Assembly: GCF_900114355.1 (NCBI RefSeq)
Contig: NZ_FOSS01000006.1
Location: 1-64,000 of the forward strand
DNA length: 64,000 nt
DNA from: Lysobacter sp. cf310
Lineage (GTDB): Bacteria > Pseudomonadota > Gammaproteobacteria > Xanthomonadales > Xanthomonadaceae
Direction of reading: 5' to 3'
The translations under genes were made by a program, and so were the position numbers. The first letter of the stretch is position 1, and every line of letters starts with the position of its first letter. The notes below the pieces were generated by a model that was given only the letters and a program-made list of their open reading frames with translations, was not told the DNA's origin and ran no database searches. This document shows positions 1 through 64,000 of the stretch, piece after piece.

Positions 1-33
1 CACATCGAGCCACGCCGCCGCTTCACTGACTTC

Positions 34-132
34 GCGGCTCACGCCGCTCCCACAGAAAGCAGCAACCGCGACGGCGGCGGGGTAGAGACGTCGCTTGGAG
101 TATCGCGGTCGCGGTTTGCGCCGCTCCTACCC
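34..132. repeat. REP-like units, degenerate inverted pair
   Basis: Two units of the GCGGCTxxxGCCGCTCC(C/T)AC type lie at about 34-53 and 105-131. The same unit recurs at 39414-39507, 40072-40141 and 54027-54173. Such palindromic units are common between genes in Xanthomonadaceae and pseudomonads. I see no coding region in 1-354. Confidence 0.7.
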
Positions 133-354
133 CTGGCGATCTAGCGTCCTCGTTGGGGTCGCCATGGAGCGAAAAGAGGCGGATATCGCTGCCTCATCTG
201 TTTGCGGATCCTGGCGCTTCGCTCGCGCGGCTGCATCGGTCATCGGCTCTGGGTACACTCGCTATTGCCGTCGTGCGATTCAGCGCGGCGTGCCGGTCGC
301 GGCCCGCTCGGGCTCGCGATCCTACTGATCCCCGGATGGGGAGGAGACTTGAGC

Positions 355-390
355 ATGAAGTTCACCAGCATCGGCGCGGTACACCGCTAA
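355..390 (+). CDS. Possible 11-codon leader peptide
   Basis: A very short reading frame (MKFTSIGAVHR, then TAA) begins at an ATG 7-8 bases after GGGGAGGAG, one of the strongest ribosome-binding sites in the window. It is followed by a perfect 8-bp hairpin at 401-420. The position, about 220 bases ahead of an ABC exporter gene, would suit a leader peptide or small secreted peptide, but nothing in the residues identifies a function. It could also be chance, since GA-rich strings arise easily. Confidence 0.3.
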   Translation: MKFTSIGAVHR

Positions 391-400
391 GTCCGCACAC

Positions 401-420
401 GCGGCCTGGTTTCAGGCCGC
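401..420 (+). terminator. Hairpin after the short reading frame
   Basis: GCGGCCTG-GTTT-CAGGCCGC is a perfect 8-bp stem with a 4-base loop, placed 10 bases after the TAA of the 11-codon frame. No T-run follows, so it is not a classical intrinsic terminator. It could be an attenuator-like or pausing hairpin ahead of the ABC exporter gene. The rest of 421-611 shows nothing recognisable. Confidence 0.4.
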
Positions 421-611
421 GCCAGGCAGACCGTCCGCCGTCAGGGCCTGTTGTGGCCGCTGATCGCGCGCGCTCGTCCGCCGCCCCACTCCCGATTCGT
501 TGATCCGGCGCCGCTGGCGCCCGTTCGTCTACGCGCGTTCGCGCTCGAGCCCCATGGCCGAGGCGTTCGCCGCGCGACGGGAGTTTCCACGCTCAAACTA
601 GGCTCAAGGCC

Positions 612-2450
612 ATGATGATATTTCGTTGGTTCGAATCCCTGATCGACCCGTTCCGCCCCGCGCCCGAGGTCATGCCTCCGCGTACGGTCGCGGCGTTCTA
701 CTGGCATTACATCCGCCAGGCCTGGCCGGTGTTCGCGGTCCTGACCGTGGTCGGCTTCTTCGTCGCGATCGTCGAGGTGGTGATGTTCGACTACCTCGGC
801 AAGGTCGTCGACTTGGTCAACACCGCAACGCCCGGTCGGCTGTTCGCGCAGCACGGCGGCGAACTGCTGTGGATGGCGGCGGTGATGCTGATCGCGCGGC
901 CGTTCTTCCTCGGTCTGCACGATCTGCTGCTCAACCAGACCGTGCATCCCAGCATGACCAACCTGGTGCGCTGGCAGACCCATCGCTACATGCTGCGGCA
1001 GAGCCTGGGCTTCTTCCAGAACGATTTCGCCGGCCGCGTCGCCAATCGGATCATGCAGACCGGTCCCTCGTTGCGCGAATCCACCACCCAGGCCTTCGAC
1101 GCACTGTGGTACGTGATCGTGTACTCGGGCTCGGCGATCTATCTGTTCGCGCAGGCCGACGCCTGGCTGGTGCTGCCGCTGCTGATATGGATCGTGGTCT
1201 ACATCGGGCTGCTGCGCTATTTCGTGCCGCGGGTGAAGTTGCGTTCCTGGCGCGCCTCGGACGCGCGCTCCAAGCTGATGGGACGCATCGTCGACGGCTA
1301 CACCAATATCGCCACGCTCAAGCTGTTCGCGCACTCGCGGCGCGAGGAGGAGTACGTGGCCGAGGCGATGTTGGAGCAGACCGGGCGCTCGCGCGAGATG
1401 ACCCGCATGACCACGCTGATGGGCATGAGCATCACCGTGGTCAACGGCCTGCTGATTGTCGGCACCTGCGGCCTGGCGCTGTGGTTGTGGCATCGCGGCG
1501 CGATCACGGTCGGCGCGATCGCGCTGTCTACCGGCCTGGTGATTCGCATCCACAACATGTCGGGCTGGATCATGTGGACGGTGAACGGCATCTTCGAGGA
1601 CATCGGCACGGTGCAGGACGGCATCGAGACGATTTCGCGGCCCTTGACCGTGGTCGATCGCGAGGACGCCAAGACCCTGACGGTGAGCGAGGGCGGCGTG
1701 CGCTTCGAGAACGTGCACTTCCACTATGGCCGCGATAGCGGGCTGATCGCCGACCTCGATCTGACGGTGCGACCGGGCGAGAAGATCGGCCTGGTCGGGC
1801 CGTCGGGCGCGGGCAAGTCGACCTTGATGAACATCCTGCTGCGCCTGTACGACCTGGAGGGCGGCCGCATCCTGATCGACGGGCAGGACATCGCCGGCGT
1901 GACCCAGGAGAGCCTGCGTTCGCAGATCGGCGTGGTCACCCAGGACACCTCGCTGCTGCACCGTTCGATCCGCGACAACCTGCTGTACGGACGTCCGGAC
2001 GCGAGCGAGGACGAGATGCGCGCGGCCGCGCGCGAGGCGCGCGCGGACGAGTTCATTCCGCGTCTGGTCGACGGCGAGGGCCGACAGGGTTACGAGGCTC
2101 TGGTCGGCGAGCGCGGCGTCAAGCTGTCCGGCGGTCAGCGCCAGCGCGTGGCGATCGCGCGCGTGCTGCTGAAGAACGCGCCGATCCTGATCCTGGACGA
2201 GGCGACCTCGGCGCTGGACTCGGAGGCCGAGGCGGCGATCCAGGACAGCCTGGATTCGCTGATGCAGGGCAAGACGGTGATCGCGATCGCGCACCGGCTG
2301 TCGACGATCGCGCGCATGGATCGGTTGGTGGTGATGGATCAGGGACGCATCATCGAGACCGGTACGCACGAGGAGCTGATCGCGCGCGATGGGCTGTATG
2401 CGCGTTTGTGGAAGCGGCAGACGGGCGGGTTTGTGGGGGTGGATGCTTAA
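612..2450 (+). CDS. ABC exporter, fused permease and ATPase
   Basis: This 612-residue inner-membrane half-transporter has a six-helix type I exporter domain (about residues 30-330) followed by a nucleotide-binding domain (about 360-600). The ATPase motifs are complete: Walker A GPSGAGKST near 396, signature LSGGQRQR near 505, and Walker B ILILDEATSALD near 525 followed by the H-loop in IAIAHRLST. It should work as a homodimer that pumps a lipid or drug-like substrate outward; the substrate cannot be read from the sequence. It starts at ATGATG with only a weak upstream AGG, so 612 and 615 are equally likely starts. It stands alone, with a hairpin terminator just after it and the polymerase gene converging on it. 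Confidence 0.93.
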   Translation: MMIFRWFESLIDPFRPAPEVMPPRTVAAFYWHYIRQAWPVFAVLTVVGFFVAIVEVVMFDYLGKVVDLVNTATPGRLFAQHGGELLWMAAVMLIARPFFLGLHDLLLNQTVHPSMTNLVRWQTHRYMLRQSLGFFQNDFAGRVANRIMQTGPSLRESTTQAFDALWYVIVYSGSAIYLFAQADAWLVLPLLIWIVVYIGLLRYFVPRVKLRSWRASDARSKLMGRIVDGYTNIATLKLFAHSRREEEYVAEAMLEQTGRSREMTRMTTLMGMSITVVNGLLIVGTCGLALWLWHRGAITVGAIALSTGLVIRIHNMSGWIMWTVNGIFEDIGTVQDGIETISRPLTVVDREDAKTLTVSEGGVRFENVHFHYGRDSGLIADLDLTVRPGEKIGLVGPSGAGKSTLMNILLRLYDLEGGRILIDGQDIAGVTQESLRSQIGVVTQDTSLLHRSIRDNLLYGRPDASEDEMRAAAREARADEFIPRLVDGEGRQGYEALVGERGVKLSGGQRQRVAIARVLLKNAPILILDEATSALDSEAEAAIQDSLDSLMQGKTVIAIAHRLSTIARMDRLVVMDQGRIIETGTHEELIARDGLYARLWKRQTGGFVGVDA

Positions 2451-2468
2451 GAGCCGCCCTCACCCCAA

Positions 2469-2495
2469 CCCCTCTCCCGCGGTGCGGGAGAGGGG
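2469..2495. terminator. Bidirectional hairpin between convergent genes
   Basis: CCCCTCTCCCGC-GGT-GCGGGAGAGGGG is a perfect 12-bp stem between the converging ABC exporter and polymerase genes. It belongs to a widely dispersed 'CCCTCTCCCGC' repeat family and lacks a T-run, so its terminator role is inferred from position. Confidence 0.55.
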
Positions 2496-2565
2496 CTTCA
2501 GCAGGCGGCTGTGCGGTGTTGCGGCTGCTTGCGGGAGCGGGGCCAATGCGAAGGCGGTTGGGTTC

Positions 2566-4056
2566 TCAGAACAGCGAGCCGGTGCTTCCGCGCTCGCCAT
2601 CGCCGGGTTGGCCGCGGCGTTTGCGTACCCAGCCGCCGACGCCGGAGGGTTGGTGCGTGCCGGCGGCCGGTTTCGGTTCGGTGCCGTCGCGCGCCTGGCG
2701 GTGCACGGTCTCGGCCAGCACATTGAACTGGCGCAGTCGCTGCAGCCAGAGCTCGTCCATGCTCGGGTCGGCGACCAGCGACGCGGCGCCGAGGTCGGCT
2801 TCGGTGGCTTCGTCGGGGATGTGGCCGAACGGAATGCGCATCGGCGCCGCACCTTGGGCCAGGGCCTCGTGCATCGCGCCGAAGTACAGGCGATTGTTGC
2901 CGTAACGCTGGTTGACCCGGTCGAGCACGCGGGTCAGGGCCTGGTTGCGATGGCGATCGGCGAACAGCGCGCCGGTCTCGGCGGCGCAGGGCTGCAGGTC
3001 GATCAGCGACACCGCCACCGACAGCGGCGGATGGCGCTGCAGATTCCAGCGCCCGTTCGCGGCGGCGCGTACCAGCGGTTCGACCGCCTCGGCCAGCAGT
3101 TGCAGCAGGGTCGGGGTGTCGTCCAAGGCGGCGAAGGACAGGCTGCGGTCGTAACGCTGCTCGCGGCCGATGAAGCGCACGTGCAGGCTGAGCCCGCGCG
3201 CCTGGCAGCGCTCCTGACGCAGCCGCATCGCGGCCTTGGCCAGCAGCTTGAACATCACCGAGCGCATGCCTTCGGCGTTGCGCATCTGCGGGTCCAGCAC
3301 ATGCGAGTGGCCGACCGAGCCCACCGCCTTGCGCTGGCGCGAGGGCGGTTCGATGCCGCGCAGTTGCGCCCAGAAGCGTTCGCCCTCGATGCCGCCCCAG
3401 ATCGCGCGCAGGTGTTCGCGCGGCGCGGCGGTGAGTTGCGCGACCGTGCTCAGGCCGGCCTCGTGCAGGCGCTGCAGCATCGAGGGGCCGACGCCGCAAA
3501 GATCCTGCAGTTCCAGACCGTGCAGCGCCTGCGGCAGATCGGCCAGCTCGAGCACGGTCAGGCCGTCGATCTTCTCCAGGTCGGAGGCGGTCTTGGCCAG
3601 GAAGGTGTTGGGCGCGATGCCGATCGAACAGCGGATCGCCGGACTCAGGCCGCGATCGATCAGGGTTTGCTTGATCCGCCGCGCGATCGCGATGGCGTTG
3701 TCGCGCTGGCGCTCGCGCCCCATGAGACGACACGCGACCTCGTCGATCGACAGCGGTTTGCCGTCGATCGGGATGCAGTCCTCGATCGCCGCGATCAGTT
3801 GGTGGTGCAGCTCGACATAGCGCGCCGGTCGCGCCTGCACGATCGCGATGTCGGGGCAGCGCTCCAGCGCCTCGCGCACCGGGGTGCCGGTCTTGACCCC
3901 GTGCCGCTTGGCTTCGGGGCTGGCGGCGATGCAGCAGGTGGTCGCCGCCATCACCGGCACCACGCCGACCGGACGCCCCCGCAGATCCGACCGGTCGTAC
4001 TGCTCGACCGAGGCGAAGTAGGAGTTGAAGTCGACGAACAGGCAACGCAGGGTCAC
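2566..4056 (-). CDS. Y-family translesion DNA polymerase
   Basis: This 496-residue protein belongs to the DinB/UmuC superfamily, which copies past damaged DNA. The catalytic acidic residues are in place: D9 in FVDFNSYFASVEQ, and D105-E106 in SIDE. Helix-hairpin-helix (DLCGVGPSMLQRL), little-finger and UmuC-like C-terminal segments (VLDRVNQRYGNNRLYFG) follow, with a charged tail of about 50 residues. It is longer than E. coli DinB (351) and UmuC (422). No umuD, lexA or imuA lies beside it, so it looks like a stand-alone polymerase and its damage control is unknown. The steric-gate region reads SYFASVE where DinB has CFFAAVE. Assignment to DinB rather than UmuC is left open. Confidence 0.88.
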   Translation of the reverse strand: MTLRCLFVDFNSYFASVEQYDRSDLRGRPVGVVPVMAATTCCIAASPEAKRHGVKTGTPVREALERCPDIAIVQARPARYVELHHQLIAAIEDCIPIDGKPLSIDEVACRLMGRERQRDNAIAIARRIKQTLIDRGLSPAIRCSIGIAPNTFLAKTASDLEKIDGLTVLELADLPQALHGLELQDLCGVGPSMLQRLHEAGLSTVAQLTAAPREHLRAIWGGIEGERFWAQLRGIEPPSRQRKAVGSVGHSHVLDPQMRNAEGMRSVMFKLLAKAAMRLRQERCQARGLSLHVRFIGREQRYDRSLSFAALDDTPTLLQLLAEAVEPLVRAAANGRWNLQRHPPLSVAVSLIDLQPCAAETGALFADRHRNQALTRVLDRVNQRYGNNRLYFGAMHEALAQGAAPMRIPFGHIPDEATEADLGAASLVADPSMDELWLQRLRQFNVLAETVHRQARDGTEPKPAAGTHQPSGVGGWVRKRRGQPGDGERGSTGSLF

Positions 4057-4123
4057 GGCGGCGGGCCACGCAGGGGTAGCGAAGTATCGCGCCGCGAGGC
4101 GGCCCCCGCGAGGGCCGCCGGCC

Positions 4124-4154
4124 GACGATCCGCCGAATCTGCCGGCGGATCGTC
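4124..4154 (-). terminator. Hairpin after rpiA
   Basis: A perfect 12-bp stem (GACGATCCGCCG and its complement, 7-base loop) lies 33 bases past the rpiA stop. A second GC stem follows at about 4100-4120. There is no clear T-run, so it may be a Rho-independent signal without a U-tail or a simple processing barrier. Confidence 0.45.
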
Positions 4155-4187
4155 TCGGGTGCTGAGATCTACTTTCGGATCAATCGT

Positions 4188-4835
4188 TTACAGAACGATC
4201 GGCGGTTCGCCGCCGACGATCACGACATCGGCCGGGCGACGCGCGAACAGGCCGACGCTGACCACGCCCGGGATCTGGTTGATCGCGGTTTCCAGCGCCA
4301 CCGGGTCGGTGATCGCCAGGCCGTGGATGTCGAGTATCCAGTTGCCGTTGTCGGTGACCACGTTCTCGCGCCAGACCGGCTGGGCGCGGGTCATGCCCAG
4401 GATCTCGCGCGCGACCAGGCTGCGCGCCATCGGCACCACTTCCACCGGCAGCGGGAACTTGCCGAGCACGTCGACGCGCTTGGCCGGATCGACGATGCAG
4501 ACGAACTTGGCGCTGGCCTCGGCGATGATCTTCTCGCGCGTGAGCGCGGCGCCGCCGCCCTTGATCAGGCGCTTGTGCGGATCGCACTCGTCGGCGCCGT
4601 CGACGTACAGCGCGAGCGGGCCGGTGGCGTTGAGGTCCAGCACCTCGATGCCCAGCGCCTTCAGGCGCGCGGTGCTCTGCTCGGAGCTGGACACCGCGCC
4701 CTTGATGCGCTCCTTGATCCGGCCGAGCGCATCGATGAAGTAGGCCACCGTGGAACCGGTGCCGACGCCGACGATCATGCCGTCCTCGATGTAGTCGATG
4801 GCTTTTTCGCCGGCCAGGCGCTTGGCTTCAGTCAT
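4188..4835 (-). CDS. rpiA: Ribose-5-phosphate isomerase A
   Basis: RpiA interconverts ribose-5-phosphate and ribulose-5-phosphate in the non-oxidative pentose phosphate pathway, in the cytoplasm. The 215-residue product matches the usual length of about 219. Visible motifs are GTGST (25-29, phosphate loop), DGADE (79-83) and [11 protein letters not shown] (92-102) with the catalytic Glu at 101. The start at [12 protein letters not shown] was chosen because the in-frame upstream extension is a repeat rather than protein-like sequence. It is followed on the same strand, after hairpins, by the polymerase gene. Confidence 0.95.
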
Positions 4836-4840
4836 GGGTA

Positions 4841-4956
4841 GGGATTCGGGAGTGGGGATTCGGGATTGGTCAGAGCGGGCGGCGGCGTGGATTTCGGGGA
4901 TTCGTTCGAGTATCGAGGCGCTTTTGCGAATCCCGAATCCCAAATCACGAATCCCG
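4841..4956. repeat. GGGATTCGGGA inverted repeat
   Basis: Tandem GGGATTCGGGA-like words at 4841-4868 reappear inverted (CGAATCCCGAATCCC) at 4927-4956, flanking about 60 bases. Repeats of this word are frequent between genes in Xanthomonadaceae. It separates rpiA from the EVE-domain gene and probably folds as a long hairpin. Confidence 0.7.
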
Positions 4957-4962
4957 GCTTCA

Positions 4963-5433
4963 CTATTCCATCGCCAACAGCAGCTTCCACTGCGCCGCCG
5001 TCACCGGCAGCACCGACAGGCGGTTGCCGCGCCGGGTCAGGGCGAAGTCCTCGCCGAGCTCGTCGGCGCGGGCCTTGATCTCGTCCAAGGTGATCACGCG
5101 CTTGAGCTTGCGTTCGAAGGCGACGTCCACCAGCAGCCAGCGCGGGTCTTCGCGCGTGCTCTTGGGGTCGTGGTAGTCGGACTTGGCGTCGAACTGGGTC
5201 GGGTCCGGGTAGGCGGTGCTGGCGATGCTGGCCAGGCCGGCGATGCCGGGCACGGCGGTGTTGGAGTGATAGAACAGCACGCCGTCGCCGGGCTTCATGC
5301 CGTCGCGCATATAGTTGCGCGCCTGGTAGTTGCGCACGCCGTTCCAGGGCTCGGTGCGCACGCGCTCGAGGTCGTCGATGGAAAAGGTGTCGGGTTCGGA
5401 CTTCATCAGCCAGTAACGGCGGCGTGCGGTCAT
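4963..5433 (-). CDS. EVE domain-containing protein
   Basis: This 156-residue protein consists almost entirely of one EVE domain, a PUA-like fold that binds modified bases in RNA or DNA. The N-terminal [16 protein letters not shown], then [21 protein letters not shown] and [13 protein letters not shown], are the family's hallmark stretches. The start [14 protein letters not shown] was preferred over upstream codons because family members begin a few residues before WLMKSEP. Its stop lies near the repeat before rpiA, and fau ends 8 bases upstream, so fau and this gene are probably cotranscribed. The substrate and role in this organism are unknown. Confidence 0.9.
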
Positions 5434-5441
5434 GGGGGCGT

Positions 5442-6035
5442 TCACGCGATCAGGGAATGTCGGCAGTCGTAGACGGCGGCGTCGCTGCACACGGCGTCGA
5501 GGGCCACGTCCCAGTCGGCGCGGTCCAGCGCGTCGACGCGCTGGACCTCGAACGCGGCGCCGACCAGCCAGGGCGGCGCGGGCTCGCGCTGGCGGAACGC
5601 GAAGCTGCGATCGTACCAGCCGCCGCCCATGCCCAGCCGGTGGCCGCGCGCGTCGAAACCGACCAGCGGGGTCACCGCCAGGGCGAGGTCGCGCGGTTCC
5701 AGCAGCGAGCTTGCGGCCACGTCGGGCTCGGGGATGCCGTAGCGGTTGCTGACCAGCGGATCGCCCGCGCGCCAGGGCGCGAAGCGCAGCGCGCCGTCGT
5801 CGCCGAGCACGGGCAGGCAGTAGATGCAGTCCGGCGGCAGCCGCAGCTGCCAGACGTGCAGGCCGATCTCGCCGTCCAGGGCCCAGTAGCCGGCCACGTA
5901 GCCGGCCTGCGGCGCGAACGGCAGGCCCAGCAGCTGCGCGGCCAGGCGCTCGGCGCCGGCGATGCGGTCGGCCGCGCTCAGGGCGCGGCGGCGCTCGCGC
6001 AGATCGCGGCGCAGGGCCGCACGGTCAGCCGTCAT
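5442..6035 (-). CDS. fau: 5-formyltetrahydrofolate cyclo-ligase
   Basis: This enzyme (YgfA/MTHFS) converts 5-formyl-THF to 5,10-methenyl-THF at the cost of ATP, recycling a storage form of folate. The 197-residue product has the basic N-terminal RRDLRERRRALS, and the C-terminal folate-site signature GFDARGHRLGMGGGWYDRSF at about 145-164. It begins at MTADRAALRRDL, after which the family fold starts. As in E. coli it lies directly downstream of the 6S RNA gene, here with a strong hairpin between them, so it is probably expressed by read-through or processing of the 6S transcript. Confidence 0.95.
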   Translation of the reverse strand: MTADRAALRRDLRERRRALSAADRIAGAERLAAQLLGLPFAPQAGYVAGYWALDGEIGLHVWQLRLPPDCIYCLPVLGDDGALRFAPWRAGDPLVSNRYGIPEPDVAASSLLEPRDLALAVTPLVGFDARGHRLGMGGGWYDRSFAFRQREPAPPWLVGAAFEVQRVDALDRADWDVALDAVCSDAAVYDCRHSLIA

Positions 6036-6087
6036 GCGGCGGGGCTTCCATCTGGGGGCGGTACGCGACCGCACGGAGCGGCGCGCC

Positions 6088-6118
6088 AAGAAGGAGCGGG
6101 CGCCGCGAGGCGCCCGTC
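6088..6118 (-). terminator. Intrinsic terminator between 6S RNA and fau
   Basis: On the minus strand GGGCGCC-TCGC-GGCGCCC is followed by CGCTCCTTCTT. The stem with a pyrimidine tail lies just past the 3' end of the 6S RNA and ahead of fau, so it probably separates the abundant RNA from the downstream message. Confidence 0.6.
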
Positions 6119-6126
6119 CGGGATAA

Positions 6127-6316
6127 GTAGTCCTCCGCCAATGGCGATGCATGCCAAACGACCTTGAACCCGGGGTTCAAGTGGGGACGCTTGGCTGCCT
6201 TCGGGCTTCCCGCTACGAGGCGGACTTGCACTCCGGGCTTCCGCTGCGCCCCCGTGGTCGTCATTAAGGGACAAGGCGAATGTTTGTGCACGCCGTCGCG
6301 CACAGCAGAGGACGTC
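6127..6316 (-). ncRNA. ssrS: 6S RNA
   Basis: 6S RNA mimics an open promoter and sequesters the housekeeping RNA polymerase in stationary phase. The diagnostic CTTGAACC..GGGTTCAAG hairpin is at 6163-6181, as in the E. coli 3' half. The two ends pair: GTCCTC near 6308-6313 with GAGGAC at 6130-6135, and GCGTGC with GCATGC further inside. The length of about 190 matches the usual 184. The position between zapA and fau is the conserved genomic site. The ends are estimated from the closing stem to within about 5 bases. Confidence 0.93.
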
Positions 6317-6480
6317 GGCGAAGTATAGCGCGGGAGTGCGGGTGCGCATGCCCGCTCGTCGGCAATGCTGCGTTGCGATTCATCGATACTGTGATCGCGT
6401 CGATGCCTGCGGCGATGCCGGGCTTGCGTTCACGGACGGCGCTTGCGCGCGTTGGCCGCGGAACCGAAGAAAACGCGGAT

Positions 6481-6783
6481 TCAGCGCGGCGCGGCGTCGA
6501 ACAGGCCGTCGAGCTTGCGATGCAGATCGCCGAGGGTGCGCGCGAGTTCGCGGTCGCGGCTTTCGTTCTCGCCGCGCAGCTGCTGCAGTTCGTGGGCGAG
6601 ATTGAGCGCGGCCAGCACCGCCACGCGATCCAGTGCGGCCATGCGATTGCCGCCGCGGATCTCGCGCATCTTGCTGTCCAGCAGCTTGGCCGCCGACAAC
6701 AGGCTGTCGCGTTCGGACGGCTCGCAGCCGACCGTGTACTCGCGGTCGAGCAGGCGGATGCTGACGGGTTCGCTGGTGCTCAT
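6481..6783 (-). CDS. zapA: Cell division protein ZapA
   Basis: ZapA binds and cross-links FtsZ protofilaments in the early Z-ring. The 100-residue product has the family layout: an N-terminal beta-rich part (PVSIRLLDREYTVGC), the LLDSKMREIR helix, the conserved RVAVLAALNLAHELQQL stretch, and a long C-terminal coiled coil. It starts 10 bases after the ZapB-like gene's stop and precedes the 6S RNA gene, the standard order. Confidence 0.94.
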   Translation of the reverse strand: MSTSEPVSIRLLDREYTVGCEPSERDSLLSAAKLLDSKMREIRGGNRMAALDRVAVLAALNLAHELQQLRGENESRDRELARTLGDLHRKLDGLFDAAPR

Positions 6784-6793
6784 CGGCTCGTGC

Positions 6794-7015
6794 TCAGGTG
6801 TGCTGCTCGAGCGACTTGAGCCGCGCGATCATCGCTTCGACGCGGGTGCGTGCCTGCTCATTCTTGGCCAGCAGGGCCGAGCGTTCGCCGGCCAGCTGTT
6901 CCTGTTGCTGGCGCAGGCTGCGGTTCTCGTCGTGCAGACGGCGCGCGCGCTCGGCCAACTCGTCGACGCGGTCGGCGAGCGATTGCATTTGGGCGAGCAG
7001 TTCGGCGCGGTCCAT
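6794..7015 (-). CDS. ZapB-like coiled-coil protein (TIGR02449 type)
   Basis: This 73-residue protein is essentially one continuous coiled coil, rich in Glu, Arg, Gln and Leu heptads (LADRVDELAERARRLHDENRSL). Small coiled coils encoded immediately upstream of zapA in gamma-proteobacteria belong to the TIGR02449 family and are thought to act in division like ZapB. The ATG start (MDRAELLAQ) was chosen over a TTG 12 codons upstream because the extension is not coiled-coil-like. It probably forms an operon with zapA. Confidence 0.85.
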   Translation of the reverse strand: MDRAELLAQMQSLADRVDELAERARRLHDENRSLRQQQEQLAGERSALLAKNEQARTRVEAMIARLKSLEQHT

Positions 7016-7112
7016 GCGGCCACGATAGGCAGGGAGCCGGGAGCCGGTCAAGCAGGCCAGGGCGCGGACCGCACCGCGAGGTGAACGGATGCGCCGGAGC
7101 GGGGCGGCGGTC

Positions 7113-10100
7113 TCAGTCCGCCGCGGGCGGGGGCGCGGCCGCCGCGGGCGTGCGCGCGAGGATGAAGGCCAGGCACTGCTCGACCTCCAGCGGCCGCGCC
7201 AGCCAATAGCCCTGGATCTCGTCGCAGCCGTGCTCGCGCAGGAACTCCATCTGCGCCTCCGACTCCACGCCCTCGGCGACCACGTTCAGGCCCAGCGAAT
7301 GGGCCATGGTGATGACGGTGCTGGTGATCGCCTCGTCGTCCGGGTCGCGGCCGAGGTCGCCGACGAACTCCTTGTCGATCTTGAGGGTGTTGATCGGCAG
7401 GCGCTTGAGGTAGGCCAGGGAGGAATAACCGGTGCCGAAGTCGTCCACCGCCAGGCCGACGCCGAGGTCGCGGATCGCCTGCAGGGTGGCCGCGGTCTGC
7501 ACCGCGTTGGCCATGATCACGCTTTCGGTGAGCTCCAGCTCCAGGCGCCAGGCCGGGATGCCGCTTTCGTCGAGCGCGCGCGCGACCGTGCGCGGCAGGT
7601 CGCTGCGCAGCAACTGCAGGGCGGAGACGTTGACCGACATCGACAGCTGGTCCAGGCCCTGCCGGCGCCAGCGTTCCAGGGTGCGGCAGGCCTCGTGCAT
7701 GGCCCACTCGCCGATCTCCAGGATCAGTCCGCTTTCCTCGGCCAGGGGGATGAACTGCGCGGGCGAGATGTCGCCGTACTCGGCGCTGCGCCAGCGCAGC
7801 AGGGCTTCCACGCCGGTGATGCGCTGGTCCTGCAGCGACAATCGCGGCTGGTAGACCAGGCGCAGCTCGCCGCGGTCCAGCACCTTGCGCAGCGCCGCCG
7901 AGATGGTGGCGCGGCGGCGGATCTCGACGTCCATGGCCTCGGTGTAGCGCATGTAGGTGCGGCGGCCGGCGGCCTTGGCCTGGTACATCGCGGTGTCGGC
8001 GTGCTTGAGCAGATCGGTGGGGACCTGGGCGTGGTCGGGGTAGAGGCTGATGCCGATCGAGGGCGAGATCGAGACGTCGTGGCGCTCGTCGAAATCCAGC
8101 GGGGTTTCGAACGCGCGCATCAGCCGGCGCGCGACCGCCTCGGCCTCCTCGGGCGTGTCGATGTTCTCCAGCACCACGGTGAACTCGTCGCCGCCCAGGC
8201 GCGCGACGGTGTGCTCGGCGCCCACGGTTTCCTGCAGGCGGGTCGCGGCGGCGCGCAGGATGCGGTCGCCGGCGGCGTGGCCCAGCGAATCGTTGATGTC
8301 CTTGAAGCGGTCCAGGTCCAGGAACAGCACCGCGATGCGGTGGCCCTGGCGGCGCGCGCGCACGATCGCGCGCGACAGCCGCTCCGACAGCAGGGTGCGG
8401 TTGGGCAGGCTGGTCAGGGTGTCGTAGTTGGCCAAGTAGCGCAGTTCCTGTTCGGCGCGCTTCTGGTCGGTGATGTCGCTGAGCACCGCGACGTAATGGC
8501 TGCGCTGGCCGCCCGCGTCCAGCACCGCGCTGCTCTGCAGCCAGCACAGGAACTCGGCGCCGTCCTTGCGCGACTGCCAGATCTCGCCCGACCAGCGCCC
8601 GCTGCGCTGCAGCTCGGCGCGCATCTCCTGATAGAACTCGGGATCGTGCTGGCGGCTGTCGAGCAGGCTGGCCGAACGCCCGATCACCTCGGCGTCGCCG
8701 TAGCCGGTCATGTGGGTGAAGGCGGGATTGATCGAGACGAAGTGGAAGTCGCGGTCGATCACCGCCACCGCCTCGGCCATGCTGCGCAGGACCTCGCTGG
8801 AGATGCGGCGGTCGCGCTCGGCGCTGCGGTTGGCGGTGATGTCGCGCGCGGTACCGGCCACGCGCAGGGCGCGGCCCTTGGCGTCGCGCTCGACCACGCG
8901 GCCGCGCGCGCGGATCCAGCTCCAGCCGCCGCTGGGATTGCGGATGCGGTGTTCGGACAGGAACAGCGCGGCGTCGCCGCGCAGATGCTGCTTGAGCAGG
9001 TCGAGCACGCGCTGCTGGTCGTCGTTGTGGATCTCGTGATCGTCGACCACGTGGGTCTGGACGCCGATGTCCGGGGTCTGCGCGTGCTGCTCGTCGACGC
9101 GCATGCGGTGCATCTCGCGCCGGCTCAGGTCGTAATCCCAGAACTGCTCGCCCGAGGCCCACAGCGCCAGCTTCAGGCGCTCCTCGCGCTCGCGGATCTG
9201 CTGGAAGTAGCCGCGCTCGCGCTGGCGCGCGCGGTGCCAGCGCCAGCCCGCGCTGGCGAGCAGGGCGATCAGGGCCAGGGCCGCGGCCAGGATCACCATC
9301 GGGTGCCGCCACAGCGGCGGCGCGACGTGGATCGGGATCACCAGCTCGCGCGAGTTCCACACGCCGTCGCGGTTGGTGGCCTGGGCGCGGAAGGTGTAGC
9401 GGCCGGCGGGCAGGCGGGTGTAGGTGATGTCCTGGCGCATGCCGTTCTCGATCCAGCCGCGATCGAAGCCGTCCATGCGGTAGCGGTAGCGGATGCTGGA
9501 ATCGGGCGCGAAATCCAGCGCGCCCACGCGCAGGCGCAGGATGCCGGCCGCCGCAGGCACGTCCAGGCGCGCGGGCTGCCACAGCGCGCCGCTGTCGACC
9601 GTGGCCTCGGCGCCGATCCAGGCCCCGAGCAGGCGCACCGGCGGGGTGTAGCGCGAATCGACCATGCGCGCAGGCAGGAACAGGTTCAGGCCGCGCACGC
9701 CGCCGAACACGAAGCGGCCGTCGCGCAGCTGGGTGACGGCGCCGCCGTTGAATTCCAGATCCTGCAGGCCGTCGGCCAGGCCGTAGCGGCGCACCCAGCC
9801 CGGCGCCACGTCGAAGCGGAGGATGCCGGCGTCGGTGCCCAGCCACAGGCGCCCGTTCGGCCCCTCGGCGATGGTGAACACCACCGGCACCGGCCGTTCG
9901 TTCAAGGCCGCGCCCAGCGGATGCACGAAACGGAGCTCGCCGCCGCGTTCGACCACGCGGTCGAGGCCGGCGTGGCCGCCGACCCAGATCGTGCCGTCCT
10001 CGGACTGGTGCAGGGCACGCACGAGGTTGCCGGCCAGGCTGTTGGGGTTGTCGGCTTCGTGGCGGTAGTGGCGCATGCGCCCGCTGGCGGGCTCCAGCAG

Positions 10101-11657
10101 GTCCAGGCCGTCGCCGGTGCCCAGCCAGATCCGGTGCTGGCGGTCCTCCAGCAGGGCGTGCACCACCGGATGGCTGAGGCCCTTGGGGTCGCCCTCGCGG
10201 TAGCCGTACTGGGCGATCGCGCCACTGGCGGGGTCGTAGTGCAGGGCGCCGGAGCCGGTGCTGCCCAGCCATAGGGTGCCGTCGCCGGCGACGAGCAGAC
10301 TGCGCAGCGCGGTGGCGCTGTACGGGCCCAGATCGATGCGTTCGAGCTGGCGCGTGGCCGGATCCAGCCGGCGCAGGCCCTGGCTGGTCGCGACCCAGAG
10401 CCGGTCGCGGTCGGCGCGGCCGAAGGCCATCACCCGCACGCCGTCGCCGACCAGGCGGGTGTAGTCCTCGAAGCGGTCCTGCTGCAGGTCGTAGCGCAGC
10501 AGGCGCGCGTTGTCGCTGCCCAGCCAGAGCGCGCCGCCGGCGTCCTCGATGATGGCGCGCATGCTGTCGTCGGCGGCGGCATTGCGCGGGCGCCCGCCGT
10601 CGATGTCGAGCACGTAGCTGAAACGGGTGCCGCGCGGATCGGCCAGGGCGACGCCGCGGAAAGTGCCGCCGACCCAGAGCAGGCCGCCGTGATCGACCAT
10701 CAGGCTGGCGATGGTGTCCTCGGGCAGGCCGGCGCCGATGCCGGCGTCCTCGCGCACCGCCTCGACCTGGCCGCTGTCCGGGTCGTAGCGGCGCAGGCCG
10801 TCGCCGAACACCGACAACCACAGGCGGCGATCGGGCGCCTCGACGATCGCGCGCACGTCGGCGGGCGGCGCCGGCTCGGCGCTTTCGGCCGGCAAGGCGC
10901 GGATCAGGCTGCGGCCGTCGCTGTGCAGGCGGAACAGGCCGTCCTTGCGGCCGATCCAGATCTGGCCACGGTGGTCGCGCAGCAGGCTGGCCACCGGCTG
11001 CGGGTCGATCCGCTCGACCCGGTCGTCGGTGCCGATCCGGTACAGGCCGGCGGCGTTGCCGTACCAGACGTTGCCGTCGATGTCGGACACCAGCTTCTGC
11101 CAGGGCCGGTCGCGCGCGCTGTCGGGCAGCTTCAGCAGGGTCTGGCGACGGCCGCTGGCCGGATCCATGCGTTCCAGCCCGGCCAGGCTGCCCACCCAGA
11201 CCCGGCCGCCGCGGTAGAGCAGGGCCATGACCTGGCGCGAGGCCTGGCTGCCGCCCGCGGCCGAGTAGCGGCGGATGCGGCCGCTGGCCAGGTCCAGCCG
11301 GGCCACGTATTCGGAGTAGGTGCCGACCCACAGCGCGCGCTCGCTTTCCATCGCCAGCGCGGTCACGTAGCTGTCGGGCAGGCTGGCCGGATCGCGCGGA
11401 TCGTGGCGGTAGGGCACGAAGCGCTGGCCGTCGTAGCGGTGCAGGCCGCCCTGGGTGCCGACCCAGACGAAGCCCTGGGCGTCCTGGGCCAGCGCGGTCA
11501 CCGAGTTCTGGGCCAGGCCGATTTCGCTGCCCAGACGGGTGAAGTAATAGTCCCGGGTCGCCGCCGCGACCGGCAACACCATGCCCGCCAACGCCAGCAG
11601 AGCGCTGAGCAGACCGGCGACGCGAATAGCGGCGATGGAGGATGGACGCACGGACAC
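7113..11657 (-). CDS. Propeller-sensor diguanylate cyclase/phosphodiesterase
   Basis: This 1,514-residue envelope sensor contains, in order: a signal peptide (1-33); two seven-bladed periplasmic propellers built from repeats such as LWVGT..GL.R.D (about 35-690); a Y_Y_Y immunoglobulin-like domain; a transmembrane helix (about 786-806); two PAS domains (about 830-1070); GGDEF; and EAL. The GGDEF motif is intact near 1155 (RLGGDEF), as is EALLRW near 1282 with DDFGTGYSSL near 1402 and its KID lysine. The protein could therefore both make and degrade c-di-GMP in response to an external ligand. The start is GTG. It sits between the ZapB-like gene and ygfB, a place where E. coli has no such gene. 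The ligand is unknown. Confidence 0.93.
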   Translation of the reverse strand: MSVRPSSIAAIRVAGLLSALLALAGMVLPVAAATRDYYFTRLGSEIGLAQNSVTALAQDAQGFVWVGTQGGLHRYDGQRFVPYRHDPRDPASLPDSYVTALAMESERALWVGTYSEYVARLDLASGRIRRYSAAGGSQASRQVMALLYRGGRVWVGSLAGLERMDPASGRRQTLLKLPDSARDRPWQKLVSDIDGNVWYGNAAGLYRIGTDDRVERIDPQPVASLLRDHRGQIWIGRKDGLFRLHSDGRSLIRALPAESAEPAPPADVRAIVEAPDRRLWLSVFGDGLRRYDPDSGQVEAVREDAGIGAGLPEDTIASLMVDHGGLLWVGGTFRGVALADPRGTRFSYVLDIDGGRPRNAAADDSMRAIIEDAGGALWLGSDNARLLRYDLQQDRFEDYTRLVGDGVRVMAFGRADRDRLWVATSQGLRRLDPATRQLERIDLGPYSATALRSLLVAGDGTLWLGSTGSGALHYDPASGAIAQYGYREGDPKGLSHPVVHALLEDRQHRIWLGTGDGLDLLEPASGRMRHYRHEADNPNSLAGNLVRALHQSEDGTIWVGGHAGLDRVVERGGELRFVHPLGAALNERPVPVVFTIAEGPNGRLWLGTDAGILRFDVAPGWVRRYGLADGLQDLEFNGGAVTQLRDGRFVFGGVRGLNLFLPARMVDSRYTPPVRLLGAWIGAEATVDSGALWQPARLDVPAAAGILRLRVGALDFAPDSSIRYRYRMDGFDRGWIENGMRQDITYTRLPAGRYTFRAQATNRDGVWNSRELVIPIHVAPPLWRHPMVILAAALALIALLASAGWRWHRARQRERGYFQQIREREERLKLALWASGEQFWDYDLSRREMHRMRVDEQHAQTPDIGVQTHVVDDHEIHNDDQQRVLDLLKQHLRGDAALFLSEHRIRNPSGGWSWIRARGRVVERDAKGRALRVAGTARDITANRSAERDRRISSEVLRSMAEAVAVIDRDFHFVSINPAFTHMTGYGDAEVIGRSASLLDSRQHDPEFYQEMRAELQRSGRWSGEIWQSRKDGAEFLCWLQSSAVLDAGGQRSHYVAVLSDITDQKRAEQELRYLANYDTLTSLPNRTLLSERLSRAIVRARRQGHRIAVLFLDLDRFKDINDSLGHAAGDRILRAAATRLQETVGAEHTVARLGGDEFTVVLENIDTPEEAEAVARRLMRAFETPLDFDERHDVSISPSIGISLYPDHAQVPTDLLKHADTAMYQAKAAGRRTYMRYTEAMDVEIRRRATISAALRKVLDRGELRLVYQPRLSLQDQRITGVEALLRWRSAEYGDISPAQFIPLAEESGLILEIGEWAMHEACRTLERWRRQGLDQLSMSVNVSALQLLRSDLPRTVARALDESGIPAWRLELELTESVIMANAVQTAATLQAIRDLGVGLAVDDFGTGYSSLAYLKRLPINTLKIDKEFVGDLGRDPDDEAITSTVITMAHSLGLNVVAEGVESEAQMEFLREHGCDEIQGYWLARPLEVEQCLAFILARTPAAAAPPPAAD

Positions 11658-11756
11658 CGGGGCGCAGGGCGTGGCAGCGCGCAGTGTAGGCAGGCGTCGT
11701 CCGCCGCAACAAGCCGCGCGCCGGCGTTGCTAAACTGGCGCAACCCCCACGCAGCC

Positions 11757-12311
11757 ATGCCAGTGCCCTCCATCGAACTGCCCGACCTGTCCGCCGTCGA
11801 CGCCCAGAGCCGCCAACTCTCGCTCGCCGCCTCGCCTTCCGAACTCCATGGGGCCCTGTGCGGCTGGCTCGCCGGCGGCGGCGCCTCGCTGCGCGAATGG
11901 CCGGCCAAGGTCCTGGCCGACGATGCCGTGGCCACGCCGGAGGCCGACAGCGCGCTGGATCGGCTGCGCCTGGCCAGCGCCGCGCAGTTGTCCGACCGCA
12001 GTTTCGATTTCGCCCTGCTGCTGCCCGACGCCGAGGCCTCGTTGTCCGAGCGCAGCGGCGCGCTGTTCGACTGGTGCCGCGGTTTCCTCGGCGGCTTCGG
12101 CCTGGCCGGCGCCTCGGCCAACGCGCTGTCGGTGGAAGGTCGCGAGGCGTTGGGCGATCTGGCCAAGCTCGCGGTCGCCCAACCGCAGGACGACGGCGAC
12201 GAAGAGGACGAGGAAGCGCTGGTCGAGATCGAGGAGTTCGTGCGCGTGGCGGCGCTGCTGCTGCACGGCGACTGCGTGCTGGCCAGCCAGCATCGGCAAC
12301 GTTTGAACTGA
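11757..12311 (+). CDS. ygfB: UPF0149 (YgfB) family protein
   Basis: This 184-residue acidic, all-helical protein of the YgfB/YecA family has the family core ELHGALCGWLAG near the N-terminus, FDWCRGFLGGFG in the middle and EEFVRVAALLLHGD near the end. In Pseudomonas a homologue modulates beta-lactamase regulation, but no general activity is established. The gene precedes pepP by 19 bases and is divergent from the sensor gene, as ygfB-pepP is in E. coli. The frame is open far upstream without protein-like sequence, so the ATG at 11757 was chosen. Confidence 0.9.
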   Translation: MPVPSIELPDLSAVDAQSRQLSLAASPSELHGALCGWLAGGGASLREWPAKVLADDAVATPEADSALDRLRLASAAQLSDRSFDFALLLPDAEASLSERSGALFDWCRGFLGGFGLAGASANALSVEGREALGDLAKLAVAQPQDDGDEEDEEALVEIEEFVRVAALLLHGDCVLASQHRQRLN

Positions 12312-12330
12312 ACCCGAGGACGTCGCGACG

Positions 12331-13659
12331 ATGACTACCGCCGGCATCGCCAGCCAGATTTCCGCCAAGGCCTACGCGCGCCGCCGCAAGCAGCTCATGC
12401 GCATGGCCGGCGACGACGCCATCCTGGTGCTGCCGTCGGCGAACGAGTTGATCCGCAGCCGCGACACCCATTACCCGTACCGGCAGGATTCCGATCTGTG
12501 GTACCTCACCGGTTTTCCCGAGCCCGAGGCGGTGCTGGTGCTGGTGCCGGGCCGCAAGCACGGCGAAACCCTGCTGTTCTGCCGCGAGCGCGATCTCGAG
12601 CGCGAAGGCTGGGACGGTCCGCGTTTCGGCCCCGAGGGCGCGGTCGAGGCCTTCGGCCTGGACGACGCCTATCCGATCGCCGACCTCGACGACATCCTGC
12701 CCGGCCTGCTCGAAGGCCGTTCGCGCGTGTACTACCACTTCGGCCGCGATCAGGAGTTCGACCTCAAGCTGATCGGCTGGCTCAACCGCGTGCGCGCGAT
12801 GGTGCGCCAGGGCGCGCAGCCGCCGCACGAGTTCCTCGAGCTCGGCCATCTGCTCGACGAGATGCGTCTGTTCAAGGACCGCGACGAGCTCAAGCTGATG
12901 CAGCGCGCGGCCGACATCAGCGTGCAGGCGCACGAGGTGGCGATGCGCGCGGCGCGTCCGGGCGTGCGCGAATACGAATTGCAGGCCGAGCTCGAACGCG
13001 TGTTCCGCATGCACGATGCCGAGCCGGCCTACGGCAGCATCGTCGGCGCCGGCGCCAACGCTTGCGTGTTGCACTACCGCGCCAACAACGGCGTGGCGCG
13101 CGACGGCGATCTGGTCCTGATCGACGCGGGCGCGGAATTCCGCGGTTACGCGGCCGACATCACCCGCACGTTTCCGGTCAGCGGCCGTTTCAGCGCGCCG
13201 CAGCGCGCGCTGCACGATCTGGTCGGCGCGGCCCAGGCGGCGGCGCTGGCGCAGGCACGCCCGGGCGTGGCTTACGAGGCGGGGCACAACGCGGCGGTCG
13301 AAACCTTGACCGAAGGTCTGCTCAAGCTCGGGCTGCTCAAGGGCAAGCTGGAGAAGAACATCGCCGACGGCAGTTATCGGCGCTACTACCGGCACAAGAC
13401 CGGGCATTGGCTGGGCCTGGACGTGCACGATGTCGGCGAGTATCGGATCGAGGGGGAGTCGCGCCTGCTGGAGCCGGGGATGGTGTTCACCATCGAGCCG
13501 GGGTTGTACGTGTCGGCCGACGACACCAGCGTGGATCCGAAGTGGCGGGGTATCGGCATCCGCACCGAGGACGATGTGTTGGTCACCAAGGATGGCTATC
13601 AGGTGCTGACCGACAAGCTGGCGCGCAGCGCCGATGAGATCGAGGCGTTGATGGGGTAG
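12331..13659 (+). CDS. pepP: Xaa-Pro aminopeptidase
   Basis: PepP removes the N-terminal residue from peptides with proline in second place. The 442-residue product has the aminopeptidase P N-terminal domain (about 1-170) and the pita-bread M24 domain. All five dinuclear metal ligands are visible: D265 (IDAGAEF), D276 (ADITRTF), H359 (HWLGLDVHD), E389 (TIEPGLY) and E413 (RTEDDV). A CGAGGAC ribosome-binding site precedes the ATG. It follows ygfB closely and is probably cotranscribed; ubiH and visC, which follow pepP in E. coli, are absent here. Confidence 0.96.
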   Translation: MTTAGIASQISAKAYARRRKQLMRMAGDDAILVLPSANELIRSRDTHYPYRQDSDLWYLTGFPEPEAVLVLVPGRKHGETLLFCRERDLEREGWDGPRFGPEGAVEAFGLDDAYPIADLDDILPGLLEGRSRVYYHFGRDQEFDLKLIGWLNRVRAMVRQGAQPPHEFLELGHLLDEMRLFKDRDELKLMQRAADISVQAHEVAMRAARPGVREYELQAELERVFRMHDAEPAYGSIVGAGANACVLHYRANNGVARDGDLVLIDAGAEFRGYAADITRTFPVSGRFSAPQRALHDLVGAAQAAALAQARPGVAYEAGHNAAVETLTEGLLKLGLLKGKLEKNIADGSYRRYYRHKTGHWLGLDVHDVGEYRIEGESRLLEPGMVFTIEPGLYVSADDTSVDPKWRGIGIRTEDDVLVTKDGYQVLTDKLARSADEIEALMG

Positions 13660-13965
13660 GGGGCGTTGTTTTCGCCCGCGCCCCTCGTTCTGGTCGCTCG
13701 CTGTCGCTGTCGCTGTCCCTCGGCTGTGCTCGCCACTTCTCGCGCTTCGGGCTGGTCTAAGGTCGGCTCTAGTTGTTGCTCGTCATCTCCGCGAAGGCGG
13801 GCTCCGCTTTACTTCGGCGGAGCCGAGCATCCAGTGTCTTTAGCATGCGCTCACATGCAAGTCCGCTTTCGCCTTTGATTCCCTCCTTCGGGCCATTTTC
13901 TTTTGCCCCTAGCTCCCTCCTTTGGAAAAGGAGGGTTGGGGAGGATTTGCTTTGGCTTTGCTTTC
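13660..13965. other. Gene-free region with dispersed repeat units
   Basis: No gene is seen. It holds a GTCATCTCCGCGAAGGCGG unit at about 13781-13800 (also near 42642 and 43040) and, at about 13912-13960, a CTCCCTCCTTTGGAAAAGGAGGG unit related to those at 47930, 48010 and 50910. These are common intergenic repeats of the family. The composite repeat listed next follows directly. Confidence 0.6.
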
Positions 13966-14265
13966 GTCTCTCCGTCACGAAGGTCAAAGGCTTCCGCGCG
14001 CTTCGCGCACGGGTCACTTTCTCTTGCTAGCCCAAGAGAAAGTAACCAAAGAGAAGGGCTAGCTTGACCAAACCTCCCCTGCGGGTTCGGGGCTGGCGCG
14101 GGGATTTTTCGAATGGACGTCCCTGTCCATTCGAAAAACGGCGCGCGTCCTGCGCGCCGCCCTTCGGGTCTACGGTTGGTCGGGTGAGTGCGGGGCTTTT
14201 GGAATTGAATGCCGGGGCAACAGCAACAGCAACAGCAACGGCAACGACAACGACAACGACAACCG
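13966..14265 (+). repeat. Composite two-hairpin repeat, copy 1
   Basis: Related to the block at 42692-43003. Shared parts, in order: AAGGTCAA-GGCTT; the palindrome ACTTTCTCTTG..CAAGAGAAAGT (14016-14043); AACCAAAGAGAAGGGC; CAAACCTCCCCTGCG; a 14-bp stem TTTTTCGAATGGAC/GTCCATTCGAAAAA (14105-14138); a 7-bp GGCGCGC/GCGCGCC stem (14140-14158); CGGGTCT; and a CAACAG/CAACGA microsatellite (14218-14262). No protein-coding frame is credible. Its two hairpins, conserved between copies 28 kb apart, mark it as a mobile or structured intergenic element. Confidence 0.8.
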
Positions 14266-14305
14266 CAATGGTGTGCTGGCGCTGTCTCGCGGACGCGATC
14301 GGACT

Positions 14306-14340
14306 CGTAGGATGTGGTGAGCCGTAGGCGAACCGCATCG
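14306..14340. repeat. GTAGGATGTGGTGAGCC dispersed repeat
   Basis: The GTAGGATGTGGTGAGCCG-AGGCGAACCGCATCG unit folds through GGTGAGCC/GGCG..CC. It recurs at 30852-30886 and inverted at 42515-42545, always between genes. The remainder, 14341-14425, shows nothing. Confidence 0.65.
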
Positions 14341-14425
14341 TTGCGTGGTGGCTGTTGCCGGCGAGGGGTGCGTGCAAGCTTTAGGTCGACATGCGCAGCG
14401 GCCAGCGCATGCCTGGCCCTTGGGC

Positions 14426-15316
14426 CTACGGCCCCATCGCGGCCAACACCGCGTCCACGAAGCGGCTGAGCTTGGGCAACGGCTGGCGGTCGCGTGGGTA
14501 CAGCAGGTGCACCGGGCGCGGCGGCGGTAGGTCGTGTTCGAACAAGGGCAGCAATCGGCCGGCGGCGAGGTCGTCGGCCAACAGCACTTCGGGCTGCAGC
14601 AGAATGCCGCAGCCGTCCAGGGCCGCGCGACGCAGGGCGTCGCCGTGATTGGAGGCGAAGCGGCCGCTCAGGCGCAGCGGCTCGCCGCCCAGGCTCGCGA
14701 ATCGCCAGCCCGCCTTGGGGTGCCAGAGCAGATGATTCAGGCAACTGTGCTGCGCCAGTTCGCTCGGGCTGTGCGGCGTGCCGCGTTCGCGCAGATAGTC
14801 GGGCGAGGCGCACACGATCATGCGGTAGGGCCGCAACGGGCGCGCGACCAAGTGGTCGGAATCGGGCAGGGGGGCGATGCGGATCGCGGCGTCGTAGCCT
14901 TCGGCGATCAGGTCGCTCATGCGATCGGCCAGGAACAGATCCACCGATATGTCCGGGTAGGCGCGTAGGAACGCGGTCACCATCGGCGCGACCGCGGCGG
15001 TACCCAGGGTCAGGGGCGCCGTCACCCGCAGATGCCCGCGCGGGCGCGCGTGGTCCTGCAGGCGTTCGGCCACGGTCTCGGCGCGGCGCACCTGCTCCAG
15101 CGCCGATCGCGCTTCGTCCAGGAAAGCCGCGCCGACTTCGGTCAACCGTTGCTTGCGGGTGTCGCGCTGAAGCAGGCGCGCGCCCAGGTGCGCTTCCAGC
15201 TGGCGTATGTGCTTGCCGACCATCACCGCCGACACGCGTTGCGCCTGCGCGGCCGCGGCGAAGCTGCCGGTGTCGGCGACCGAAACGAATACCGCCATCG
15301 CGCGCAGCAGGTCCAT
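14426..15316 (-). CDS. LysR-family transcriptional regulator
   Basis: This 296-residue regulator has an N-terminal winged helix-turn-helix (about 1-60: AMAVFVSVADTGSFAAAAQ..VSAVMVGKHIRQLE) and a two-lobed ligand-binding domain (about 88-290: GHLRVTAPLTLGTAAVAPMV, IVCASPDYL). The MVGKHIRQLEAHLGARLL form is typical of the CrgA/YafC-like branch. The start at MDLLRAM is right for the family; the in-frame extension upstream is not protein-like. It is divergent from the SDR gene 98 bases away and probably controls it together with itself. Confidence 0.93.
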   Translation of the reverse strand: MDLLRAMAVFVSVADTGSFAAAAQAQRVSAVMVGKHIRQLEAHLGARLLQRDTRKQRLTEVGAAFLDEARSALEQVRRAETVAERLQDHARPRGHLRVTAPLTLGTAAVAPMVTAFLRAYPDISVDLFLADRMSDLIAEGYDAAIRIAPLPDSDHLVARPLRPYRMIVCASPDYLRERGTPHSPSELAQHSCLNHLLWHPKAGWRFASLGGEPLRLSGRFASNHGDALRRAALDGCGILLQPEVLLADDLAAGRLLPLFEHDLPPPRPVHLLYPRDRQPLPKLSRFVDAVLAAMGP

Positions 15317-15414
15317 GGCTAACCGGGAGTTAGGAGTGCCCGAAATGCTAGCGCATAGCCCGACGCGGATCCGGCGCACAGACTGAGGACCTTCCCCACC
15401 GATGGAGTTCCACC

Positions 15415-16011
15415 ATGAAGATCCTGCTAGTCGGCGCCAGCGGCACCCTGGGCCGCGCCATCGCCCAGGCCCTGTCCCATCACGACGTGCTGGCCGCCAG
15501 CCGCAACAGCGCCGACTATCCGGTCGACATCACCGACGACGCCAGCGTCGCGGCGCTGCTGCGCAAGACCGGCAAAGTCGACGCCATCGTCTCCGCGGCC
15601 GGCGTACTGCACTTCGGGCCGCTGCCGGAGATGACGCCGGCGCAGTTCACGGTCGGCTTGAACGACAAACTGCTGGGCCAGGTGCGCCTCGCCCTGCTCG
15701 GTCAGCACGCGCTCAACGACGGCGGTTCGATCACCCTGACCACCGGCATCGTCGCCGACGAGCCGATTCGTTCGGGCGCCAACGCCAGCGCGGTCAACCG
15801 CGCGCTGGAAGGCTTCGTGCAGGGCGCCGCATTCGAGCTGCAGCGCGGCGTGCGCATCAACGCGGTCAGCCCCAGCGTGCTGACCGAATCCTGGGGCGAC
15901 TACGGCGCTTTCTTCCCCGGTTTCGAACCGGTGACCGCCGCCCGCGCCGCGTTGGCCTACCAGCGCAGCGTCGAGGGCGTGCAGAGCGGTCGGGTGTATC
16001 GGGTCTGGTAA
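15415..16011 (+). CDS. Short-chain dehydrogenase-like protein
   Basis: This 198-residue Rossmann protein begins MKILLVGASGTLGRAIA, the nucleotide-binding glycine motif, followed by VDITDDASV and AAGVLHFG. The usual catalytic YxxxK is missing: the aligned stretch reads NASAVNRALEGFVQGAAFEL, after which RINAVSPSVLTESW follows as in true SDRs. It belongs to a short, atypical SDR branch seen beside LysR regulators. NADP(H) binding is likely; the reaction is not predictable and may be non-standard. The shared promoter region with the LysR gene suggests regulation by it. Confidence 0.88.
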   Translation: MKILLVGASGTLGRAIAQALSHHDVLAASRNSADYPVDITDDASVAALLRKTGKVDAIVSAAGVLHFGPLPEMTPAQFTVGLNDKLLGQVRLALLGQHALNDGGSITLTTGIVADEPIRSGANASAVNRALEGFVQGAAFELQRGVRINAVSPSVLTESWGDYGAFFPGFEPVTAARAALAYQRSVEGVQSGRVYRVW

Positions 16012-16020
16012 GGCCTTGCG

Positions 16021-16047
16021 GCGCCCGCGCCGTAGCGGCGCGGGCGC
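16021..16047. terminator. GC hairpin between convergent genes
   Basis: GCGCCCGCGCC-GTAGC-GGCGCGGGCGC is an 11-bp perfect stem 10 bases after the SDR stop, ahead of the converging phosphatase-like gene. No T-run is present; the terminator role is inferred from position. Confidence 0.45.
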
Positions 16048-16087
16048 GCTGCGCAGGGCCCCGTATCGGCCGTCGCGCGAACCTGGC

Positions 16088-16423
16088 TCACAAGTACCGC
16101 GGCACCTTCGCTTCCAGCAGCCGCACCAGCGCCGGGTCCATATAGTCGTACTCGTCCGGTATATCCAGGCACACCACGCGCTTGCCCAGCAGTTGCGCGC
16201 GAAAGCGCTGCTGCAGCTTGGCGCGCTGCGCCTTCTCCATCACGAAGATCAGCTGCGCCCATTCCACCAGTTCGGCGCCGAGCGGTTGCTCGGCGTCGTG
16301 CTTGAGGCCGGCCGAGGCGACCTCCAGATCGGCGCGGTCGCCGAACAGGTGTTCGGCGGTCGGGCTGCGCAGCCGGTTGTGGCCGCACACGAACAGCACA
16401 CGATGCGGGGGCGTGCGTTGCAA
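16088..16423 (-). CDS. Low-molecular-weight protein tyrosine phosphatase-like protein
   Basis: This 111-residue protein has the CX5RS phosphate loop near the N-terminus (C13-GHNRL-R19-S) within VLFVCGHNRLRSPTAEHLF, then VMEKAQRAKLQQRF. Standard low-molecular-weight phosphatases are about 155 residues and carry CLGNICRS, so this is a compact variant of the family that ends in LLEAKVPRYL. DIPDEYDYMDP could supply the general acid. The start lies just past pepQ's end on the same strand (13 bases), so it is probably in the pepQ transcript. Activity on phosphotyrosine is unproven. Confidence 0.82.
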   Translation of the reverse strand: MQRTPPHRVLFVCGHNRLRSPTAEHLFGDRADLEVASAGLKHDAEQPLGAELVEWAQLIFVMEKAQRAKLQQRFRAQLLGKRVVCLDIPDEYDYMDPALVRLLEAKVPRYL

Positions 16424-16436
16424 GTGCGTGCGCGTC

Positions 16437-17762
16437 TCAGGCCGCTTCCGCGAAGCCGTCGCGGGTGAGGTTGATCGGGGCGCCGTCGGTGCAGACCACG
16501 TCGTCCTCGATGCGGATACCGCCGTAGGGGCGGAACTGGTCGATCCGGTTCCAGTCCACCGCGTCGGCGTGCGGGCCCTGCTTGAGGCCGTCCAGCAGCA
16601 GGTCGATGAAGTACACGCCCGGTTCGATCGTCACCGCCATGCCCGGCGCGAGCTCGCGGGTCAGGCGCAGATAGGGCTGGCCCTCGGGCTTGGCGATGGT
16701 GCCGCCGCGGTCGGAGGCGGCGAAGCCGGCGACGTCGTGCACCTGCAGGCCGATGCCGTGGCCGATGCCGTGCGGGAAGAACACGTTGCTGACGCCGGTT
16801 TCCAGCGCCGACTCCGGCGAGAGCTTGATCACGCCGAAGTCCTTAAGGATGCCGGACAGGGCCAGGTGGGCGTCGAGGTGGATGCGCTTGTAGTCGTGAC
16901 CGGCGCGGACCTGGTCGCACATCTTCAGCTGGGCGGCGTCGACCGCGTCGATCAAGGCCTGGAACTCGCTGCCGGCATCGGCGGCGTAGGTGCGGGTGAT
17001 GTCGCAGGCGTAACCGTGGTGGCTGGCGCCGGCGTCGATCAGGAAGCTGCGCAGCTGCGCCGGCGCCTCGCGGTCGAGTTCGGTGTAGTGCAGCACGGCG
17101 CCGTTCTGGTTCAGCGCGACGATGTTGTTGTACGGCAGGTCGGGGCCTTCCTGGCGCGCGGCCGCGCAATAGGCCAGGTGGATGTCGAACTCGCTGCCGC
17201 CGTCGCGGAACGCGGCCTCGGCGGCGCGGTGCGCGCGCACGCCGCGGCGGGTCGCCGCGCGCATCATCTGCACTTCGTAGGGCGTCTTGTAGGCGCGGTG
17301 GAACTCGAGGTAGTCGATCGCGGCCTGCGGGTTGTTGGGCAGGTAGGCGCCCAGCGCGCTGTGCGGCTCGCCCAGGATCGCGCAGCGCGCGGGATCGGCC
17401 GGCAGGTGGGCCAGGGCCTCCTCGGGCTTGCGGATCACCACGATGTCGTAGTGCTCGACCCAGTAGCCGCTGGGCGCCTGCGGCACCACGTGCCAGTAAT
17501 CGAAAGGCTGCAGGTAGATCAGCTTGGGTTTGCGCCCGGGCGTGGCGATCAGCCAGCTGCCGGGGTTGCGGGTCAGCGGCAGCCAGGCCTTGAACTGCGG
17601 GTTCACCGCGTAGGGGTAGTCGCGGTCGTCGAACACCTGGTAATGCGAGGTGCCGCTGGGTACGACCAGATGATCGAGGCCGGCGCGCTCCAGCGCCTCC
17701 TCGGCGCGGCGCTGCAGCTCGGCGAGATGGGCGGGGTACAGGCTCGCTGGATCGTGCGACAT
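16437..17762 (-). CDS. pepQ: Xaa-Pro dipeptidase (prolidase)
   Basis: PepQ splits dipeptides ending in proline; related enzymes also hydrolyse organophosphates. The 441-residue product matches E. coli PepQ (443). The M24 metal ligands are present in IDAGASHHG, CDITRTY, GHGIGLQVHD, TIEPGVYF and RIEDDVV. The N-terminus MSHDPASLYPAHLAEL is typical. Together with pepP it completes breakdown of proline peptides. A degenerate second copy of its 5' end lies at about 27975-28062. Confidence 0.95.
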   Translation of the reverse strand: MSHDPASLYPAHLAELQRRAEEALERAGLDHLVVPSGTSHYQVFDDRDYPYAVNPQFKAWLPLTRNPGSWLIATPGRKPKLIYLQPFDYWHVVPQAPSGYWVEHYDIVVIRKPEEALAHLPADPARCAILGEPHSALGAYLPNNPQAAIDYLEFHRAYKTPYEVQMMRAATRRGVRAHRAAEAAFRDGGSEFDIHLAYCAAARQEGPDLPYNNIVALNQNGAVLHYTELDREAPAQLRSFLIDAGASHHGYACDITRTYAADAGSEFQALIDAVDAAQLKMCDQVRAGHDYKRIHLDAHLALSGILKDFGVIKLSPESALETGVSNVFFPHGIGHGIGLQVHDVAGFAASDRGGTIAKPEGQPYLRLTRELAPGMAVTIEPGVYFIDLLLDGLKQGPHADAVDWNRIDQFRPYGGIRIEDDVVCTDGAPINLTRDGFAEAA

Positions 17763-18133
17763 CGTGGGCGGTCTCGTGGGGTCGTGCGGGGATTTTGACG
17801 GATTCCGCTCGCCGCCGCAGGCCGCCGGCGCGCGTAGCGACGCGCGCGACTGTGCCGGATCGGTCGGCGTGGCGCGCGCGCCGACGGCGCTGCGACCGTG
17901 CGCTTGCGTTCATGGGGCCGGCGCCGAGACCCTCGCGGCGCCGGAGCCTGGTTCCGCGTCGGCGAAATGCTGCGCCGCCGCATCCTGCGCGCTCCGAAAA
18001 AAAGCTGATTTCGGCTGGAAAAACGTGGTTTCGCGATGCGGCGACGACGCGTGCGCGGGCGTATACACGAGTGCCAGTCCGACGGAGTATGCTGCCGGCC
18101 TGCGCATACCAACGCGTATGGGGAGGTGACTCG
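17763..18133. other. Divergent promoter region, pepQ and sigma gene
   Basis: This gene-free stretch separates pepQ (minus) from the sigma factor gene (plus). An unusually A/T-rich patch at about 17994-18035 (runs of A around GATTTCGG) stands out in this GC-rich DNA and is the likely promoter area. The words TATACACGAGTGCCA (18062-18076) resemble TATAGACACGAGGCCA upstream of the receptor gene (20060-20075). A strong GGGGAGGTGA ribosome-binding site ends the region. Confidence 0.5.
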
Positions 18134-18703
18134 ATGGCCGATCCGGCGCCGTCTACGCGCGAACCGGCATCGCTCGCCGACTACGGCGAGGATTGCTCCA
18201 GCCAATGGGAGAACATCTCCCAGCAGTACCGCGCGCCACTGCGCGGATTCTTCTCCAAGCGAGTCAAGGATCCCGCCGAAGTCGAAGACCTGACCCAGGA
18301 AGTGTTCCTGCACCTGCTGCGGCGCGCGCGCGGGGGCCCGATCGAGCACGTCAAGCAGTACGTCTTCCAGATCGCCGCCAACGCCCTGCGCGACTGGGGC
18401 CGCCGCCGTCAGGCCCGCGACCAGGACGCGCACGTGTCCTTCGACGAAGAAATTCATCAACCCGCTACGGAAATCTCGCCGGAGCGCGTCTTACTGGGGG
18501 AGGAGGCGGTGAAATTGGCTGTCGCCGTCTTGCGCGCGCTGCCGCAGCGTACGCGCGACGTGTTCGTGTTGCGCACCATGGAGAAGCGGAAATATATGGA
18601 CATTGCCAACATGCTGGGTATTTCGGTGCGCGCCGCCGAAAAGCACATGGCCAAAGCGCTGGCGCAATTGGGCCGGGCGATGGACGCGGAGAAGCCGGAA
18701 TGA
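18134..18703 (+). CDS. ECF sigma factor, FecI type
   Basis: This 189-residue sigma-70 family factor has region 2 at about 30-95 (YRAPLRGFFSKRV, VEDLTQEVFLHLLRRA) and region 4 at about 130-182 (LPQRTRDVFVLRTMEKRKYMDIANMLGISVRAAEKHMAKAL). The order sigma, FecR, STN-receptor is the classic cell-surface signalling arrangement in which ligand capture at the outer membrane frees this factor to transcribe the receptor gene. The start follows GGGGAGGTGAC. No Fur box was identified by eye, so the stimulus need not be iron. Confidence 0.93.
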   Translation: MADPAPSTREPASLADYGEDCSSQWENISQQYRAPLRGFFSKRVKDPAEVEDLTQEVFLHLLRRARGGPIEHVKQYVFQIAANALRDWGRRRQARDQDAHVSFDEEIHQPATEISPERVLLGEEAVKLAVAVLRALPQRTRDVFVLRTMEKRKYMDIANMLGISVRAAEKHMAKALAQLGRAMDAEKPE

Positions 18704-18779
18704 GCCGGGCTGCCTGCCTCCGGGTTCACGGCCCGGTCGTCCGCGCCCGCGCGCCGGGCCCGTCGCATGGAGGTGTGCG

Positions 18780-19856
18780 ATGAAATGGCACGCCACCCCC
18801 ATCGCCAACGGACCGGGCCCGCTGCCGGACGATATCGACGAAGCGGCCGCGCGCTGGAGCGAGGTTCTGAGCGAGGCCGACGGTGCCGACGGCACCCTGC
18901 GCGCCGCCTTCGAGGCCTGGCGCGACCGCTCGCAGGCGCACGCGGCCGCGTTCCGGCGCGTGGAGGCCGCGCGCGCGCTCGCGCAGGCGGTCGCCGATGC
19001 GCCCGACATGCTGGCGCTGCGGCGCGAAACCCTGGCGCGCGCTTCCAAGTCGCGGCTGTCGTGCGCGGCGCGCACCTACGGCTATTCGATCGCGGCGTCC
19101 TTGCTGGTGGTGGCCGCGGTGGGCCTGCTGATCCTGCGCCCGGACGCGCCGGGCCGGATGGTGCAGGGCGTGCAGGACGCGATCGCCGGCAATGTGCACG
19201 AGACCCGCATCGGCGAACGTTCGGAAGTGACCCTGGCCGACGGCTCGGTGATCACCTTGAACACCGACAGCCGCGTGTCCGTGCATTACGAGGGCAAGAC
19301 CCGCGCCGTCACCCTGGAGCGCGGGCAGGCCTTGTTCAAGGTGGCCAAGGACCGCACGCGGCCCTTCATCGTCACCGCCGACGGCCGCCAGGTCACGGCC
19401 CTGGGCACCGAGTTCGAAGTGCATATGTCCGAGCGCCTGTTCGAGGTCACCTTGCTCGAAGGCCGGGTCAGCGTGACCCGGGAGCGCACCCGCACCGCCG
19501 CGATCGCCGTCGCGCCGACCGCGGAGCTGGCGCCCGGCCAGCAGTTCGTCGCGGTGGCGGCGACCGTGCCGCAAGTGCGCGTAGCCGACGTGAGGCGCGA
19601 GGTGAGCTGGCGCCACGGCCAGGTGGTGTTCGAGAACGAGAGCCTGGCCGACGCGGTGGCCGAGATCAATCGCTATTCGCGCAACCAGATCGTGCTCGGC
19701 GACACCCGCCTGGCCTCGCTGAAGATCAGCGGCGCGTTCAATACCGGCGACACCGACACCTTCGTCGAGGCGGTGACCGCCTACTTCCCGATCGAGCGCG
19801 CGCCCGACAAGCGCGACGCGATCGTGCTGAAGCCGCGCGCTCCAGAGCGCGGCTGA
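18780..19856 (+). CDS. FecR-type anti-sigma regulator
   Basis: This 358-residue inner-membrane protein relays the receptor signal to the ECF sigma factor. Order: N-terminal sigma-binding DUF4880-like segment (about 17-70, DIDEAAARWSEVL, FEAWRDRSQAHAAAFRRVE), one transmembrane helix (about 101-119), FecR domain (about 130-240, ETRIGERSEVTLADGSVITLN, GTEFEVHM), and a C-terminal STN-like domain (about 285-350, FENESLADAVAEINRYSRNQIVL) that contacts the receptor. It starts 76 bases after the sigma gene and ends at a strong terminator, so the two form one transcript. Confidence 0.93.
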   Translation: MKWHATPIANGPGPLPDDIDEAAARWSEVLSEADGADGTLRAAFEAWRDRSQAHAAAFRRVEAARALAQAVADAPDMLALRRETLARASKSRLSCAARTYGYSIAASLLVVAAVGLLILRPDAPGRMVQGVQDAIAGNVHETRIGERSEVTLADGSVITLNTDSRVSVHYEGKTRAVTLERGQALFKVAKDRTRPFIVTADGRQVTALGTEFEVHMSERLFEVTLLEGRVSVTRERTRTAAIAVAPTAELAPGQQFVAVAATVPQVRVADVRREVSWRHGQVVFENESLADAVAEINRYSRNQIVLGDTRLASLKISGAFNTGDTDTFVEAVTAYFPIERAPDKRDAIVLKPRAPERG

Positions 19857-19876
19857 GGCTGCCCGACGCGTGTGGC

Positions 19877-19908
19877 GCGCGGCGCAACGATGCGCCGCGC
19901 CCTTTTTT
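19877..19908 (+). terminator. Intrinsic terminator after fecR-like gene
   Basis: GCGCGGCGCA-ACGA-TGCGCCGCGC followed by CCTTTTTTGG is a textbook Rho-independent terminator. It ends the sigma/anti-sigma message, implying that the receptor gene has its own promoter between 19909 and 20106. Confidence 0.85.
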
Positions 19909-20106
19909 GGATATCCCCCGCCCGTCGCGCGCCGGCCGCGGCGGCATCGCTGTGCGCGAATAGCACGCGCGTGCTTGTTGCGATGCAAAAAAATCTTGGG
20001 CGAGACGCGCGCACCGATTGCGCCGAAGCGGGTTCGGGTTTTCGAGCGCGCTGCGTCCCTATAGACACGAGGCCATGCGAGCGGGCCCGCAACCGGAGGG
20101 GAATCG

Positions 20107-23517
<3,411 letters not shown>

Positions 23518-23739
23518 GTAGCGATTTCACCCCATCAACCGCCTGCAGCCGCGGGCGGTCGATACAGACCAAGGACGCATCTGTTTCAGCGCTCTGGCGA
23601 ATGAGAGCAAAAGTTCGAACAGGCTGATGTTCGGTGCCCCTCGGTTCGGTGCCGCCACGGCACTTGCCTTTCCCCCGTGGCACGACCTCCGCGCGCTTCG
23701 CGTTCGGGGATTTCGATAATCGACTGTGGAGCAAATACG

Positions 23740-24309
23740 ATGAGTAAGTTGAAAGCCACCCTTCTCGCCTCCCTGATCGCGGTGGGCCCGCTCGTGGCCT
23801 CGCCCGCGTTCGCCGGTTGGGAGTATTGGAACGGTAGCGCCTGGGTGAATACCACGCCCGCCGGTACTTACGTAACGATCACCGGCAGCACCACCGCTAC
23901 GGTCTCGGGTATCGCGGTTCCGTGTTCCAGCGCCACCTTCAACATGCAGCTGGCCAGCGGCGTCGCGTCGATCGCCAGCGCCACCTTCACCGGCGGCTCG
24001 GCCTGCACGGGCAACGTGACGGCGGAGAACCTGAGCTGGGGCGTTTCCCCGGGCGTGGGGTCGGGCGCGACGAGCTCGAGCGTGACGATCGGCGGAGCGT
24101 CCTATCCGAACGCGATCCAGGTCAGGTTCAACACGCCGGCGCGCGTGTGCACGGGCGGTGTCGCCACCGGCACGCTCAATAACCTGAACAACACCGCGAC
24201 CAACGCGACCTTCACCTTCACCGCGCAGTTCCTCCCCGCCCCGTCGCCTTGCACCAACGTCCGGTCCACGTCGACGCTGACGGCCAACGCGCCGCTTCGC
24301 TTCATGTAA
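23740..24309 (+). CDS. Secreted PraB-like protein
   Basis: This 189-residue product has a clear signal peptide (MSKLKATLLASLIAVGPLVASPAFA) and a mature part of Ser/Thr/Ala/Gly-rich beta repeats with four or more cysteines (VPCSSATF, GGSACTGN, ARVCTGG, PSPCTNV). The pattern ASGVASIASATFTGGSACTG recalls the Pseudomonas PraB (alkane-oxidation activator/adhesive secreted protein) family; this resemblance is from memory. Lying 222 bases downstream of the receptor and preceding another secreted protein, it may be a target of the ECF sigma factor. Its function is unknown. The start follows GGAG. Confidence 0.75.
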   Translation: MSKLKATLLASLIAVGPLVASPAFAGWEYWNGSAWVNTTPAGTYVTITGSTTATVSGIAVPCSSATFNMQLASGVASIASATFTGGSACTGNVTAENLSWGVSPGVGSGATSSSVTIGGASYPNAIQVRFNTPARVCTGGVATGTLNNLNNTATNATFTFTAQFLPAPSPCTNVRSTSTLTANAPLRFM

Positions 24310-24392
24310 GTCGGCCGCGAATCTCCTCGTCGCTTGGAGCGGTTGCCGAGGGACGCGGGGATGTCGTGGAAATAGCCGTTCGGCCATCCGCT

Positions 24393-24430
24393 GCATCAGG
24401 CGTGCGACTACGCGCCTGATGCGGCGTTCT
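24393..24430 (+). terminator. Inverted repeat after the PraB-like gene
   Basis: GCATCAGGCG-TGCGACTACG-CGCCTGATGC is a perfect 10-bp stem about 84 bases after the stop, followed by GGCGTTCTT. It may end the PraB-like message. The remainder of 24310-24604 shows no gene. Confidence 0.5.
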
Positions 24431-24604
24431 TGGCGGGCGGTATCGAAGGCGCTGGGGCGGAGCATCGGGCCCCTCCGGTTGGATGGGGCTCGATCGAACC
24501 GGCGCAGGCAGCGATAGCCCGGTGATGCGGCGATCGCCAACGGGCGGCGGACTTGCGTCCGCTGGGCGCAGATCAGGATTCTTCCTTAGATTCAGGAGTT
24601 CATC

Positions 24605-25531
24605 ATGTCCAAGGCATTGCTACTCACGGCCCTTGCCACGGCGTTGGCCGGAGTCGTCGTCACGCCCGCCGCGACGGCGGCACCACCGGCCCCAGGTTAC
24701 GAGCGGTTCCAGTTCTGCCCGTACGAAAGCCTGCCCCTTCAGGAAGAAGGGACCGCTTGCGTGCACAGCGTGACCAGCTCGGGCTCGTTCACCATCGGTA
24801 CCACCACCTTGCCGATCGACAAGCCGATCGTCCTGCAGGGCGGCATCACCGGAATTCAGCCGTCGCCGTTGTTCGAGGCGGTGGGCGCGCCGACGCTCAA
24901 TTCCCCGCCGGGCAAGGTCCCGGGCGGTCTGCTCGGCATCGTCAACCCGGCGCCGAATTGGCCGCTGCCCTTGTGGCAGGCGTTCTGGAGCGTGGTCAAT
25001 TCGGTCAACGACGTGACCGCGACGATGGAGCCCGTGCAGACGATACAGACCGATTTCGGTGCGGCCCTCAACCCGAACTGGGGTGGCGATCCGACCGCGG
25101 TGCGGCTTGCGCTGCGCGTGCGTCTGCAGAATCCGTTCCTCGGCAACTCCTGCTACATCGGTTCCGCGCAGAATCCGGTCGTGGTCAAGCTGCAGACCGG
25201 CACCACCGCTCCGCCGGCGCCCACCGCGCCGATCTCGGGCAGCCCCGGCAGCCTGGATTCCATCCAGGTCGGTAACGACCCGTACGCGTATTTCCAGAAC
25301 ACCGGCAATATCCTGGTCGACAATACGTTCGCGGTGCCGGCGGCGAAGGGCTGCGGCAACATCGCCCTGGGTTTGCCGATCCTGACGCAGTTGCTGGACT
25401 CGCTGGTCTCGGGTGCGGTTAATCTTAAGGTGGGATTGCCGTCGGCCGCGGGCAAGAACCAGGCGATCTTGAAGGGCGACACGGGCATTGCCGCCGCCGC
25501 ATACGTGCGGGACGGCTCTCCGTACCAGTAG
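24605..25531 (+). CDS. Secreted protein of an actinobacteria-like family
   Basis: This 308-residue product has a signal peptide (about 1-25, ending ATAAPPAP). The mature protein carries CPYESLPLQ, SGSFTIGTTTLPIDKPIVLQGG, LQNPFLGNSCYIGS, QTGTTAPPAPTAPISG, NILVDNTFAVPAAKGCG and LGLPSAAGKNQAIL. These phrases match my recollection of secreted proteins of unknown function in Streptomyces and Rhodococcus, hinting at transfer between phyla. Four cysteines could form two disulfides. A good AGGAG precedes the ATG. No enzymatic motif is visible. It sits in the surface-signalling cluster. Confidence 0.8.
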   Translation: MSKALLLTALATALAGVVVTPAATAAPPAPGYERFQFCPYESLPLQEEGTACVHSVTSSGSFTIGTTTLPIDKPIVLQGGITGIQPSPLFEAVGAPTLNSPPGKVPGGLLGIVNPAPNWPLPLWQAFWSVVNSVNDVTATMEPVQTIQTDFGAALNPNWGGDPTAVRLALRVRLQNPFLGNSCYIGSAQNPVVVKLQTGTTAPPAPTAPISGSPGSLDSIQVGNDPYAYFQNTGNILVDNTFAVPAAKGCGNIALGLPILTQLLDSLVSGAVNLKVGLPSAAGKNQAILKGDTGIAAAAYVRDGSPYQ

Positions 25532-25628
25532 TGGTTCGCTGGTGAGCGCAGGGCGGCCTCGCGAGGGGCCGCTCTGCCGGTCACGTCCCGTCGCCGGTGC
25601 TTGTTGCGGTTCTGGAGTGGATTCGGGA

Positions 25629-26594
25629 ATGCAATTTCGCTACATCCTGATCGCCTTGGTCGGACTGGCCGCATTGATCGGCGCCTACTTCCTGGGGCGA
25701 GGTCGGAGCCCGGAAGCCGCGGCCGCGGCTGCGCCGATCGCCACTGCCCGGGCGCAGGCAGGCGCGAATGTCGCCTCGATCGATCCGGTTCGGATGATGG
25801 CATCGCTGCCGGCACGCGATATGCCGCTGAAGCGCATCTTCAACGACCTGCGCTCGCGCGCCGACGCCGGCGATGTCGCGGCGGCCACGCGCTTGTACCA
25901 GGACCTGCGCACCTGCGCCGGTCTCGACAATCTGGAATGGTTCCTGACACGGGTAGCCGACGAAACCCTGGCCGACAAGATCGACGGGACCAGCGCGCAG
26001 GCGTTGGAGCGCTATCGGGTGCAGCTGGAGGCGGTGGAATCGCACAAGCAGGCCATCCACAAAACCCGCACGCTCTGCGACGGGCTCGATCGCGGCATGT
26101 TGGATTCGCAACTGTCCAGCTTGCAAAAGGCGGCGCAACTGGGCGAGGAGCATGCGCGCGCCTGCTACCTCGCCAGCGGGCCCGGCTACGATGCACGGGG
26201 ACTCATGCGTCATCCGGAGTGGATCCAGGACTACCGCAGCAGCGTCAAGTCGTTGGTGGATGCCGGCATGGCCGCGGGCGATTGGAAAGTGGTGGACATA
26301 CTCCGCCGCTCGTATGAGCCGGGCGCGGACGGCATGCTCGCCGGAACCTTGGGTTCGGATGCCGTCCAGTACTACCGTTATCTCAAGCTCTACCGCCTCG
26401 GCGCGGAACGCGGCCGCGCCGCCGATATGGATCGGAAGTTGGCGCTGGCGGCCGCACGCATCCAGCCGGAGCAGCGCGCGGACGCCGATCGGTGGGCGCA
26501 GGAAAGATTCCAGAACGAGTTCGGCAGCAGCAATTCCACCGATACGACCGCCCCCGGCTGGGATCCATGTTCGTTCGCGACGCCTCAAGAATGA
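25629..26594 (+). CDS. Membrane-anchored Sel1-like protein, paralogue 1
   Basis: This 321-residue protein has one N-terminal transmembrane anchor (about 4-22, YILIALVGLAALIGAYFLGR) and a helical periplasmic part with Sel1/TPR-like units (FNDLRSRADAGDVAAATRLYQDLRTC; LQKAAQLGEEHARACYLASGP). The C-terminal third contains YRYLKLYRLGAE and WAQERFQNEF. It is a clear tandem paralogue of the next gene along its whole length. No catalytic motif is seen. Sel1-like repeats usually bind proteins. The start follows a weak GGGA. Confidence 0.8.
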   Translation: MQFRYILIALVGLAALIGAYFLGRGRSPEAAAAAAPIATARAQAGANVASIDPVRMMASLPARDMPLKRIFNDLRSRADAGDVAAATRLYQDLRTCAGLDNLEWFLTRVADETLADKIDGTSAQALERYRVQLEAVESHKQAIHKTRTLCDGLDRGMLDSQLSSLQKAAQLGEEHARACYLASGPGYDARGLMRHPEWIQDYRSSVKSLVDAGMAAGDWKVVDILRRSYEPGADGMLAGTLGSDAVQYYRYLKLYRLGAERGRAADMDRKLALAAARIQPEQRADADRWAQERFQNEFGSSNSTDTTAPGWDPCSFATPQE

Positions 26595-26682
26595 CGACTT
26601 TTTCGCTACGATCCGTGTGGATTTCGCTGCGAACCGGCCACCGAATCCGGCCCTTGCCGGCCCCCGCATCCAAGGCTTCGAC

Positions 26683-27666
26683 ATGAGCCCCTATCGACTC
26701 GCATTTCTGGCCGTCCTGGCCCTGGCGGCCATCGTCGGCGCCTACCTGTACGGCCGCAAGGAAGGCGCGAGCGTGCCTACGCCGCTGGAGTCGGCCGCAG
26801 TAACCGAGCAGCCGGTCGGCGGAGCGCCGGGCAGCAACCTGGCCATGGTCGCCCAGGCTTCGTTGAACTTCGATCGCGGCGCGCGGCTGCCGCCGCTGGG
26901 CGCGCCGCTCAAGTCGGTGTACGCCCAGCTGCAGGCGCAGGCGAACGCCGGCGACGGTCGCGCCGCGGCGCGGCTGTTGCGCGACCTCAACCGTTGCAGC
27001 CGCCAGCGCGCGATCGAATGGTCGACGATGCGCAACACCCACGATCTCACCGAACAGAAGACCGAGAACCTGAGCGCCGCGCAGTTGCGCACCTACCAGG
27101 CCTTGCTCGACACCGCCGCGATTCGCCAACGCGACGTCGACCAGGGACGGACGCTGTGCGAGGGCGTCAGCGACGAAATACTCGACACATTGAACGCGAA
27201 CCTGGCGCAGGCGGCCAGGCTCGGCGACGCCGATGCGCGCGCCTGTTACCTCAGCCGCGGGCCGCTGTACGACACGCGCGGCCTGCTCAAGCAGCCCGGC
27301 GCGCTCGGCGTCTACCGCCAGCAGGCGACCCGGCTGATCCAGAGCGGTTTGGCCGCCGGCGACTGGCGCGTGGTGGACCTGCTGCAAAGCGCCTACGAGC
27401 CGGGTGCGCAGAGCATGCTCGCGGGCCTGGTCGGCAGCGACCCCTATCAGCACTATCGCTATCTCAAGCTCTACCGCCTTGGAGCGGAGAGCTTCCGGGT
27501 CGCCCAGATCGATCGCCAGCTCGCCATGGCGGGCGCAAGCCTGAGCCCGGCGCAGCGTGGCGAAGCCGACGAATGGGCGCAGACCACGCTGCGCGACAAT
27601 TTCCGCGGCGACTCCACGGCCGGCACGCCGCAGGGCTGGGACGCCTGCGCAGCGCTGGGCGGATGA
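26683..27666 (+). CDS. Membrane-anchored Sel1-like protein, paralogue 2
   Basis: This 327-residue tandem paralogue of the preceding gene shares the N-terminal anchor ending in YGRKEG, QLQAQANAGDGRAAARLLRDLNRC, AARLGDADARACYLSRGPLYDTRGLL, AAGDWRVVDLLQSAYEPGAQSMLAG, and HYRYLKLYRLGAES. The two genes are 88 bases apart and probably arose by local duplication. The conserved cysteines (DLNRC, RTLCEG, RACYL) could form disulfides outside the membrane. Its function is unknown. Confidence 0.8.
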   Translation: MSPYRLAFLAVLALAAIVGAYLYGRKEGASVPTPLESAAVTEQPVGGAPGSNLAMVAQASLNFDRGARLPPLGAPLKSVYAQLQAQANAGDGRAAARLLRDLNRCSRQRAIEWSTMRNTHDLTEQKTENLSAAQLRTYQALLDTAAIRQRDVDQGRTLCEGVSDEILDTLNANLAQAARLGDADARACYLSRGPLYDTRGLLKQPGALGVYRQQATRLIQSGLAAGDWRVVDLLQSAYEPGAQSMLAGLVGSDPYQHYRYLKLYRLGAESFRVAQIDRQLAMAGASLSPAQRGEADEWAQTTLRDNFRGDSTAGTPQGWDACAALGG

Positions 27667-27974
27667 ACCGCGCCGTCGGCCGAAGCAGGCCGCGCAAGCG
27701 GCCCGTCTGACGACGCGCGCCGATGTGCCGCGAGGCGGAATCGATGGCGGCGATCGTGTCGCCTTCGTCACAAAACATCGCAGCCTGCGTCACAGAATCC
27801 GACATCGACGCCGCCGCGCCGCGAGCGCGGGCCTGGCCGGTGGCCGCTGACCTCGCCCTGATTGCGTAAAAGGTCTGATAGACGAGTCGCAATACGCGGC
27901 GGTCGGGGACAGGCGTTTGCGCGCTGGGCGAATCGACGAGTGCGAGCGGGCGGGTACCCGCTTCGTGAACGAGA

Positions 27975-28062
27975 TGTCGAAGCATGGCGAGGTGGGCCGG
28001 GTATAGGATCGCCGGATCGCGGGACTTCATGGAGGGTCGCTTGGGGACGTCCAGGGATGCAG
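27975..28062 (-). pseudogene. Remnant of a pepQ-like 5' end
   Basis: Read on the minus strand from an ATG at 28030, the DNA encodes MKSRDPAILYPAHLAMLRHL, close to the PepQ start MSHDPASLYPAHLAELQRR. By eye, about 38 of 47 bases match the pepQ 5' end (17720-17766). Similarity continues weakly upstream of both start codons to about 28062. Beyond roughly 25 codons the resemblance stops and no M24 domain follows. It is therefore a truncated leftover of a second prolidase gene, now partly overlapped in antisense by the 5' end of the GGDEF/EAL gene. Confidence 0.7.
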
Positions 28063-30758
28063 AAGAGGTCTCTTCGTCCTCGCGGCCAGGTGCCCCGGGC
28101 GGCGCCCGCCGCTATGGCGGCGCGGCCGAGCCGCCGGCTGCCGGCGTGCCCGAACGGATCGCGCCGCTGGGCATCCCGGCCTGGGCCTGGAGCCTGCTCG
28201 CGCTGGCGTTCGGCGTCGGCCTGACCCTGTGGCTGGGCGGCGCGCAGCAGCGCCGGGTGGTCGACGACCGCACCGCCGCGCTCGACAGCAGCGCCGAGCG
28301 CGGTTACCACGCCATCGTCGATCGCCTGCAATCCTGCGAACTGCTGCTGCGCTCGGTCCAGACCCTGTTCCTGACCTCGGACACGATCACCGCCGACGAG
28401 TACGCCAACCTCTACGCCAACGTGCGTCCGCGCAACCGCTTCCCCAGCCTGGAGGCCATGGCCTATTCGCGCCGCGAGTCGCGCGTGGACGGCGATCACT
28501 ACATCACCGAGCTGGTCGCGCCGCTGCACGGCAACGAGCGCCTGATCGGCCTGGACGTGAACCTGCAGCCGACCAACCTGGTCGGCGTGCTGAGTTCGCG
28601 CGACAGCGACCAGGCGGTGCTGTCGGCGCCGTTCCGCCTGGCCCAGCAGGCCGCGGCCGATCCGCGCCGCGACGGCGTGACCATGCGCCTGCCGGTGTTC
28701 TCGGCCGGCCCGCCGCCGCAGGACGTCGAGCAGCGGCGCGCGCGCATGCGCGGCTCGATCGCGATCTCCTTCCATGCCGGGCAGCTGATCGAAGGCAGCC
28801 TGGGCGAGGACGCGCGCCGCGAGCTGCAGGTCGAGGTCAGCGACATCACCGACGCCCCGGCGCCGCTGTTCGCGACCGGCCCGGCGCCGGCGACGGACAC
28901 CGGTTATCGCTTCGAGCGTCGGCTCGACTACGGCGGCCGCCGCTGGCGGGTGCGCATGCACGCGCTGCAGCCGGTCGCCGATGCGGCCAGCGAACGCAAC
29001 TGGGTGCTGCTGCCCGGCCTGCTCGCGAGCGTGCTGCTGGCCCTGCTGGTGTGGTCGGTCGCGCGCACGCGCCGGCTCGCGCTGGAGCTGGGCTCGCGCA
29101 TGAGCCGGCGCTATCGCGAAAGCGAGGAGCGTTTTCGCGCGCTCAACGAACTGCTGCCGGCGCTGGTGCTGCTGGCGCGCCGCGACGACGGCCGCATCTC
29201 CTACGCCAACCAGGCCTCGCGCGCGCGCCTGGGCGAGACCGTGTACGAAGTGCCGCTGCCGGAGCTGTTCGAGGACGAACTGCTGCGCGACAAGCTGCGT
29301 GCGGCCGACCTGGTCGACTGCGCCAACGCCGAGGCGATGCTGCGCAGCGTGAACGGCGACCGCTTCTGGGCCAACGTCTCGATCACCAGCGTGGTGCTGG
29401 AGGGGCACGCCAGGCTGCTGATGGTGGCCTCCGACATCTCCGAGCAGCGCCAGCTCACCGAACTGCTGACCTATCAGGCCAGCCACGACACCCTGACCGA
29501 GCTCTACAACCGGCGCGAGTTCGAGCGCCGGATCGAGCGCGTGCTTGCCGGCGTGGCCGCGGGCGGACCGCCGTGCGCGCTGCTGTACATCGACCTGGAC
29601 CAGTTCAAGCTGATCAACGACACCTCCGGCCATGTCGCCGGCGACCAGTTGCTGAGCCAGCTGGCGACCATGATGAGCAGCCACCTGCGCGGCGGCGACG
29701 TGCTCGCGCGCCTGGGCGGCGACGAATTCGGCGTGCTCGCCACCGAGGTCCACGACCAGGCCGGCGCGGCGCTGGTGGCCGAACGCTTGCGCGAACACAT
29801 CGACGGCTATGTGTTCGTGTGGGAACAGCGCACCTACACCATCACCGCCAGCATAGGCGGAGTGATGCTGGACCGGCCCAACGTGACACTCAAGGACCTG
29901 CTGTCGCAAGCCGACACCGCCTGCTACATGGCCAAGGAGGGCGGACGCAACCGCGTGCACTTCTATTCCGAGCACGACGACAACGCCGCGCGCCGGCGCA
30001 GCGAGATGGAATGGGCCAACCGCCTGCGCTGGGCGATCGACGAGGGCCGCCTGCTGCTCAAGTACCAGGAGGTCTGGCCGCTGTCGCCCAGCGCGGAATC
30101 CGGACTGCATCTGGAACTGCTGCTGCGCTTCCGCGATGAGCAGGGCCGTTTGGTCGTGCCTGGCGCCTTCATCCCCGCCGCCGAACGCTACGGCCTGATG
30201 CCGATGATCGACCGCTGGGTGATCGAGACCGCGCTGGCCAATTTCGATCGCCTGCATCCCTCCGGCGCGCAACTGCGCACCGCGACGATCAACTTGTCCG
30301 GCGCCAGCATCGAGGACGAGACCCTGGCCGACCTGATCCTGGAGCTGCTCAAGCGCCATGCGGTCGCGCCGGAGCGGGTCTGCTTCGAGATCACCGAGAC
30401 GGTGGCGGTGCGCAACCTGGCTCAGGTCGCGCGCTTCATCGAGCGCCTGCGTGCGGTCGGTTGCCGCTTCGCCCTGGACGATTTCGGCGCGGGCATGTCC
30501 TCGTTCGGCTATCTCAAGAACCTGCCGGTGGACATCATCAAGATCGACGGCGCTTTCATCCGCGACCTGCTCACCGATCCGATGAGCCATGCGATCGTGA
30601 AGGCGGTGACCGATATCGGCCATCAGCGCGGCCTGAAGGTAATCGCCGAATGGGTGACCAGCGACGAGATCCTGCTGGAGTTGGGCGCGCTGGGCGTGGA
30701 CTACGCGCAGGGCTATGCGCTGCACCAGCCCGAGCCGGTGCCGTTCCACCGACGTTGA
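28029..30758 (+). CDS. CHASE-PAS-GGDEF-EAL signalling protein
   Basis: This 909-residue membrane protein for c-di-GMP turnover has a transmembrane helix (about 50-70), a periplasmic CHASE domain (about 75-310; LSSRDSDQAVLSAPFRLAQQ), a second helix (about 330-350), PAS (about 370-480), GGDEF (about 490-650; RLGGDEF at 561-567), and an EAL domain (about 670-900). The EAL signature reads HLELLLRF, so the Glu (696) is kept while Ala becomes Leu. INLSG, FEITET, LDDFGAGMSSF (817-) and IIKIDG are intact. Both activities are possible. The frame is open back to 27984 and the start is uncertain, since no strong ribosome-binding site precedes either ATG. Confidence 0.9.
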   Translation: MEGRLGTSRDAEEVSSSSRPGAPGGARRYGGAAEPPAAGVPERIAPLGIPAWAWSLLALAFGVGLTLWLGGAQQRRVVDDRTAALDSSAERGYHAIVDRLQSCELLLRSVQTLFLTSDTITADEYANLYANVRPRNRFPSLEAMAYSRRESRVDGDHYITELVAPLHGNERLIGLDVNLQPTNLVGVLSSRDSDQAVLSAPFRLAQQAAADPRRDGVTMRLPVFSAGPPPQDVEQRRARMRGSIAISFHAGQLIEGSLGEDARRELQVEVSDITDAPAPLFATGPAPATDTGYRFERRLDYGGRRWRVRMHALQPVADAASERNWVLLPGLLASVLLALLVWSVARTRRLALELGSRMSRRYRESEERFRALNELLPALVLLARRDDGRISYANQASRARLGETVYEVPLPELFEDELLRDKLRAADLVDCANAEAMLRSVNGDRFWANVSITSVVLEGHARLLMVASDISEQRQLTELLTYQASHDTLTELYNRREFERRIERVLAGVAAGGPPCALLYIDLDQFKLINDTSGHVAGDQLLSQLATMMSSHLRGGDVLARLGGDEFGVLATEVHDQAGAALVAERLREHIDGYVFVWEQRTYTITASIGGVMLDRPNVTLKDLLSQADTACYMAKEGGRNRVHFYSEHDDNAARRRSEMEWANRLRWAIDEGRLLLKYQEVWPLSPSAESGLHLELLLRFRDEQGRLVVPGAFIPAAERYGLMPMIDRWVIETALANFDRLHPSGAQLRTATINLSGASIEDETLADLILELLKRHAVAPERVCFEITETVAVRNLAQVARFIERLRAVGCRFALDDFGAGMSSFGYLKNLPVDIIKIDGAFIRDLLTDPMSHAIVKAVTDIGHQRGLKVIAEWVTSDEILLELGALGVDYAQGYALHQPEPVPFHRR

Positions 30759-30851
30759 GCGCCTTGGCGCGGCGTTTCGGGCTGATGGCGATGGTGCGGT
30801 CGCCACCGCACCCTACGGCGGGCCGGCCAGGCCACCGAATCGGACGACGGA

Positions 30852-30886
30852 CGTAGGATGTGGTGAGCCGAAGGCGAGCCGCATCG
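30852..30886. repeat. GTAGGATGTGGTGAGCC repeat, second unit
   Basis: Nearly identical to 14306-14340. It lies in the 242-base gap between converging genes. A TCACTCCTCCCCGCTCACTCCTG-type string at about 30970-30995 recurs at about 38711-38735. No gene is seen in the gap. Confidence 0.65.
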
Positions 30887-31000
30887 TCGCGCTGCGCCGA
30901 ACCGCCTCGACACGCCATCCCATGTATCGAACATGGCGCGCGTCGCAAGCGCCCCCCGCTCGCTACTCACTCCTCCCCGCTCACTCCTGCCTTACCCGCT

Positions 31001-31351
31001 TCACTCGTAAGTGCCGCCCGGCGAATCCAGCCACTGCCTCAGCTGCAGCATCTCGCTCTCGAGCATGGTGATGAAGCGGAAGCCGGTCCAGGTCTGCCCG
31101 GGCATGCTGGTGCGGTCCTGCCACAGCAGGTGCGCGCCGACTTCGATGGGCGAGGTATGGTGCGGAGCATCGCGCAGGCTGAAGCGCAGTTGGTAGAGGG
31201 CGTCGTCGACCAGCGGCGTGTTCGCGATCAGCAGCATGCCGGTCTCGGACAGATTGCTGAGCTGGCCGATCACCACGTCGGTCATGGTGTCCACGACCTG
31301 CACCGTGTCCTGGACTCGGCGCCGGCGCACGCGGCGGAATTCCTCGCTCAT
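31001..31351 (-). CDS. PilZ domain c-di-GMP receptor
   Basis: This 116-residue single-domain PilZ protein has an N-terminal arginine cluster (RRVRRRRVQ, 6-14) and the N33-L-S-E-T-G38 motif, matching RxxxR and (D/N)xSxxG, the c-di-GMP contacts. Its ATG overlaps the DUF1631 stop (ATGA), implying translational coupling and a fixed ratio of the two products. With two GGDEF/EAL proteins in the window it is a plausible effector, but its output partner is most simply the DUF1631 protein. Confidence 0.92.
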   Translation of the reverse strand: MSEEFRRVRRRRVQDTVQVVDTMTDVVIGQLSNLSETGMLLIANTPLVDDALYQLRFSLRDAPHHTSPIEVGAHLLWQDRTSMPGQTWTGFRFITMLESEMLQLRQWLDSPGGTYE

Positions 31352-33612
31352 GCCTGCGCCTCCTCGGTCTTCTGGCCGCCGCCGACGAAGCCGCGCAGCA
31401 CGCTCAGCGCCGCGTTCCAGGCGCGGTCGACCAGGCGGCCCTTCTCGGCGGTGACCACGCGCGCCTGGCCGTGCGCCATCATCCGCGCCAGGCTGTCCAG
31501 CGACTGTTCGCCGATGCGCTGGCCGCGCTGGTTCACGAACAGCGCGTTGTCGGTGACGGTGCTGAACCACGACAGTCGTCTGCGCACCGCGTCGCCCTGT
31601 TGATTGGTCACGAATTCGAACCAGGTGCCGAAGGGCAGGGTGCGGATGTGCTCCCAGCAACTCTGCTCCTGCTCGTTGCGCGTCGGCAGATCGCGCTTGA
31701 CGACGGTGCTGTCCTCGCCCAGGCGCGCGCGCGCCTTGAGCTTCATCGCCAGTTCGGTGCGCGAGGCCACGTCGTCGTTGGCGGCCGCGGCGCCGACGGT
31801 GAGCTGGCGCGAGATCGCGTTGGCCTCGTCGGCGTGATAGCCGACCAGGGTCAGCGCATGTTCGATGTCGCCGTCCAGCCCGCCGGGCGCCTGCTGGCTG
31901 GCGCCGACCACGTTGGCGGCGACGATCTGACGGGTCGCCTCGACCTGGCGCCGCCATTCGTCCGAATCCTCGCCGTGGCGCAGCAGGGTCAGGGTCAGCA
32001 CGTCCGACCAGGCCTGGGTCAGCAGGGCCTGCACGAACTTGGGCAGGCTCTGGCCGTGCACCGCGGACTGGATCGCCTCGCCGGCCTGCTGCTTGGCCAT
32101 CTCCAATTTTTCTTTGCCGCGCGCGGCTTCGACATGCCGGCGCTCGGCGACCTCGGCCTTGCGCGCCATCGCGCGCAGATGGTCCTGCAGGCTCTGGTTG
32201 GCGGCTTCGAACACCGCCGCGTCGCCGTCGTAGTGCTCGACCACGTGCTCGACCGCGCGCCGCAGTTGATCGTTGAGCAGCGGATCGGACTCCTCTTTCG
32301 GGATCCAGCTCGCGCCGGCTTCGGCGACCGCGTTCAACAGTTGGCGTGCCGGATGCTGGCTGCGCACGAAGAAGGCGCGGTCCTGCAGCGCCAGGCGCAG
32401 GAGCGGCACCTGCAGGCGTCCGAGCAGGCCGGTGGTGGCGGCGTCGCCGCGCAGCTCGCGCTCGATCTCGCCGTAGAACAGGTCCAGCAGCTCGAAGGCG
32501 TCGCTGTCCTCGCGCGACAGGGTCGCGGCCTCGCCGCGCTGCTGGCGGGCCTGAGCGAGCAGGGTCTGGCGCAGGTCGGCGACGCTGCGCTGCGGCGGCG
32601 CGGCCTGCGCGGGCGTGGCCTGGAGCGCGCGCAGGGCGTCGATCAGATCGTGAGTGGGCAGCGGCGGGCGCGCCGCGGGCTGCGCGCCGGGGCGCAGCTT
32701 GCCCAGCAGCTCGCGACGCCCGGACAACAACTGCTGCAGCGAGGCGTAGTCGCCGCTTTCGTCGCCGCTGGCGGCGACCGCGGCGGCATCGGTCTGGCCG
32801 GTCCAGGCGGTGTAGGGGCGCGCGCCGCGCGGCGTACGGCCGGCGTCTTCGCGCGCGGCGCGCGGGTCTTCGCCGCGATCGACGTTCTGCGCGGTCGGGC
32901 GCGCGCGAATCGGCACGAACGACAGGCTGGGCAGCACGTTCTCGCGCGCGAGCAGGGCGTTCATGGTTTCGACCAACTGCGCGTAGCCGGTCATCACCTG
33001 CAGGTCGTAGACCCGGTACAGGTCGAGCTTGGCTTCCTGGCCGATCTGCAGCACCGAGCAGGCCTCGGCCAGGATCCGGCCCAGGCTGTGCGGGCCCAAC
33101 GGCAGGCGCTCGGCGTCGTAGGCGGGCGTGCCGGCGAGCACGCCGAAGCGCTGGCCCAGCAGCATCAGGGGCAGGCCGGCGCGCGCTTCCTGGCGCGTCG
33201 CGATCGCGCGCAGGGCGGTGTTTTCGTCGATTTCGCGATCGTCGACCAGGCGCAGGTCGCGGAAGGTCGGCAGGGCCTGCTGGTCCTCGACGGTCACCAC
33301 CGGCTCGCGCACCTTGGTCAACGCGGTTTCCAGCCCGACCAGGTAGCGCGGCACCAGGTCGACCCGGTTCAGGCGCACCAGGCGCAGGGTTTCCAGATGC
33401 ACCGACTGCAGGCTGGGGTTGCGCGCCTGGTCGGCCTGGCGGAACAGCTGCTGCTCGTACTCGACCAGCATCAGGTCCAGCGCGCGCGCCATTTCGTCGG
33501 AGACCAGGGCGTACAGGTGCTCCAGCACCCGCCGCACGCGCTTGGGCATCGCCGCGGAGGCCAGCGTGGGCCGCGGAAACGATTTGCCTAGCGGTTCGAA
33601 CGTCGCGGACAT
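31348..33612 (-). CDS. DUF1631 family protein
   Basis: This 754-residue largely helical protein of the DUF1631 family has the conserved N-terminal VLEHLYALVSDEMARALDLMLVEYEQQLFRQADQARN and the C-terminal part (ALTLVGYHADEANAISRQLTVG; LPFGTWFEFVTNQQGDAVRRRLSWFSTVTDNALFVNQRG) that resembles a degenerate PilZ-like beta module. No enzyme motif is seen. The family is widespread in Pseudomonas and Xanthomonadaceae and of undetermined function. Coupling to a PilZ gene suggests a role in c-di-GMP output. The 207 bases between this gene and hemW hold nothing recognisable. Confidence 0.88.
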   Translation of the reverse strand: MSATFEPLGKSFPRPTLASAAMPKRVRRVLEHLYALVSDEMARALDLMLVEYEQQLFRQADQARNPSLQSVHLETLRLVRLNRVDLVPRYLVGLETALTKVREPVVTVEDQQALPTFRDLRLVDDREIDENTALRAIATRQEARAGLPLMLLGQRFGVLAGTPAYDAERLPLGPHSLGRILAEACSVLQIGQEAKLDLYRVYDLQVMTGYAQLVETMNALLARENVLPSLSFVPIRARPTAQNVDRGEDPRAAREDAGRTPRGARPYTAWTGQTDAAAVAASGDESGDYASLQQLLSGRRELLGKLRPGAQPAARPPLPTHDLIDALRALQATPAQAAPPQRSVADLRQTLLAQARQQRGEAATLSREDSDAFELLDLFYGEIERELRGDAATTGLLGRLQVPLLRLALQDRAFFVRSQHPARQLLNAVAEAGASWIPKEESDPLLNDQLRRAVEHVVEHYDGDAAVFEAANQSLQDHLRAMARKAEVAERRHVEAARGKEKLEMAKQQAGEAIQSAVHGQSLPKFVQALLTQAWSDVLTLTLLRHGEDSDEWRRQVEATRQIVAANVVGASQQAPGGLDGDIEHALTLVGYHADEANAISRQLTVGAAAANDDVASRTELAMKLKARARLGEDSTVVKRDLPTRNEQEQSCWEHIRTLPFGTWFEFVTNQQGDAVRRRLSWFSTVTDNALFVNQRGQRIGEQSLDSLARMMAHGQARVVTAEKGRLVDRAWNAALSVLRGFVGGGQKTEEAQA

Positions 33613-33819
33613 GCGGGGCTCACCAATACCGGATCGGGCGATCTAATCACGCCCCCTTGAGACCCGCCAGCCCTGTCGCTGCCAAGCGGCCGGAATGGAG
33701 CGACCACCGATTCGAACGCAGGCCGGGGCCGCGCGCGGCCAGCGCGCGTTGGCGGACGGTCGGCCGCCATGCTGCGGGACAGCACGGCGGGCGCGCGAAA
33801 CGCACGCGGGCGCGGGCGC

Positions 33820-34974
33820 TCAATCTTCCAGGAACAGCGCGACCACGTCGTTGGTGTAGCGCCGGCCGAGCTCGGTCGGGCGCACGCGCGCGCCCTCGCG
33901 TTCCAGCCAGCCGCGCTCGTAGGCGGCCTGCAGCGCCTCGGCGATGGTCGCCTCGGGCAGGCCGGTGCGGGCCTCGAAATCGCCCAGGGCGAAGCCGTCG
34001 ACCAGGCGCAGCGCATTGAGCATGAACTCGAACGGGCGCCGCTCCGGCCCGATCCGATCGTCGCCGCCGATCGCCTCGGCGCTGCCGGCGCGGGCCAGGT
34101 ACTGGGTCGGATGCTTGATTTTCCAGCGCCGCAGCACCGCCTGTTCGGCGCCCAGGGTGATCTTGCCGTGGGCGCCGGCGCCGATGCCCAGGTAGTCGCC
34201 GTAGCGCCAGTAGTTGACGTTGTGCGCGCAGCGCCGGCCCGGCTGCGCGTAGGCGCTGACCTCGTACTGGGCGTAACCGTGCGCGGCCAGCAGGGCCTGG
34301 CAATGCTCCTGCATGTCCCAGGCGCCGTCGTCGTCGGGGATGCCCTGCGGCGGGCGCGCGGCGAACACCGTGTTCGGTTCCAGGGTGAGCTGGTAATGCG
34401 AGACATGCGCGGGCTGCAGCGCGAACGCGCGCTCCAGGTCGTGCTCGGCCATGGCCAGGCTCTGTTCGGGCAAGGCGTACATCAGGTCGAGATTGAGATT
34501 GTCGTAGCCGGCGTCCTGGGCCAGTTTGACCGCCGATTCGGCATCGGCGCTGTCGTGGATGCGGCCGAGGCGGCGCAGGCAGCCGTCGTCGAAGCTCTGG
34601 ATGCCGAAGCTCAGGCGGTTCACGCCGGCCGCGCGGTAGAGCTCGAAGCGGCCGTGCTCGGCGGTGCCCGGGTTGGTTTCCAGGGTGATCTCGCAAGCCG
34701 GCGCGAAACGCAGGCGCGCGCTCGCGGCCTGCAGGAAGCGGTCGATGGCCTCGGGCGGGAACAGGCTGGGCGTGCCGCCGCCGAAGAACACCGTCTGCAC
34801 GGTGCGGCCCCAGACCAGCGGCAGGTCGTGGTCCAGATCGGCGAGCAGGGCGTCGACGTAGTCCGCGAACGGCAGCGGGCCGCGGCCCTCGTGCGAATTG
34901 AAATCGCAGTAGGGACATTTGCGTACGCACCAGGGCAGGTGCACGTACAGCGACAGGGGCGGCAGCGACAGCAT
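33820..34974 (-). CDS. hemW: Heme chaperone HemW (radical SAM)
   Basis: HemW is a radical SAM-family protein that inserts heme into respiratory enzymes; older annotation calls it oxygen-independent coproporphyrinogen oxidase. The 384-residue product has C16xxxC20xxC23 (CVRKCPYC) for the iron-sulfur cluster, VFFGGGTPSLF, LETNPGT, and the C-terminal HemW domain (ALRLVDGF). HemN-specific features are not expected at this length. It starts 4 bases past the lipoprotein stop and ends the rph-hemW minus-strand run. Confidence 0.95.
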   Translation of the reverse strand: MLSLPPLSLYVHLPWCVRKCPYCDFNSHEGRGPLPFADYVDALLADLDHDLPLVWGRTVQTVFFGGGTPSLFPPEAIDRFLQAASARLRFAPACEITLETNPGTAEHGRFELYRAAGVNRLSFGIQSFDDGCLRRLGRIHDSADAESAVKLAQDAGYDNLNLDLMYALPEQSLAMAEHDLERAFALQPAHVSHYQLTLEPNTVFAARPPQGIPDDDGAWDMQEHCQALLAAHGYAQYEVSAYAQPGRRCAHNVNYWRYGDYLGIGAGAHGKITLGAEQAVLRRWKIKHPTQYLARAGSAEAIGGDDRIGPERRPFEFMLNALRLVDGFALGDFEARTGLPEATIAEALQAAYERGWLEREGARVRPTELGRRYTNDVVALFLED

Positions 34975-34978
34975 GGGC

Positions 34979-35521
34979 TTAGCGCGCGGCGCGCGGCTGG
35001 CGCGCGCTCAGGTCGATGCGGTAGTCGAGGATGCGGATGCCGTAGTCGCGGCGCATCGACAGCGGGTCCAGCAGGGCCGCGTCGTCGGCTTCGCCGGCGT
35101 CGGGGCCGATCACCACGTAGGACGGCTGGTCGCGGCCCTGGTTGACCAGCAGCTCGCAGTCGCCGGGGTCGTAGGCGACCTGGCGGTCCTTGCGCGGCGC
35201 GCCCACAGCCAGGTACAGGCCGCGGCCTTGCGCCAGCGACATGCTCCAGCGGTTGGCGTTGTCGCAATCGCCGAGGTATTCGCGGCCGCGGTACACGCAG
35301 ATCAGGCTGTTCTCGACCACGCTGCGGCGGCCGTCCTGTTCGTATTCGATCCGGATCGGGAAGGCGTAGCGGCGCTGCGCGGGCGTGGCGTCGCCCTGTT
35401 CGCGGATTTCGTCGCGGCTGCAGGTCAGCGGCGATAGGCCGTCGAACGAGCTGCAGGCGCTCAGGCTCAGTGCGCCGGTCAGGGCCAGTGCGGCGGTGCG
35501 GAGCGGGAAGGAAGACGGCAT
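34979..35521 (-). CDS. Predicted outer-membrane lipoprotein
   Basis: This 180-residue protein has a lipoprotein signal peptide and lipobox LSAC with Cys23. The mature part (SSFDGLSPLTCSRDEIREQG..YAFPIRIEYEQDGRRSVVENSLICVYRGREYLGDCDN) is mixed alpha/beta with three further cysteines. I do not recognise the family. It lies directly upstream of hemW in the same operon, 4 bases apart, but no functional link is visible. Confidence 0.8.
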   Translation of the reverse strand: MPSSFPLRTAALALTGALSLSACSSFDGLSPLTCSRDEIREQGDATPAQRRYAFPIRIEYEQDGRRSVVENSLICVYRGREYLGDCDNANRWSMSLAQGRGLYLAVGAPRKDRQVAYDPGDCELLVNQGRDQPSYVVIGPDAGEADDAALLDPLSMRRDYGIRILDYRIDLSARQPRAAR

Positions 35522-35666
35522 GCGGGTCGGAGGGGGTTCGATGGGGCGGGGCGGCCCGTGGAGGACGATGCGGCAGGGCTCAGGATACGCGGGCGGGGAG
35601 CGTCGGCCGGTGACGCGCGCCGCGTTCCGGTGCCGCTGTCGTGGACCGCGCTCATAGCCCGCGCGT

Positions 35667-35963
35667 CTATAAGCCTTGATAACGGCCGATGCGGCGTTCG
35701 GATAGGGTCAGCGCGTCGCCGCGCGCATCGATCTGGGCGTAGCGCGGCTGCTCGGCGGCGAGGAAGGCGTCGTAGTCGGCCTGCGAGGCCCAACGGTCCA
35801 TCGTCAGGTAGTCGCCGCTGGCTTCGTCGCGCCACAGTTCGGTGCCCAGGTAGCCGGCATGCTCGCGGAACAGCGCGACCCAGTCGCCGTCGGGGCCGTA
35901 CAGGGCCTCGAACGCGGCCTGCGCGCCCGGACGCAGCTGGTATTGCCACAGCACCGCGAACAT
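35667..35963 (-). CDS. Antibiotic biosynthesis monooxygenase (ABM) domain protein
   Basis: This 98-residue ferredoxin-like ABM-fold protein (MFAVLWQYQLRPGAQAAFEALYG, GYLGTELWRDEASGDYLTMDRWASQADYDAFL) resembles small dimeric proteins that include quinol monooxygenases and heme-degrading enzymes, though many members have no known reaction. The pattern 'WxYxVxxG..FE..YG..G.W..LF' is common in stress-related members. It starts 5 bases after the rdgB stop and is surely cotranscribed. Substrate unknown. Confidence 0.85.
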   Translation of the reverse strand: MFAVLWQYQLRPGAQAAFEALYGPDGDWVALFREHAGYLGTELWRDEASGDYLTMDRWASQADYDAFLAAEQPRYAQIDARGDALTLSERRIGRYQGL

Positions 35964-35968
35964 GGCCG

Positions 35969-36565
35969 TCAGCGTATCGCGTCGAGCAGCTTCTCGCGCA
36001 GCGCGGCCAGGGCGCGGCCGCGGTGGCTGAGGCGGTTCTTGAGCTCGGTGTCCATCTCGGCTGCGGTCAGGCCGTAGTCGGGATCCAGGAACACCGGGTT
36101 GTAGCCGAAGCCGCCGGTGCCGCGGCGCTCACGGATGATCAGGCCCGGCCACACGCCTTCGGCGATGATCGGTTGCGGATCGCCGGGGTGGCGCAGCAGC
36201 ACGATCACCGCGTAGAAATGCGCGGCGCGCTGGCCTTCGGGCACGTCCTTCATCGCCAGCAGCAGCTTGTCGATATTGGCCTGGGCGTCGCCGTGCACGC
36301 CCGAGTAACGCGCCGAATACAGGCCCGGCGCGCCGCCCAGGGCGTCGACGCAGATGCCCGAATCGTCGGCCAGCGCCGGCAGCCCGGTGATCGCGCAGGC
36401 GTGGCGCGCCTTGAGCAGGGCGTTTTCGACGAAGGTGCTGGCGGTTTCCTCGGCGTCTTCCACGCCCAGGTCGCTCTGCGCGACCAGTTCGATGCCGGTG
36501 TCGGCCAGCAGTTCGCGCAGTTCGACCAGCTTGCCTGGATTGCTGCTCGCCAACACCAGTTTCAT
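35969..36565 (-). CDS. rdgB: XTP/dITP diphosphatase
   Basis: RdgB hydrolyses non-canonical purine nucleotides (dITP, XTP) to monophosphates, keeping them out of DNA. The 198-residue product has [15 protein letters not shown] at the start, the family signature [26 protein letters not shown] (about 65-90) and GGFGYNPVF near 150. Its ATG overlaps the upstream VOC gene's stop by four bases. Order with rph is conserved in many gamma-proteobacteria. Confidence 0.96.
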
Positions 36566-36969
36566 CGCTTCAGCTCCAACAGATCCCAGCGGTTGCCGTA
36601 CAGGTCCTCGAATACCGCCACGGTGCCGTAGGCCTCGTGGCGCGGCGCCTCCATGAAACGCACGCCCCGGGCCGACATCGCGGCGTGGTCGCGGGCGAAA
36701 TCGTCGGTGTGCAGGAAGAAACCGACCCGGCCGCCGGTCTGGCGGCCGATCGCGGCGCTTTGTTCGTCGCCGACGGCCTGGGCCAGCAGCAAGGCGGTCT
36801 CGTTGCCCGGCGAAGGCGACACCCGCACCCAGCGCTTGCCGCCGCCCTGGTCGACGTCCTCGAGCAGGACGAAGCCGAGCGCGCCGGTGTAGTAGGCGAT
36901 CGCCTCGTCGTAGTCGCGCACCACCAGGGTCAGGCTGCCCAGCGTGCGCTGCGTCGCCGTGCCGCTCAT
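36562..36969 (-). CDS. VOC (glyoxalase-fold) family protein
   Basis: This 135-residue vicinal-oxygen-chelate fold protein contains [50 protein letters not shown] and [18 protein letters not shown], the typical two beta-alpha-beta modules. Substrate and metal use cannot be told; the [14 protein letters not shown] ending is that of the common bleomycin-resistance/glyoxalase-like group. It overlaps both neighbours by ATGA (rph upstream, rdgB downstream), so it is inserted tightly into the rph-rdgB pair and must be coexpressed. Confidence 0.9.
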
Positions 36970-37724
36970 CGCGCCAGGGCGTCGCGCTGGTGCTGGATCA
37001 GTTCGGCGATGCCGGCTTCGGCCAGGCCGAGCAGGCCGTCGAGTTCCTCGCGCCGGAACGCATGGCCTTCGGCGGTGCCCTGCAGCTCGATGAAGCCGCC
37101 GCCGTCGTTCATGACCACGTTCATGTCGGTGTCGCAGTCGCTGTCCTCGGCGTAGTCCAGGTCCAGCACGGGCACGCCGCGATACACGCCGACCGAGACC
37201 GCCGCGACCGCGCCGAAGATCGGGTCCTTGGCGATCTCGCGCCGCGCCTGCAGCCAGCGCACCGCGTCAACCAGGGCCACGTAGGCGCCGGTGATCGCGG
37301 CGGTGCGGGTGCCGCCGTCGGCCTGCAGCACGTCGCAGTCCAGGGTGATGGTGCGCTCGCCCAGGGCCTTGCGGTCGATGCAGGCGCGCAGGGCGCGGCC
37401 GATCAGGCGCTGAATTTCCAGGGTGCGCCCGCCCTGCTTGCCGCGCGCGGCCTCGCGGTCGCTGCGGGTGTGGGTGGCGCGCGGCAGCATGCCGTACTCG
37501 GCGGTGACCCAGCCTTCGCCCTTGCCGCGCAGGAAGGCCGGCACCTTGTTTTCGACGCTGGCGGTGCACAACACGCGGGTCTGGCCGAAGCTGACCAGCA
37601 CCGAGCCTTCGGCGTGGGCGGTGTAAGCGCGTTCGATGCGGACTTCGCGCATCTGCCCGGGCGTGCGCCCGCTGGGACGCGCGAAGGCGTCGGTGGGGGC
37701 GGCGGAAGTGCCGGTCATGGCCAT
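36966..37724 (-). CDS. rph: Ribonuclease PH
   Basis: RNase PH trims tRNA 3' ends by phosphorolysis. The 252-residue product has [40 protein letters not shown], the phosphate-binding [33 protein letters not shown] segment, and [19 protein letters not shown] with the catalytic acidic residues. An ATG two codons downstream (37718) is an alternative start. It is the first gene of the minus-strand block and is divergent from yicC, as in many gamma-proteobacteria. Confidence 0.96.
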
Positions 37725-37786
37725 GAGTTACCGTTTTGGTGGCTGGCGAGTTTACCATTCGCTCCCTGTAGGCCTTGGACCACCGC

Positions 37787-38662
37787 ATGATCCGCAGCAT
37801 GACCGCCTTCGCCAGCGGCGAACGCGTCACCGAATGGGGCACGCTCGGCTGCGAGCTGCGCTCGGTCAACCACCGCTTCCTCGAGCTGGGCCTGCGCCTG
37901 CCCGACGAGCTGCGCGCGCTGGAACCGGCGCTGCGCGAACGCATCGCCAGCCGCGTCAGCCGCGGCAAGCTCGACTTCGTGCTGCGCCTGCGTGCGCCCG
38001 AGGGCGCCGCCGCGCTGCAGCTCAACCCCAGCCGCCTGCGCGAGCTGGGCGATCTGGCGATCGACCTGCAGGCGCGTTTCCCGGGCCTGCGCACCGAACT
38101 CACCGATCTGCTGCAGTTCCCGGGCGTGCTGCAGACCCCGGCCACCGACCAGGCCGCGCTGCAGGCCGCCGCGCTGGACCTGCTGGACGGCGTGCTGGAC
38201 GAATTCCTGGCCGCGCGCGAGCGCGAGGGCGCCAAGCTGGCGACGGTGATCGCCGAGCGCGTCGACGGCATCGCCGCGATCGCCGCCGATGTGCGCGGCA
38301 TGATGCCGGGCATCCGCACCGGCCAGCGCACCAAGCTGGAAACGCGCCTGGCCGATCTGGCCCAGTCCAGCGGCGTCGGCGGTTTCGATCAGGGCCGGGT
38401 CGAGCAGGAACTGGTGCTGTGGCTGCAGAAGCTCGACGTGGACGAAGAGCTGGACCGGCTCGACGCCCATGTCGCCGAAGCCCGGCGCGTGCTCAAGCTG
38501 CGCGAGGCGGTCGGTCGCCGGCTCGATTTCCTGCTGCAGGAATTCAACCGCGAGGCCAATACCTTGGGCTCCAAGTCGGTCGACGCGCGCAGTTCGGCGG
38601 CGGCGGTGGAGCTGAAGGTGCTGATCGACCAGGTCCGCGAGCAGATCCAGAACATCGAGTAG
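37787..38662 (+). CDS. yicC: YicC family endoribonuclease
   Basis: This 291-residue protein begins MIRSMTAFASGE, the near-invariant YicC start, and has SVNHRFLELGLRLP, RGKLDFVLRL, QELVLWLQKLDVDEELDRLDAHV and GRRLDFLLQEFNREANTLGSKS at the C-terminus. E. coli YicC is an endoribonuclease affecting small-RNA turnover. A TTG four codons upstream gives a longer frame, but the ATG matches the family start. The gene is divergent from rph and leads towards gmk. Confidence 0.95.
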   Translation: MIRSMTAFASGERVTEWGTLGCELRSVNHRFLELGLRLPDELRALEPALRERIASRVSRGKLDFVLRLRAPEGAAALQLNPSRLRELGDLAIDLQARFPGLRTELTDLLQFPGVLQTPATDQAALQAAALDLLDGVLDEFLAAREREGAKLATVIAERVDGIAAIAADVRGMMPGIRTGQRTKLETRLADLAQSSGVGGFDQGRVEQELVLWLQKLDVDEELDRLDAHVAEARRVLKLREAVGRRLDFLLQEFNREANTLGSKSVDARSSAAAVELKVLIDQVREQIQNIE

Positions 38663-38756
38663 TGAGCGAATGGAAGTGAGGCGCGAGCGGAACCTCCGCC
38701 GCTGCTCATTTCTCACTCCTCCCAGCTCACTCCTGTTATCAATTGGTCTCAGCCTA

Positions 38757-39377
38757 ATGCGCGGAACCCTCTACATCGTCGCAGCCCCGTCGGGCGCCGG
38801 AAAATCCAGCATCGTCAACGCGGTGCTGGCCCGCGACCCGAACATCAGCCTGTCGATCTCGTTCACCTCGCGCCAGCCGCGGCCGGGCGAGCGCCACGCC
38901 GAGCACTACCACTTCGTCAGCGCCGAGGAGTTCGAGGGCATGGTCGAGGCCGGCGATTTCTTCGAGCACGCGCGTGTGCACGGCGACTGGAAGGGCACCG
39001 CGCGCCAGTCGGTGGAGCCGCAGTTGTCCAGCGGCCGCGACGTGCTGCTGGAGATCGACTGGCAGGGCGCGCGTCAGGTCCGCAGCAAGGTGCCGGGCGC
39101 GGTCAGCGTGTTCATCCTGCCGCCGTCGCGCCAGGCCCTGGAATCGCGCATGCGCACGCGCGGGCAGGACAGCGAGGAAGTGATCCAGCAGCGGCTCGCG
39201 GCCGCGCGCGAGGAGATGTCGCATTACGGCGAGTTCGACTACGTGATCGTCAACGAGCACTTCGACACCGCGGTGGACGAGATGTGCGCGATCTTCGTCG
39301 CCAGCCGTCTGCGCCGCGATCCGCAGGTCGCGCGCCATTCGCGCCTGATCACCGCCCTGCTGGCCGACGAGGGCTGA
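38757..39377 (+). CDS. gmk: Guanylate kinase
   Basis: Gmk phosphorylates GMP to GDP with ATP. The 206-residue product has the P-loop APSGAGKSS (10-18), the GMP-binding FTSRQPRPGERHAEHYHFVS segment, LLEIDWQGARQV, and the lid region MRTRGQDSEEVIQQRL. The start MRGTLYIV is at 38757; longer frames upstream translate an intergenic repeat. The order gmk-rpoZ-spoT is conserved and links nucleotide supply to the stringent response. Confidence 0.97.
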   Translation: MRGTLYIVAAPSGAGKSSIVNAVLARDPNISLSISFTSRQPRPGERHAEHYHFVSAEEFEGMVEAGDFFEHARVHGDWKGTARQSVEPQLSSGRDVLLEIDWQGARQVRSKVPGAVSVFILPPSRQALESRMRTRGQDSEEVIQQRLAAAREEMSHYGEFDYVIVNEHFDTAVDEMCAIFVASRLRRDPQVARHSRLITALLADEG

Positions 39378-39413
39378 GCCGGGCAGGGGTAGGCTGGTCT
39401 TATCCGCCCTGGG

Positions 39414-39507
39414 GTAGGAGCGGCGCGAGCCGCGACCCGGCGGCCCTGGACCTACCCGTAGTGACGCCAGAGCCCATAGGCGCGGTCGCGGCTTGCGCCG
39501 CTCCTAC
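39414..39507. repeat. REP-like inverted pair between gmk and rpoZ
   Basis: GTAGGAGCGGCGCGAGCCGCGACC (split here as two words GTAGGAGCGGCG and CGAGCCGCGACC, 39414-39437) faces its near-complement at 39484-39507, about 46 bases apart. One mismatch sits in the middle. The pair should fold in RNA. The rest of 39378-39649 is promoter-like upstream sequence for rpoZ. Confidence 0.75.
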
Positions 39508-39649
39508 AGTCGTTGTGCCGCTGTGGCGCGGGTAAGTGATTGATTCTTAATGTCGAAAGGTCCCGAATCTTGCTCTAGGGCGCGGGCGCGGCTAAACTTC
39601 CCGGTCCCCATCCGCTGTAAAGACGGCCGCACCGGCCGCCAGGAGCCCC

Positions 39650-39949
39650 ATGGCCCGCATTACCGTCGAAGATTGCCTGGAAGTGGTCGATAACCGCTTC
39701 GAACTCGTCATGCTGGCCGCCAAGCGCGCCCGTCAGCTGGCCAACGGCGTCGAGCCGCAGCTGGACAACAGCGAAGCCAACGACAAGCCGACCGTGTTGG
39801 CGCTGCGCGAAATCGCCGCGCGCCAGATCAACCCCGAATACATCGACGCGGTCGAGAAGTCCGAGCGCGAGCGCAAGGAGCGCGAGGCGCTGGAATGGGC
39901 CGCCGCCGAAGTGGTCGCCGACGACGACCTGTCCAAGGGCGACGACTGA
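39650..39949 (+). CDS. rpoZ: RNA polymerase omega subunit
   Basis: This 99-residue omega subunit helps fold beta-prime and forms part of a ppGpp site on RNA polymerase. The family start [33 protein letters not shown] is intact, followed by [14 protein letters not shown]. The acidic C-terminal tail ([14 protein letters not shown]) is usual. It is followed by a good terminator, so its message is probably separate from spoT. Confidence 0.97.
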
Positions 39950-39986
39950 GTCCGGCCGCGGCCTCAGGGCCGCGCCCGCGAGACCA

Positions 39987-40014
39987 ACGGCTCCGCCTCG
40001 GCGGGGCCGTTTTC
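39987..40014 (+). terminator. Intrinsic terminator after rpoZ
   Basis: ACGGCTCCGC-CTCG-GCGGGGCCGT followed by TTTCG: a 10-bp stem (one G-T pair) with a short T-run, 37 bases after the rpoZ stop. Confidence 0.75.
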
Positions 40015-40071
40015 GTATGCGGATGCGATTGCGGCGCCTTGGCGGCTCTGGCGTCGGTTTCCGGGCTTGAT

Positions 40072-40141
40072 GCGGGAGCGGCGTAAGCCGCGATTGAATC
40101 CCGGGTCGGGACCGCGCGATCGCGGCTTACGCCGCTCCCGC
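40072..40141. repeat. Perfect 23-bp REP inverted pair before spoT
   Basis: The unit at 40072-40094 (starting GCGGGAGCGGCGTAAGCC) is repeated as an exact inverted copy at 40119-40141 with a 24-base spacer. It is the most perfect REP pair in the window. Nothing else is seen in the 363-base gap apart from the rpoZ terminator upstream. Confidence 0.85.
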
Positions 40142-40312
40142 AGGAAGCAGGGGAGTGCAGTCGCGGCCGCCGCGAACGGGCCTTCCCTTAGCCCCGGAAT
40201 ACCGGCCTTCCACATACGGATTCCGATAATCGCCACCATATTCATGTTTCCGGCGCCGGATTCGCATGCGACCGCGTTGCAAGCCGCGCCGCCGCCCGCG
40301 TAGATTGCCCTT

Positions 40313-42496
40313 ATGACCCCCGCCGAGCCCGCGCTGCAGTCCTATCCGGTTCCCGCCCACGACGACGCGGACCTGCCGGACTATGTGCGCGAGTTCGAGC
40401 AATCCGCGCATTACCTGCCCGAGGCGCAGCGCCAGTTGCTGCGGCGCGCCTGGGCGATCGGCGCCGCCGCGCACGCCGGCCAGACCCGCAAGTCGGGCGA
40501 GCCCTACATCACCCATCCGGTGGCGGTGGCCAAGGTGCTGGCCGACCAGGGCCTGGACGTCGAGACCCTGATCGCGGCGATCCTGCACGACACCATCGAA
40601 GACACCCCGCTGACCCGCGAGGGCCTGGCGACCGAATTCGGCGAGACCGTGGCCGAGCTGGTCGACGGCGTCACCAAGCTGGACAAGCTGCAGTTCCGCG
40701 ACCGCCAGGAAGCGGCCGCCGAGAGCTTCCGCAAGATGCTGCTGGCGATGGCGCGCGACCTGCGCGTGATCCTGATCAAGCTCGCCGACCGCCTGCACAA
40801 CATGCGCACCCTGGGCGCGCAGAGCGCCGAGGCGCGCGAGCGTATCGCCCTGGAAACCCTGGAGATCTACGCCCCGATCGCGCAGCGCCTGGGCATGAAC
40901 CTGATCAAGGCCGAGCTGCAGGACCTGGGCTTCCGCGCCCTGCATCCCTGGCGCCACGCGGTGATCGAGAAGCGTATCCGCACCCAGCCGGTGGTGCGGC
41001 GCGAATCGCTGGTGCAGATCGAAGCGCACCTGGCCCAGCGCCTGGCCAAGGAAAAACTGCAGCACCGCCTGATCAGCCGGGTGAAGTCGCCGTGGAGCAT
41101 CTACACCAAGATGCACCACGAGCATAAGAGCTTCACCCAGGTCATGGACGTGTTCGGCTTCCGCGTCGTCGTCAAGAGCGTGCCGGACTGCTATCACGCG
41201 CTCGGCGTGGTGCACTCGGCCTACAAACCGCTGGACGCGCGCTTCCGCGACTTCATCGCCATTCCCAAGGCCAACGGCTATCAGTCGCTGCACACCGTGC
41301 TGTTCGGGCCCTACGGCTCGCCGGTGGAGGTGCAGATCCGCACCGAGGAAATGGACCTGATCGCCGAGCGCGGCATCGCCGCGCACTGGTCCTACAAGCA
41401 CGGCGGCGAAGGCCCGAACAGCGCCCAGACCCGTGCCCACAGCTGGATCGCCAGCCTGGTCGAGTCGCAGCGTTCGACCGGTTCCTCGCTGGAGTTCCTG
41501 GAGAACGTCAAGGTCGACCTGTTCCCGGACGAGGTCTACCTGTTCACGCCCAAGGGCGACATCCTCTCGCTGCCGCGCAATTCGACCGCGCTGGATTTCG
41601 CCTACGCCGTGCACACCGACGTCGGCAACCGCGCGGTCGCCGCGCGCGTCGACGGCAAGCTGGTGCCGTTGCGCACCAAGCTGGCCAGCGGTCAGCGCGT
41701 GGAGATCATCACCGCCAAGTCCTCGACGCCGAAGCCGCAGTGGCTGGAGTTCGTGGTCTCGGGCAAGGCCCGCACCTCGATCCGCCAGCAGCTCAAGCAG
41801 CTCGAGCACGAGGACGCGGTCCAGCTCGGCCATCGCATGCTCGACCGCGCGCTGGAAGCGCTGGAGACCTCGCTGGATCGGGTGCCGGCGCTGCGCCTGG
41901 AAGCCTATCTGGGCGAGAACCGCTACCCGCGCCTGGAGGCCCTGCTGGCCGACATCGCGCTGGGCAACCGCATGCCCAACCAGGTCGCGCTGGCGCTCGC
42001 GCGCGAGACCCCGGGCAAGCCGCGCGGGCGCACGATCGACCGTCCGCGCATGACCGAGGACAAGATCCTGATCACCGGCGCCGAGCGCGGCGTGATCAGC
42101 TTCGCCAACTGTTGTCTGCCGCTGCCCGGCGACGAGATCATGGGCTACCACACCGCCGGCAAGGGCATCGTGGTGCACCGCCTGGACTGTCCCAACGTCG
42201 CCGACTACCGCAAGTCGCCCGACCGCTGGGTTGCGATCGGTTGGGACCGCCAGGTCAGCGGCGATTTCGGCGCCGCGCTGCGTATCGAGGTCGACAACCG
42301 CCCCGGCGCGCTGGCCCAGGTCGCCGCGGCGATCGCCGAGGCCGAGTCCAACATCGATCGCGTCGAGTATCTGGAGCGCGATTCCAACATCGCGATCATG
42401 CGTTTCTCGATCGAGGTCGGCGACCGCCGCCACCTCGCCGACGTGATGCGCAAGGTGCGCCGCCTCAACGTGGTGTTGGGCGTGCAGCGCATGTAA
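40313..42496 (+). CDS. spoT: Bifunctional (p)ppGpp synthetase/hydrolase
   Basis: This 727-residue RelA/SpoT homologue has an HD hydrolase domain (about 60-200; H92-D93 in HDTIED, LIKLADRLHNMRTL), a synthetase domain (about 250-380; RVKSPWSIYTKM, ANGYQSLHT, EVQIRTEEMD), TGS (about 405-470; VYLFTPKGDILSLPRNSTALDFAY), and a C-terminal ACT domain (about 650-720). The intact HD site marks it as SpoT-type, able to degrade ppGpp. The place after gmk-rpoZ supports this. It starts at ATG 40313. Confidence 0.96.
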   Translation: MTPAEPALQSYPVPAHDDADLPDYVREFEQSAHYLPEAQRQLLRRAWAIGAAAHAGQTRKSGEPYITHPVAVAKVLADQGLDVETLIAAILHDTIEDTPLTREGLATEFGETVAELVDGVTKLDKLQFRDRQEAAAESFRKMLLAMARDLRVILIKLADRLHNMRTLGAQSAEARERIALETLEIYAPIAQRLGMNLIKAELQDLGFRALHPWRHAVIEKRIRTQPVVRRESLVQIEAHLAQRLAKEKLQHRLISRVKSPWSIYTKMHHEHKSFTQVMDVFGFRVVVKSVPDCYHALGVVHSAYKPLDARFRDFIAIPKANGYQSLHTVLFGPYGSPVEVQIRTEEMDLIAERGIAAHWSYKHGGEGPNSAQTRAHSWIASLVESQRSTGSSLEFLENVKVDLFPDEVYLFTPKGDILSLPRNSTALDFAYAVHTDVGNRAVAARVDGKLVPLRTKLASGQRVEIITAKSSTPKPQWLEFVVSGKARTSIRQQLKQLEHEDAVQLGHRMLDRALEALETSLDRVPALRLEAYLGENRYPRLEALLADIALGNRMPNQVALALARETPGKPRGRTIDRPRMTEDKILITGAERGVISFANCCLPLPGDEIMGYHTAGKGIVVHRLDCPNVADYRKSPDRWVAIGWDRQVSGDFGAALRIEVDNRPGALAQVAAAIAEAESNIDRVEYLERDSNIAIMRFSIEVGDRRHLADVMRKVRRLNVVLGVQRM

Positions 42497-42514
42497 ACGC
42501 GCCGGCGCGCGCGC

Positions 42515-42545
42515 TGCGGTTCGCCTTCGGCTCACCGCATCCTGC
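42515..42545. repeat. GTAGGATGTGGTGAGCC-type repeat, inverted unit
   Basis: GCGGTTCGCCTTCGGCTCACCGCATCC is the reverse complement of the unit found at 14306-14340 and 30852-30886. It is followed at about 42641-42672 by a GTCATCCTCGCGAAGGCGGGGATCC unit. No gene is seen in 42497-43189. Confidence 0.65.
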
Positions 42546-42691
42546 GGGTCGCGCGTGGACGACAGAACGATGCGCTGCGCAACCCGATACGTCACGCCCC
42601 GAAGCGCGGGCGACAAACAGCAGTCAGCGCAGACCCCGATTCGTCATCCTCGCGAAGGCGGGGATCCAGTGATTTAAGCGCTTCGCCGCGT

Positions 42692-43003
42692 GTTTTGGCG
42701 AATGGTGGTTAGCAAGGTCAACGGCTTTCGCCCGCTGCGCGTGCGAGTCACTTTCTCTTGCTTGCCCAAGAGTCCGTCTGGATTCCCTTCGGTCAAAAGT
42801 AACCAAAGAGAAGGGCAGGGTCTCGCCAAACCTCCCCTGCGAGAGCGGGGTGTGCGCCGGGATTTTTCGATAGGACATCCTTGTCCTATCGAAAAACGGC
42901 GCGCGTCCTGCGCGCCGCCCTCCGGGTCTGAGTGGAGGCTGGGCGAGTTCGATGCTATGGATTCAATTGCCGCGGCAACGGCAACGGCAATGGCACGGCA
43001 ACC
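42692..43003 (+). repeat. Composite two-hairpin repeat, copy 2
   Basis: Related to 13966-14265 in the same order of parts. The 14-bp stem here is TTTTTCGATAGGAC/GTCCTATCGAAAAA (42863-42896): two adjacent pairs differ from copy 1 with both arms changed together. The GGCGCGC/GCGCGCC hairpin (42898-42916) is identical. The ACTTTCTCTTG palindrome is interrupted in its right arm by 23 extra bases (42773-42795). A shorter CAACGG microsatellite is at about 42976-43003. A further GTCATCGCCGCGAAGGCGG unit follows at about 43042. Confidence 0.8.
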
Positions 43004-43129
43004 GCGCTGTCGGCGGGTTGGGGGGGCTTTCTTTTTTGCTCGTCATCGCCGCGAAGGCGGGGATCCAGTGACTTCAGCGCCATGCCGCCAAAGCCGTCGG
43101 CGCGACGATCCCGAATTCGCCCGCCACAC

Positions 43130-43165
43130 CCCGCAAACGCAGACGCCGCCCGAAGGCGGCGTCTG
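43130..43165 (-). terminator. Intrinsic terminator after bamD
   Basis: On the minus strand CAGACGCCGCC-TTCG-GGCGGCGTCTG is followed by CGTTTGCG, 24 bases past the bamD stop. It has a stable TTCG tetraloop and a short T-run. Confidence 0.78.
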
Positions 43166-43189
43166 TCGTATCCCGGCGCGGTCGCAGGT

Positions 43190-44077
43190 TTAGTTCGCCT
43201 TGCGATCCTGGTTGTCCAGCGCCGACTTCTCGCCCGCGAACGGGTTGAGCTTGCGCCAGTTGCCCGGGTAGTCCGGCCACTCGCCACTCTGCAGATACGG
43301 GTGGTTGGGGTCGTTCTGCTGCAGCACGCGCTTGGCGTCGGCGGCCAGGGTGTCGTTGCCCAGGCCGGCGTAGGCCACCGCCAGGGTGGCGACGGCGTCG
43401 TTCTGGTACTTGCTCTGCGGGTAGGTCTCGAGCAGGTACTTGGCGCGCTCGGCCGCGGCCACATAGGCGGTGCGGCGCAGGTAGTACAGGGCGACGTCGA
43501 GCTCGTGGCGCGAGAAGGTATCGCGCAGCGCCATCATGCGCTGGCGCGCGTCGGCGGCGTAGCGGCTGTTCGGATAGCGCTCGGCGACGATCGAGAAGTC
43601 GTTGTAGGCCTGCATCGGCGTGGCCAGGTCGCGACGGCTGGAGTCCAGGCGCCACACGCGCTGCAGGAACACCGTGTCGCGGCTGGAGTTCACCAGGCCA
43701 CGCAGGTAGTACATGTAGGAGGCGTAGCGGTGGGTCGGGTAGGTACGGATGAAGCGGTCGATACTGCTGATCGCGTCGTCGTGCTTGCCGGACTTGAACT
43801 GGGCGTAGGCGGTCTCGACCAGGGCCTGCTCGGTGTAGGGACCGTAGGGGTACTGGGCGACCAGGCGCTTGAAGGTGCTCTCGGCGGCGGCCCAGTTGCC
43901 GTTGGTCATCGAGGTGTGGGCCTTGTCGTACAGCGCCTCGACCGGCTGGCCCTCGTCCGCGTCCTTGTCCTTGAACATCTTGCCCAGCCGGCCGCAGCCA
44001 GTACCGGCGAGTACCACGATCAGCAGCAGGGACAGCAGTCGGACGAGACGGTGTGAACGGGCGAAACGAAGGGTCAT
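43190..44077 (-). CDS. bamD: Outer-membrane assembly lipoprotein BamD
   Basis: BamD (YfiO) is the essential lipoprotein partner of BamA in outer-membrane protein insertion. The 295-residue product has a lipoprotein signal with Cys28 (LAGTGC) and five TPR-like repeats ([40 protein letters not shown] is typical of repeat 1, read in parts; [17 protein letters not shown] of a later one). It starts at [10 protein letters not shown]; the longer upstream frame is not needed. It is divergent from rluD, as in E. coli. Confidence 0.95.
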
Positions 44078-44157
44078 GGCAAGGTTCGCGGGCGCCGGAG
44101 GCACGAAGCGCCGATAATAGCAGTCCCCGCGCCCAGCCCCTGAATCCTGCCCATCCG

Positions 44158-45132
44158 ATGAACGAGTCCGTAAACCCCCTCCAGGCCACCGTGCCCGACA
44201 GCGCCGCCGGGCGCCGATTCGACGCGGTCCTGGCCGAGCTGTTCCCGGACTATTCGCGTTCCCGGCTGGCCGCCTGGATCAAGTCCGGCGATGCCCGCCT
44301 CGACGGCCGCGAAGTCCGCCCGCGCGATCCGGTGCGCGGCGGCGAGACCGTCACCCTGACCGCCGTGCTCGACATCCAGACCCACTCCGAGCCCGAGGAC
44401 ATCGCGCTGGACGTGCTGTACGAGGACGAGCACGTGATCGTGATCGACAAGCCGGCCGGGCTGGTCGTGCACCCGGGCGCCGGCAATCCGGCCGGCACCC
44501 TGGTCAACGCCCTGCTGCACCGCGACCCCGGCCTGGCCGCGCTGCCGCGCGCCGGCATCGTCCACCGCCTCGACAAGGACACCTCGGGCGTGATGGTGGT
44601 GGCGCGCACCCTGCCGGCGCACACCGCCCTGGTCGAGCAGTTGTCCTCGCGCGAGGTGCACCGCCAGTACCTGGCCGTGGTGGTGGGCGCGCTGGTCTCC
44701 GGCGGCACCGCCAACGCCCCGATCGACCGCCATCCGCGCGACCGCATCCGCATGGCGGTGCGCGAGGACGGCCGCGACGCGGTCACCCATTACCGTCTGC
44801 GCGAGCGCTTCCGCGCCCACACCCTGCTGGAATGCCGGCTCGAGACCGGGCGCACCCACCAGATTCGCGTGCACATGGCCCACCTCAAGCACCCGATCAT
44901 CGGCGATCCGCTCTACGGCGGCCCGCTCAAGCTGCCGCGCGGCGCCACCCCCGAGCTGATCGAGGCCCTGCGCGGTTTCCGTCGCCAGGCCCTGCACGCC
45001 GAGACCCTGGAGTTCGTCCACCCGATCAGCGGCGAGCCGGTGCGCTGCAGCGCGCCGGTGCCGGCCGACATGCGCGCGTTGATCAAGACCCTGCACGACG
45101 ACACCGTCGCGGCCGCCGAAAAGGCGCGCTGA
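44158..45132 (+). CDS. rluD: 23S rRNA pseudouridine synthase RluD
   Basis: RluD makes pseudouridines 1911, 1915 and 1917 in helix 69 of 23S rRNA. The 324-residue product has an S4-like N-terminal domain (about 17-75, [26 protein letters not shown]), the catalytic [12 protein letters not shown] with Asp139, and [28 protein letters not shown]. The position divergent from bamD and 3 bases before pgeF is the conserved gene order. Confidence 0.96.
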
Positions 45133-45135
45133 GCC

Positions 45136-45897
45136 ATGCGCGACGGCGATGCCTGGCTGCAAGCCGACTGGCCCGCGCCGGCCAACGTGCGCGGCTTCAC
45201 CACGCTGCGCACGGGCCCGGGCGTATCGGCGCCGCCGTTCGACCGCTTCAACCTCGGCCTGCGCGCCGGCGACGAGGCCGATGCGGTGCTGCGCAACCGC
45301 GCCGCGCTGATCGAACACGCCGCGCTGCCGTCGCCGCCGCGCTGGCTGCGTCAGGTGCATGGCGTCGAGGTGGTGCGCTTCGAGGGCGAGGCGGGCTCCA
45401 GTGCCGACGAACCCGCGGCCGACGCCTCGGTGACCTCCACGCCCGGCTGCGTGCTGGCCATCCTCACCGCCGACTGCCTGCCGGTGCTGTTCGCCGCGGA
45501 CGACGGCAGCGAGGTCGGCGCCGCGCACGCGGGTTGGCGCGGCCTGGCCGCAGGCGTGCTCGAAGCCACGGTCGCGGCCCTGCGCACGCCGCCGTCGCGG
45601 TTGCGCGCCTGGTTGGGACCGGCGGCGGGTCCGCAGGATTACGAGATCGGCGCCGAGGTCTTCGAGGCCTTCGTCGCCCAGGACGCCGGCGCCGCCGAGG
45701 CCTTCGTCGCCACCCGCGCCCAGCATTGGCGCGTCGATCTGTACGCGCTCGCGCGCCGCCGCCTGATCGCGGCCGGCCTGGATTCCGCCCAGGTGTACGG
45801 CGGCGGGCTGAGCACGATCTCCGACCCGCAACGTTTCTATTCGCACCGCCGCGACCAGCGCGGCGGGCGCATGGCCAGCCTGATATGGATGACGTGA
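45136..45897 (+). CDS. pgeF: Peptidoglycan editing factor PgeF
   Basis: This 253-residue YfiH/DUF152 protein is a laccase-fold purine nucleosidase/editing factor that keeps L-Ser out of UDP-MurNAc peptides in E. coli. Diagnostic stretches are RWLRQVHGVEVV, ILTADCLPVLFA and GAAHAGWRGLAAGVLEA (His and Cys metal ligands), plus CxPAAGP-like LGPAAGPQDYEIG, where the usual Cys before I(G)P is absent. The ATG is 3 bases past rluD and the stop overlaps the next start (TGATG). Confidence 0.94.
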   Translation: MRDGDAWLQADWPAPANVRGFTTLRTGPGVSAPPFDRFNLGLRAGDEADAVLRNRAALIEHAALPSPPRWLRQVHGVEVVRFEGEAGSSADEPAADASVTSTPGCVLAILTADCLPVLFAADDGSEVGAAHAGWRGLAAGVLEATVAALRTPPSRLRAWLGPAAGPQDYEIGAEVFEAFVAQDAGAAEAFVATRAQHWRVDLYALARRRLIAAGLDSAQVYGGGLSTISDPQRFYSHRRDQRGGRMASLIWMT

Positions 45898-46715
45898 TGC
45901 GCGCCGCCCGCCGATGCCTGCTGCTGTCTCTCCTGTCGATGGCCGCGCCGCTGCCGGCGATGGCCGCCGACTGCCAGTCGCGCGTCTACGACCTGCTCCA
46001 GGCCGCCTATCCGGGGGCGCAGGGCGAAACCGGCGATAACGGCGAGCTGTTGCGCCTGCCGGGATCGCCCGCGCGCTGGATCAACCTCGGCGAGGTGGTC
46101 TGCAAGGTCTGGCCGGCCGCGCCGGACAAGACCCTGCTCGCGCTCAAGCTGCAGCACGAAGCCGCCACCGACCCCGAAGTGGAACCGGCCGATCTGGAAC
46201 TGCTGGTCGCCGACTCCGCGCGCCCCCGAATTCTGCAGCGCTACCGCGAGGCCAATGCGCTGGACTCCGACGCGATCCGGGTCAGCGGCCTGAGCCTGGA
46301 CACCGCGCGCTACCGTCTCGACGAGCGCACCACCGCCTTCGGCCTGCGCGTGAGCTACACCGGCGCCTCGCGCGCCAATCCCTACAGCAGCACCTCCTTG
46401 AGCCTGTACGTGCCCGACGGCGCTGGCCTGCGTCCGGTGCTGAGCCGGCTGCAGGTCGCGCTGGATCGCGGCGAATGGGACACCCAGTGCGCGGGCGAGT
46501 TCGAAAGCGTGCAGCGCACCGTCGCCATCGACGGCAAGCGCGATCACGGTTACGCCGGCCTGCTCGTGGCCAGCAGCGCCAGCACCCATCGCAACGAACA
46601 GGAAAGCGACGGGCAGTGTTCGAACGTCGAAAGCCCCGCGCGCAAGAGCCGCGAACGCCTGTATTACGACGGCCGCGAGTACGCGGTGCCGCCCGCGCTG
46701 CGCGGTCTGGACTGA
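45897..46715 (+). CDS. Secreted protein of unknown function
   Basis: This 272-residue product has a signal peptide (MRAARRCLLLSLLSMAAPLPAMAA). The mature protein begins DCQSRVYDLLQAAYPGAQG and has four Cys (DCQS, VVCKVW, TQCAGE, GQCSNV), suggesting two disulfides. I do not recognise the family. Its ATG overlaps the pgeF stop (TGATG), so the two are translationally coupled; an ATG 4 codons upstream inside pgeF is possible. It is probably periplasmic. Confidence 0.78.
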   Translation: MRAARRCLLLSLLSMAAPLPAMAADCQSRVYDLLQAAYPGAQGETGDNGELLRLPGSPARWINLGEVVCKVWPAAPDKTLLALKLQHEAATDPEVEPADLELLVADSARPRILQRYREANALDSDAIRVSGLSLDTARYRLDERTTAFGLRVSYTGASRANPYSSTSLSLYVPDGAGLRPVLSRLQVALDRGEWDTQCAGEFESVQRTVAIDGKRDHGYAGLLVASSASTHRNEQESDGQCSNVESPARKSRERLYYDGREYAVPPALRGLD

Positions 46716-46815
46716 AGCGAATGGCGCGCGCCGTGCACGCCGGATCTTCCTGCGCTTGCGGAGCGATGCGACGGTCGCGTCGGCCTGACCGGCGCTCGGC
46801 CCGGGGCCCGATCGG

Positions 46816-47349
46816 ATGAGCGTCGCCGCGGTTTCGCTGTATCGGCAACTGCTGGGCGCGCGCTACGAGGCTTTACCGCCGAGCGTGCGCGCCTTGCACG
46901 AACGCGCCGGCCTGCACCGTTATCGCGGCCAGGTCGAATCCGAGCGCGGCGCCGGCTGGCTGTCGCGACTGTGCGCCTGGGCGACGCGCCTGCCGCCGGC
47001 CACCCGCGACGCGATCGAAGTGGAGATCGTCGCCAGCCCCGAATCCGAACGCTGGCTGCGCCGTTTCGCCGGCCACGACATGCCCTCGCGCCTGTGGGCG
47101 CAGGACGGCCTGCTGTGCGAGCGCCTGGGCCTGGTGCGCTTCGGCTTCGCCCTGGACGTGGAGGATGCCGGACTGCGCTGGCGCGTCGCGCGCGTGCACG
47201 CGCTGGGCCTGCCGCTGCCGGCGCGCTGGTTCGACGGCGTGAGCGCGCTCGAGTCCGAGCGCGAGGGACGCTATCGTTTCGACGTGCGCGCGGCGCTGCC
47301 GCTGGCGGGTCTGTTGGTGCATTACCGGGGCTGGCTGGATGTCGACTGA
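46816..47349 (+). CDS. DUF4166 family protein
   Basis: This 177-residue protein starts LYRQLLGARYEALPPSVRALHE, the DUF4166 signature, with a following ...RYRGQVESERG and a beta-rich remainder (LVRFGFALDVEDAGLRWRVARVHALGLPLPARWFDGVSALE). DUF4166 often occurs fused to saccharopine-dehydrogenase-like proteins; here it stands alone. Its end overlaps the DCC gene by 11 bases, so the two are cotranscribed. Function unknown. Confidence 0.85.
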   Translation: MSVAAVSLYRQLLGARYEALPPSVRALHERAGLHRYRGQVESERGAGWLSRLCAWATRLPPATRDAIEVEIVASPESERWLRRFAGHDMPSRLWAQDGLLCERLGLVRFGFALDVEDAGLRWRVARVHALGLPLPARWFDGVSALESEREGRYRFDVRAALPLAGLLVHYRGWLDVD

Positions 47350-47794
47350 AACCCGCGAACCCGCGTTGCCGGCGTCGCCGCGCGACAGCGCGGCCGACGA
47401 TCGCTCGATCATCGTCTTCGACGGCGTGTGCGCGCTATGCAACGGCTGGGTGCGCTTCCTGCTGCGCCACGACCGCCAACAACGCTACCGGTTCGCGGCG
47501 ATGCAGGGCGGGCAGGGCCGCGCGCTGCTGTCCGCGCACGGACTGGATCCGGACGATCCGATGTCCTTCCTGTTGATCGAGGGCGGGCAGGCCTGGACCG
47601 ACACCGACGCGATCGCGCGCGTGCTGGTCGGCCTGGGCGGCGTCTGGCGCCTCGCGGCGATCCTCCGCTGGCTGCCGCGCGCGCTGCGCGATCCGCTCTA
47701 CCGCCTGATCGCGCGCAACCGCTACCGCTTGTTCGGCCGCTACCAACACTGCCTGCTGCCGACACCGGAGCAGCGCGCGCGTTTTCTCGATTGA
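47339..47794 (+). CDS. DCC-family thiol-disulfide oxidoreductase-like protein
   Basis: This 151-residue DUF393 (DCC) protein contains IIVFDGVCALCNGWVRFLL with the family D-G-V-C31-A-L-C34 motif, then FAAMQGGQGRALL and RNRYRLFGRYQHCLLPT. DCC proteins have a thioredoxin-like arrangement and are presumed thiol-disulfide oxidoreductases, though activity is largely untested. It starts inside the DUF4166 gene's end (11-base overlap). Confidence 0.9.
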   Translation: MSTETREPALPASPRDSAADDRSIIVFDGVCALCNGWVRFLLRHDRQQRYRFAAMQGGQGRALLSAHGLDPDDPMSFLLIEGGQAWTDTDAIARVLVGLGGVWRLAAILRWLPRALRDPLYRLIARNRYRLFGRYQHCLLPTPEQRARFLD

Positions 47795-48193
47795 AGCCGC
47801 GCCACAGCAGCGCAGGCCGACCCACGCCCGAATAGCAAATCCTCCCAACCCGCCCGGCCGACGGGCATAGCCTGCGGACGTTCACTCGCGCACGAACCTG
47901 CGGTTCGTAAACGCACGGCTTCATCCTTTTCCAAAGGAGGGAGCAAAGCCCGGTGCTTACACACTTCGGAACCCTCTAGCGAAACCCGGAACAGCAGCGC
48001 CGCCGCCGGTCCTCCCCCTTTGAAAAAGGGGGATTGAGGGGGATTGAGGGGGATTTGCATTTACCGTGCAAGTTCGTCGCTATGTGCGACCACTCGCCGC
48101 AAGCGCGATGCGACACCCACCAACATCGCCGCCACCCTTGCGCCGCCCCGCCGGCCCGGCAACCATGCAGCGACCGCCCCGGAGCGCCCGACC
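47795..48193. other. Gene-free region with Pur/Pyr palindromes
   Basis: No gene is seen. CTTTTCCAAAGGAGGG at about 47927-47943 and CCTCCCCCTTTGAAAAAGGGGGATTG at about 48012-48037 are units of the CCCCTTTGAAAAAGGGG family. GGGGGATTGA is repeated in tandem at 48024-48052. AACCTGCGGTTCG (47898-47910) forms a small hairpin. Confidence 0.6.
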
Positions 48194-48640
48194 ATGCCAC
48201 GTCACGGCCTGCTGCTGTCCCTGTGCCTAGCCCTGAGCGCCTGCGCCAGCGTCGCGCCTGCGCCCGTCGATCCCGCCCTGCACGGCGATGCCGCGCGCCC
48301 GGCCGCGGCGCAGGCCTGGATCCGCAGCGAGCTGTACTTCAGCGTCGGCACTGAAGGCCAGGACCAGACCCGGATCGACGAGGCGCAATGGCGCGCCTTC
48401 CTCGACCGCGAAGTCACCCCGCGCTTTCCCGACGGTCTGACCGTGTTCGAGGGTTACGGCCAGTGGCTGTTCCGCGGCGCCGCCGCGCCCGAGCGCCAGC
48501 GCGCCAAGGTGCTGGTGGTGCTGCACGAGGACACGCCCGCGCGCGTGGCCGACATCGAGGCGATCCGGGTGGCCTGGAAACGCATGAGCGGGCACCAGTC
48601 GGTGCTGTGGTCGCGCCAACGGGCGGACGTTTCGTTCTAA
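48194..48640 (+). CDS. DUF3574 domain lipoprotein
   Basis: This 148-residue predicted lipoprotein has a lipobox LSAC with Cys17, then a DUF3574 domain: WIRSELYFSVGTEG, AQWRAFLDREVTPRFPDGLTVFEGYGQWLF, AKVLVVLHEDTPARVADIEAIRVAWKRM and HQSVLWSRQRADVSF at the end. The family is a small ferredoxin-like fold of unknown function, found in many proteobacteria. It precedes the permease gene by 74 bases and may share its transcript. Confidence 0.87.
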   Translation: MPRHGLLLSLCLALSACASVAPAPVDPALHGDAARPAAAQAWIRSELYFSVGTEGQDQTRIDEAQWRAFLDREVTPRFPDGLTVFEGYGQWLFRGAAAPERQRAKVLVVLHEDTPARVADIEAIRVAWKRMSGHQSVLWSRQRADVSF

Positions 48641-48714
48641 GCCAGACGCTGTTCGCGCGGCCCATCCAGCCCGCACAATCCCAGGTCGTCCCCGCGTTCG
48701 CCCAGGATCCGCCG

Positions 48715-50307
48715 ATGACCGCTTCCCCTTCGCGCCGCTGGTTCGTCGCCGGCGACTTCAACGGCTTCTTCGGCCTGGTCGTGGACAACCTGTCCATCCT
48801 GGGCTTCATCGCCGCCGCCCTGATCGGCATATTCGGTTTCCCGGCCGAGGTGGTGTACACGCGCATGTTTCCGGGCACCGCCTTCGGCGTGCTGGTCGGC
48901 AACCTGATCTACACGGCGATGGCGCGGCGTCTGGCCGCCAAGACCGGCCGCGACGACGTGACCGCGATGCCGCTGGGCCTGGACGCGCCGACCAGCATCG
49001 GCATGGCCCTGCTGGTGCTGGGCCCGGCCTTCGTCGCCTACAAGCAATCCGGGCTGGACCCGCAAGCCGCAGCGATCGCGACCTGGCAGTTGGGCATGGC
49101 TGCGCTGGTGGTGATGGGCTTGCTCAAGTTCGTGCTCTCGTTCGCGGGCGACGCGGTCACCCGCCTGATCCCGCGCGCGGGTTTGCTGGGTTCGATCGCC
49201 GGCGTGGCGCTGGTGCTGATGGGCTTCCTGCCGCTGGTGGAAACCCTGCGTTCGCCGCTGGTGGGCTTCGTCACCCTCGGCCTGCTGCTGTACGTGCTGA
49301 TCGCCAAGGGCCGCCTGCCGGTCAAGCTGCCGGGCGTGTTCGTGGCCTTCGTATTCGGCACCGTCCTCTACTACGGCCTGGGCGCGCTGGGCCTGGGCGC
49401 GCCGGGTTTCCATTGGCCGGAGGCGGTGCCGCCGAGCCTGGTGCTGCCGTGGCCGAGCCTGGGCTTCATCGAGGGCCTGCCCGCGACCGTGCCCTATCTG
49501 CCGCTGCTGCTGCCGTTCGGCCTGCTGATGGTGGTCGGCGGCATCAACGTCAGCGAAAGCGCGCGCGCGGCCGGCGACGACTACCGCACCCGCGACATCC
49601 TGCTCGCCGAGGCCTTCTCGACCCTGGTCGCGGGCTTCTGCGGCGGCGTCGCCCAGACCACGCCCTATATCGGCCAGCCCGCCTACAAGCACATGGGCGC
49701 GCGCAGCGGCTACACCCTGCTGACCGGTCTGTTCGTGGGCCTGGGCGGCATGCTCGGCATCGTCTCGGGCCTGGTGCAGTGGCTGCCGCTGGCGGTGCTG
49801 GCGCCGATCATCGTCTATGTCGCGCTCGACATCACCACCCAGGCCTTCCAGGCCACGCCCAGCAAGCACGCCACCGCGATGGTGTTCGGCTTCCTGCCCT
49901 CGGTGGCCTACATGCTCGCGATCAAGACCGGCAATCCCGGCTGGATCGCGCCCGAGCATCACGCCCAGCTGATGAGCGCGCTGGACGGCCACGGCCTGCC
50001 GGAACTGGCGGTGATCGTGACCCTGGGCAACGGCTTCATCATGACCTCGATGATCTGGACCTCGGCGGTCGCGGCCATGGTCGACGGCCGCCTGCTGCGC
50101 GCCTCGGCCTTCCTGCTCGCGGGTGCGGCGCTGGCGCTGTTCGGCATCATCCACTCGGTCGATCCGCGCGGCGGCATCTACCTGCCGTGGGCGCTGGAGG
50201 GCCTGCCGCGCGTGATCGCCTGGCAGTTCATCGGCGCCTATCTGGCGCTGGCCGCGCTGATGGCCCTGCTGTCGCTGCAGCGACGCCGCGACGAAGCGCC
50301 GGCTTGA
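48715..50307 (+). CDS. NCS2-like membrane permease
   Basis: This 530-residue polytopic inner-membrane protein (about 12-14 helices) is of the xanthine/uracil/solute permease type. It has FFGLVVDNLSILGFIAAALIGIFGFP at the N-terminus, the substrate-domain stretch VGGINVSESARAAGDDY, then GFCGGVAQTTPYIGQPAYKHMGAR, resembling the NCS2 QNxGxxxxTG region in position. The substrate is unknown; a purine, a sulfate-like anion or another small solute is possible. The long 'PLGLDAPTSIGMALLVLGPA' part is typical of uncharacterised members. GTTCGCCCAGGA precedes the ATG. Confidence 0.82.
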   Translation: MTASPSRRWFVAGDFNGFFGLVVDNLSILGFIAAALIGIFGFPAEVVYTRMFPGTAFGVLVGNLIYTAMARRLAAKTGRDDVTAMPLGLDAPTSIGMALLVLGPAFVAYKQSGLDPQAAAIATWQLGMAALVVMGLLKFVLSFAGDAVTRLIPRAGLLGSIAGVALVLMGFLPLVETLRSPLVGFVTLGLLLYVLIAKGRLPVKLPGVFVAFVFGTVLYYGLGALGLGAPGFHWPEAVPPSLVLPWPSLGFIEGLPATVPYLPLLLPFGLLMVVGGINVSESARAAGDDYRTRDILLAEAFSTLVAGFCGGVAQTTPYIGQPAYKHMGARSGYTLLTGLFVGLGGMLGIVSGLVQWLPLAVLAPIIVYVALDITTQAFQATPSKHATAMVFGFLPSVAYMLAIKTGNPGWIAPEHHAQLMSALDGHGLPELAVIVTLGNGFIMTSMIWTSAVAAMVDGRLLRASAFLLAGAALALFGIIHSVDPRGGIYLPWALEGLPRVIAWQFIGAYLALAALMALLSLQRRRDEAPA

Positions 50308-50362
50308 GGCGGCCGTCGCGCGTCCTCATATCGTTCGCTCCCCCTTCGACTCCGACCCCGCC

Positions 50363-50893
50363 ATGTCCCTGCAGACCGAACTCGACGCCGTGCCCGGCGT
50401 GACCGCACGCCCCGAAGCCGCCACCCGCGACTTCGTGTTCAACCACACCATGCTGCGGATCAAGGATCCGGCGCGGTCGCTGGACTTCTACACCCGCGTG
50501 CTCGGCTTCACCCTGGTGCGCAAGCGCGATTTCGCCGAGGCGCAGTTCAGCCTGTACTTCCTGGTGCTGGTGCCGGACCCGGCGCAGATCCCGGCCGAGG
50601 AACCCGCGCGCGGCGAGTGGCTGCTGAGCCAGCGCGGCGTGCTCGAGCTCACCCACAACCACGGCACCGAACACGATGCCGCGTTCGCCTACCACCACGG
50701 CAACAGCGAGCCGCGCGGCTTCGGCCACATCTGCGTCTCGGTACCGGACGTAGAAGCCGCCTGCGCGCGCTTCGAGCAACTGGGCGTCGCGTTCCAGAAG
50801 CGCCTGAGCGACGGCCGCATGAAGGACATCGCCTTCATCAAGGACCCGGACGGCTACTGGGTCGAGATCCTGCAGCCGACCAGCCGGGTCTGA
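50363..50893 (+). CDS. gloA: Lactoylglutathione lyase (glyoxalase I)
   Basis: GloA isomerises the hemithioacetal of methylglyoxal and glutathione. The 176-residue product has the family metal ligands H28 ([10 protein letters not shown]), Glu in [11 protein letters not shown], His in [11 protein letters not shown] and Glu in GYWVEILQP. The longer, eukaryote-like form (about 175 residues rather than 135) is the zinc-type branch also found in Pseudomonas and Xanthomonas. It starts 55 bases after the permease. Confidence 0.95.
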
Positions 50894-50904
50894 TGCCAAT
50901 GCTG

Positions 50905-51215
50905 CTCCCCCCTTTGAAAAAGGGGGGCAGGGGGGATTGGCTTCTGCCCGCGCAACAGCAAATCCCCCGCGCCTGAACATCGCTCAGCATCCGGCCATCC
51001 CAGGCGCCTGCCCCTTTTTCAAAGGGGGCGATGACTCTCTTCCTTCCTTTGAAGAAGGGGGGAAGGGGGATTTGCTTCTGCCCGCGCAACAGCAAATCCC
51101 CCGCGCCTGAACATCGCTCAGCATCCGGCCATCCCAGGCGCCTGCCCCCTTTTTCAAAGGGGGCGATGACTCTCTTCCTCTTTGAATGGGGGGATTTGCT
51201 TCTGCCCGCGTAAGG
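50905..51215. repeat. Tandem 124-134-bp repeat before clpB
   Basis: CTTCTGCCCGCG begins near-identical units at 50941, 51075 and 51199 (the last truncated after a dozen bases). Each full unit contains CAGCAAATCCCCCGCGCC, AACATCGCTCAGCATCCGGCC, and a CCCCTTTTTCAAAGGGGGCGAT palindrome. The first is preceded by CCCCCCTTTGAAAAAGGGGGG. There is no coding sequence. The palindromes may terminate gloA. Three irregular units do not make a CRISPR. Confidence 0.85.
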
Positions 51216-51279
51216 GCCGCCGATCGCGCCCGCGCCGCAGCGCAGCCTGAAGCATCGCCCCGGCCGCCAGCCTGCGCCG

Positions 51280-51307
51280 CTTGAATCGCCCCATCCAGCC
51301 CGCATTA
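51280..51307 (+). promoter_or_regulatory. Candidate sigma-32 (heat-shock) promoter of clpB
   Basis: CTTGAAT at 51280-51286, a 12-base spacer, then CCCGCATTA at 51299-51307. This is close to the heat-shock consensus CTTGAAA-N11-16-CCCCATnT and lies 66 bases before the clpB ATG. A decoy CCCCAT falls inside the spacer at 51289-51294. Confidence 0.6.
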
Positions 51308-51372
51308 ACAGGTCATTCGCGGCCGTCGCGCGACACTCGCGCCGGGCCGCCACACCTTTCGGAGAACCCTCC

Positions 51373-53958
51373 ATGCGGATGGACAAGCTCACTTCGCGTT
51401 TCCAGCAGGCGCTGGCCGACGCGCAATCGCTGGCGGTCGGTCGCGACCACAGCGTGATCGAACCCGTGCACCTGGTGACCGCGCTGCTGGAGCAGAGCGG
51501 CGGCAGCACACGCCCGCTGCTGGCGCAGGCCGGCGTCAACGTGCCCCTGCTGCGCGAGCGCCTCGGCGAAGCGCTGGAAAAACTGCCCAAGGTCAGCGGC
51601 CAGGCCGGCAACGTCTCGCTGGGCAACGACCTGGCGCGCCTGCTCAACGTCACCGACAAGCTGGCCCAGCAGCGCGGCGACGCCTTCATCGCCAGCGAGC
51701 TGTTCCTGCTGGCCGCGCTCGACGATGGCGGCGAAGTCGGCCGCGCGCTCAAGGCCGCGGGCGCCAACAAGGCCAAGCTGGAACCAGCGATCGACAAACT
51801 GCGCGGAGGCGAGAGCGTGCAATCGGAAAACGCGGAAGAGCAGCGCCAGGCGCTGGAGAAATACTGCATCGACCTGACCGCGCGCGCCGAATCGGGCAAG
51901 CTCGATCCGGTGGTCGGCCGCGACGAGGAAATCCGCCGCACCATCCAGGTGCTGCAGCGCCGGACCAAGAACAATCCGGTGCTGATCGGCGAGCCCGGCG
52001 TGGGCAAGACCGCGATCGTCGAGGGCCTGGCCCAGCGCATCGTCAACAACGAAGTGCCCGAAGGCCTGCGCGGCAAGCGTGTGCTGTCGCTGGACATGGG
52101 CGCGCTGATCGCCGGCGCCAAGTTCCGCGGCGAGTTCGAGGAACGCCTGAAGGCGGTGCTCAACGACCTGTCCAAGAACGAAGGCCAGGTGATCCTGTTC
52201 ATCGACGAGCTGCACACCATGGTCGGCGCCGGCAAGGCCGAAGGCTCGATGGACGCCGGCAACATGCTCAAGCCTGCGCTCGCGCGCGGCGAGCTGCACT
52301 GCATCGGCGCGACCACCCTGGACGAGTACCGCAAGTACGTCGAGAAGGACGCCGCGCTGGAGCGCCGCTTCCAGAAGGTGTTCGTCGGCGAGCCCACGGT
52401 CGAGGACACCATCGCGATCCTGCGCGGTCTCAAGGAGCGCTACGCGGTGCATCACGGCGTGGAGATCACCGACCCGGCTATCGTCGCCGCGGCGACCCTG
52501 TCGCACCGTTACATCGCCGACCGCCAGCTGCCCGACAAGGCCATCGACCTGATGGACGAGGCCGCCTCGCGCATCCGCATGGAGATCGACTCCAAGCCCG
52601 AGGAGCTGGACCGCAAGGAACGCCGCCTGATCCAGCTCAAGATCCAGCGCGAGGCGCTGAAGAAGGAGAAGGACGCCGAATCCAAGCAGCGCCTGGCCGA
52701 CCTCGAAGCCGAGATCGCCACCTTGGAGCGCGACTTCAACGACCTCGAGGAAGTCTGGAAGGCCGAGAAGGCGACCCTGCAGGGCGCGACCAAGATCAAG
52801 GAGCAGATCGAGCAGGCCAAGCTCGAACTGGAAGCCGCGCAGCGTACCCAGGATTTCGGCCGCATGAGCGAGATCCAGTACGGCAAGCTGCCGGAGCTGG
52901 AAAAGCAGCTCAAGGCCGCGCAGGAAGCCGAAACCCAGGGCTTCAAGCTGCTGCAGGACAAGGTCACCGCCGAGGAGATCGCCGAGGTGGTCGCGCGCTG
53001 GACCGGCATCCCGGTGTCCAAGATGCTGGAAGGCGAGCGCGAGAAGCTGCTGAAGATGGAGCAGGCCCTGCACCAGCGCGTGGTCGGCCAGGACGAGGCG
53101 ATCCGCGTGGTCTCCGACGCCGTGCGGCGTTCGCGCGCGGGCCTGTCCGATCCCGACCGTCCCAGCGGCTCCTTCCTGTTCCTGGGCCCGACCGGCGTGG
53201 GCAAGACCGAGCTGTGCAAGGCCCTGGCCGAATTCCTGTTCGACTCCAGCGACGCCATGGTCCGCATCGACATGAGTGAGTTCATGGAGAAGCACGCGGT
53301 CAGCCGCCTGGTCGGCGCGCCTCCGGGCTATGTCGGTTACGAAGAAGGCGGTTACCTGACCGAGGCGGTGCGCCGCCGTCCCTACAGCGTGATCCTGCTC
53401 GACGAAGTCGAGAAGGCGCATCCGGACGTGTTCAACATCCTGCTGCAGGTGCTGGACGACGGCCGCCTCACCGATGGCCAGGGCCGCACGGTCGATTTCC
53501 GCAACACCGTGATCGTGATGACCAGCAACCTGGGCTCGCAGATGATCCAGGAGCTGTCGGCCGACGACAGCGCCGAGAGCTACACCCAGATGAAGGCGGC
53601 GGTGATGGGCGTGGTGCAGGCGCACTTCCGTCCGGAGTTCATCAACCGCCTGGACGACATCGTCGTGTTCCATCCGCTGGACAAGAGCCAGATCCGCGAG
53701 ATCGCCAAGATCCAGATGGTCGGCCTGGAGAAGCGTCTGGGCGAGCGCGGCCTGAAGCTGGCGCTATCGGACGCGGCGCTGGCGCTGATCGGCAACGTCG
53801 GTTTCGACCCGGTCTACGGCGCGCGTCCGCTCAAGCGCGCGGTGCAGCAGCAGTTGGAGAACCCGTTGGCGCAGAAGATCCTCAGCGGCGAGTTCGTCAG
53901 CGGCGATGTCATCCAGGTCGAGGCCGAGGCGGGGCACCTGGTGTTCCGCAAGGGTTGA
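51373..53958 (+). CDS. clpB: ATP-dependent disaggregase ClpB
   Basis: ClpB pulls aggregated proteins apart together with DnaK. The 861-residue hexameric AAA+ protein has an N-domain (1-150), AAA1 (Walker A GEPGVGKT near 206; Walker [10 protein letters not shown]), a middle coiled-coil domain (about 405-520, [19 protein letters not shown]), AAA2 (Walker [10 protein letters not shown] near 605; [14 protein letters not shown]) and a C-terminal D2-small domain. Length matches E. coli ClpB (857). A sigma-32-like promoter precedes it and a strong hairpin terminates it. Confidence 0.98.
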
Positions 53959-53965
53959 GGGCTGA

Positions 53966-53997
53966 GCGAAACGGCCCGCAGTGGCGGGCCGTTTCGC
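53966..53997 (+). terminator. Intrinsic terminator after clpB
   Basis: GCGAAACGGCCCGC-AGTG-GCGGGCCGTTTCGC is a perfect 14-bp stem 8 bases past the stop. The TTTC is within the stem's lower part. Confidence 0.8.
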
Positions 53998-54026
53998 GCT
54001 CCGTGATCTACGTCGTTTGTGGGATT

Positions 54027-54173
54027 CGATCGCGGCTTACGCCGCTCCCACACGCAGCGCGCGATCGCTTGCCGCTCCCACGCAGAGCGAGCCATCGCTC
54101 GCCACTCCCATACAGCGGGACCATCGATGTCGCGGGAGCGCCGCTTCCTGTGGGAGCGGCGTAAGCCGCGATC
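54027..54173. repeat. REP-like cluster after clpB
   Basis: GATCGCGGCTTACGCCGCTCCCAC (in words GATCGCGGCTTACG and CCGCTCCCAC) at 54027-54051 faces its exact inverted form at 54150-54173. Between them lie shorter degraded units CGATCGCTTGCCGCTCCCAC and CCATCGCTCGCCACTCCCAT. Confidence 0.8.
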
Positions 54174-54190
54174 GAGCTACGGTCGCGACC

Positions 54191-56236
54191 TTACTCCGCG
54201 ACCGCGGGCTTCTTCCTCGGCACGATCCCCAGCGCCTGCTCGATCTCGCCCGGGTCGTAGCGCTTGCCGCCCTTGAACACCGCGTCGACCTTGCGGATAT
54301 CGCGCATGTCGGCGAGCGGGTCGCCATCGATCAGCACCAGGTCGGCGAGCTTGCCCGGCGCGATCACGCCGCGGTCCTTGTCCACGCCCAGCACCTGCGC
54401 CGGGGTCAGCGTCGCCAGCCGCAGCACCTCGGCGTTGGCGATGCCGGCGCGCGAGTACACCTCCAGCTCGGCGTGCAGCATGTAGCCGGCCAGGGCGTCG
54501 GTGCCCGGCAGGATGGTCACGCCGGCGTCGTGCAAGGCCTTGAGCAGACGCATCATGCTCGGCAGCGCCTGCTTGTAGGCCTCCTCCTTGCCGTGCGGCG
54601 GCTTCAGCGCGCCCCAGCTCAAGCCGCGCTGGGCCTGCGGCGGGAAGCGCTCGGCCACGCCGCGCAGGCCGGGCGGGGTCTTGGCGTCGGGATCGCCGCT
54701 GTACAGGTCCTCCTCCAGCGCCATGGTCGCGTCGATGACGGTGTGGTGGCGCTTGAGGAAGTCGATGAATTCGCGCACCTCCGGCTTGTCCGGCGGAAAC
54801 TCGTAGGCGTGCTCGCCGACTTCGGTCAAACGCGCCTTGGTGCGGGTGTCCTGCACGCGCGGATACATGAAGTTGAGTTCCACGAACAACAGATGCTGCA
54901 GTTCGTCGGCGCCGGCCTCGATGAACTGGCGCGCCGACATGAAGGCCGGCACGTGCCCGCTCACGCGCAGGCCGCGCGCATGCGCGCGGTCGGCGATGAT
55001 CGGAAACAGCTCCGGCTTCAGCGAGGAATAGGTCTTGATCTGCATGTAGCCGCGGTCGGCGTAGAAGTCCACGGCCTTGAGCGCTTCCTCGGGCGTGTCG
55101 ACCAGCATCTTGGTCGGTCCGGCGTAGGGGCCGGGGCCGTCGATGAACCCGGCCATCAGCACGCGCGGGCCGATTTCGGTGCCGGCGTCGAAGCGCTTCA
55201 CGCGCTCGGGGAAGGTGTCGAAGTTGTTGGCGACGTCGCGCGCGCTGGTCACGCCGGCGGCGATGTCGAGGGCGCCGTCCTCGATCGACGCATAGTGCTT
55301 GTGCACGTCCCACAGGCCCGGCATCAGGAAGCGGCCCCGTGCGTCGAGGATTTCTGCGTTCTCCGGCGCCTTGAGCTGGGCGTCGGGCGCGACCCGGACG
55401 ATGCGCTCGCCTTCGATCAACACGCTGGTGCCCGCGGTGGCGGCGAGGTCGCGCGGATCGAACACGCGCGCGTTGCGGATCAGCAACGGCCCCTTGGGCG
55501 CATGGGTGAGGCGCTGGGTCATCTCGGCGGCCCACGTCGCGTCCGCCTGTTCCTGCAGCTCCAGCAGCTTCGGCAGCGCGCCTTGCAGATCGGCGTCGAT
55601 GATCACGAACCAGCCCGAGGCTACGATCAGCGCGGCGGTCTCGCCGTCGCCGCGCAACCATACCGAGCGCGGGGTGAAGTCCAGGCCGACGATGCGCTGC
55701 AGGGTCAGCGACACCGGGCCGTTCTTGCCGGCGACTTCGTACTCGCCCAGGGTCTGCAGACGCGCCTCGCCGCCGGGCAGGATCGCGAGCTTGCGCTCGG
55801 GCGCCTGCAGCAGCGCGCGCGCGAGCGCGCCGGAGATTTCCGGCGCCGCCTGCAGCGGCAGGAAGAAGGCCGGCGCGGACAGCGCGCGTTCGCCGCTTTC
55901 GCTGGGATTCTTCCAGCTCGCGCGGCCGTCGCGGACCTGATAGCGCTCCTCGAAGGGATTGAGCAGGTAGTCGTTGCCGCTGCCCGCGTAGTCGGCCAGG
56001 GTGCCGTCGGCATTGAGCGTCCAACGCGTCTTGCTGCGGTCGCCGCGGCCGCGATCGGTGAAGTGGTATTCGACCTGCACGCGGCCGTCGGCCGCGGTTT
56101 CCACGACCTGCTTGCCGGCGACGTTGCCCTGCATCAGCACCACTTGTTCGCGGCGGGCGGCGAGGGCGTCGGAGATCGAGAACGCGAGTACGGCGGGCAG
56201 TGCGAACGACAGCAGCAGCGATCCGGCTAAGCGCAT
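54191..56236 (-). CDS. Secreted amidohydrolase
   Basis: This 681-residue metal-dependent hydrolase has a signal peptide (MRLAGSLLLSFALPAVLAF..ALA) and an amidohydrolase barrel from about residue 250. Its metal-site motifs are GLWDVHKHY, DRGYMQIKTYSS (Lys), VSGHVPAF, DELQHLLFVE and LPGTDALAGYMLHAELE. About 220 residues precede the barrel (HFTDRGRGDRSKTRW...SWKNPSESGERALSAP), longer than the usual TIM-barrel prolidase/imidazolone-type proteins and perhaps a binding domain. AGGAGGG precedes the ATG. It follows the TonB receptor gene on the same strand and may break down the compound the receptor imports. Confidence 0.88.
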   Translation of the reverse strand: MRLAGSLLLSFALPAVLAFSISDALAARREQVVLMQGNVAGKQVVETAADGRVQVEYHFTDRGRGDRSKTRWTLNADGTLADYAGSGNDYLLNPFEERYQVRDGRASWKNPSESGERALSAPAFFLPLQAAPEISGALARALLQAPERKLAILPGGEARLQTLGEYEVAGKNGPVSLTLQRIVGLDFTPRSVWLRGDGETAALIVASGWFVIIDADLQGALPKLLELQEQADATWAAEMTQRLTHAPKGPLLIRNARVFDPRDLAATAGTSVLIEGERIVRVAPDAQLKAPENAEILDARGRFLMPGLWDVHKHYASIEDGALDIAAGVTSARDVANNFDTFPERVKRFDAGTEIGPRVLMAGFIDGPGPYAGPTKMLVDTPEEALKAVDFYADRGYMQIKTYSSLKPELFPIIADRAHARGLRVSGHVPAFMSARQFIEAGADELQHLLFVELNFMYPRVQDTRTKARLTEVGEHAYEFPPDKPEVREFIDFLKRHHTVIDATMALEEDLYSGDPDAKTPPGLRGVAERFPPQAQRGLSWGALKPPHGKEEAYKQALPSMMRLLKALHDAGVTILPGTDALAGYMLHAELEVYSRAGIANAEVLRLATLTPAQVLGVDKDRGVIAPGKLADLVLIDGDPLADMRDIRKVDAVFKGGKRYDPGEIEQALGIVPRKKPAVAE

Positions 56237-56387
56237 GGCGGCCCTCCTTGGGCGGAGACGTCGAACCGCGCGCGGCTTGGGAATCCGCAAGGCCGGCGCG
56301 GCGGGGTGACTCCTTATAGCCGATCCCGGGCTGCGCGAATGCGCCGCCGCCATCGTTTGGGCGCACCGGCGCGGCATTCGCCGGTCG

Positions 56388-56422
56388 AAAAAAGACGACG
56401 GCCCGGAAGTCCGGGCCGTCGT
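56388..56422 (-). terminator. Intrinsic terminator after the TonB receptor gene
   Basis: On the minus strand ACGACGGCCCGGA-CT-TCCGGGCCGTCGT is followed by CTTTTTTCG: a 13-bp stem with a good T-run. It separates the receptor from the amidohydrolase, whose message must start downstream or read through. Confidence 0.88.
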
Positions 56423-56455
56423 CGCATACGGGGCATTCCAACCGCGCCGCTCAGA

Positions 56456-58855
56456 TCACCACTTGTAACCGGCCTTCACGTAGACGAAGGCGCCGTTGAA
56501 ACCGAACGGCGAGGCGGTGTTGTAGGGCAGGTAGTTGCGCGTGCCCAGCACCAGCTTGGACTCGTCCGGGTACTCGTCGAGCACGTTGTCGCCGCCGACG
56601 GTGAAGTCCCAGTTGTCCAGGTGGTAGGTCGCGGCCAGGTCCAGCGTCCACTTGGCGCTGAAGGTCTGGTCCAGCAGCGGATTGGTCGCGTGCAGTTCGG
56701 TGAACTCGCCGTAGCGGGTGGCGGTGGCGTTGAAGCTCCAGTTGCCGGTATCCCAATCGCCGGCCAGGAAGAACTTGTCCTTGGGCGCGCCCTTGGTGAT
56801 GCGGCCGATCTCGGTGCGGCCGATGCGCACCGCCGCCGGGTCGATCGCGGCCAGGCGCGCCGGGTTGGGGGCGATCTTCTCGATCTCGGTCTTGGAGTAG
56901 TTGTAGCCCAGGGTGAGGCCGAACTTGCCCGAGGCCAGGTCCCAGTTCTGGGTCGCGATGATGTCCACGCCCTGGGTCTTGGTGTCGACGGCGTTGGTGA
57001 AATAGCGACCGCCGCCGATGCCCGGATAGCCGTTGGCCTGCAGGTAGTTGCGCACCGCGGTGCTGGTCAGGTTTTCCGACAGCAGGATGCGGTCGTCGAC
57101 CTTGATGTGGTACGCGTCGATGGTGATGTACAGGCTGTCGCTGGGCTGCAGCACCAGGCCCAGGCTGTAGTTGGTGGATTCCTCGGCCTTCAGCGATTCC
57201 GAGCCCAGCGCGATCGCGGCCGGATTGTCGACGCGGAAGGTGCCGATCTCGTAGGGAACGCCGCTGATGAAATTGGTCGCGATCGACTGGAAGAACTGCT
57301 GCTGCAGCGAGGGCGCGCGGAAGCCGGTGGAGGCGGTGGCGCGCAGGGCGACCTTGTCGGTGAAGGCGTAGCGCGCCGACAGCTTGCCCGAGGTGGTGTC
57401 GCCGAAATCGCTGTAGCTTTCGAAGCGCGCGGCGATGCCGGCGGAGAACTTGTCGGTCAGGTCGGCCTCGACGTCGGCATAGAGCGAATAGCTGTGGCGG
57501 TCGAAATCGCCGGCGTCGCTGGCGCGGAAGCCGGAGAACACCTGCGCGCCCGGAATGATCTGGCCGTTGGAGGCGGGCACGCCGCCGTTGGCGTAGGACA
57601 GCGGTTCGCCGGCGTGCTGCGAGAACTCCTCGCCGCGCCATTCCGCGCCCCAGGCGAAGGTCACCGGATACTGCCAGCCGAAATCGACCGGACGCGCGAA
57701 GTCCAGATTCAACACGTGCTGGGTGACTTCCAGCGCGCCGGCATAGAACTGCGTCGGCGAGGTCGGGCCCAGGCTGCGGTTGAGGGTGTGCTCGATGTCG
57801 AAGCTGAGTTCGTTGTGGCCGTAGTTGTAGCTGAAGTCGATCTGGGTGCCGCCGGCGGTTTCCGAGCGCAGGCCGACCACCGCCGAGCGGTCCTTGCTGA
57901 TGTTGTGGATCTGCGGCAGGAAGCCGTTCGGGTAGATCGAGGGGATGTTGCGCGGGTCGGCGGCGAAGCGGAAATAGCCGTTGGAGAGCACGTCGCGCTT
58001 GCTGTAGCTGCCGAAGGAATAGAAGGTCAGGTAGTCGACCGGACTGTATTCGCCGTTGTAGGACACCGCGCCGCTGTCGATCTCGGGATCGCCGTAGCGC
58101 TGTTCGACCACGCCCTGGAACGGGCGCGCGCGGTTGGTCTGGTCCTGGTGGCCGCCCTGCGCGGCCAGATGCAGCTTGCCGTTCTCGCCGAGCTTGAAGC
58201 CGGCGTCGCCGGACAGCTGGTACTGCTCGCCGTCGCCGGCGCTGTACTGGCCGTAGCGCGCGGCGACGCTGCCGCCGTGGTCGCTGCCCTTGAGCACGAT
58301 GTTGACCACGCCGGCGATCGCGTCGGAGCCGTACTGCGCCGAGGCGCCGTCGCGCAGCACTTCCACGCGCTCGATCGAGGCGATCGGGATCGCATTGAGA
58401 TCGACCGGCGAGGAGCCGCGGCCCTGGCTGCCGTTGAGGTTGATCAGCGCAGTGGTGTGCCGGCGCTTGCCGTTGACCAGCACCAGCACCTGGTCCGGCG
58501 CCAGACCGCGCAGCTGCGCGGGGCGGACCGCGTCGGTGCCGTCGGTGATGGCCGGGCGCGGGAAGTTCAGCGAGGGCAGGGCGCGCGCCAGCGCGGTCGC
58601 GAGCTCGACTGTGCCGGTGGCCTCCAGCGCCTCCGGGGTGATGATGTCGATCGGCGCGCTGGACTCGGCGACGGTGCGATCGCTGACCCGGGTGCCGGTG
58701 ACGATCACCTGGTCCAGGGTGTGGGCCTCGGAGGCGGGTTCGCCCGGAGCGGCCGCGTCCTGGGCGTAGGCCGGGGCGGCGAGCGCCGTGAGCAGGGCCA
58801 GCGACAACGGGGCGAGGACGAGCGGACGGCGTACGGCGCGGACGGCTACGGACAT
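56456..58855 (-). CDS. TonB-dependent outer-membrane receptor
   Basis: This 799-residue receptor has a signal peptide (about 1-31), a TonB box region (LDQVIVTGTRVSDR), a plug domain (TPEALEATGTVELATALARALPSLNFPRPAITDGTDAVRPAQLRGLAPDQVLVLVNGKRR, with IERVEVLRDGASAQYGSDAIAGVVN) and a C-terminal barrel ending FVYVKAGYKW. The ligand is unknown. The paired amidohydrolase suggests uptake of an oligopeptide or modified amide. AAGGAG is 10 bases before the ATG. Confidence 0.93.
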   Translation of the reverse strand: MSVAVRAVRRPLVLAPLSLALLTALAAPAYAQDAAAPGEPASEAHTLDQVIVTGTRVSDRTVAESSAPIDIITPEALEATGTVELATALARALPSLNFPRPAITDGTDAVRPAQLRGLAPDQVLVLVNGKRRHTTALINLNGSQGRGSSPVDLNAIPIASIERVEVLRDGASAQYGSDAIAGVVNIVLKGSDHGGSVAARYGQYSAGDGEQYQLSGDAGFKLGENGKLHLAAQGGHQDQTNRARPFQGVVEQRYGDPEIDSGAVSYNGEYSPVDYLTFYSFGSYSKRDVLSNGYFRFAADPRNIPSIYPNGFLPQIHNISKDRSAVVGLRSETAGGTQIDFSYNYGHNELSFDIEHTLNRSLGPTSPTQFYAGALEVTQHVLNLDFARPVDFGWQYPVTFAWGAEWRGEEFSQHAGEPLSYANGGVPASNGQIIPGAQVFSGFRASDAGDFDRHSYSLYADVEADLTDKFSAGIAARFESYSDFGDTTSGKLSARYAFTDKVALRATASTGFRAPSLQQQFFQSIATNFISGVPYEIGTFRVDNPAAIALGSESLKAEESTNYSLGLVLQPSDSLYITIDAYHIKVDDRILLSENLTSTAVRNYLQANGYPGIGGGRYFTNAVDTKTQGVDIIATQNWDLASGKFGLTLGYNYSKTEIEKIAPNPARLAAIDPAAVRIGRTEIGRITKGAPKDKFFLAGDWDTGNWSFNATATRYGEFTELHATNPLLDQTFSAKWTLDLAATYHLDNWDFTVGGDNVLDEYPDESKLVLGTRNYLPYNTASPFGFNGAFVYVKAGYKW

Positions 58856-58902
58856 GGTGCGCGGCTCCTTGCGGCGGGGGGATTGGTAGCGATGTCATTT
58901 TG

Positions 58903-58931
58903 GTTTAACACGCTTATAACAACCCGGTCAA
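58903..58931 (-). promoter_or_regulatory. Candidate sigma-70 promoter of the receptor gene
   Basis: On the minus strand TTGACC, a 17-base spacer and TTAAAC lie 48 bases upstream of the receptor ATG. The area is markedly more A/T-rich than its surroundings. It is a weak match by eye. Confidence 0.35.
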
Positions 58932-59113
58932 ACCCACTTTCGTATAGGGAAATAGCCGTACGTCATGGTTTCGGGAATTGGGTGTGCCGCCGATCTGCCT
59001 GATGACACACCCGCCGGGTCCAGTGCGGCAGCGGGCGCCCACGACGCCCGGCCGCGGTCCGGCTCATGCCGTTTGCTCATGGCGGCGGAGCTGGCCCGGG
59101 CTGCTACCATGCG

Positions 59114-59322
59114 CGGGCTTGAGGTGATCGCCGGCCCCGCCGGCGATTGAAACGGGAATCCGGTGCGCCAGTCCTCCGAACGGAGCGACGGCCATTCCGG
59201 AGCTGCCCCCGCAACGGTAAGTAAGACGAACGATCCGCAACGAAGCCACTGTGCGCATGCATGGGAAGGCGCGGACCGGAGGGCTGGAGGCCCTCGCTTG
59301 CAAGCCCGGAGACCGGCCTGAG
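59114..59322 (+). promoter_or_regulatory. Cobalamin riboswitch
   Basis: The RNA-level element has the expected core in order: AACGGGAATCCGGTG (59150-59165), AGCTGCCCCCGCAACGGTAA (59201-59220), GAAGCCACTG (about 59242-59251), ATGGGAAGGCGCGGACCGG (about 59261-59279) and the B12 box AAGCCCGGAGACCGGCC (59302-59318). It represses expression when adenosylcobalamin is abundant, here over btuB, the two BtuM-like genes, cobO and cobB. The expression platform lies in 59323-59451; no T-tailed terminator is obvious, so occlusion of the AGGAG ribosome-binding site is more likely. Confidence 0.93.
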
Positions 59323-59451
59323 GCTGACCCGACACGCGGTGGGCGCTGTCATGGGGCCGCCTTGCGTCCGCGCGTCGCCGCCTCGTCGTTCCCTCGGCGT
59401 GTCTCCGACCCATCGTTTCCGCGCGGGTAGGCGCGGATCAGGAGCCATGCT

Positions 59452-61305
59452 TTGAATTTCCACCCTCACGCGCTTCGCCGCACCGCGCTGGCGACGGCGT
59501 TGCTGTCCGTCGTCTCCCCGGTCTGGGCCGCCGATGCCGCCACCGACCTCGACCAGGTCGTGGTCACCGCCAGCCGCACCGCTCAGACCCAGGACGCGAC
59601 CCTGGCCTCGGTCACCGTGATCGACCGCGAAGACATCGAACGCCTGCAGCCGGCCAACTTGCCCGACCTGCTGCGCGGCACGCCCGGCCTGTCGATGGCC
59701 AACAACGGCGGCCCCGGCAAGTCGACCTCGCTGTTCCTGCGCGGCACCGAGTCCGACCATGTGCTGGTGCTGGTCGACGGCATCAAGATCGGCTCGGCCA
59801 CCAGCGGCGGCGCGTCCCTGCAAGACATTCCGGTCGAACAGATCGAGCGCATCGAGATCGTGCGCGGTCCGTTCTCCAGCCTGTACGGCTCCGAGGCCCT
59901 GGGCGGCGTGATCCAGATCTTCACCCGCCGTCCGCAGGGCGCGTTCGCGCCGCACGCCAGCGCCTCGATCGGCAGTTGGCAGACGCGTCGCGGCACCCTG
60001 GGCGTGGGCGGCAAGGGCGACAACGGCTGGTACTCGATCAACGCCGCCAGCGAGGACACCGACGGCATCAACGCCTGTCGCGGCAAGCCCTCGCCGGGCG
60101 GCGCCGGCTGCTTCACCAACTCGCCCGACCGCGACGGCTACCGCAACCTGTCGCTGACCGCGCAGGGCGGCTACCGCTTCAGCGACGCCTGGGACGCCGA
60201 AGCGCGTGTGTTCCGCGCCGAAGGCCGCAACGAGTACGACGGCAGCACCAACAACCAGAGCGACACCGTGCAGCAGGTCGCCGGCGGACGCCTGCGCTAC
60301 GCCCCCAGCGAACAGGCCACGCTGATCCTCAACCTGGGCCGCAGCAGCGACCTCAGCGACAACTACCGCAACGGCGTCTACTCCAGCACCTTCAATACGC
60401 GTCGCAAGCTGGGCTCGCTGCAGGGCGACTTCGGCCTCGGCGGCGGCCTGCTCACCCTGGGCTACGACTGGCAGCGCGACGAGGTCGAAAGCAGCACCGT
60501 CTACGCCCACGACCGCCGCATCAACCGCGGCCTGTTCGGCCAGTACCAGCGCGAATCTGGCGCGCACGCGCTGCAGGCCAGCCTGCGCCGCGACGACGAC
60601 AGCCAGTTCGGCGGCCAGACCACCGGCAGCGCGCTGTGGGGCTGGAACCTCAGCGAACAGCTGCGCCTGACCGCGAGCTACGGCACCGCGTTCAAGGCCC
60701 CGACTTTCAACGAACTGTACTTTCCCGGCTTCGGCAACGCCGATCTCAAGCCGGAGGAGTCGCGCAGCTTCGAACTCGGCCTGCGCGGCGAACACGCCTG
60801 GGGCGGCTGGTCGCTCAACGCCTACGACACCCGGGTCGACGAATTGATCGCGTTCGATGCTTCGATCGGTCTGCCCGGCAACATCGATCGCGCGCGCATC
60901 CAGGGCGTGGAGGCCACGGTCGATACCGTCTTGGCCGGTTGGGACCTGCGCGCCAGCGCGACGTGGCTGGATCCGCGCAACGACAGCCGTACCGCCAGCC
61001 GCGACAAGATCCTGCCGCGGCGCGCGCGCGAAAGCGCACGCTTCGACGCCGACCGTCGCTACGGCCGCTTCAGCCTGGGCGGCAGCGTCTACGTCGCCGG
61101 CGAACGTTTCGACGATCTGGCCAACACGCGCCGCCTGGACGGCTACGCCACCACCGACCTGCGCCTGGGCTTCCGTTTCGACGATTCCTGGAGCCTGCAG
61201 CTGGCGGCCAACAACGTGTTCAACCAGCGCTACGAGACCGCGGCCTACTACAACCAGCCCGGCCGCAACTACCTGTTGACCCTGCGCTACCGCGCGGCGA
61301 ACTGA
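59452..61305 (+). CDS. btuB: Cobalamin TonB-dependent receptor BtuB
   Basis: BtuB takes up corrinoids across the outer membrane with energy from TonB. The 617-residue product has a signal peptide (LATALLSVVSPVWA), a TonB box (DLDQVVVTASR), a plug (SLFLRGTESDHVLVLVDGIKIGSA; IERIEIVRGPFSSLYGSEALGGVIQI) and a barrel ending YNQPGRNYLLTLRYRAAN. The start is TTG at 59452, 7 bases after AGGAG. An ATG-CTT-TGA triplet at 59447-59455 overlaps it and sits too close to the ribosome-binding site to be the real start. It is controlled by the B12 riboswitch upstream. Confidence 0.93.
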   Translation: MNFHPHALRRTALATALLSVVSPVWAADAATDLDQVVVTASRTAQTQDATLASVTVIDREDIERLQPANLPDLLRGTPGLSMANNGGPGKSTSLFLRGTESDHVLVLVDGIKIGSATSGGASLQDIPVEQIERIEIVRGPFSSLYGSEALGGVIQIFTRRPQGAFAPHASASIGSWQTRRGTLGVGGKGDNGWYSINAASEDTDGINACRGKPSPGGAGCFTNSPDRDGYRNLSLTAQGGYRFSDAWDAEARVFRAEGRNEYDGSTNNQSDTVQQVAGGRLRYAPSEQATLILNLGRSSDLSDNYRNGVYSSTFNTRRKLGSLQGDFGLGGGLLTLGYDWQRDEVESSTVYAHDRRINRGLFGQYQRESGAHALQASLRRDDDSQFGGQTTGSALWGWNLSEQLRLTASYGTAFKAPTFNELYFPGFGNADLKPEESRSFELGLRGEHAWGGWSLNAYDTRVDELIAFDASIGLPGNIDRARIQGVEATVDTVLAGWDLRASATWLDPRNDSRTASRDKILPRRARESARFDADRRYGRFSLGGSVYVAGERFDDLANTRRLDGYATTDLRLGFRFDDSWSLQLAANNVFNQRYETAAYYNQPGRNYLLTLRYRAAN

Positions 61306-61354
61306 TCGCCGCGCTTTCGCCGCCACCGTCCCGTCCACGCCACCGAGGCCGCCG

Positions 61355-61945
61355 ATGAACGCTCCCAGCCGATCCGTCTACTACAGTCTGTTCACCGCAC
61401 TCGCCGCGGTCATGGTCGCCACCCGCTTCCACCACTTCGGCGACGCGCTGCACCTGCCCGATGCGTCGATGGCGGTGTTCTTCCTCGGCGGCCTCTGGCT
61501 GCGCAAGCACCTGGGTTTCGTCGCTTTCCTGGTGCTGGCGGTGGCGATCGACTGGATCGCGATCCAGGCCCAGGGCAAGAACTTCTTCGAGCACTACTGC
61601 GTCACGCCGTCGTACGCCTTCCTGCTGTTGGCGTACGCGGCGCTGTGGTACGGCGGCCGCGCCTATGCGCAGCGGCTGCAGGCGACCCCGCGCGCGCTGT
61701 TGGGCGCGCTCGCGGTCGGCCTGGTCGCAGCCTCGGTGTCGTTTCTGATCTCCAACGGCGCGTTCTACTGGCTGGGCGGACGCTACGAGGATCCGAACCT
61801 GAGCCAGTACCTGGCGCGGGTGTGGCAGTGGGGGCCGCTGTTCGTGCGCACCACTCTGAGCTACATCGCGGTGGCCCTGGCCGCCTATGCGCTGATCGCG
61901 CGCGTTCTGCCGGTGCGGGTCGCGCCGCGCGACGCCCAGGCCTGA
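61355..61945 (+). CDS. btuM: BtuM-like cobalamin transporter, paralogue 1
   Basis: This 196-residue inner-membrane protein with about 6 helices has key residues of the BtuM type: RFHHFGDALHLPDASMAVFFLGGLWLR, an Asp in helix 3 (AIDWIAI, D66) and Cys82 in EHYCVTPSYAFLLLAYAALWYGG. BtuM proteins are solitary ECF-type S components that carry B12 and use a conserved Cys to bind cobalt (as characterised in Thiobacillus denitrificans). It follows btuB by 49 bases in the riboswitch operon. A second homologue follows at once. Confidence 0.8.
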   Translation: MNAPSRSVYYSLFTALAAVMVATRFHHFGDALHLPDASMAVFFLGGLWLRKHLGFVAFLVLAVAIDWIAIQAQGKNFFEHYCVTPSYAFLLLAYAALWYGGRAYAQRLQATPRALLGALAVGLVAASVSFLISNGAFYWLGGRYEDPNLSQYLARVWQWGPLFVRTTLSYIAVALAAYALIARVLPVRVAPRDAQA

Positions 61946-61951
61946 TCGAGG

Positions 61952-62566
61952 ATGACCACCATGACCGCAAGCCCCACGCATTCCCTGCCGCTGAGCTCGT
62001 CGCGCGCGCAGATCCTGGTCGGCGTCGCTCTGGCGGCGCTGATGATTGCCACCCGCGGCCAGCACTTCGCCACCATCGACCGCCTGCCCAGCGCGTCGTG
62101 GGCGATCTTCTTCCTCGCCGGCGCGCTGTTGCGGCCGATGTGGATGCTGCCGCTGCTGTTCGTGCTGGCCTCGCTGCTGGACATCGTCAGCCTGGCCTCG
62201 GGCACGATCGGCGACTGGTGCCTGTCGCCGGCGTACTGGGCGCTGGCGCCGGCCTACGCGACGCTGTGGCTGGCCGGTCATTTCTACGCCCGCATCCACC
62301 GCGATCGCTGGACCGCCCTGCCGCGCCTGGCGCTGGTACTGGCGGTGGCCGCGTTCGCGACCTATGTCTTCTCCGGCGGCGGCTTCTACTTCTTCTCCGG
62401 CCGCTACCCGGATCCCACGCTGGCCGGCTTCGCCGCGCGCATCGGCCAGTACTATCCGCGTAGCCTCGGCACCCTGGCCGGCTATGTCGGCACCGCGTTC
62501 GCGCTGCTGGCGATAGTCCGCGGCATCGGCGCCCTACGTACCGCCCAGCAGGGAGCCCGCGCATGA
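61952..62566 (+). CDS. btuM: BtuM-like cobalamin transporter, paralogue 2
   Basis: This 204-residue homologue of the previous gene starts 6 bases after it. Aligned parts are HFATIDRLPSASWAIFFLAGALLRP, LLDIVSLASGTIGDWCLSPAYWALAPAYATLWLAGHFYAR (Asp77, Cys90) and GGGFYFFSGRYPDPTLAGFAARIGQYYP. The conserved Cys is retained, so both copies could handle corrinoid, perhaps with different ligands or as a heteromer. Its end overlaps cobO by four bases (ATGA). Confidence 0.78.
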   Translation: MTTMTASPTHSLPLSSSRAQILVGVALAALMIATRGQHFATIDRLPSASWAIFFLAGALLRPMWMLPLLFVLASLLDIVSLASGTIGDWCLSPAYWALAPAYATLWLAGHFYARIHRDRWTALPRLALVLAVAAFATYVFSGGGFYFFSGRYPDPTLAGFAARIGQYYPRSLGTLAGYVGTAFALLAIVRGIGALRTAQQGARA

Positions 62567-63180
62567 GCGACACCGTCCCGACCCAGGAAGAACGCCACCG
62601 CGAACGCATGCAGCGCAAGAAGGAGCTGGTCGATCGCAAGATCGCCCGCGCCACCATCGAGCGCGGCGTGCTGGTGGTCAACACCGGCAACGGCAAGGGC
62701 AAGAGCTCGTCCGGCTTCGGCATGCTCGCGCGCTCGCTGGGCCACGGCTTCCGCTGCGGCGTGGTGCAGTTCATCAAGGGCAGCTTCTCGACCGGCGAGG
62801 AAGCCTTCTTCCGCCGCTTCGAGGGCGACCAGCTCGCCTACCACGTGATGGGCGAGGGCTTCACCTGGGAAACCCAGGACAAGGCGCGCGACATCGCGGC
62901 CGCGCAGGCGGCCTGGGCCAAGGCCGCGCAGATGCTGGCCGACGAATCCTGCGACTTCGTGCTGTTGGACGAGCTCAACATCGCGCTCGCGCATCGCTAT
63001 GTCGAACTCGACGCCGTGCTGGCCGCGGTCGCCGCGCGCCCGCCCTTGCAGCACGTGGTCATCACCGGCCGCGGCGCGCCCGACCGCCTGATCGAGGTCG
63101 CCGACACGGTGACCGAGATGCGTGTGGTCAAGCACGCGTTCCAGGCCGGCATCAAGGCCCAGAAAGGCATCGAGCTCTAA
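62563..63180 (+). CDS. cobO: Corrinoid adenosyltransferase CobO (BtuR)
   Basis: CobO attaches the adenosyl group from ATP to the reduced cobalt of corrinoids. The 205-residue product has a P-loop VVNTGNGKGKSSSGFGMLARSLG (about 38-60), GVVQFIKGSF, FTWETQDKARD, CDFVLLDELNIALAHRY and HVVITGRGAPDRLIEVADTVTEM, with C-terminal HAFQAGIKAQKGIEL. The CobO/BtuR family is the housekeeping type. The gene overlaps the second btuM-like gene by ATGA and is followed 3 bases later by cobB. Confidence 0.97.
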   Translation: MSDTVPTQEERHRERMQRKKELVDRKIARATIERGVLVVNTGNGKGKSSSGFGMLARSLGHGFRCGVVQFIKGSFSTGEEAFFRRFEGDQLAYHVMGEGFTWETQDKARDIAAAQAAWAKAAQMLADESCDFVLLDELNIALAHRYVELDAVLAAVAARPPLQHVVITGRGAPDRLIEVADTVTEMRVVKHAFQAGIKAQKGIEL

Positions 63181-63183
63181 GCC

Positions 63184-64000
63184 ATGACCGCAACGCACGC
63201 AGCGCAGGCCGTACGCCATTGTCCGGCCCTGCTGGTGTCCGCGCCGGCCTCCGGCCAGGGCAAGACCAGCGTCACCGCCGCGCTCGCGCGCTGGCATAGC
63301 CGTCAGGGCCGCCGGGTGCGGGTGTTCAAGACCGGTCCGGATTTTCTCGATCCGATGGTGCACGAGCGCGCCAGCGGCGCGCCCGCCTATCAGCTCGATC
63401 TGTGGATGTGCGGCGAGGACGAGGTGCGCGCGCGGCTGTACGAAGCCGCGGGCGAGGCCGATCTGATCCTGGTCGAAGGCGTGATGGGCCTGTTCGACGG
63501 CAAACCCTCCAGCGCCGACCTCGCGCTGGCGCTGGGCCTGCCGGTGCTGGCGGTGATCGACGGCTCGGCGATGGCGCAGACCTTCGGCGCGCTAGCCGTG
63601 GGGCTGGCGCGCTACCGCGACGGCCTGCAGGTGCATGGCGTGGCCGCGAACCGCATCGGCAGCGCCTACCACGCGCAGTTGCTGCGCGAGAGCCTGCCGG
63701 CGTCGCTGCATTGGCTGGGCGCCTTGCCGCGCGATCCCGCGCTAGCCCTGCCCGAGCGCCATCTGGGCCTGGTGTCCGCGGGCGAGCTCGGCGATCTGGA
63801 CGCGCGCCTGGATGCGCTGGCCGACGCCTGGGCCACGCATGCCGAGGCCACGCTGCCGCCGCCGGTCGCGTTCGCGCCGGTCGAATCCGCCGCCGTGCCG
63901 GCGCTGCCGTCGGGCTGGCGCGTCGCGGTCGCGCGCGACGCCGCGTTCTGCTTCCTGTATCCGGCCAACCTCGATCTGCTGCATGCGGCCGGCGCGGAGC
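63184..64000 (+). CDS. cobB: Cobyrinate a,c-diamide synthase, partial
   Basis: This CobB/CbiA-type ATP- and glutamine-dependent amidase amidates the a and c side chains of (hydrogeno)cobyrinate. 272 codons are visible before the window end. The N-terminal P-loop VSAPASGQGKTSVTAALARW (18-37) is followed by RVFKTGPDFLDPMVHERASG, YQLDLWMCGED, LILVEGVMGLFDG and AVIDGSAMAQTFGALAVGLARYR, the DRTP/GATase1 ATP-grasp-like half. The C-terminal glutaminase half lies beyond the window. It starts 3 bases after cobO, in the B12 operon. Confidence 0.93.
   Translation, partial: MTATHAAQAVRHCPALLVSAPASGQGKTSVTAALARWHSRQGRRVRVFKTGPDFLDPMVHERASGAPAYQLDLWMCGEDEVRARLYEAAGEADLILVEGVMGLFDGKPSSADLALALGLPVLAVIDGSAMAQTFGALAVGLARYRDGLQVHGVAANRIGSAYHAQLLRESLPASLHWLGALPRDPALALPERHLGLVSAGELGDLDARLDALADAWATHAEATLPPPVAFAPVESAAVPALPSGWRVAVARDAAFCFLYPANLDLLHAAGAE

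Follow-up and report, generated by a model that had tools for sequence, protein, structure and literature searches.

Two adjacent BtuM-family proteins of separate subfamilies in a cobalamin-riboswitch operon of Lysobacter sp. cf310

The last part of the window (the whole 64,000-nucleotide stretch of Lysobacter sp. cf310 that we analyzed) encodes two adjacent membrane proteins, here called M1 and M2. By sequence and predicted fold, both are members of the BtuM family. They are probably solitary, S-component-like B12 carriers that work independently of each other, belong to separate BtuM subfamilies, and serve one corrinoid uptake and salvage operon. The operon has the following parts in the window.

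59105–59335, plus strand: cobalamin riboswitch RF00174 (cmscan 101.4 bits, gathering threshold 31.5), upstream of btuB
59452–61305, plus strand: btuB, TonB-dependent B12 outer-membrane receptor (TIGR01779, 763 bits)
61355–61945, plus strand: M1, BtuM family, subfamily outside the BtuMTd clade (ORF of 196 aa)
61952–62566, plus strand: M2, BtuM family, clade of the characterized BtuM (ORF of 204 aa)
62563–63180, plus strand: cobO/btuR, corrinoid adenosyltransferase (TIGR00708, 218.4 bits; PF02572, 209.6 bits)
63184–64000, plus strand: cobB/cbiA, 437 aa, continuing past the window end (PRK01077, 287 bits on the part in the window)

The stop codon of M2 and the start codon of cobO overlap as ATGA. 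The true start of M2 is perhaps the ATG at 61961, which is better spaced (GAGG at 61948–61951) and would give a protein of 201 aa. Beyond the window, cobB is followed by cobD, cobC (threonine-phosphate decarboxylase type), cobQ, cobU, cobT, a phosphatase-like ORF, and cobS; these were named by reading the ORFs, without a family search. Divergent from the operon lies a TonB-dependent-receptor-like ORF of 799 aa (56456–58855, minus strand), a weak btuB match (33%), and similar weak matches also flank the operon in several relatives. A 6S RNA (RF00013, 88.8 bits) is located at 6128–6314 on the minus strand.

M1 and M2 are homologous, with 68 of 186 columns identical (37%, E 8e-28). They share the segments LPDASMAVFFLGGLWLR (M1) and LPSASWAIFFLAGALLR (M2), as well as YCVTPSY and WCLSPAY, respectively, and the Cys of each aligns with the cobalt-binding Cys. 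Scans with Pfam and NCBIfam gave no model above cut-off for either protein, so the HMM search proposed in the first-pass annotation was uninformative. A phmmer search matched both to BtuM (8c7p), with E values of 8.4e-23 for M1 and 2.2e-44 for M2. Among solved sequences, 8c7p/8ovv was the only match of each; the titles are "Tagless BtuM in complex with cyanocobalamin" and "hydroxycobalamin". The AlphaFold (AF2) models of M1 and M2 have mean pLDDT values of 91.4 and 92.3, and their long helices are consistent with six membrane spans, as in the six-helix S-component fold. Foldseek aligned the M1 model to 8c7p with E 3.4e-8, probability 1.00, TM 0.78, and 33% identity, and the M2 model with E 2.9e-11, TM 0.78, and 43% identity. 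Among PDB entries, both models match 8c7p and 8ovv best; the next have E >0.4, with other S-components among them. The first-pass annotation had described two adjacent, homologous, six-helix BtuM-like proteins that share these segments and the Cys in one riboswitch operon, and each of these points is borne out.

The genome holds a third BtuM, M3, and further cobalamin riboswitches.

L003:1453–2046 (G000:C4:189806–190357), minus strand: M3, third BtuM, on the same contig, about 127 kb from M1 and M2
L139:3954–4246: riboswitch before nrdAB
L139:8686–8901: riboswitch before metE
L140:3537–3768: riboswitch before a second btuB
L138:6290–6509, minus strand: strong cobalamin riboswitch (98.9 bits), no recognized B12 gene downstream (read by eye)

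With the one before the M1/M2 operon, the cobalamin riboswitches of the genome number five, one of them without a recognized target. M3 adjoins a PduO-type adenosyltransferase (TIGR00636, 202.4 bits), and an Rfam scan of the 3.5 kb stretch around it gave no match. M3 is beside pduO in 37/37 loci of the first locus set and in all four such loci of the order draw. In 16 fetched genomes of the family, M3 beside pduO is the sole BtuM match. The genome has no match to FecCD (BtuC-type permease), PF02361 (CbiQ/EcfT, T component), or CbiC, for which positive controls were obtained in 13, 10, and 7 of 14 genomes, respectively. By these markers, BtuC-type permease, ECF module, and corrin-ring synthesis are all absent. 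Matches to the B12-binding family were obtained for three proteins, namely MetH, a fused mutase of the IcmF type, and a radical SAM protein.

The pocket residues of T. denitrificans BtuM are H28, D67, C80, Y85, and R153 (PMC6072759, cited throughout from the part of the text available to us). Residues 28, 67, 80, 85, and 153 of 8c7p are H, D, C, Y, and R, in agreement with this. In the alignment, M1 and M2 of the window carry all five. The Cys at the C80 position and the Asp are present in 223/223 aligned rows, a count that includes duplicates (the two locus sets partly overlap), two M1-labeled rows outside the M1 clade, and distant M2-labeled rows. The full set is found in 63/72 M1 rows and 112/114 M2 rows, and M3 has N in place of the pocket Arg in 37/37 rows. 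The His at H28 is missing in 5/72 M1 rows, one of which is cut by a contig end; M1 may therefore be a looser, auxiliary copy. In the Lysobacter enzymogenes group (L061, L062, L174, L180), M1 lacks the pocket His and the neighboring M2 retains it. The first-pass annotation had taken the Cys retained in both copies as an argument against decay of one of them. Neither copy looks decayed by dN/dS (below), but because the Cys is in every row examined it is no special evidence for the pair.

In the first tree, M1, M2, and M3 form separate groups (support 99/93, 100/99, and 100/99). M2 groups with BtuMTd and the Pseudomonadaceae BtuM (97/92), and M1 is a separate branch outside the BtuMTd clade. A single clade of M1 and the Lysobacterales-side M2 was rejected with AU p values of 0.0045 with and 0.0012 without the longest branches, which are weakened by the definition of the groups after the first tree had been seen. 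The pair thus joins two subfamilies that split outside this lineage, and the reading of M1 and M2 as a tandem, which the first-pass annotation hoped to date by phylogeny, holds for adjacent copies but fails for a lineage-specific duplication. A clade of M1 and M3 was not rejected (p 0.14, second tree). The second tree was built without five long-branch rows, namely one of the two copies of L118, L126, L127, L128, and the M1-like copy of Panacagrimonas. L125 and L126 were labeled M1 by best BLAST hit only, and both fall outside the M1 clade. The Panacagrimonas copy also falls outside it, so that its pairing may be separate. With the root of the tree not fixed, M2 may have come by transfer or by an older duplication with losses.

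Among 41 close genomes, our own included, M1 and M2 are adjacent in all 20 of the genus and in one of a sister genus. These 21 also hold at least one unlinked BtuM copy, and the search gave no BtuM match in 16/41. A draw across the phylum found any BtuM in 19/398 genomes and an adjacent pair in two; one further genome has two copies about 12 kb apart. BtuM had been described as normally single, which agrees with the 17 of 19 phylum-draw carriers that have no adjacent pair but not with the window's own family, where the pair is common. The family draw gave at least one copy in 164/247 genomes and at least two in 54 of those 164 (counted from the per-genome table), and the order draw gave a copy in 45/121 genomes and adjacent copies in four. 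In one relative, two additional BtuM copies that scored identically lie 25 kb from each other (G001:C1:4600819–4601376 and 4625714–4626271). The pair was found in Lysobacter, Luteimonas, Pseudoxanthomonas, Stenotrophomonas, Xanthomonas, Frateuria, Rhodanobacter, and Dyella. Since it spans genera, it is not peculiar to this genome, and since it is common to many relatives, it is probably useful and not a recent accident.

From 418 relatives, ordered by their similarity to M2, the best 80 were taken as a set of named loci, in which M1-only genomes are under-represented. Both genes occur in 41 of these loci (35 Lysobacteraceae, 4 Rhodanobacteraceae, 1 Nevskiaceae, and 1 unclassified), and M2 occurs without M1 in the fetched stretch in 39 (38 Pseudomonadaceae and 1 unclassified). 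The gene order is btuB-M1-M2-cobO in 26/26 tandem loci of the first locus set and M1-M2-cobO in 41/41 tandem named loci, with btuB seen in 40 (L218 is cut by a contig end). Of the 38 Pseudomonadaceae loci, all have btuB in front of M2, and all but L177, L197, L202, and L220 (thus 34) have a cobO match behind it. The flanks fetched, which extend to about 6 kb at most, gave no M1 match in any of the 38. In operons of the same order, M1 alone is found between btuB and cobO at 11 loci (L094, L101, L122, L224, L225, L226, L228, L229, L230, L231, and L238); the types of L224–L238, from the order draw, were assigned by best BLAST score, not by the tree. A whole-genome search lists no other BtuM in seven of these 11 genomes (G024, G035, G484, G695, G715, G736, and G737). 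G627 has M3 in addition, and a single extra BtuM copy, unlinked, is found in each of G674, G679, and G703. No btuB-M2-cobO operon without M1 was seen in the window's own order among the loci examined.

Several other loci are of interest in their own right. In L234 and L235, from another family of the same order, the BtuM is distant (38% to an M2) and solitary, and none of the marker genes lies nearby. In Azotobacter vinelandii CA (L193), the btuM found between btuB and cobO is of the M2 type; btuM is stated to be absent from A. vinelandii DJ in the part of PMC4465626 available to us. In Stutzerimonas stutzeri RM2 (L184), the matches to btuB and to cobB are each split into three, as would be seen if the genes were broken or misread. 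Viral contigs searched for M1 gave 22 pattern matches, none of them a relative. The presence of cobB does not follow that of M1: a cobB match is missing in 7/8 Xanthomonas and 2/2 Stenotrophomonas loci, which hold both M1 and M2. The idea that M1 serves early precursors that need cobB is not supported, since loci without a cobB match keep both proteins and M1-only operons occur both with and without cobB.

These distributions bear on what M1 does. A change of role, in which M1 is a sensor, regulator, or decyanating helper instead of a carrier, seems very improbable. The S-component fold has been linked to receptors (PMC11109136, also cited from the part available), and the H28 position is altered in the L. 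enzymogenes group, but M1 is the only listed BtuM in seven genomes, where it lies between btuB and cobO. They also bear on the suggestion in the first-pass annotation that the two proteins function as a pair. An obligate or preferred heterodimer would suit the constant order and adjacency in the tandem loci. However, 11 operons have M1 without M2 and 38 Pseudomonadaceae loci have M2 without M1, and the presence of each type next to btuB without the other argues against an obligate pair. The characterized BtuM, moreover, needs no partner to sustain B12-dependent growth of E. coli (PMC6072759).

Selection and covariation were calculated on 43 loci kept from 44 usable of 46 chosen, with one of 15 listed pairs skipped. 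For the 14 pairs, dN/dS was 0.11–0.43 for M1, 0.11–0.36 for M2, 0.08–0.48 for btuB, and 0.04–0.22 for cobO. The value for M1 exceeded that for M2 in 8/14 pairs, and the mean distances were 0.58 for M1 and 0.49 for M2. Judged by these ratios, M1 and M2 are under purifying selection, with constraint far below that on CobO. The distances of M1 and M2 covary weakly once btuB and cobO are accounted for (partial 0.17, p 0.022). This is above the value for M2-CobO (0.01), as a heterodimer would have it, but not above that for M1-CobO (0.18), and it is below those of M1 and M2 with BtuB (0.35 and 0.45). We regard the heterodimer as improbable, and in its obligate sense the claim of a pair is not upheld.

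M1 and M2 are fixed for different residues at 14 positions (55 vs 49 rows). As a control, the M2 proteins of Lysobacteraceae/Rhodanobacteraceae and of Pseudomonadaceae have one fixed difference (49 vs 38 rows). The mean identity is 34% between M1 and M2 and 53% in the control, so that greater overall divergence is part of this contrast. It is plausible, and to us the likeliest reading, that M1 and M2 prefer different corrinoids or upper-ligand forms, as the first-pass annotation suggested for corrinoids; the 14 positions fit this but do not show it. Alternatively, both could do the same job and be kept for capacity or robustness. The five pocket residues are common to M1 and M2 of the window, and in other genomes each is encoded beside btuB without the other, as such redundancy would allow. 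We nevertheless consider it unlikely, given that two unlike subfamilies with these fixed differences are co-retained in at least two families. Taken together, pocket residues, selection, fixed differences, and covariation speak for two carriers that act independently on partly different substrates rather than for a pair that must act together.

As independent carriers, M1 and M2 would transport B12 as follows. BtuB would bring the corrinoid into the periplasm, where M1 or M2 would bind it base-off through the invariant Cys as a putative cobalt ligand. The loaded carrier would then reorient, or topple, without an ECF module. CobO would adenosylate the cargo and trap it in the cell, and the products of cobB to cobS could complete unfinished corrinoids. 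With sufficient B12, the riboswitch would presumably shut down the operon. Both toppling and metabolic trapping are put forward as hypotheses in PMC6072759, and the way in which a lone S-component carries out transport has yet to be understood (PMC11109136). We tentatively propose, at somewhat less than even chances, a division of labor in the Lysobacterales, in which M1 and M2 with differing preferences share CobO and M3, which lacks the pocket Arg, feeds PduO. If this is true, each pairing of a carrier and an adenosyltransferase is a separate capture-and-trap route. BtuM is a one-protein B12 importer, and genomes with M1 only, M2 only, or both beside btuB, and those with M3 tied to a different trapping enzyme, are a ready comparative set. 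They could address corrinoid choice and whether trapping by adenosyltransferases drives uptake.

No description of the M1-M2 pairing was found in the literature searched, which covered the available part of PMC6072759, and the btuM passages on Xanthomonas available to us describe no tandem pair. The system resembles BtuMTd (8c7p, 8ovv) in fold, length, Cys and pocket residues, the btuB/btuR neighborhood, and the lack of an ECF module. It differs in that BtuMTd is presented as a solitary transporter in PMC6072759, whereas here two adjacent subfamilies and a third, unlinked one occur, and in that M1 lies outside the BtuMTd clade. The BtuM of Pseudomonadaceae (Pseudomonas, Stutzerimonas, Azotobacter, and Azomonas) is likewise an M2-type protein encoded next to btuB and a relative of M2, but has no M1 beside it in the flanks fetched. 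The S-component-type fold is shared with ECF S-components and with solitary BioY, which is a precedent for solitary action (PMC6072759; PMC11109136). A full ECF transporter is set apart from the present system, as this genome has no EcfT match, and the Cys ligand to cobalt is a feature of BtuM, unlike ECF S-components (PMC6072759).
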